From a bacterium (GTDB taxonomy: Bacteria; JAJVIF01; JAGGVT01), in contig JAGGVT010000058.1 of NCBI GenBank assembly GCA_021157815.1, positions 1-22,142 on the forward strand: 22,142 nt of DNA, given 5' to 3'. The position numbers and the translations under genes are program-made. This document shows, in pieces, positions 1 through 22,142 of the stretch. Under the pieces are notes generated by a model that worked only from the letters and a program-made list of their open reading frames with translations, was not told the DNA's origin and did no database searches. The first letter of the stretch is position 1; every line of letters begins with the position of its first letter.

Positions 1-2742
1 AGTTCGACTCCAATGTTCCAAAACGAACGAACCCTTCTGCATACCGATAAATTTGCTGATCATGCTCACGGCTACTCGACTTTCAGCGGACGCATTATCG
101 CTGACCAGGTTTTAGTTCGCTTTCGGGAAAACATCTCTCTGTCCGATCAATACAGGATTCTTGATAATTACAATCTGATTCCTGTCGGAGTAAATCTATC
201 CAACGGATTCATCCAGGCGGATATTCTAACTGACCGCAATCCTGATGATGTCGTCAACGATTTGCTTCTCGACAATTCAATCGACCATGCCGAGGTCAAC
301 ACGATAAATTTCATAACTCACTATCCCGATGATCCAAATTTTAATCCTGCCGATCCCGCATGGGGAGAGGATGGAATTAACTCATGGGGGCAGCGCAGGA
401 TTCAGGCGCCCGAAGCGTGGGACTTTTACAACGACAGATCGCTCGATGAAAGCGGCGATGTCGATGTTGCATACGACACGAACGCTCCAATAATCATGTT
501 CATCTGCGATACCGGTTACAAGTACCACGAGGATTTGGGAATCGATGCTGAGGATGAGGCATTTCTCGATCTTGGATTAAACATCGTTGACCCGGAAGAA
601 TTTCCATATGATGACCATGGCCACGGCACTTTGATTTCCGGAATCGCGATGGCTGAGGGCAACAATCAAACCGGAATGGCAGGCATGGCGTGGAATGCCC
701 GTATTGTTCCCATCAAAACAAACGATTACGCCGGAATGGGCGATGAATTCAGAAGCGGGATCGCGATCTCCTACGCGAAAGAGGTCGCGCTCGATTATCC
801 CGAATACCGCTGCGTTGGAAACATGAGCTACGGCACTCATTCACAACAGCCGGAAATAGACAGAGTTAATGAGGGTTCCGCGTTCGAGGATGCCTGGCCT
901 GTACAGAATCTGCAATTCGTGGCGGCGGTTGGCAACTGCGGAAACCATCCAAATCCTGATCCTGAACATCCCTGCCACTACAATTTCTCACTATCCGCGG
1001 ATAATTTTTACCCGTCCAGTTTCAGATGGCCCATCGCGGTAGCGGCATCAAAAGAGCCGTTGCTGGAGGGTCTCGACCAGGCTGCCGGTTTTTCAAACTG
1101 GGGCGTTACCGTAGATGTCTCCGCGCCCGGCACAAATATCTATTCCAGCTGGAAGGACAGCGCATCATCCTACAGGCGCGCGAGTGGGACATCGTGTTCA
1201 TCCCCGCTTGTCTCCGGACTTTTCGCGCTGATATGGAGCCGGAATCCATCACTGACAAAAGTCGAAGTCAGGCAGATTATACGCAACACTGCTGAGCCAA
1301 TGTACCTCTATCCCGCGAGAGTTGGGAAAATGGGAACAGGCCGAATCAACGCATATAAAGCGCTGTTTGCCGCTGAATATCTCAAACCGCCGGTAGGGGA
1401 GAAAGTCTGCGCGGGTGATTTCGACAATGACGACCTTGATGAAACCGCTCTCGGTCTTAACGGCCCTCTGCGAAACACAGGCATGATGCTTGTTTTCGAC
1501 AGGTTCGGAAATGAACTCACAAACAAGGATTTGAAATTTGACATAAACACAATTATCACCGATGCCGTTTTCGCTGATGTTGACGGCGATAAAAGGGATG
1601 AAATCATCGCATCTGTGATAATACATCCAGGCGGATTATTCACAATCGAATGGCCATCGAACGTGGTGAATATCCAATCGATCAAATATGAGGGCGGCGA
1701 ATTCATATCAACCGCCTATTACGCTTTCTTCGAGGAGGGCACAACCACGGAACACATTGCGGCAGGCGATTGCGATGGCGACAGCGCCTGCGAAATTGTG
1801 GTCGCGCTTCAAACCAGCCCCGCGGGATATTTCGCTATCGATTCACCAGCCAACACGCTTTCAATCGAAATCATAAATCAGGACAGCTCGATTCTCGCAA
1901 GCATTCCCGTTGGCTCAGACATGCAGGCGACCGCTCTAACGATGTCTGATATCGACGACGACAGCCTCGATGAAATTATTCTCGCTTACATAGATGACCC
2001 CGCAGGAGTTTTCGCAATCGATGGCGGCACTAATACTGGCAAGCTCCTCATTCTCGATGACGCCGATTCCGGTTTCGCTGAAATCACAACCGACTACATT
2101 CCACAGTCCGACAGGATTATCGAGCAGGTTCTCGCAGTAAACCTCGACGATGACAACTCGCTCGAAATCGTAATTTCAACGCTAGATTATCCATCCGGTT
2201 ATTTCGAGAATACATCCATACAAAACGACGCCGCTCTTATCGCATTTGATGACGCCAAAACCGGTGTCAATGAAATCGCGCGACTTGAATTTGATGATAT
2301 CCGCACCACATTTGAACTGACCGAGGGGAACATACATCCTGGCGAGGATGACAGTTTCTGGGCTTGGTTCACTCTGAATCCAATTGGAGTCGATTATGTC
2401 AGCGGTGATCCCGGAGGCCAGTTGCTGATGGTGCCGTACGGAATCGATAACGGCGAAATCGTCCAGCGCGGAGAAATCGCCAACTCGGCAAACGGATACC
2501 GCCACTTCTCAGGCTGCGTCCGCAACGGCGATCTCGACCGTCCCGATGACGAACGCAACGAAACCGCATTATACGCAATCGAGGGCGGACGGTTCTTCTC
2601 CGAACGCAGTTACGAATACCACGACGACACCGGCTCGAATATCTACATCACCTGGGAATACAACTTCCCCCCGTTCCTGAACTTTTTCGAAAACTACAAG
2701 GAATACCTCGGCGATACCCCGATGAATCCGATCGAGCCGTAG
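1..2742 (+). CDS. Secreted S8 (subtilisin-family) serine protease with FG-GAP-like repeats, 5'-partial
   Basis: Predicted extracellular or cell-surface endopeptidase. The frame is open to the window edge; the first ATG is at 13, but no signal peptide follows it, so the true start probably lies upstream. Numbered from that ATG: about 28-105 resembles a subtilase prodomain (starts DQVLVRFRE). The catalytic domain spans about 125-455, with Asp166 in ICDTG, His204 in DHGHGT, oxyanion Asn308 in AVGNCGN, and Ser394 in SGTSCSSP, so the triad is complete. The Ser motif reads GTSCSSP instead of the usual GTSMAxP. The C-terminal half has acidic Asp-rich turns near 469, 522, 586, 646 and 710 (DFDNDD, DVDGDK, DCDGDS, DIDDDS, NLDDDN), spaced 53-64 residues apart, as in calcium-binding FG-GAP/VCBS-type beta-propeller blades. 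No C-terminal sorting signal or membrane anchor is seen. The stop TAG abuts an inverted repeat. The family call is firm; the substrate is unknown. Confidence 0.9.
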   Translation, partial: SSTPMFQNERTLLHTDKFADHAHGYSTFSGRIIADQVLVRFRENISLSDQYRILDNYNLIPVGVNLSNGFIQADILTDRNPDDVVNDLLLDNSIDHAEVNTINFITHYPDDPNFNPADPAWGEDGINSWGQRRIQAPEAWDFYNDRSLDESGDVDVAYDTNAPIIMFICDTGYKYHEDLGIDAEDEAFLDLGLNIVDPEEFPYDDHGHGTLISGIAMAEGNNQTGMAGMAWNARIVPIKTNDYAGMGDEFRSGIAISYAKEVALDYPEYRCVGNMSYGTHSQQPEIDRVNEGSAFEDAWPVQNLQFVAAVGNCGNHPNPDPEHPCHYNFSLSADNFYPSSFRWPIAVAASKEPLLEGLDQAAGFSNWGVTVDVSAPGTNIYSSWKDSASSYRRASGTSCSSPLVSGLFALIWSRNPSLTKVEVRQIIRNTAEPMYLYPARVGKMGTGRINAYKALFAAEYLKPPVGEKVCAGDFDNDDLDETALGLNGPLRNTGMMLVFDRFGNELTNKDLKFDINTIITDAVFADVDGDKRDEIIASVIIHPGGLFTIEWPSNVVNIQSIKYEGGEFISTAYYAFFEEGTTTEHIAAGDCDGDSACEIVVALQTSPAGYFAIDSPANTLSIEIINQDSSILASIPVGSDMQATALTMSDIDDDSLDEIILAYIDDPAGVFAIDGGTNTGKLLILDDADSGFAEITTDYIPQSDRIIEQVLAVNLDDDNSLEIVISTLDYPSGYFENTSIQNDAALIAFDDAKTGVNEIARLEFDDIRTTFELTEGNIHPGEDDSFWAWFTLNPIGVDYVSGDPGGQLLMVPYGIDNGEIVQRGEIANSANGYRHFSGCVRNGDLDRPDDERNETALYAIEGGRFFSERSYEYHDDTGSNIYITWEYNFPPFLNFFENYKEYLGDTPMNPIEP

Positions 2743-2845
2743 GAAAATAGGGACAGTTACCTATTTTATAACCCGCATGGTTAAGCCAAAGTCAATTGCC
2801 AGTGTTTATCGGCGACATAAAACAGGTAACTGTCCCTATTTTTCC
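2742..2845. repeat. Inverted repeat of the AAAATAGGGACAG type between convergent genes
   Basis: Left arm 2742-2762 (GGAAAATAGGGACAGTTACC plus T) and right arm 2824-2845 are reverse complements except for one extra A, with about 61 bases between them. The pair fills the whole gap between the protease gene and the convergent transporter gene. The right arm contains the transporter stop codon. It could fold into a long hairpin and act as a two-way terminator, or be a small non-autonomous mobile element. The spacer is too short for a transposase. The motif recurs at 4745-4758. Confidence 0.85.
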
Positions 2846-4509
2846 GAAAAGAAAATCACAATCAGCTGAATTAAAAATATCCTCATTATCACCGTTAGCG
2901 GATAAACAGTAGCGTATATCACATACGGCGCCTCGGATTCAGTGGAATCGACCGCGAACTGCAGCGCGGGCGGGTCTGTCATGCTGCCTGCGAGAAGGCC
3001 GCATATCGCGGTGTAGTTAAGCTTAAAAAAGAAACGCGCGGAGAATGAAACAACAAGTATGGGAATGATTGTGATTAGCGACGCTATCGCCATCCAGTAC
3101 AGACCATCCCCCTGTGTTAAAGTCTCAATAAACCTGTCTCCCGATTTAAGCCCGACACACGAGAGAAAGAGCGCAATTCCCATTTCACGAATCATGAAAT
3201 TAGCGCTCTTGGGGATATACCAGATTAACGGTCCAACCCGGGCAATCCAGCTGACAAACAGCGCGACAATAAATGGCCCTCCCGCGATTCCCAATCTAAC
3301 CGCCTCCGGCACTCCGGGCAGTCTAATTGGGACACTGCCGAGAAGCAATCCCGCGATAATCCCGATGAACATCGTCGCGAGTTTCGGATGGCTCAGCTCT
3401 TTTATCGAATTGCCAAGCAGACCGGAGATGCGCTCAATGGCATCAGGCGCACCGACAGCAATAACTCTGTCGCCATAATGCAGTTGAACTTTATGTGTCG
3501 GCGCGAACTCAAAACCCGACCTGATTATCCTCGTAATAACAACCCCGTGTTTTTGAAGGAAGCCTATCTCCCGAACCGCTCTTCCGATAAACCTGCTTTT
3601 TGTAACAATGATTTTTCTTGTAATTGAATTTGAGCGAAATCGGCTTAAATCGATTTCAATTTCCTTTCCCAAACCTATCAAAAACTTATCCAGGTTTTCC
3701 TGATTGCCCACAATTAAAAGAATATCGCCAGTGTTAATGACTGTTTTCCCCTGGGCAATAATAAGTTCATCACCTTTAACAATCCGAGAGATAACCACGG
3801 ATGATTCCCTAATAAACGGAATTTCAGAAACACGCAGATTGTCAAGATTGGGATTTGTTACTTCAATGCTCATTGTCGCAAGATGGCTGTGTTCGACATC
3901 ATTCTCATACCCGCTTGTTTCCACCTCGCGTTTGATATTTATCCTGAAGAGAATCCTTATCAGGATCATGGTGAGAATTACACCGAAGATACCGAAAGGA
4001 TAAGCGACCGCATACCCAAGTCCCGGCATTTGCCCCATCTGTTCTGTGTAACCGTGAAGATTTTTAAGCGCTTCCTGAGCGGCTCCAAGTGATGCTGTAT
4101 TCGTTGTTCCTCCTGCCAGAAGTCCAACCACTACCGGTATATCTATTCCCGCCAGATATGAGGCAGCCAATGCGGTCACCGCTCCCAGAACAACAATTGT
4201 CAGCGCCATTAGATTTAATTTTAATCCCTGTACCCGAAGGGCTGCAAGGAAACCGGGCCCTACCTGCATTCCTATGCTGTAAACAAAAAACACCAGACCG
4301 AAATTCCGCACAAAATCCAGCAGTTCATTGTTGATTGTGAGTCCAAAATGCCCGAATACCAATCCTGTAAATAGAACTCCGGCTATTCCAATTTTTACAT
4401 TAAAAATGCGAATACTGCTGATAACCAGACCAATTGACGCCACCAGTCCGAGTATAATCATGGATGACGCAAAGGAATCTGTGCTTATTAGTTCGCCAAG
4501 CCAGTTCAT
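2836..4509 (-). CDS. YidE/AspT-type membrane transporter with two RCK_C (TrkA-C) domains
   Basis: Inner-membrane secondary transporter of the aspartate:alanine exchanger (AspT/YidE/YbjL) family; the substrate is unknown. At 557 aa it matches the family length. Residues 1-190 are hydrophobic helices, about 205-285 and 290-370 are two soluble RCK_C domains (the stretches ending DILLIVG and DRVIAVG), and 375-557 is a second helix bundle. The internally duplicated signature appears as GLLAGGTTNTASLGAAQ in the first half and GLLAGSMTDPPALQFA in the second, as expected for this family. RCK_C domains usually bind small ligands and gate transport. The ATG at 4509 lacks an obvious Shine-Dalgarno sequence. 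The last codons (FFSEK, then TAG) lie in the right arm of the inverted repeat at 2742-2845. It is not a TrkA potassium-uptake subunit, because the RCK domains are embedded between two membrane halves. Confidence 0.88.
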   Translation of the reverse strand: MNWLGELISTDSFASSMIILGLVASIGLVISSIRIFNVKIGIAGVLFTGLVFGHFGLTINNELLDFVRNFGLVFFVYSIGMQVGPGFLAALRVQGLKLNLMALTIVVLGAVTALAASYLAGIDIPVVVGLLAGGTTNTASLGAAQEALKNLHGYTEQMGQMPGLGYAVAYPFGIFGVILTMILIRILFRINIKREVETSGYENDVEHSHLATMSIEVTNPNLDNLRVSEIPFIRESSVVISRIVKGDELIIAQGKTVINTGDILLIVGNQENLDKFLIGLGKEIEIDLSRFRSNSITRKIIVTKSRFIGRAVREIGFLQKHGVVITRIIRSGFEFAPTHKVQLHYGDRVIAVGAPDAIERISGLLGNSIKELSHPKLATMFIGIIAGLLLGSVPIRLPGVPEAVRLGIAGGPFIVALFVSWIARVGPLIWYIPKSANFMIREMGIALFLSCVGLKSGDRFIETLTQGDGLYWMAIASLITIIPILVVSFSARFFFKLNYTAICGLLAGSMTDPPALQFAVDSTESEAPYVIYATVYPLTVIMRIFLIQLIVIFFSEK

Positions 4510-4576
4510 AATCGAAAAAGGATACTCAAACGAGCATAAAACACAAGTTTAAAACCGCTGCATTTAGATGGACTTC

Positions 4577-4585
4577 TGATACAAT
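4577..4585 (+). promoter_or_regulatory. Extended -10 promoter of the HicB-like gene
   Basis: TGATACAAT is an extended -10 (TGn plus TACAAT) ending 17 bases before the ATG at 4603. No convincing -35 is present, which is typical when the TGn extension is used. Transcription would begin near 4592, leaving a leader of about 11 bases that holds the AGGTG ribosome site. Confidence 0.45.
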
Positions 4586-4602
4586 ATTTGTAGGTGAAAC
4601 CT

Positions 4603-4752
4603 ATGAAATTCAAGATAGTCATTCAACAGGATGAAGATGGTCGTTTCAACGCATCCTGCCTCGAATTAAAAGGCTGCCACTCTTTTGGCGATACAGTCGA
4701 GGATGCCGTAAAGAACATCCGCGAGGCGGTTGAATTGTATCTTCAAAAATAG
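4603..4752 (+). CDS. Short solitary HicB-like (UPF0150) protein
   Basis: A 49-residue protein that starts MKFKIVIQQDEDGRFNAS and continues CLELKGCHSFGDTVEDAVKN, then IREAVELYLQK. This is the N-terminal HicB fold: a beta strand, the ED-G-F-A-L-GC-GDT-EA pattern, and an alpha helix. Full HicB antitoxins add a C-terminal DNA-binding domain and are paired with the HicA RNase; neither is present here. Solitary short members are common and of unclear function. The ribosome site AGGTG lies 7 bases before the ATG. The stop codon TAG is part of an AAAAATAGGGACAG repeat, so the original C-terminus may have been lost to a repeat insertion. It lies divergent to the transporter gene, and the downstream REPIN begins 39 bases after the stop. 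Confidence 0.75.
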   Translation: MKFKIVIQQDEDGRFNASCLELKGCHSFGDTVEDAVKNIREAVELYLQK

Positions 4753-4758
4753 GGACAG
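4745..4758 (+). repeat. Single AAAAATAGGGACAG motif
   Basis: A third copy of the motif that forms the arms at 2742-2845. It supplies the last lysine codon and the TAG stop of the HicB-like gene. No inverted partner is found within the next few hundred bases. Confidence 0.7.
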
Positions 4759-4791
4759 AATAATAAGATAGGGGAGAAAAGAATAAAAAAA

Positions 4792-4869
4792 TGTAGCCCG
4801 GCGTCCCTTCGCCGGGGAAATCGTGTGATATCCACACACAACCCCGGTTAATGAGAAACCGGGCTGCCA
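4792..4869. repeat. REPIN-like element, family A (copy 1)
   Basis: TGTAGCCCGG heads a hairpin (CCCGGCG..CGCCGGGG), followed by about 25 bases and a second, inverted hairpin (CCCCGGTTAATGAGAAACCG, then GGCTGCCA). The layout of two GTAG-headed hairpins facing each other matches REPIN elements. Related full copies are at 8258-8339 and 18246-18323. It lies between the HicB-like gene and tRNA-Ser. Bases 4870-4941 hold nothing recognisable. Confidence 0.75.
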
Positions 4870-4941
4870 GCTCAGTGTTCTATACAAGATTGTTAGCTTC
4901 TGGGTTTGTGAAAGCACAGCATTTACACAAAAGAGTCAAAA

Positions 4942-5031
4942 CGGAGAGGGAGAGATTCGAACTCTCGAGCCGGGTATTAACCGACTACTCGCTTAGCAGG
5001 CGAGCGCTTTCAGCCACTCAGCCACCTCTCC
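4942..5031 (-). tRNA. tRNA-Ser (anticodon GCU)
   Basis: On the minus strand the gene starts GGAGAGGTGGCTGAGTGGCT and ends with the T arm GAGAGTTCGAATCTCTC, the acceptor strand CCTCTCC and discriminator G. The seven acceptor pairs are perfect. The anticodon stem-loop is CTCGC-CTGCTAA-GCGAG, giving anticodon GCU, which reads AGC/AGU serine codons. The long variable arm (TAGTCGGTTAATACCCGGCT region) is the class II form expected for serine. The length is 90 bases and the 3' CCA is not encoded, so it must be added by CCA-transferase. Confidence 0.96.
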
Positions 5032-5053
5032 GTGCCTTTGTCGCTTCATCTTT

Positions 5054-5082
5054 ATTCTAATCCATATAAAAAAAAATGGAAA
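5054..5082 (-). promoter_or_regulatory. Likely promoter of tRNA-Ser
   Basis: On the minus strand, TTTCCA (5077-5082) and TAGAAT (5054-5059) are separated by 17 bases. The -10 lies 22 bases before the tRNA 5' end. The -35 overlaps the hairpin at 5071-5092, so the two calls compete in part. Confidence 0.4.
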
Positions 5083-5092
5083 GCCATTTTTT
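5071..5092. terminator. A/T-flanked hairpin downstream of the DUF151 gene
   Basis: AAAAAATGG, a 4-base loop, and CCATTTTTT form a perfect 9-bp stem with a U-tract in either direction. It lies 46 bases past the stop of the minus-strand DUF151 gene and would separate it from tRNA-Ser. The GC part of the stem is short, so termination strength is uncertain. Confidence 0.45.
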
Positions 5093-5138
5093 AACTTTCC
5101 AGCCTTATCCTGCATATTCAAATCTTAGGATTCAGATT

Positions 5139-5747
5139 CTATTTATCTTCAGGATGATCATCATCATCGAGATTGTCATCATCATCGAGATCTTGCAACG
5201 CATCAGGGCCATCCAGCTCATCCGAGACATCCATGTCAAGAACATCCTCAGGATTGATGTTTGAAATGAAATCCTTGAATTTACGGCTGTCATCGCTGGT
5301 TGTGTATAGTTTCTCCCCGGAACTTTCACCCGCCTCACCGGGTGGGTCGGGAAACTCAACACCGGCATCATGAAGGATTTCCTCATCGACCAGAATAGGG
5401 GACTGGCATCTCACAGCAAGCGCGATTGCATCGGATGGCCGTGAATCGATAACAATATTTTTTCCCTCGCTGTAGAGGCTGATATTCGCAAAAAATGTTT
5501 TATCCCTTATCTGGTTGATTTCAATATGGTCAATCGTATATTCAGTCTGGTCGATTACATTGGTCAGAAGGTCATGAGTCATTGGGCGCGGGAATAATTT
5601 TTTCTTAAGGCCGAAGTCAATCGCGGATGCCTCAAAGACTCCAACCAGAATTGGCAGATACCGATTCCCGCGAGCTTCCTTGAGTATAACCACAGGAGAC
5701 TTCGCGAAGAGGTCAAACATAATGGCATGTATAAGCATCTCTTTCAA
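5139..5747 (-). CDS. Bifunctional nuclease domain (BFN/DUF151) protein with acidic tail
   Basis: A 202-residue protein. Residues 1-135 carry the DUF151/BFN fold: SPVVILKEARGNRYLPI near the start, then RPSDAIALAVR and SPILVDEEIL, the family signature. Characterised members are reported to have RNase/DNase activity; the role in bacteria is not settled. The tail (about 140-202) is rich in Asp and Glu and includes DLDDDDNLDDDD; its DNA is a run of short TCATCATCGAG-like repeats, so its length may vary between strains. The start is TTG at 5747: AAGGGG lies 9 bases upstream, and the N-terminus then matches the usual family length. ATG at 5738 is possible but poorly spaced. It is divergent from the DUF2079 gene and shares a 93-base promoter region with it. 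Confidence 0.85.
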   Translation of the reverse strand: MKEMLIHAIMFDLFAKSPVVILKEARGNRYLPILVGVFEASAIDFGLKKKLFPRPMTHDLLTNVIDQTEYTIDHIEINQIRDKTFFANISLYSEGKNIVIDSRPSDAIALAVRCQSPILVDEEILHDAGVEFPDPPGEAGESSGEKLYTTSDDSRKFKDFISNINPEDVLDMDVSDELDGPDALQDLDDDDNLDDDDHPEDK

Positions 5748-5769
5748 TTTCTCATACCCCTTATTTACT

Positions 5770-5798
5770 ATTCTACCACTTTATGCAGGCTATTTAAA
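5770..5798 (-). promoter_or_regulatory. Promoter of the DUF151 gene
   Basis: On the minus strand, TTTAAA (5793-5798), a 17-base spacer, and TAGAAT (5770-5775) with TGG directly before it give an extended -10, TGGTAGAAT. The start would be near 5763, just before the AAGGGG ribosome site. Confidence 0.45.
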
Positions 5799-5799
5799 G

Positions 5800-5827
5800 T
5801 TGAAACCGCAACCACTGATGGTAAAAT
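5800..5827 (+). promoter_or_regulatory. Promoter of the DUF2079 gene
   Basis: TTGAAA (5800-5805), 16 bases, and TAAAAT (5822-5827), again with a TGG extension. The -10 ends only 13 bases before the ATG at 5841, leaving about 6 bases of leader and no room for a ribosome site, so the transcript may be leaderless or nearly so. It sits back to back with the DUF151 promoter; the two -35 elements are adjacent. Confidence 0.5.
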
Positions 5828-5840
5828 GGGATTAATCTAA

Positions 5841-8255
5841 ATGGCTAACCGTTTTTACAAAATATGGAGAGTTCTACTTATCTGGCTGCTTTTGATAGTC
5901 GCCTCCAATCTCCATCTGTTTGGATTGTATCATCTTAACCCGGACATCGCCTTTTTCATTCTAAGCCATCTATGCCTCCTGGCGATTTACCTGACATTCA
6001 GAAAAACATCCAAACCGTCTCATGTCATTTCACGAGTTACGATTATCCTCTATCTAATCTTCTCTCTTTGTTTCTGGCTGCACTTGAATATTATTGCCGA
6101 CTTCCTCATCGCCCGATTCCCAGACATATTCGAGCGTTTCTATAATTTCGCTTTCCAATATTCCAGCCAGTTGAAATCGACTTTCCTTATGCTTGCCGCG
6201 AATCTTGCCATGTGGGCGGTTTTAATATTGTCAACATGGAACGGAATCAGGAATGTGATTCACGAAGACGAGGACAAACCATCAAGTGAGATCAAGCCTG
6301 TCAATCTGATTTGGGTTTCCGCACTGGTTTTTATCGGGCTGATTTATTTCGCGCTTTTGCGACATAACACGTTTCACTCAAAGGCATGGGACCTGGCGAT
6401 ATTCGCGCAATTGATAGATAACTTCCGTCATGGCGTATTCTTTGAGGCAAACATTCGAGGCGTATCAAATATATTCTCAGACCATTTCACTCCGATAATT
6501 TACATTTTCTCACCATTGCTATATATCTGGAACGACCCGTCACGCCTCCTGCTTGTTGTGCAGGCAGCATTCATCACGCTTGGAGTGATTCCGACATTTC
6601 TAATCGCGCGTAAACGAACTAACTCACCAACAGTCGGATTCTGCATGGGAGTGGTTTATCTCCTACTGCCGACATTGCAGTACATGAACATATTCGATTT
6701 CCATCCCGTAGTGTTGTCAATCCCGCTGATGCTGTTCGCATGGCACTTCTGGGAATCCCGCCGATTTAGTTTAATGTACCTATTTCTTTTTCTCACGATG
6801 CTCTGCCACGAACAGATGTGGATAGTAGTCGGCGCATTAGGATTATATCTAGCACTTTTCGAGCGCGAGCGAATCAGGGGAATATCTCTTGCAGTTATCG
6901 GATGGGGCGGATTCCTATGCCTTGTACTTTGGTTCTTCCCCATGTTCAGAGGCGGTGAGGAGTATTTCTATGTCCACCGCTACGCCTACCTCGGCAACAG
7001 CATGGGTGAAATAATCAAGAGCATCGTAACCAAACCGCAGTTATGGCTTCCCCGTCTTGTCAGTCCTCAGGCGTTGATGTTCATTATCCTGATGCTTCTC
7101 CCTGTCGGATTTCTTCCGGCATGGCGTCCGAAATACTTACTCATTATTTTGCCGACATATTTCTACAGCGCGTTAAGCATAGAGAGCCTGCAAACATCCA
7201 TATTCGCCCAGTACGCCGCGCCGTACGTTCCGTTCGTGATTATCGCATCGATTTATGGTCTTGAAAGGATTTCAAAAAAGGCAAACCAGTTAGTGATATT
7301 AAAAAGCCTGGGCTTCATCGCGGTTTGCGCGGCGCTAATCGCGAATGTGTATTTCTCACCGTATGTTCATGGACGGGCGTATCAGTCGCAGCAGTTTATG
7401 GGAATATGGTCTTTAAGGCCCGATATAAATGCAATTAATGGAATTCCTGAGAACGTTTCGGTTTGCGCTGGGAGCAAATATGCTCCACACCTTGTCAGGC
7501 GTGATTTATACCTGTTGCCTGATTATAAAAAAGCGGAATACATCGTTCTGGATATTTCCGATTACCACAATTCAATTATGCATGAAAATATTCTGGAGAT
7601 ATTCAACCAGAAAGATCGAGTCATAAAAAAAGTGACACCACTCATTATCTTGAGAAAGATTCAAGGAGTACAAAATCAGGATAACCGAAACCTTGCCCTG
7701 TCCGATGGTTATTGTCTGGATGAACAGCAATATAAATCTCCTTTGGTTTTCCATCGCAAAAAGCCCAATTCAAACGCTGCTGATCTCTATCGCTCTGATG
7801 CGCCAATCCACATGGAACTTGGGATTTTAAATCCTGTTAGTTATTTAAGAAGCATGTCTGCGGAATTTGTCAAGGTCAGGGATACGGATGATCTCTTTTT
7901 CGGAGTGCTGATTTATCCCACCACTAAATCAAGGTCTTTATTTTACGGACAACCACCCATCTTTAACATCGTTAGATTCTGGTATGGACATAAATCAACC
8001 AGCGAATGGGAAACCGGTGAATGCTTGTCTCATGGTTTTAGATTGCCGAATGGAACGATACTTAACACTCGAAATCGAATACCTCCTTTATTTCTCCTAA
8101 TGCCAATTCCCGAGGATTACTCAAACACGCTCGAAGAATACATAACCGAAATGTCAATTCAGGAACGATGGCTGGGACGAATCTTCCACGACAGCACTAT
8201 CCCCAAAGATGGCTTCCGTGATGAATTTGAATTTGTGGAATATCCTGATGAATAA
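5841..8255 (+). CDS. DUF2079 polytopic membrane protein
   Basis: An 804-residue protein with about a dozen hydrophobic helices over residues 10-515 and a soluble C-terminal part (about 530-804). The family signature is present: WDLAIFAQLIDNFRHG (Asp184), then SDHFTPIIYIFSPLLYIW (Asp214, His215), and later LCHEQMW (His323, Glu324). Acidic and histidine residues in the outer loops of such proteins resemble GT-C membrane glycosyltransferases, but no activity is established for DUF2079. The C-terminal part has no recognised domain; it contains a short signature-like stretch, VSVCAGSKYAPHLVRRDLY, often seen in this family after the last helix. No clear ribosome site precedes the ATG. The stop lies 2 bases before a REPIN. 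The family call is good; the function is unknown. Confidence 0.8.
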   Translation: MANRFYKIWRVLLIWLLLIVASNLHLFGLYHLNPDIAFFILSHLCLLAIYLTFRKTSKPSHVISRVTIILYLIFSLCFWLHLNIIADFLIARFPDIFERFYNFAFQYSSQLKSTFLMLAANLAMWAVLILSTWNGIRNVIHEDEDKPSSEIKPVNLIWVSALVFIGLIYFALLRHNTFHSKAWDLAIFAQLIDNFRHGVFFEANIRGVSNIFSDHFTPIIYIFSPLLYIWNDPSRLLLVVQAAFITLGVIPTFLIARKRTNSPTVGFCMGVVYLLLPTLQYMNIFDFHPVVLSIPLMLFAWHFWESRRFSLMYLFLFLTMLCHEQMWIVVGALGLYLALFERERIRGISLAVIGWGGFLCLVLWFFPMFRGGEEYFYVHRYAYLGNSMGEIIKSIVTKPQLWLPRLVSPQALMFIILMLLPVGFLPAWRPKYLLIILPTYFYSALSIESLQTSIFAQYAAPYVPFVIIASIYGLERISKKANQLVILKSLGFIAVCAALIANVYFSPYVHGRAYQSQQFMGIWSLRPDINAINGIPENVSVCAGSKYAPHLVRRDLYLLPDYKKAEYIVLDISDYHNSIMHENILEIFNQKDRVIKKVTPLIILRKIQGVQNQDNRNLALSDGYCLDEQQYKSPLVFHRKKPNSNAADLYRSDAPIHMELGILNPVSYLRSMSAEFVKVRDTDDLFFGVLIYPTTKSRSLFYGQPPIFNIVRFWYGHKSTSEWETGECLSHGFRLPNGTILNTRNRIPPLFLLMPIPEDYSNTLEEYITEMSIQERWLGRIFHDSTIPKDGFRDEFEFVEYPDE

Positions 8256-8257
8256 CG

Positions 8258-8339
8258 TGTAGCCCGGTTTCTCATTAACCGGGAAAACACGGGTCATATT
8301 TACTCACGCAATACCCCGGTGAAGGGACACCGGGTTACA
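8258..8339. repeat. REPIN-like element, family A (copy 2)
   Basis: TGTAGCCCGGTTTCTCATTA begins a hairpin closing with ACCGGG; the inverted partner is CCCCGGTGAAGGGACACCGG followed by GTTACA. The reverse complement matches the copies at 4792 and 18246 along both hairpins. It fills the 87-base gap between two convergent genes almost exactly, and so may end transcription from both sides. Confidence 0.85.
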
Positions 8340-8342
8340 AAA

Positions 8343-8864
8343 TCACCCCCTAACCACAGAAATAAAATCCTCCATCTCAAGCAGTATCCGACTCTCCTCC
8401 CCGCGCATCTTTCCATTATCATCACTGGATTCATGGTCGTAACCGAACAGATGAAGAATCCCATGAACCATCATCCACGCGAATAACCGCCGCAACACAT
8501 CGTAATCACCCTTGCCCTCACGCTCAATCCATTCAAGTGAAACAACAACATCGCCAAGAATCAATTTCCCAAACGGCGCGGGAGAAGAGATAAACTCATC
8601 TATTTCCTCCGGCTCATACTGCGGAAAACTAAGAACATCCGTAGGCTCATTGATATTTCTGAATTGCTTGTTAATCCTGCGTATTTCATCATCGTCAACA
8701 AGCGAAACGCTCAATTCCCATGTGACTAATTCAAGCCCCTCAAAATCGGTTGGACGTTTATGGGCAATGCATGAATCCACGGCAATATGGGCACAACCGG
8801 TAACGTATCCGATATTCAAACCGGGAGGAAATGGAACTTCACGTCTGATGCTTATGTTGCCCAT
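8343..8864 (-). CDS. ybeY: Endoribonuclease / rRNA maturation factor YbeY
   Basis: A single-strand-specific, zinc-dependent endoribonuclease used in 16S rRNA 3' maturation and late 70S ribosome quality control, acting in the cytoplasm. The 173 residues match the family. The metal site HGILHLFGYDH is complete with His134, His138 and His144, preceded by the conserved TDVLSFP and GDVVVS segments. It is the last gene of the phoH-pgpH-ybeY cluster, 33 bases after pgpH, and is probably co-transcribed with it. AGGCAGG lies about 10 bases before the ATG. Genes that often follow in other bacteria (diacylglycerol kinase, era) are absent; a repeat element ends the cluster. Confidence 0.95.
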   Translation of the reverse strand: MGNISIRREVPFPPGLNIGYVTGCAHIAVDSCIAHKRPTDFEGLELVTWELSVSLVDDDEIRRINKQFRNINEPTDVLSFPQYEPEEIDEFISSPAPFGKLILGDVVVSLEWIEREGKGDYDVLRRLFAWMMVHGILHLFGYDHESSDDNGKMRGEESRILLEMEDFISVVRG

Positions 8865-8897
8865 TAAATCGCGACCTGCCTGATATATCCTGCGTTG

Positions 8898-11075
8898 CTA
8901 TTCGACGGAATTCTCATCATCAGTTTTTTGTTTCTCAAACTGGCTTTTCAATTCCTTGACATCAGGATATTCAATTCTGGAATGATAGCTTCCGGATAGT
9001 GTATCAATCAGTGATTCCTTGACAATTTGCAAACTGGAAACCGATAATCCACATTCATCGAACTGCCCATCAAGGAGCCTTTCATAAAAAAGCTCGTCAA
9101 TCATAGCCTCAATTCTGTGAGGCGTTGGTTCATCCAGCGACCGCACAGCTCCCTCGGCTGAATCAGCGAGAGCGATAATCGCCATTTCAGGATACTGCGG
9201 TTTGGGGCCGTCATAGCGATAATCGAATTCATCAATCGGATTGCCGTCGCTCTGCGCGAGAGCTTTTCTATAAAAATATTTCATTATTGTTGTACCGTGA
9301 TGCTGGCTTATTGCATCGATTATCTCATCCGGGAGGCGTTCTTTTTTTGCCATAATTACGCCATCCTTTACATGGCTCAGCACTACGAGACGGCTTAATG
9401 ACGGCGGATACCGGTCATGTGGATTCTGTCCCTTCGACTGATTTTCAATATAGAAATGCGGCATTTTTACCTTGCCGATATCGTGATAAAGGCTGGCTAC
9501 ACGAACCAAAAGCCCGTTTGCCCCGATTGCATCCGCCGCTATTTCACCGATGTCGCCAACCATTAGGGAATGATGGTAACTGCCGGGCGATTCTCTCTGC
9601 AACTGGCGAATCAATGGGCGGTTGACATCGGACAGGTCAATTAGGTGATATCGAGTGATTATATTGAAAACCTGCACGTAAATCATGCTAAGTCCAAGCA
9701 TTAGAAACGGCGCGATGATGCTTGCGTAAAAATTATACTGGATATGCGTATATATCTTTTTTAACGGCTCATCGAAAACCACACTGGCTGCAATTATCGA
9801 AAGAGAGCCGATTAATATCAAAAATAGGCTGCCTCGAATTATTTCAGCGTGACGGCAATCCCGTTTGATAAGAAAACTCGATATTGCGCCTGTTATCATG
9901 CTTGACAGAAGGAAAGTCTGGTCAAGGCTGAATGAAAGCGCGAAAAATGCCCCTATGAAAAGCGTGCTTAAAAGCGATGCCTCCACCGAGACAAAATATG
10001 TCACAATCCATGCGTTTGTTACCAGTGGAATCAACAACAGATATGGCAGCCCTAATCCGGGGAATAATCGTGCGATTACATATCCCAGCATAATAGTTAC
10101 AACGGCCTGGAGCAAAAACATGTAATACAATCGCAGGTCAACAAGCGGATTTCTGCTGAGTATGCCAAGGAAATACCAGTAGATGACAAACGCGGCAAGT
10201 GTCAGGCACGCCATTGTTATTATCTTTCTGATTCTGGCGCGTGCCGCTTTTCTTGTCTCCGGCTCATAAAGCGTGTTTAAAATATTCAGATGGCGATCAT
10301 TGATTACTTCCCCGTTTCGCAGGAATATCTCGTCCTTGTGAATGGTTTCCATTATCGGCTGGACACGTTGTTCGGCATCGACACGGGCTTTCTCGGTCGC
10401 GACATTATCTACGATTGTGTTTATCCCGCTAAACGAATTGAGAATCTTTCCCGCAATGGAAACAAGCGTTTTATCGTGAATAGTCGCTCTTAATCTGTTG
10501 GCGGTGTCTTCTCGAATCGTATCGATGTTTGCTTCACTGATATGCCTTGCCAAAATCTGGTTCTGTGATTCAGTCAGTTGTGATATAAAATCAGCGATTT
10601 CAGCATCGCTTAGTTGCATCAGTTTCTTGTATTCTTCATCGCTCAGTCCGGCTTTCTGAATCTGTATGCCTGGTTCCTGGGCTGAAATATCCTTAAAGAA
10701 ATCATCTTCGAAAGGTCCCTCAAGGGATTCATCGGCCACCTTGCCCCTTTGCAGTATTTGAAGGAAATTCGACAGATTTATCCTGTATTGATTATTCACT
10801 CTCTCATCTGTTATAAACACTGGCTGTATCGCGTTGCGCGCACCGGCTTTGAGAGTTTCGGTTTTTATTGTGTTGACAAAAGTTAACTCGTACGGCGATG
10901 CATAATCCTTGAATGCAACCCCGCCAATCTCGAATTTGGATTCAACCTTTGGGAATATCAAAAAAGTGATGATAGCCAGTATGGACAGGTAACACGCGAG
11001 TGCCGCGGCAAAGAACCTGAATTTATAGGTAACTTTGGGAATCCTGATATTTTTTATCCATTTAGGGCCTTGCAA
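8898..11075 (-). CDS. pgpH: 7TM-HD cyclic-di-AMP phosphodiesterase, PgpH/YqfF family
   Basis: A membrane phosphodiesterase predicted to hydrolyse c-di-AMP to pApA. Layout of the 725 residues: one transmembrane helix near 25-47; an extracytoplasmic 7TMR-HDED domain to about 275; seven helices about 285-475; then a cytoplasmic HD domain with YHHS (His501, His502) and YHDIGK (His531, Asp532), followed by RYPPSLSRLVVLSH and ISQHHGTT, all typical metal-site segments of the family. The start is TTG at 11075, 2 bases after the phoH stop, with AGGGAG lying 12-17 bases upstream inside the end of phoH, so translation is probably coupled. The C-terminal EKQKTDDENSVE tail is charged. The family is certain; c-di-AMP specificity is inferred from characterised PgpH proteins. 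Confidence 0.92.
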   Translation of the reverse strand: MQGPKWIKNIRIPKVTYKFRFFAAALACYLSILAIITFLIFPKVESKFEIGGVAFKDYASPYELTFVNTIKTETLKAGARNAIQPVFITDERVNNQYRINLSNFLQILQRGKVADESLEGPFEDDFFKDISAQEPGIQIQKAGLSDEEYKKLMQLSDAEIADFISQLTESQNQILARHISEANIDTIREDTANRLRATIHDKTLVSIAGKILNSFSGINTIVDNVATEKARVDAEQRVQPIMETIHKDEIFLRNGEVINDRHLNILNTLYEPETRKAARARIRKIITMACLTLAAFVIYWYFLGILSRNPLVDLRLYYMFLLQAVVTIMLGYVIARLFPGLGLPYLLLIPLVTNAWIVTYFVSVEASLLSTLFIGAFFALSFSLDQTFLLSSMITGAISSFLIKRDCRHAEIIRGSLFLILIGSLSIIAASVVFDEPLKKIYTHIQYNFYASIIAPFLMLGLSMIYVQVFNIITRYHLIDLSDVNRPLIRQLQRESPGSYHHSLMVGDIGEIAADAIGANGLLVRVASLYHDIGKVKMPHFYIENQSKGQNPHDRYPPSLSRLVVLSHVKDGVIMAKKERLPDEIIDAISQHHGTTIMKYFYRKALAQSDGNPIDEFDYRYDGPKPQYPEMAIIALADSAEGAVRSLDEPTPHRIEAMIDELFYERLLDGQFDECGLSVSSLQIVKESLIDTLSGSYHSRIEYPDVKELKSQFEKQKTDDENSVE

Positions 11076-11077
11076 CG

Positions 11078-12121
11078 TTATGAATTATCTCCCTGATTCT
11101 TATTTCCGGATTTATTATCATCCTCACGTTTGGGTCGCCTGCGTTTATCATTGCGCTCGTACGCCTCCACAATTCTTTGAACAAGATTGTGGCGCACTAT
11201 ATCCGTTTCGTTCAATTCGTTAAAACCGATGCCGTCAATTGAATTCAAAACCTCCCACGCGCGTTCCATTCCGGATATCTGGTTTGCCGGAAGGTCAACC
11301 TGTGTTAAATCACCTGTTACAACCATTCTGCTGGATGGCCCCATGCGAGTAAGGAACATTTTCATCTGGCGTGGAGTTGTGTTCTGCGCCTCGTCAAGAA
11401 TGATGAAACTTCGATTTAGAGTTCTGCCTCTCATGTATGCCAAAGGCGCGATTTCAATAACCTCATGTTCGATTAATTTCCTGCATCTTTCAACGCCCAG
11501 CATTTCATAAAGCGCATCATAAAGTGGCCTGAAATACGGCTCAACTTTCTCATACAAATCGCCGGGCAGGAATCCCAAACTTTCCCCGGCTTCCACCGCG
11601 GGTCGGGTCAGAATTATTCTCTGTGTTTTTCGTTCCGTAAGGTAGCTGACAGCCATCGCGACCGCAAGATATGTCTTGCCTGTACCGGCGGGCCCAATAC
11701 AGAAAGTAATCGCGTTATCCTTCATCGATTGCGTATATCTCATCTGCCCGCCACTGCGAGGGAATATTCTCAATTTCGATGCCGTTATGTAATCGCTGTC
11801 CTCGTCTTCCGCAATGTGGTTTTTCGTCTCGTTTTTCTTTCCGTTTCCCTTTGCCTGATCGATAAGATACGCTACCTCATCAGGTTGAATCGCAAGGCCT
11901 CTCTCAGCCATCTTGCGCAATGTGATAAAAACGTCAGCGACAAGATGCACTTCCTCAGTGGATCCCACCAGTTTGAGATGTGTTCCACGTGGCACTATCT
12001 TCGCGCTTGTCTTTTCCTCGAACACTCTCAGGTTGCTGTCACCAACTCCAAGAACACTAATAACCTCATTCTCGTTTTCGAAGTCGATTGTTTTTGTATG
12101 TTGTTTCTTCTTTATGGCCAA
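11078..12121 (-). CDS. phoH: PhoH-like ATPase
   Basis: A cytoplasmic P-loop ATPase of the PhoH (PhoL/YbeZ) family, linked to RNA metabolism and a usual neighbour of ybeY. The 347 residues hold an N-terminal KH-like region (about 18-80), Walker A GPAGTGKT at 143-150, Walker B IILDEAQN with Asp243 and Glu244, and the TRMGPSSRMVVTGDLTQVDL segment. The C-terminus is basic, then polar. It is the first gene of the cluster. The start is unusual: an in-frame TGA just upstream leaves TTG at 12121 as the first usable codon, yet GGAGG ends only 2 bases before it; an ATA 8 bases after GGAGG would be better spaced. The promoter is not obvious in the AT-rich DNA upstream (12122-12290). Confidence 0.95.
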   Translation of the reverse strand: MAIKKKQHTKTIDFENENEVISVLGVGDSNLRVFEEKTSAKIVPRGTHLKLVGSTEEVHLVADVFITLRKMAERGLAIQPDEVAYLIDQAKGNGKKNETKNHIAEDEDSDYITASKLRIFPRSGGQMRYTQSMKDNAITFCIGPAGTGKTYLAVAMAVSYLTERKTQRIILTRPAVEAGESLGFLPGDLYEKVEPYFRPLYDALYEMLGVERCRKLIEHEVIEIAPLAYMRGRTLNRSFIILDEAQNTTPRQMKMFLTRMGPSSRMVVTGDLTQVDLPANQISGMERAWEVLNSIDGIGFNELNETDIVRHNLVQRIVEAYERNDKRRRPKREDDNKSGNKNQGDNS

Positions 12122-12309
12122 GACCTCCGGTCAATATCCATGTATCAATGATGAGCTAACATTACAAATTGAATATCAAATTAGATTAACTTAATCATAG
12201 AATATAAGTTTCTTATTAATATTACTGAAAATCAAGCAATTTAACCTCAATACGTGAATATATAAACTCACCGACATCATTATAACCCGGAAACCGAACA
12301 GCCTTGTGG

Positions 12310-12431
12310 CTGTTGAAAAAGCTTGTTTTATCCCGAACCGTAGGGGCAGTCCTCTGTGGCTGACCTGTATTTAAAGCAAACCTAAAGGCAGGCACAAGGA
12401 CCTGCTCCTACATAATCAGGTTTTTTAACAG
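12310..12431 (+). repeat. 122-bp palindromic element, family B (copy 1)
   Basis: The ends are CTGTTGAAAAAGC and TTTTTTAACAG, inverted relative to each other. Inside, GTAGGGGCAGTCCTCTGTGG (12340 on) faces an inverted partner GCAGGCACAAGGACCTGCTC (12390 on) that ends in CTACA. The reverse complement of 15796-15918 aligns along the whole length, including the central CCTGTATTTA. The GTAG heads suggest a REPIN-like element. The rest of 12122-12309 is AT-rich and shows no gene. Confidence 0.75.
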
Positions 12432-12466
12432 TCCCCCCCATCACCGCAATCTCCCGCATAATAGAA

Positions 12467-12487
12467 ACGCCGCGATATCCGCGGCGT
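12467..12487 (-). terminator. Rho-independent terminator of gap
   Basis: ACGCCGCG and CGCGGCGT form a perfect 8-bp GC-rich stem with a 5-base loop. On the minus strand it is followed by TTTCTATT. It lies 47 bases past the stop of the GAPDH gene and would stop transcription before phoH. Confidence 0.65.
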
Positions 12488-12534
12488 GTTCTGATAAAGA
12501 TATTTCTCTATAATTACGCAAAGGAGTTTCAAAT

Positions 12535-13599
12535 TTACGATACAACCGCCATCTCTTTTACCTGAAGTTTTGAACTTACCATCTTCGCAAGATCAAGAAG
12601 CCTGCACGAATAACCCCACTCGTTGTCATACCACGTCTGCATGTAAATCATATTCCGTCCAAGAACTCTGGTTGAACTGGTATGAACAATCGTTGAGCGT
12701 GAATCGCCGATAATGTCGATTGAAACGATTTCATCATCGGTATATCCAAGAATCCCGTTCAATTTATCAGAGCGGCTTGCCTGCCTGAGAGTGTCATTGA
12801 GTTCCTCGGCAGTTACCTCTTTTTCAAGATTGGCGCATATTTCAGTGATCGCGCCATCGGGAATCGGCACACGAAGTGCGATTGCTTCCATCTTTCCCTC
12901 GAGCTCGGGAATAACAAGAGCTGTGGCTTTTGCCGCGCCTGTTGTGCTTGGAATAATCGAAACCGCGCCCGACCGCCCTCGCGCCGCCGATGATTTAGGA
13001 ACATCAATCAGTGTCTGGCTGGATGTGTACGCGTGCACTGTTGTGGCAAACAGATATTCGATTCCGAAGTTTTCCAAAAGCACCTTCGCAACCGGTGCAA
13101 GTGAATTTGTCGTGCATGAGGCGTTTGAAATCACGTGATGCTTTTCAGGATTATAAACATCATCGTTTACACCAAGAACAATCGTGGCGTCCGCTTCATT
13201 GCATGGCGCGCTGATTATCACTTTTTTCGCGCCGGCTTCCAGATGGCGGGACAAATCAGCATGCGTCTTGAAAAAGCCTGTACATTCCAGAACGACATCG
13301 ATATTGTCATCACCCCATGGAAGGTCAGACGGATTTCTTTCCGAATACAGTTTTATCGTTTTGCCGTTGATTGTAAGCGAATCATCGGCAATCTCGATCT
13401 TCCCATGGAATCGCCCATGAACTGAGTCGTATTTCAGAAGATACCCTAATGTCTCAGGCGGGACAAGATCGTTTGCCGCGACAATCTCGATTCCGCCGGT
13501 ATCCGCTTCATTTTCGAAATACCGCCTCAGAACCATCCTGCCGATTCGTCCAAGACCGTTTATTGCCACTCGTTTTACTGGTTTGTTGTTGGTGTTCAT
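12535..13599 (-). CDS. gap: Type I glyceraldehyde-3-phosphate dehydrogenase
   Basis: Oxidises and phosphorylates glyceraldehyde 3-phosphate to 1,3-bisphosphoglycerate with NAD(P)+ in glycolysis, or the reverse in gluconeogenesis. At 354 aa it is slightly longer than usual because of an N-terminal extension (MNTNNKPV) and a C-terminal extension. It has the Rossmann start RVAINGLGRIGRMVLRR, catalytic Cys162 in SNASCTTNS and His189 in TTVHAYT, 27 residues apart as in the family, SIIPSTTGAAKA in the phosphate region, and the C-terminal WYDNEWGYS. AND after the second strand fits NAD+ preference. The ribosome site AGGAG lies 5 bases before the ATG. It is a single-gene unit with its own terminator at 12467-12487. 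Confidence 0.97.
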   Translation of the reverse strand: MNTNNKPVKRVAINGLGRIGRMVLRRYFENEADTGGIEIVAANDLVPPETLGYLLKYDSVHGRFHGKIEIADDSLTINGKTIKLYSERNPSDLPWGDDNIDVVLECTGFFKTHADLSRHLEAGAKKVIISAPCNEADATIVLGVNDDVYNPEKHHVISNASCTTNSLAPVAKVLLENFGIEYLFATTVHAYTSSQTLIDVPKSSAARGRSGAVSIIPSTTGAAKATALVIPELEGKMEAIALRVPIPDGAITEICANLEKEVTAEELNDTLRQASRSDKLNGILGYTDDEIVSIDIIGDSRSTIVHTSSTRVLGRNMIYMQTWYDNEWGYSCRLLDLAKMVSSKLQVKEMAVVS

Positions 13600-13617
13600 T
13601 TCATCTCCTGATTTTTA

Positions 13618-13626
13618 AAATTATCA
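13618..13626 (-). promoter_or_regulatory. Possible extended -10 of gap
   Basis: On the minus strand TGATAATTT (TGn plus TAATTT) lies 18 bases before the gap ATG. TSS would be near 13611, leaving about 12 bases of leader with AGGAG inside. The hexamer is a weak match; TACAAT at 13633-13638 is an alternative. Confidence 0.3.
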
Positions 13627-13816
13627 TGATTCATTGTAAGAGCAATGCTGGAAAAACACGCTTCCCATACAAAACATGCATACTCAATATATATAATCAC
13701 GGGATTTCCCAAAAAGGTGTTAATCGTAATTAAAAGCAATTCCGCAGCACGGAAAACCGAGATAAATCTAAACATTCCCTGTTAATAAACAACCATGATG
13801 AAAACAACTATTAACC

Positions 13817-14049
13817 GAGCCCCGAACGTTAGAGGTTGTTGGAAAAGGTATTTCAATCAATTTCCCCCACCCCAGCCCTCCCCGCGAGCGTGGAGGGAGA
13901 ATGTTGTCTTTTCCCTTCGCAAGTGTATAGACCTGGTATATTGCATGTAAATGCAAAAAACATTTCCCCCCGCTCGCGGGGGGATTAAGGGGGAGATGAG
14001 ATATAAAAAACAACCTTTCCCACCCCTCACTAACGTTCAGGGCTCGGAT
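13817..14049. repeat. About 230-bp element with inverted ends
   Basis: The left end CCGAGCCCCGAACGTTAGAG (13819 on) and the reverse complement of the right end (CCGAGCCCTGAACGTTAGTG) match at 18 of 20 positions. Inside lies a second inverted pair, CCCTCCCCGCGAGCGTGGAG against CCCCCCGCTCGCGGGGGG, and an AT-rich core. It reads open as an 81-aa frame on the minus strand, but that frame only translates the repeat (NPPASGG, PPRSRGGLG). No transposase is present, so it is MITE-like. Bases 13640-13816 and 14063-14085 show nothing else. Confidence 0.7.
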
Positions 14050-14062
14050 AATTCGTGTTATT
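14044..14062 (+). repeat. 19-bp direct repeat, left copy
   Basis: TCGGATAATTCGTGTTATT is repeated exactly at 15550-15568. The two copies bracket the aroK-DUF3108 gene pair. The left copy overlaps the right end of the element at 13817-14049. Confidence 0.8.
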
Positions 14063-14085
14063 TAGTTTTGTAAACGGGAAAGCGC

Positions 14086-14114
14086 TTGCTGCAATTTGAA
14101 ATCATCGGCATTAT
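14086..14114 (+). promoter_or_regulatory. Possible aroK promoter
   Basis: TTGCTG (14086-14091), 17 bases, and CATTAT (14109-14114). Both hexamers are partial matches. The start would fall near 14121, about 50 bases before the TTG start codon. Confidence 0.3.
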
Positions 14115-14170
14115 CCATTATCATTCATATTAGTCATATTATCACTACCAACCGGAACAAGGGAGTAAAT

Positions 14171-14755
14171 TTGGCCGATATTGAGGATATCCTCTTTAAA
14201 CTCGGAAACCGCTCCATTTTCCTGACTGGATTCATGGGAGCGGGTAAAACTGTCGTGGGCTTCAAACTCGCTGAAGCGCTGGATATTCCCTTTTATGACC
14301 TTGACCATCTGATTGAAACGCGGGAGGATTCACTCGTTGTCGATATTTTCACATCCAGGGGTGAGGGCGACTTTCGCGACATAGAAAACGCAGTTTTCGA
14401 TTTGATGATTCGTGAACCGGCTCCGAATGTGATTTCACTTGGCGGTGGCACTCTTGTAGATGAAGTTAATCGCGCGAAAATAAGATCAAAGGGAATCCTG
14501 ATTGGACTGAAATCCAGCCCTGAATATCTGCTGACCCGCCTTAATGAAAGCCAGATTGGATCTCTTCTGGTAATGACAGGCAGACCCATATCAGACGCGC
14601 TTTTTATGGATAAAATTCAACTTGCTGTCAATGAGTTGTATGATGCGCGCAAGGGTATTTATGATGATGTGGATTTTAACGTTGATTCGGACGGCAGGAA
14701 TATAAGCGATATCACGGAAGAAATCCTGGATAATCTTGAAAGTGAATTGTTCTGA
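14171..14755 (+). CDS. aroK: Shikimate kinase
   Basis: Phosphorylates shikimate at the 3-hydroxyl with ATP in chorismate synthesis, in the cytoplasm. The start is taken as TTG at 14171 because AGGGAG lies 5 bases upstream; the open frame reaches back to 14096, but that extension reads IIIHISHIITTNRNKG and is not family-like. The 194 residues then fit, slightly longer than the usual 170-175. Walker A GFMGAGKT is at 20-27, YDLDHLIE has Asp43 and Asp45, the shikimate-binding arginine is Arg69 in GEGDFRDIE, the GGG loop is at 91-93 (ISLGGGTL), and the LID arginine lies in MTGRPIS. The DUF3108-like gene follows 54 bases later in the same direction. Confidence 0.93.
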   Translation: MADIEDILFKLGNRSIFLTGFMGAGKTVVGFKLAEALDIPFYDLDHLIETREDSLVVDIFTSRGEGDFRDIENAVFDLMIREPAPNVISLGGGTLVDEVNRAKIRSKGILIGLKSSPEYLLTRLNESQIGSLLVMTGRPISDALFMDKIQLAVNELYDARKGIYDDVDFNVDSDGRNISDITEEILDNLESELF

Positions 14756-14792
14756 TTTGTGGATATTACGTTCTTAATGATTGAGAATGCGT

Positions 14793-14798
14793 TATACT
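14793..14798 (+). promoter_or_regulatory. Possible -10 of the DUF3108-like gene
   Basis: TATACT lies 11 bases before the ATG at 14810, with no clear -35 and no ribosome site in between. If used, the leader would be about 5 bases. The gene may instead be read through from aroK. Confidence 0.3.
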
Positions 14799-14809
14799 TA
14801 ATAAATACC

Positions 14810-15544
14810 ATGATAAAAACTCTGATAAATATAGCACTTGCTGCGTTTCTGTTGGTTGGCATTTATTTTTCAATGCCAGCTGATGCGAAAGTGTTTTCCA
14901 TGCATGAATTCTCATCGGAATACCTGCCGCTGAATGAGCGCATCGATTATGAAATCAACGCGCTTGATAGTGATTTAAACGGCCAGGCGACAATCACAAT
15001 AAAGCAAATCACTCATCTCGACAGGGACATGCTTCTTATCCGTTATGAAGGCTCCGAGGGTGAATCAATAAAAGAAGACTGGGAAGTAAAACTCGTCAAG
15101 GATGACCTGTCTCCTTTCTATTTCGAATTGACTCAGGAGAATGAAGAATCTACATCCAACTATACAGGCTCATTCTCGGGGAAACAGGTAACAATCAACG
15201 TTCGTTCAACTGAAGCGGAACCGTATGAGAGGATTTTTTCCAAAGGGAGAAGTTTTTATCTCTCGATAATGCTGCCGTACCTTCTGAGGAACATAGAGTG
15301 TGAACCCGGTGACTGGTACACCTTCAACATGCTCAGGATTGAAAAAGGCCAATTCATCACGCCAATTGTCCAAGTCAAGGACAGGGAAATAATCGAGGTC
15401 CCCGCCGGCATGTATGATTGCTGGAAAGTCTCAATTAAACTGGCGGGAAAACAACATTGGGGATGGTATTCGTGCAAAGAACCCCATTACCTTATCAGGT
15501 ATCAGTACCCGGATAAGGAACTAAACATGAAACGCCACTATTGA
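14810..15544 (+). CDS. Exported DUF3108-like protein
   Basis: A 244-residue protein with a signal peptide (MIKTLINIALAAFLLVGIYF, then SMPADAKVF with cleavage likely after ADA). The mature part is beta-rich. Near 30-45 it has LPLNERIDYEINALDSDLNG, and near 205-235 EIIEVPAGMYDCWKVSIK followed by GWYSC. Both segments resemble the DUF3108 pattern: an opening Y-E-G strand, and a late VPAGxxxxxK strand followed by WYS. DUF3108 proteins are periplasmic or outer-membrane associated and of unknown function. The frame is open back to 14759, but that extension lacks a start with a ribosome site. It is the second gene after aroK and may share its transcript. The family call is moderate; the export call is good. 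Confidence 0.65.
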   Translation: MIKTLINIALAAFLLVGIYFSMPADAKVFSMHEFSSEYLPLNERIDYEINALDSDLNGQATITIKQITHLDRDMLLIRYEGSEGESIKEDWEVKLVKDDLSPFYFELTQENEESTSNYTGSFSGKQVTINVRSTEAEPYERIFSKGRSFYLSIMLPYLLRNIECEPGDWYTFNMLRIEKGQFITPIVQVKDREIIEVPAGMYDCWKVSIKLAGKQHWGWYSCKEPHYLIRYQYPDKELNMKRHY

Positions 15545-15549
15545 TATAA

Positions 15550-15568
15550 TCGGATAATTCGTGTTATT
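15550..15568 (+). repeat. 19-bp direct repeat, right copy
   Basis: Exact copy of 14044-14062, beginning 6 bases after the stop of the DUF3108-like gene. The two copies are about 1.5 kb apart and in the same orientation. Confidence 0.8.
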
Positions 15569-15574
15569 GGGTCA

Positions 15575-15600
15575 TGTAGCCCGGGAATCCATTTCCCGGG
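15575..15600 (+). repeat. Single REP-like hairpin, family A
   Basis: TGTAG followed by CCCGGGAA, ATCCA and TTTCCCGGG, a near-perfect stem. The loop differs from the other family A copies. No inverted partner is attached. Confidence 0.65.
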
Positions 15601-15624
15601 AAAGCTTCGACCAGACTTTTGTTT

Positions 15625-15944
15625 TCCCCTGGGTGCGCTGGTCTCTGACCGGCACCTGAACAGACTAACTAAAATGTAAAAACGGGAATCATACAAACAT
15701 GGTTGATTAACTCAGCGCCTATTTTTGGGTATTTCGTTTGTTAGATAAGTTCAATTGATATCTATTAACCTAACTAAGGTGCCGGTTAGAAGGGGTTGTT
15801 GAAAAAGGGCTGAATGTAGGGGGTAGGTCTCTGTGCCTACCCTAAATATTGGCATAAATACAGGGCAACCACGAAGAGTTGCCCCTACGGTCTGGGATAT
15901 AATGGGCTTTTTCATCAGCCCCTGGAAACCAGCGCTCCCAGGGA
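15625..15944. repeat. Nested composite repeat between convergent genes
   Basis: Outer inverted ends: TTCCCCTGGGTGCGCTGGT (15625-15643) and ACCAGCGCTCCCAGGGA (15928-15944). Inside, GACCGGCACCTGAACAGACT (15647 on) faces CTAACTAAGGTGCCGGTTAG (15771-15790), forming a second inverted pair. Next comes copy 2 of the 122-bp element (15796-15918). The left 100 bases are also found at 20421-20517. With the REP-like hairpins on both sides, this accounts for nearly all of the 467-base gap between the DUF3108-like gene and uvrB; no gene is seen. Confidence 0.7.
15796..15918 (-). repeat. 122-bp palindromic element, family B (copy 2)
   Basis: The reverse complement aligns end to end with 12310-12431: CTGATGAAAAAGCCC, then ACCGTAGGGGCAACTCTTCG, then CCTGTATTTA, and a last arm ending in CTACATTCAGCCC and TTTTTCAACAA. 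The two inner GTAGGGG arms are inverted. Confidence 0.75.
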
Positions 15945-15966
15945 AATAACATTTTTCTTAATAAAA

Positions 15967-15992
15967 TGTAGCCCGGTTTCCCTTAACCGGGG
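15967..15992 (+). repeat. Single REP-like hairpin, family A
   Basis: TGTAGCCCGGTTTCCCTTAA followed by CCGGGG. It lies 19 bases past the end of the minus-strand uvrB gene. Confidence 0.65.
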
Positions 15993-16011
15993 TATTCGCT
16001 TCGCAACAGCA

Positions 16012-18090
16012 TCACAACTTCTGCCGCGCCCGATGTTTCCCCCCACGCCTTTTCTTTTTCCTCCCTCGTTTACCCGGCTGCGATGCTTTCTCAGTTAGCA
16101 TATCCTCAAGCTGTTTTATCTCATCGCGAAGTTTCGCCGCTTTTTCAAAATCAAGAGTTTTTGCCTTCTCGAACATCTCACTTCTCAAGGCATCGATTAT
16201 TCCCGGTACCTCATCCGGTTTAAGGTCAATTCCCTCGAAATTGATGATTCTCTCGTCATCTTCTGAATCGAACTCAAGTTGTGCGGCGATATCTTTTATC
16301 GGTTTGACAATACTCTGCGGAGTTATCCCGTGCTCCTTATTATATTCCATCTGCTTTTCACGCCTTCGATTGGTTTCCCTGACAGCGCTTTCAATAGCCT
16401 TCGTGGATTCATTCGCGTAAAGAATAACCATCCCGTGAATATGTCTCGCGGCACGGCCCATGGTTTGGATCAAACTCGTTTCACTTCTCAAAAATCCCGC
16501 CTTGTCAGCGTCCAGAATTGCAACCAGGCTAACCTCGGGAAGGTCAAGCCCCTCTCTTAACAGGTTGATTCCAACAAGGACATCGAATTCACCAAGGCGA
16601 AGATCGCGCAGAATTTTGATACGGTCAATCGTGTCAACATCGGAGTGAAGGTATTTAACACGCATTCCAAGGCGAGTCAGGTATTCCGACAAATCCTCCG
16701 CCATGCGTTTTGTCAACGTCGTGGCAAGCACACGCTCATCTTTCTCAACCCGTTTCCTGATTTCCTCCATCAGATCATCAACCTGGTTATCCACCGGACG
16801 GATTATCACCGCAGGATCAACAAGCCCGGTTGGACGCACGACCTGGTCAACTATCTGCGAGGCATGTTCCATCTCATATTTCGCCGGAGTCGCGCTGACA
16901 AAAATACACTGGTTTATATATTTCTCAAACTCATCGAATCTCAACGGGCGATTATCCAGCGCGCTTGGAAGCCTGAAACCATAATCGACCAGATTCTGTT
17001 TACGCGACAAATCCCCCTTATACATACCGCCAATCTGCGGCACTGTTACATGCGATTCATCAATGAAAAGAAGAAAATCCTTCGGGAAATATTCAATCAG
17101 CGTCGATGGCGTTTCTCCGGGGCGGCGTCCGGAAAAATGGCGTGAATAATTCTCAATTCCGGAGCAGTATCCCATTTCCTGGATCATTTCAATATCGTAA
17201 TTCGTCCTCTCCAATATACGCTGGCGCTCAAGATGTTTTTCATTCTTCTCATAATAAATCAGCCTTTCCTCAAGTTCCTTGCTGATGTTCTTAATCACCA
17301 GTTCCTGCCTCTCCGGCAGGACAACGTAATGCGACGCGGGGAAAATGGTGATGTTATCCAGAATATTAAGAACTTCACCGGTAACATTATGGATTTGGCA
17401 TATCGACTCAATTTCATTTCCAAAGAATGAAATCCGGATTTGCATATCCTCATCGGGCGGATGCAGTTCGAGAGTGTCGCCTTTCATGCGGAAAGTGCCT
17501 CGCTCCAGTGAAACATCGTTTCTCAAAAACTGCATGTCGATAAGCCGCCTGAGAAGTTCTCTGCGTTCGATATCCTGGCCAACGCTGAGAGAAATCGATA
17601 TTTTCGCGTAGTCCTCAGGCGAACCAAGCCCGTAAATACACGAAACGGACGCGACTATAATGACATCAGTTCTCGATAAAAGCGCGCGAGTCGCCGCGTG
17701 TCGAAGGCGGTCAATTTCCAGATTGACATCTGAATCCTTCTCGATATACAAATCCTTATGCGGTACGTATGCTTCCGGCTGGTAGTAATCGTAATAGCTG
17801 ACAAAATACTCAACAGAATTTTCAGGGAAATACTCCCTGAATTCCTGCGCCAGTTGAGCCGTGAGAGTTTTGTTATGAGCGATAATTAGTGTTGGACGCT
17901 GTACCTGCGCGATTACATTCGCCATCGTGAATGTCTTCCCGCTCCCAGTTACACCAAGAAGTGTCTGGAAACGGTCACCGCGTTTCAGCCCATCGACCAG
18001 CTTTTCGATTGCCTCAGGCTGGTCACCTTGAGGTTCATAGCTCGAATGAAGTTTAAATTCCCGTTCTTCTTTTTTCAGCATATTAAGCAT
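16012..18090 (-). CDS. uvrB: UvrABC excision nuclease subunit B
   Basis: The damage-verification helicase-like subunit of nucleotide excision repair; it binds UvrA, then UvrC. At 692 residues it has the full family length. Walker A GVTGSGKT is at 46-53; the beta-hairpin that clamps DNA begins at [13 protein letters not shown] (98-110); DESHVT is the DEAD-box motif; SATPAKYE and the [19 protein letters not shown] and QTMGRAARH motifs follow. The C-terminal UVR motif (about 633-667, [20 protein letters not shown]) binds UvrC. The tail [17 protein letters not shown] is strongly basic and longer than in many homologues. The start at 18090 has no Shine-Dalgarno sequence; ATG at 18081 is an alternative. 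The upstream region is entirely repeats, beginning 12 bases before the start codon. Confidence 0.97.
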
Positions 18091-18102
18091 AATAATAAAA
18101 GA

Positions 18103-18242
18103 AAGTTAATAGGTTAGTAAGTTAGCAAGTTAGCAAGTTAGTAAGTTAGCAAGTTAGCAAGTTAGCAAGTTAGTAAGTTAGCAAGTTAGTAGGTTGACAG
18201 GTTAAATGGTTGTCAACATCATACTAACTTTCTAACCTATTA
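18103..18242 (+). repeat. 8-bp tandem array (AAGTTAGC type) with inverted end
   Basis: Thirteen contiguous 8-base units (18103-18206) of AAGTTAGC, AAGTTAGT, AGGTTAGT and close variants. After a TTGACA..TGTCAA stem (18194-18216) comes a short inverted stretch, CTAACTTTCTAACCTATTAA (to 18242), that pairs with the start of the array (TTAATAGGTTAGTAAGTTAG). The period of 8 is not a multiple of 3, and each unit carries TTAG, so it is not coding. There are no spacers as in CRISPR. On the uvrB strand TTGACA at 18211-18216 is a perfect -35, but the matching -10 would fall inside the array. Confidence 0.9.
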
Positions 18243-18245
18243 ATG

Positions 18246-18323
18246 TGTAACCCGGTGTCCCTTCACCGGGGTAATACGTGAATTCACCACCATTTTTCCC
18301 GGTTAATGAGAAACCGGTCTACA
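18246..18323. repeat. REPIN-like element, family A (copy 3)
   Basis: TGTAACCCGGTGTCCCTTCA plus CCGGGG, a short linker, then CCCGGTTAATGAGAAACCGG plus TCTACA. Same plan as 4792-4869 and 8258-8339. Confidence 0.85.
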
Positions 18324-18326
18324 AGC

Positions 18327-18366
18327 CAACCTGCTAACTTTCTAACTTTCTAACCTACTAACCGTT
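18327..18366 (-). repeat. Short 8-bp array in reverse orientation
   Basis: Five units: CAACCTGC, TAACTTTC, TAACTTTC, TAACCTAC, TAACCGTT. They are the reverse complement of the units at 18103-18206. Confidence 0.8.
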
Positions 18367-18373
18367 CCTAATA

Positions 18374-18399
18374 TGTAACCCGGTGTCCCTTCACCGGGG
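18374..18399 (+). repeat. Single REP-like hairpin, family A
   Basis: TGTAACCCGGTGTCCCTTCA followed by CCGGGG, identical to the first half of the REPIN at 18246. Confidence 0.75.
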
Positions 18400-18418
18400 T
18401 TTTCTGACATTAATCTCG

Positions 18419-18444
18419 TGTAGGGGCGCCGCTTGCTGCGCCCC
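18419..18444 (+). repeat. Single REP-like hairpin, family B
   Basis: TGTA followed by GGGGCGC, CGCTTGCT and GCGCCCC, a perfect 7-bp stem headed by GTAG. The loop sequence CGCCGCTTGCTGCGC recurs at 18477-18491. Confidence 0.65.
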
Positions 18445-18498
18445 GGCGTGCCGCATCAAACAAGATAAATTCAATACGCCGCTTGCTGCGCTCTGAAT

Positions 18499-18646
18499 CT
18501 ACCATGTTCTACCCACTTACGGGTGCCGCCCATACAGCCGTCTCGGCTTTATGGGTGACATGCTGCGATGTTACACATTTCACCCACAAATCACAAAAAG
18601 ACGTGATGTGTGGGCGGCACCCGAGAGTTATCGGGAGAATGGTAAA
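18499..18646. repeat. Large inverted repeat with nested stems
   Basis: The outer arms are 18500-18532 (ends GGGTGCCGCCCA) and 18611-18646 (starts TGGGCGGCACCC and ends GAATGGTA). Inside, AGCCGTCTCGGCT is a small hairpin and TGGGTGA (18552-18558) pairs with TCACCCA (18580-18586). It could extrude as a cruciform or fold as RNA. Bases 18647-18680 hold the CTTTTCAACAG arm also seen in family B. No coding frame is convincing. Confidence 0.7.
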
Positions 18647-18680
18647 TTAAAATCAACATGCTTTTCAACAGTCTCCCCGC

Positions 18681-18790
18681 TAACTTACTAACCTGCTAAC
18701 TTACTAACCTGCTAACTTACTAACCTGCTAACCTGCTAACCTGCTAACCTACTAACCTGCTAACTTGCTAACTTACTAACCTACTAACTG
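18681..18790 (-). repeat. 8-bp tandem array in reverse orientation, overlapping the mce stop
   Basis: Thirteen full units of TAACCTGC, TAACTTAC, TAACCTAC or TAACTTGC (18681-18784) plus a partial unit. On the minus strand they read as the same kind of AAGTTAGC/AGGTTAGC units as the array at 18103. The array is inverted relative to that one, and the last partial unit carries the stop codon of the epimerase gene. Confidence 0.9.
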
Positions 18791-19182
18791 TTCTTAACTT
18801 GCACCAGCTCAACCAGCACACCAAGACTCTTCGGATGCATGAATATTACCTTCGTATCATTCAATCCCTCAACAGGGTTATCCCCCAGAAACCTGAATCC
18901 ATTCGATTTCCCAATCTCGATATCAGACTCGATATCATCACTTTCAAGCGCGACATGATGCAGTCCCCCTCCTTTTTCATGTACGAATTTCCATATCGGA
19001 CTATTTTTATCAATCGGCTGGATTAGCTCGATAATAAGATTCTCAGTCTCAAACGGACACGCTATTACTCCGCTATCATCAAGTATATGAACCTCAGGCT
19101 TATCCATTTGAAGAACTTTCGACCACAGCGCACACGACTGCTCTATATCGCTTACCGCTATTGCCAAGTGATTTATTTTCAT
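18784..19182 (-). CDS. mce: Methylmalonyl-CoA epimerase (VOC superfamily)
   Basis: Interconverts (S)- and (R)-methylmalonyl-CoA between propionyl-CoA carboxylase and the B12-dependent mutase; cytoplasmic and metal-dependent. The 132 residues match the family. MKINHLAIAVSDIEQS places the first metal ligand at His5; IIELIQPIDKNSPIWKF is the mid-motif; GGGLHHVALESDDI gives His75/His76; FMHPKSLGVLVELVQ ends the fold with Glu125. A strong ribosome site, GGAGGT, lies 4 bases before the ATG. It stands alone; the mutase and carboxylase are not in the window. The final VKNS and stop run into the octamer array. A generic glyoxalase is less likely because the spacing and the KSLGVLVEL motif fit the epimerase. 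Confidence 0.9.
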   Translation of the reverse strand: MKINHLAIAVSDIEQSCALWSKVLQMDKPEVHILDDSGVIACPFETENLIIELIQPIDKNSPIWKFVHEKGGGLHHVALESDDIESDIEIGKSNGFRFLGDNPVEGLNDTKVIFMHPKSLGVLVELVQVKNS

Positions 19183-19210
19183 AATTACCTCCGAGAATAA
19201 TCTGAAATAC

Positions 19211-19219
19211 AGTATATCA
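19211..19219 (-). promoter_or_regulatory. Extended -10 promoter of mce
   Basis: On the minus strand TGATATACT, with a start expected near 19204, ahead of the GGAGGT site at 19187-19192. No good -35 is seen. Confidence 0.5.
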
Positions 19220-19229
19220 TTTGAAACAA

Positions 19230-19243
19230 TGATACGCGTATCA
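19230..19243. promoter_or_regulatory. Perfect 14-bp palindrome, possible operator
   Basis: TGATACGCGTATCA is fully self-complementary. Its centre lies about 32 bases upstream of the predicted mce start and 11 bases from the edge of the -10 motif, where a repressor or activator would contact polymerase. It also lies ahead of the plus-strand promoter at 19278. The regulator is unknown. Confidence 0.45.
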
Positions 19244-19277
19244 GTATCTAAATTGCTGAATAAATTCGATAGGGTTT

Positions 19278-19286
19278 TGATATACT
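19278..19286 (+). promoter_or_regulatory. Extended -10 promoter facing the DUF4097-like gene
   Basis: TGATATACT, the same sequence as the mce -10 on the other strand. It lies 26 bases before a 15-codon frame (19313) and about 200 bases before the lipoprotein gene, and could serve either. Confidence 0.4.
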
Positions 19287-19312
19287 TACATCCGAATTAA
19301 TAAGAGAGTTCT

Positions 19313-19360
19313 ATGAAAAAGGATGAAATGATGCTGGCTTTTAAAAGCGAAAAAGAATAG
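19313..19360 (+). CDS. Possible 15-codon peptide or gene remnant
   Basis: ATG to TAG encodes MKKDEMMLAFKSEKE. It has an AAGAGAG sequence 4 bases upstream and an extended -10 at 19278-19286. The stop lies in the left arm of the repeat at 19352-19442, so it may be the 5' stub of a gene cut by a repeat, or a leader peptide. Nothing identifies a function. Confidence 0.25.
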   Translation: MKKDEMMLAFKSEKE

Positions 19361-19442
19361 ATCCCGGGTCAAGCCCGGAATGACAGTAGTTTGTTATTGG
19401 TAGTGGTTTGTCATTCCGGCGAAAGCCGGAATCCATTCTTTT
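19352..19442. repeat. Inverted repeat of the CCGGAATGACA type
   Basis: The left arm (19352-19385) reads AAAGAATAGATCCCGGG then TCAAGCCCGGAATGACA; the reverse complement of the right arm (19409-19442) reads AAAGAATGGATTCCGG then CTTTCGCCGGAATGACA. The two arms match apart from the hairpin core. Each arm also holds its own small hairpin. The 23-base centre is GT-rich. Similar motifs are widespread in bacterial intergenic DNA. Confidence 0.8.
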
Positions 19443-19490
19443 CCAGAAGTCTCTTAATAAAATTACTAATTCTTTCATTTGAGGTAAAAA

Positions 19491-20441
19491 ATGAGATTTT
19501 CATTGATAGTGGCAATTATGATATTCACATTTCTAACAGGCTGTACCAGCCAAATACTAGGAGTCGAGAAACTTCGAAATTATGAGAACACGCTTCAACA
19601 CAATAACGAAACAGCATTACAGGTGGAGAACATCAACGGTCAGGTAATTATTCAGGCGGATTCAAACGCCGGTGATAATGCTGCCGTTTCCGCGGTTTTG
19701 AAGGTCGTTGCGAGTTCCGAAGAAGCCGCGGAGGAATTTCTCGACAAGATTGACATTCACTTCGCGCGAGAGGGTGATGTATTCGTTATCGAAAGCAAGG
19801 TGCCAAAAGTATGGACAATGCCGGGCAAGGCGAAAAAGCCAATGTCGTGGAGTGTCGATTATAAAATCACTATCCCCGAAGGCCTTGATATTAAAACAGC
19901 AGTGACAAACGGAAATGTCGAGATTCTTGGAGCAAACGCATCTGTGATGGGACATTCTGTTAATGGCAATGTTGCCATCAGAGACAACACAGGCTCGATA
20001 AACGCCATTGCCACAAACGGAAACACCGAGGTTTCCAACGATCAGGATTTTGAAATCAACCTCACGCAGATATCACAGAATGGTTCGCACACACTCAACA
20101 TTCCATTCGCTAAGTATGGCAATTACAACTTAAGAACAACCAATGGGCAAATTAAAATTAACATGCCATCATCTGTTGAACCGAAAATAAAAGCAAAATT
20201 GGTAAATGGAAATATAACCATGACAATGGGTGAAAGGCTCAGCGGTTTGATTGATTTAAAAACAACCAACGGCACAGCGAGTACAAACATGGTAGTCAAC
20301 ACAACAACCATTGACGGAATAAGCAAGAAAAACCATCTTAAGGGAATGATTGGCGCCGGAATTGGTGAGATCAACGCTGAATCCACAAACGGCAACATAA
20401 TAATGAATAGCGCCGATTCACCTGGGAACGCTGGTCTCTGA
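19491..20441 (+). CDS. DUF4097-like beta-repeat lipoprotein
   Basis: A 316-residue envelope lipoprotein. The signal peptide ends in the lipobox LTGC with lipidated Cys18. The mature protein is a run of short beta strands carrying a recurring NG turn: NINGQVII (48), VTNGNVEI (139), SVNGNVAI (156), ATNGNTEV (175), TTNGQIKI (217), LVNGNITM (238), TTNGTAST (258), STNGNIIM (298). This is the pattern of DUF4097 (adhesin-like, probably a right-handed beta-solenoid); the function is unknown. GAGGT lies 6 bases before the ATG. The last six residues (PGNAGL) and the TGA come from the dispersed repeat beginning at 20421, so the original C-terminus may have been longer. The next gene follows in the same direction but has its own promoter. 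Confidence 0.82.
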   Translation: MRFSLIVAIMIFTFLTGCTSQILGVEKLRNYENTLQHNNETALQVENINGQVIIQADSNAGDNAAVSAVLKVVASSEEAAEEFLDKIDIHFAREGDVFVIESKVPKVWTMPGKAKKPMSWSVDYKITIPEGLDIKTAVTNGNVEILGANASVMGHSVNGNVAIRDNTGSINAIATNGNTEVSNDQDFEINLTQISQNGSHTLNIPFAKYGNYNLRTTNGQIKINMPSSVEPKIKAKLVNGNITMTMGERLSGLIDLKTTNGTASTNMVVNTTTIDGISKKNHLKGMIGAGIGEINAESTNGNIIMNSADSPGNAGL

Positions 20442-20517
20442 GCGGCACCTGAGTGAACTAACCAGAAATGAAAAAAAGGTGAGTTTACGAACATGGCTGA
20501 TAAACTCAACCCTCATT
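20421..20517 (+). repeat. Dispersed repeat, second copy of 15628-15726
   Basis: CCTGGGAACGCTGGTCTCTG then AGCGGCACCTGAGTGAACTA aligns with CCTGGGTGCGCTGGTCTCTG and ACCGGCACCTGAACAGACTA at 15628; the AACATGGYTGATWAACTCA block also matches. It supplies the lipoprotein stop codon, and its right end abuts the -10 of the next gene. Confidence 0.8.
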
Positions 20518-20526
20518 TGCTATAAT
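20518..20526 (+). promoter_or_regulatory. Extended -10 promoter, probable leaderless transcript
   Basis: TGCTATAAT is a perfect -10 with the TGn extension; TGATAA (20498-20503), 17 bases upstream, lies in the repeat. Only 7 bases separate the -10 from the GTG start at 20534, so transcription would begin at or next to the start codon. Confidence 0.6.
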
Positions 20527-20533
20527 AATCGCC

Positions 20534-21967
20534 GTGGCAAAAAAACGAGCAATGCTGGATACCGTATATCTGGATGAAGCCCCTACAATGGGATTGGTCA
20601 TCCTGCATCGCCATGAGGTTATTGCCATATTCATACTGTTCCTGCTCTTTTTCGCAATCTTCACAAAACATGTTGGAAGCAGCTGGAATGACCAATCGAG
20701 ATTCGCGACAATCGAAGCGATTGTGGAAAATCCCGACAGCATGCCGAGATTCGCGATTGACTTCACCACATACGGCTGGTGGACCGGAGATAAAATCTTT
20801 GATAACCAGCATTTTTATTCAACCAAACCTCCTGTTTTATCCGTACTGGGAGCCGGGATTTACTATTTCCTTCACGACTGGTTTCAGATGGATTACTCCA
20901 ATCCTGAACAGGAGAAAGATATCTATTTCATAATTACGTTACTTTTAATCGGCGTGATATCAGCTGCAGCGCTTGCGCTATTCTATGACTTAATGCGTCG
21001 TCTTGGATTATCGAAAAAACACGCGGTTTTTCTGACCGCGGCTGTTGGCTTCGGAAGCCTGATGCTGCCATATACTCTTGTATTTAACAATCATACATTC
21101 GCCGGCGCATCTGTTTTTATCAGTTTCTATTTTCTCTACAAAGCGATTGAACACAGGGGATCTCGCGGATGGAACCTGTTTCTCGCGGGACTTTTCTCCG
21201 GTCTGGCGTTAACAGTGGATATTGCGGGTGCAGGCCCGTTCGCGGCGGCTTTTCTGATTTTTACTCTGACCATGGGAATCAACAGGCGATGGCACAAGCA
21301 CGTTCGCATGTATGGAGCGGCGCTGATTGGAAGCTTCCTTCTCGGATTCCTCGTTTTCGTCATTGCTCACCTCTATTTCAACTATCAAATTACAGGTGAC
21401 TGGAAACCGATATACACCAAACATGCTCTATACAACAAACTCGCTGTTGAGGGTTACTACGGCGAGGTTATCAGCTCAAAAGAGAGTTTCTTCTCAGAGA
21501 ACCGATTCAGGTACATTGTCAATTCACTGGTTGGAATAAGAGGCATTTTTCTATATACGCCACTTTTGTTGTTCAGCTTTTACTTCATGATAAAAGTCGC
21601 GCTCGACAGGCGAAACCGGCTAGCGTTGCTTTCAAAGCTAATCTTGATATTCCTCATTCCAGCATGGATTTACCTTCTCTTCGCAACAAAGAACTACGGC
21701 GGAACCTCCTACGGGTCGCGTTATTTCATTGCCGCGATGCCGATGCTGTTTTTCTTCAACGCCTATCTGTTTCGCTATGCCACAAGCGAGAAACTAAAAG
21801 GCTGGTTTTATGAGGGATTCAGATTGTCTGTCCTGATAGCGATAATCGGGATGGCATTTCCCTGGGGTGTCGCGGGTCAACTTCCCCCGTCGAATTTCTC
21901 CATCTTCAACAATCTTCAATACTGGACACACCATTTTCTTCTTACACTTGCCGAGATTGTTCAATAA
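20534..21967 (+). CDS. GT-C-type membrane glycosyltransferase-like protein
   Basis: A 477-residue polytopic membrane protein with about ten helices. The first helix (28-44) is followed by an outer loop with WNDQSRFATIEAIVE (Asp53) and FYSTKPPVLSVLGAGIYYF (95-113). This layout, an acidic residue just after the first helix and a SKPPL-like motif before the next, is typical of GT-C/PMT (family 39-like) transferases that move sugars from polyprenyl-phosphate carriers. Here the usual DE is DQ, so the catalytic assignment is tentative. Near the end, GGTSYGSRYF is a recurrent motif in such proteins. The start is GTG at 20534 by promoter position; ATG at 20552 is an alternative. Substrate and acceptor are unknown. 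Confidence 0.65.
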   Translation: MAKKRAMLDTVYLDEAPTMGLVILHRHEVIAIFILFLLFFAIFTKHVGSSWNDQSRFATIEAIVENPDSMPRFAIDFTTYGWWTGDKIFDNQHFYSTKPPVLSVLGAGIYYFLHDWFQMDYSNPEQEKDIYFIITLLLIGVISAAALALFYDLMRRLGLSKKHAVFLTAAVGFGSLMLPYTLVFNNHTFAGASVFISFYFLYKAIEHRGSRGWNLFLAGLFSGLALTVDIAGAGPFAAAFLIFTLTMGINRRWHKHVRMYGAALIGSFLLGFLVFVIAHLYFNYQITGDWKPIYTKHALYNKLAVEGYYGEVISSKESFFSENRFRYIVNSLVGIRGIFLYTPLLLFSFYFMIKVALDRRNRLALLSKLILIFLIPAWIYLLFATKNYGGTSYGSRYFIAAMPMLFFFNAYLFRYATSEKLKGWFYEGFRLSVLIAIIGMAFPWGVAGQLPPSNFSIFNNLQYWTHHFLLTLAEIVQ

Positions 21968-21982
21968 TGCTTAATCTTCCGC

Positions 21983-22000
21983 ACCGCGATAAATCGTGGT
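21983..22000 (+). terminator. Weak terminator-like hairpin
   Basis: ACCGCGATAAATCGTGGT pairs ACC with GGT and CGAT with ATCG around an AA loop (one G-T pair) and is followed by GTTATTT. It lies 15 bases past the stop of the preceding gene. The T-tract is poor. Confidence 0.35.
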
Positions 22001-22055
22001 GTTATTTAAAAATGCGGCTCTTCAATAAATCGTGTGGGTTGAGTTTTGATTGAGT

Positions 22056-22074
22056 AAAAAAAGGGGACTGTCCC
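22056..22074. repeat. AAAAAAAGGGGACTGTCCC motif
   Basis: A poly-A run joined to the 11-base palindrome GGGACTGTCCC. It resembles the AAAATAGGGACAG repeats at 2742 and 4745 in its A-run plus GGGAC core. Confidence 0.5.
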
Positions 22075-22115
22075 AAGCAAGTGAATAAATACAGTATAAA
22101 TGAGGGTTTGCAGTA

Positions 22116-22124
22116 TGATATATT
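22116..22124 (+). promoter_or_regulatory. Possible extended -10 at the window end
   Basis: TGATATATT fits the TGnTAnaaT pattern found before other genes here. Any gene it serves would lie beyond the window. Confidence 0.25.
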
Positions 22125-22142
22125 GAAATCATCAAGTTTGAT

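Follow-up and report, generated by a model that had tools for sequence, protein, structure and literature searches.

Two genes on the reverse strand of the window, by which we mean the whole stretch of 22,142 nucleotides analysed here, flank a gap of 700 bp: uvrB (16012..18090) and mce (18784..19182), the latter encoding a glyoxalase-fold, methylmalonyl-CoA epimerase-like protein. The gap holds four runs of the octamer GTTAGYAR. The array adjoining uvrB lies on the forward strand (18105..18192) and contains 11 units, with two more decayed units extending to about 18208. It starts 14 bp upstream of the uvrB ORF, its GTTAG strand directed away from that gene. At the opposite end, an array of 14 units on the reverse strand (18677..18788) adjoins mce, and the TAG stop codon of mce is itself part of its first unit. 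Arrays were thus present at both ends of the gap, where the original prediction had placed them. The thirteen units that it counted on each side can be recovered next to uvrB if the decayed units are included; strict counting gives 11 and 14, and the proposed equality of unit number fails either way (11, or 13 with decayed units, versus 14).

Two shorter runs lie on the reverse strand within the gap. One (18328..18363), already described as a five-unit reverse array, consists of 4-5 units, two of them GTTAGAAA; the other is a remnant of 2-3 units (18221..18243) that had been missed. REP hairpins had also been proposed between the arrays and were located. Two copies of the REP-like hairpin GTAACCCGGTGTCCCTTCACCGGGG, assigned to family D4 and 97% identical to each other, occupy 18241..18272 and 18369..18400, the second being terminator-like on the forward strand. 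A large hairpin, GGGTGCCGCCC...GGGCGGCACCC (18521..18622), belongs to a dispersed element that occurs in the prophage copy L197 (described below) as well, and a further REP-like hairpin, CCGGTTAATGAGAAACCGG (18298..18318), was read from the sequence and its family counted in sampled contigs. Altogether, the interval 18241-18622 and many sampled contigs carry at least five REP-like hairpin families (e.g., CCCGGYGTCCCYTCRCCGGG, CACCATGCTTTAGCATGGTG and GGGTGCCGCCC), three of which show a 3-4.6-fold enrichment close to octamer arrays, at distances of up to 500 bp. Among known RNA families, a single tRNA was detected in the window.

In two same-class homologues of mce the protein terminates at nearly the same position, give or take a few residues; judged by these, the stop codon marks the natural C-terminus, and truncation of mce by the array was rejected. 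None of three same-class genomes carries an array upstream of uvrB, and mce is not adjacent to uvrB in the loci fetched from them. In genome G001, the uvrB homologue (L193) has an in-frame TAG where its relatives carry a sense codon, reflecting either an assembly error or a broken gene.

Matches to GTTAGYARGTTAG with at most one mismatch numbered 28 in the window versus 0.03 in shuffled sequence, which excludes a chance origin of these arrays, as had been suggested. Within the unit, fixation exceeds 98.9% at positions 1-3 and 7; position 6 varies between C and T, and position 8 between A and G. Positions 6 and 8 are linked (CAG 363, TAA 227, CAA 124, TAG 115; P 2e-31). Neighbouring units tend to alternate: units are least often identical at lag 1 (0.21) and most often at lag 2 (0.41), so that a 16-bp double unit is a likely copying step. 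Arrays of at least four units carry stops in all six reading frames in 62 of 63 cases.

The octamer arrays are a genome-wide family and not a quirk of the uvrB-mce gap. The assembly to which the window belongs (G000; 3.2 Mb in 221 contigs, 91% complete) gave 878 forward and 1,088 reverse matches to a four-unit pattern, counted in overlapping registers, and 0 to a reversed-pattern control, at odds with the single isolated occurrence that the original prediction had named as its counter-case. We sampled 80 stretches of this assembly, three of them masked, and in the 1.46 Mb used we found 66 distinct arrays totalling 7.6 kb, with a median of 13 and a maximum of 40 units. Extrapolation from this sample gives about 145 arrays in the genome. 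Distribution among bacteria is patchy: three same-class genomes yielded no match, even with a loose pattern, and only one of 385 sampled genomes (G258) did, besides the window's own. Contamination was rejected as the cause of this patchiness, since composition is homogeneous and array-bearing gaps are distributed over contigs as length predicts (19 contigs versus 20.1 expected).

Placement of the arrays relative to genes is strict. Among arrays on the coding strand, 30 of 32 start between -21 and +14 nt from a stop codon, where uniform placement in the same gaps, with the limit set at +15 nt, predicts 9.2; the maximum reached in 200,000 simulations was 18. In the first sample, all 19 stop-facing coding-strand arrays start between -13 and +8 nt from the stop (4.7 expected). 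In a second sample, drawn from further contigs partly taken by number and with some choices unchecked, 13 of 15 fall within -21 to +14 nt and 9 of 15 within -13 to +8 nt. Gene calls were ORF-based, and scoring was restricted to gaps with an ORF of 80 aa. The L126 array, which overlaps contig C1 at its end and represents the same locus, was left out of the combined statistics. Twelve arrays begin before the stop codon ends, and the repeat thereby supplies all or part of the stop, as in mce. TAG is the stop at 19 of 30 arrays, against 251 of 940 (27%) overall (P 4e-5), an excess partly explained by the repeat carrying its own TAG. Four arrays lying further from a stop come after an intrinsic terminator (L112, L159 and L221) or after a gene for tRNA-Phe (L213); what anchors an array thus appears to be the point where a gene unit ends, and not the stop codon alone.

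Orientation is equally constrained. In gaps between genes of the same direction, 27 arrays lie on the coding strand versus 5 that do not (P 1e-4). Where both orientations occur in one gap (the window, L113, L174, L227 and L242), the order is always forward, then reverse, which means that every GTTAG strand is directed away from the adjoining gene; arrays near start codons likewise read away from the starts. Most arrays are single and begin at a gene's stop codon, and the pair framing the uvrB-mce gap is therefore an atypical layout in this genome.

The family has also entered a prophage. A scan of viral contigs identified L197, a phage contig that encodes terminase, portal, protease and capsid proteins; arrays sit directly 3' of the stops for portal, protease and capsid. 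The portal gene matches one on contig C167 of the window's own genome at 100% identity, and the two copies are 99.7% identical, with 30 substitutions in 11.6 kb. We rejected L197 as an independent strain; being the same prophage as C167, 30 SNPs apart, it provides no more than another assembly or a close haplotype. The only internal indels between the two, of 120 and 40 bp, both fall within arrays and correspond to exactly 15 and 5 octamers. This comparison supports change of array number by whole octamers, although one assembly may have collapsed the repeat and the apparent change could in part be such a collapse. Adjoining the prophage on C167, a 923-aa ORF contains a 126-bp repeat in six copies (L252, 2447-3203).

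The original prediction had attributed the framing arrays to inversion or copying. When each array is counted from its own gene, the two have the same succession of C and T at position 6 through 11 units (TTCCTCCCTCT), a string absent from every other sampled array; shuffling gives a probability of about 0.001 for this shared order, in one pair and by one test picked post hoc. The copying idea is supported to that extent. Position 8, in turn, is unlike in 7 of the 11 units, and overall unit identity of the two arrays (0.909) is not above that of unrelated arrays (mean 0.916). Recent whole-unit copying between them is thus not supported. The differences at position 8 imply that any copying is old or that change has been biased, and an old inverted copy is probably the simplest reading of this single pair. 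Exact copying of arrays across loci was rejected, as the longest common unit runs are no longer than in shuffled arrays.

The suggestion that the arrays could pair across some 480 bases and form a hairpin fared well. The best arms are 101 nt long, 90% complementary and 484 nt apart, and the mce-to-uvrB strand is predicted to fold at -346.6 kcal/mol (z -20.8 from 20 shuffles). The predicted stem of ~100 bp begins at the mce stop and ends just short of uvrB. Differences between the arms keep G-U pairs (a reverse wobble) in 7 of 8 cases, a count that is not significant and comes from one such pair; it is suggestive of change that preserves G-U pairing.

Arrays of related units, found by similarity search, follow the same layout elsewhere; such a search indicates that the layout recurs, with no implication for its frequency. 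G258, an unrelated genome, has 112 matches of the looser octamer GTTNGNAN (control, 1), with many facing pairs of 4-5 units separated by short loops and usually 20-47 bp from the flanking genes. Its loci L268-L287 show facing pairs of 4-5 octamers GTTNGTAN with TGCAAGAA ... TTCTTGCA-like shoulders, and look like compact hairpin elements. On phage contig L253 (54.5% GC), GTTAGAAG units at about 6680-6745 start 7 nt past the stop of a capsid-like gene and end before the ribosome-binding site of the next gene. Phage contig L198, of 61% GC and from another host, carries three heptamer/octamer arrays (3785-3849, 4402-4454 and 7682-7714), each starting at a gene's stop codon and built of units that contain TAG or TGA.

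Several known repeat systems resemble these arrays in part. With head-to-tail units whose number changes by whole units, the family belongs to the general class of long simple sequence repeats (LSSR). Phase-variation repeats change in the same way, but usually involve differing units at single contingency loci, whereas here one unit recurs at an estimated 145 sites outside ORFs. CRISPR arrays are distinguished by their spacers, which are absent between these head-to-tail units. The short tandemly repeated repetitive (STRR) heptamers of heterocystous cyanobacteria are likewise genome-wide, intergenic and arranged as short tandem arrays; the present arrays differ from them in sequence and in their period of 8, and no cyanobacterial link was seen. 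REP/BIME elements are also dispersed in intergenic regions, some within 15 nt of stops, and REP-like hairpins occur within the uvrB-mce gap itself. REPs, however, are single, GC-rich and imperfect palindromes of about 20-40 nt, while this family consists of arrays of a non-palindromic octamer; it is the separate hairpins of the gap that have REP form. In E. coli, only ~11% of the REPs found by RepRanger are no further than 15 nt from a stop (PMC12306157).

The closest counterpart in the literature is a family of direct heptamer repeats, TAACTGA, known from marine Beggiatoaceae, Cyanobacteria and Bacteroidetes (MacGregor 2015, PMC4679880). Both families comprise many intergenic tandem arrays, some of them long, of one short stop-containing unit whose length is not a multiple of three, strongly oriented relative to genes and patchy in taxonomy. 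In the best-studied genome, that of a giant Beggiatoaceae, TAACTGA repeats have 2-6 copies and abut start codons, not stops (PMC4679880). The arrays studied here are made instead of an octamer, with a median of 13 and up to 40 units and two linked polymorphic positions, and they begin at stops (30 of 32 on the coding strand) where TAACTGA arrays point to starts, so neither the unit nor the placement is that of the TAACTGA family. Stop-anchored octamer arrays were not found described in the literature searched, which covered few subscription journals.

Our preferred explanation, to which we assign a probability of about one half as a whole, is that GTTAGYAR arrays form a copied family that starts at gene boundaries, grows and shrinks by whole octamers, gave rise to an inverted copy in the uvrB-mce gap and serves as gene-end punctuation. 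Copying would have carried the arrays into many intergenic gaps, where they went on to lengthen and shorten by whole octamers; occurrence of the same octamer at scores of unrelated loci, a prophage included, argues for such spread over independent local slippage. Each starts at a gene boundary, often supplying the stop, and extends outward from there. In the uvrB-mce gap, among the few in this genome to carry arrays at both ends, the arrays face each other, probably because one is an inverted copy of the other, and a transcript running from mce to uvrB would fold them into the ~100 bp stem from the mce stop codon. They may persist as gene-end punctuation, closing all frames and marking the 3' end, with pairs forming a stable 3'-end stem, and so may benefit the cell; since most arrays are single, the stem cannot be the general function. 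No enzyme able to move the repeat was found, and spread by a telomerase-like enzyme or reverse transcriptase was rejected, as the 91% complete genome gave no RVT_1 match.

It is possible, if less probable, that the octamer is selfish or neutral DNA devoid of function, spreading by recombination and favouring gene ends that are TAG- or A-rich. Its absence from all three genomes of the same class and from almost all of the 385 sampled, its invasion of a prophage, its change by whole units and the crowding of other repeat families into the same gaps would all fit. Simple tolerance, however, predicts arrays anywhere in a gap, so it alone fails to explain the tight anchoring (9.2 of 32 expected near stops, 30 seen), and targeting of TAG is insufficient for the anchor because arrays also lie downstream of terminators and a tRNA gene. 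A rather unlikely extension of the punctuation idea is that outward, stop-anchored arrays are read, as RNA or DNA, by a dedicated protein or by Rho, in a system that arose in, or was passed on among, unrelated bacteria and phages; the shared layout rule and related units of G258, L198 and L253 point in this direction. Unlikely, too, is a role as directional transcription insulators, in which a polymerase running from the gap into a gene would transcribe the CTAAC strand into a C-rich, G-poor, unstructured RNA on which Rho could load, stopping antisense or read-through transcription at the borders of genes with sense transcription untouched. The CTAAC strand is indeed 32.5% C and 7.1% G, the genome encodes Rho, polarity is outward at stops and, in facing pairs, at starts, and in the structural operon of the prophage the arrays are found on the sense strand and would not terminate the operon transcript. 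Against this, YC dinucleotides are sparse in the octamer, and the 14 bp between the uvrB array and its ORF contain no promoter-like site, so that terminating transcription at this array would silence uvrB.

Ribosome stalling is reported at REPs situated no more than 15 nt from a stop (PMC12306157), and an analogous stem equally close to the stop could slow ribosomes or shield the 3' end of the mRNA, in the manner reported for REPs of E. coli, the facing arrays being an exaggerated form. The predicted stem starting at the mce stop and the compact hairpins formed by facing arrays in G258 are consistent with such control, which we nevertheless consider quite improbable, given that most arrays in the window's genome are single and would form no stem, and that those of G258 usually lie 20-47 bp from genes. 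An assembly artefact or collapsed repeat is highly improbable: arrays do occur at contig ends, 6 of 66 lying within 60 bp of the end of a stretch, but most are internal with unique flanks, the array sequence in the prophage portal gap is identical in two assemblies, and the octamer obeys a sequence-specific rule relative to genes.

Bacterial short tandem repeats tend to be regarded either as contingency loci or as intergenic clutter that lacks an explanation. In this genome a single octamer marks the 3' ends of genes throughout, with strict polarity, and has entered a prophage. The rule, to start at a stop and point outward, is testable, the estimated ~145 loci serving as natural replicates, and offers a plausible way to tell apart three possibilities: that the arrays restrict transcription, that they label the ends of mRNAs, or that they just use gene ends as safe sites. 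The same genome contains tandem arrays of other periods: 17 at L148 (12658-12962), 19 at L126 (1-132) and 18 at L123 (12889-13081), the last of which reads as a lysine/alanine-rich coding repeat.
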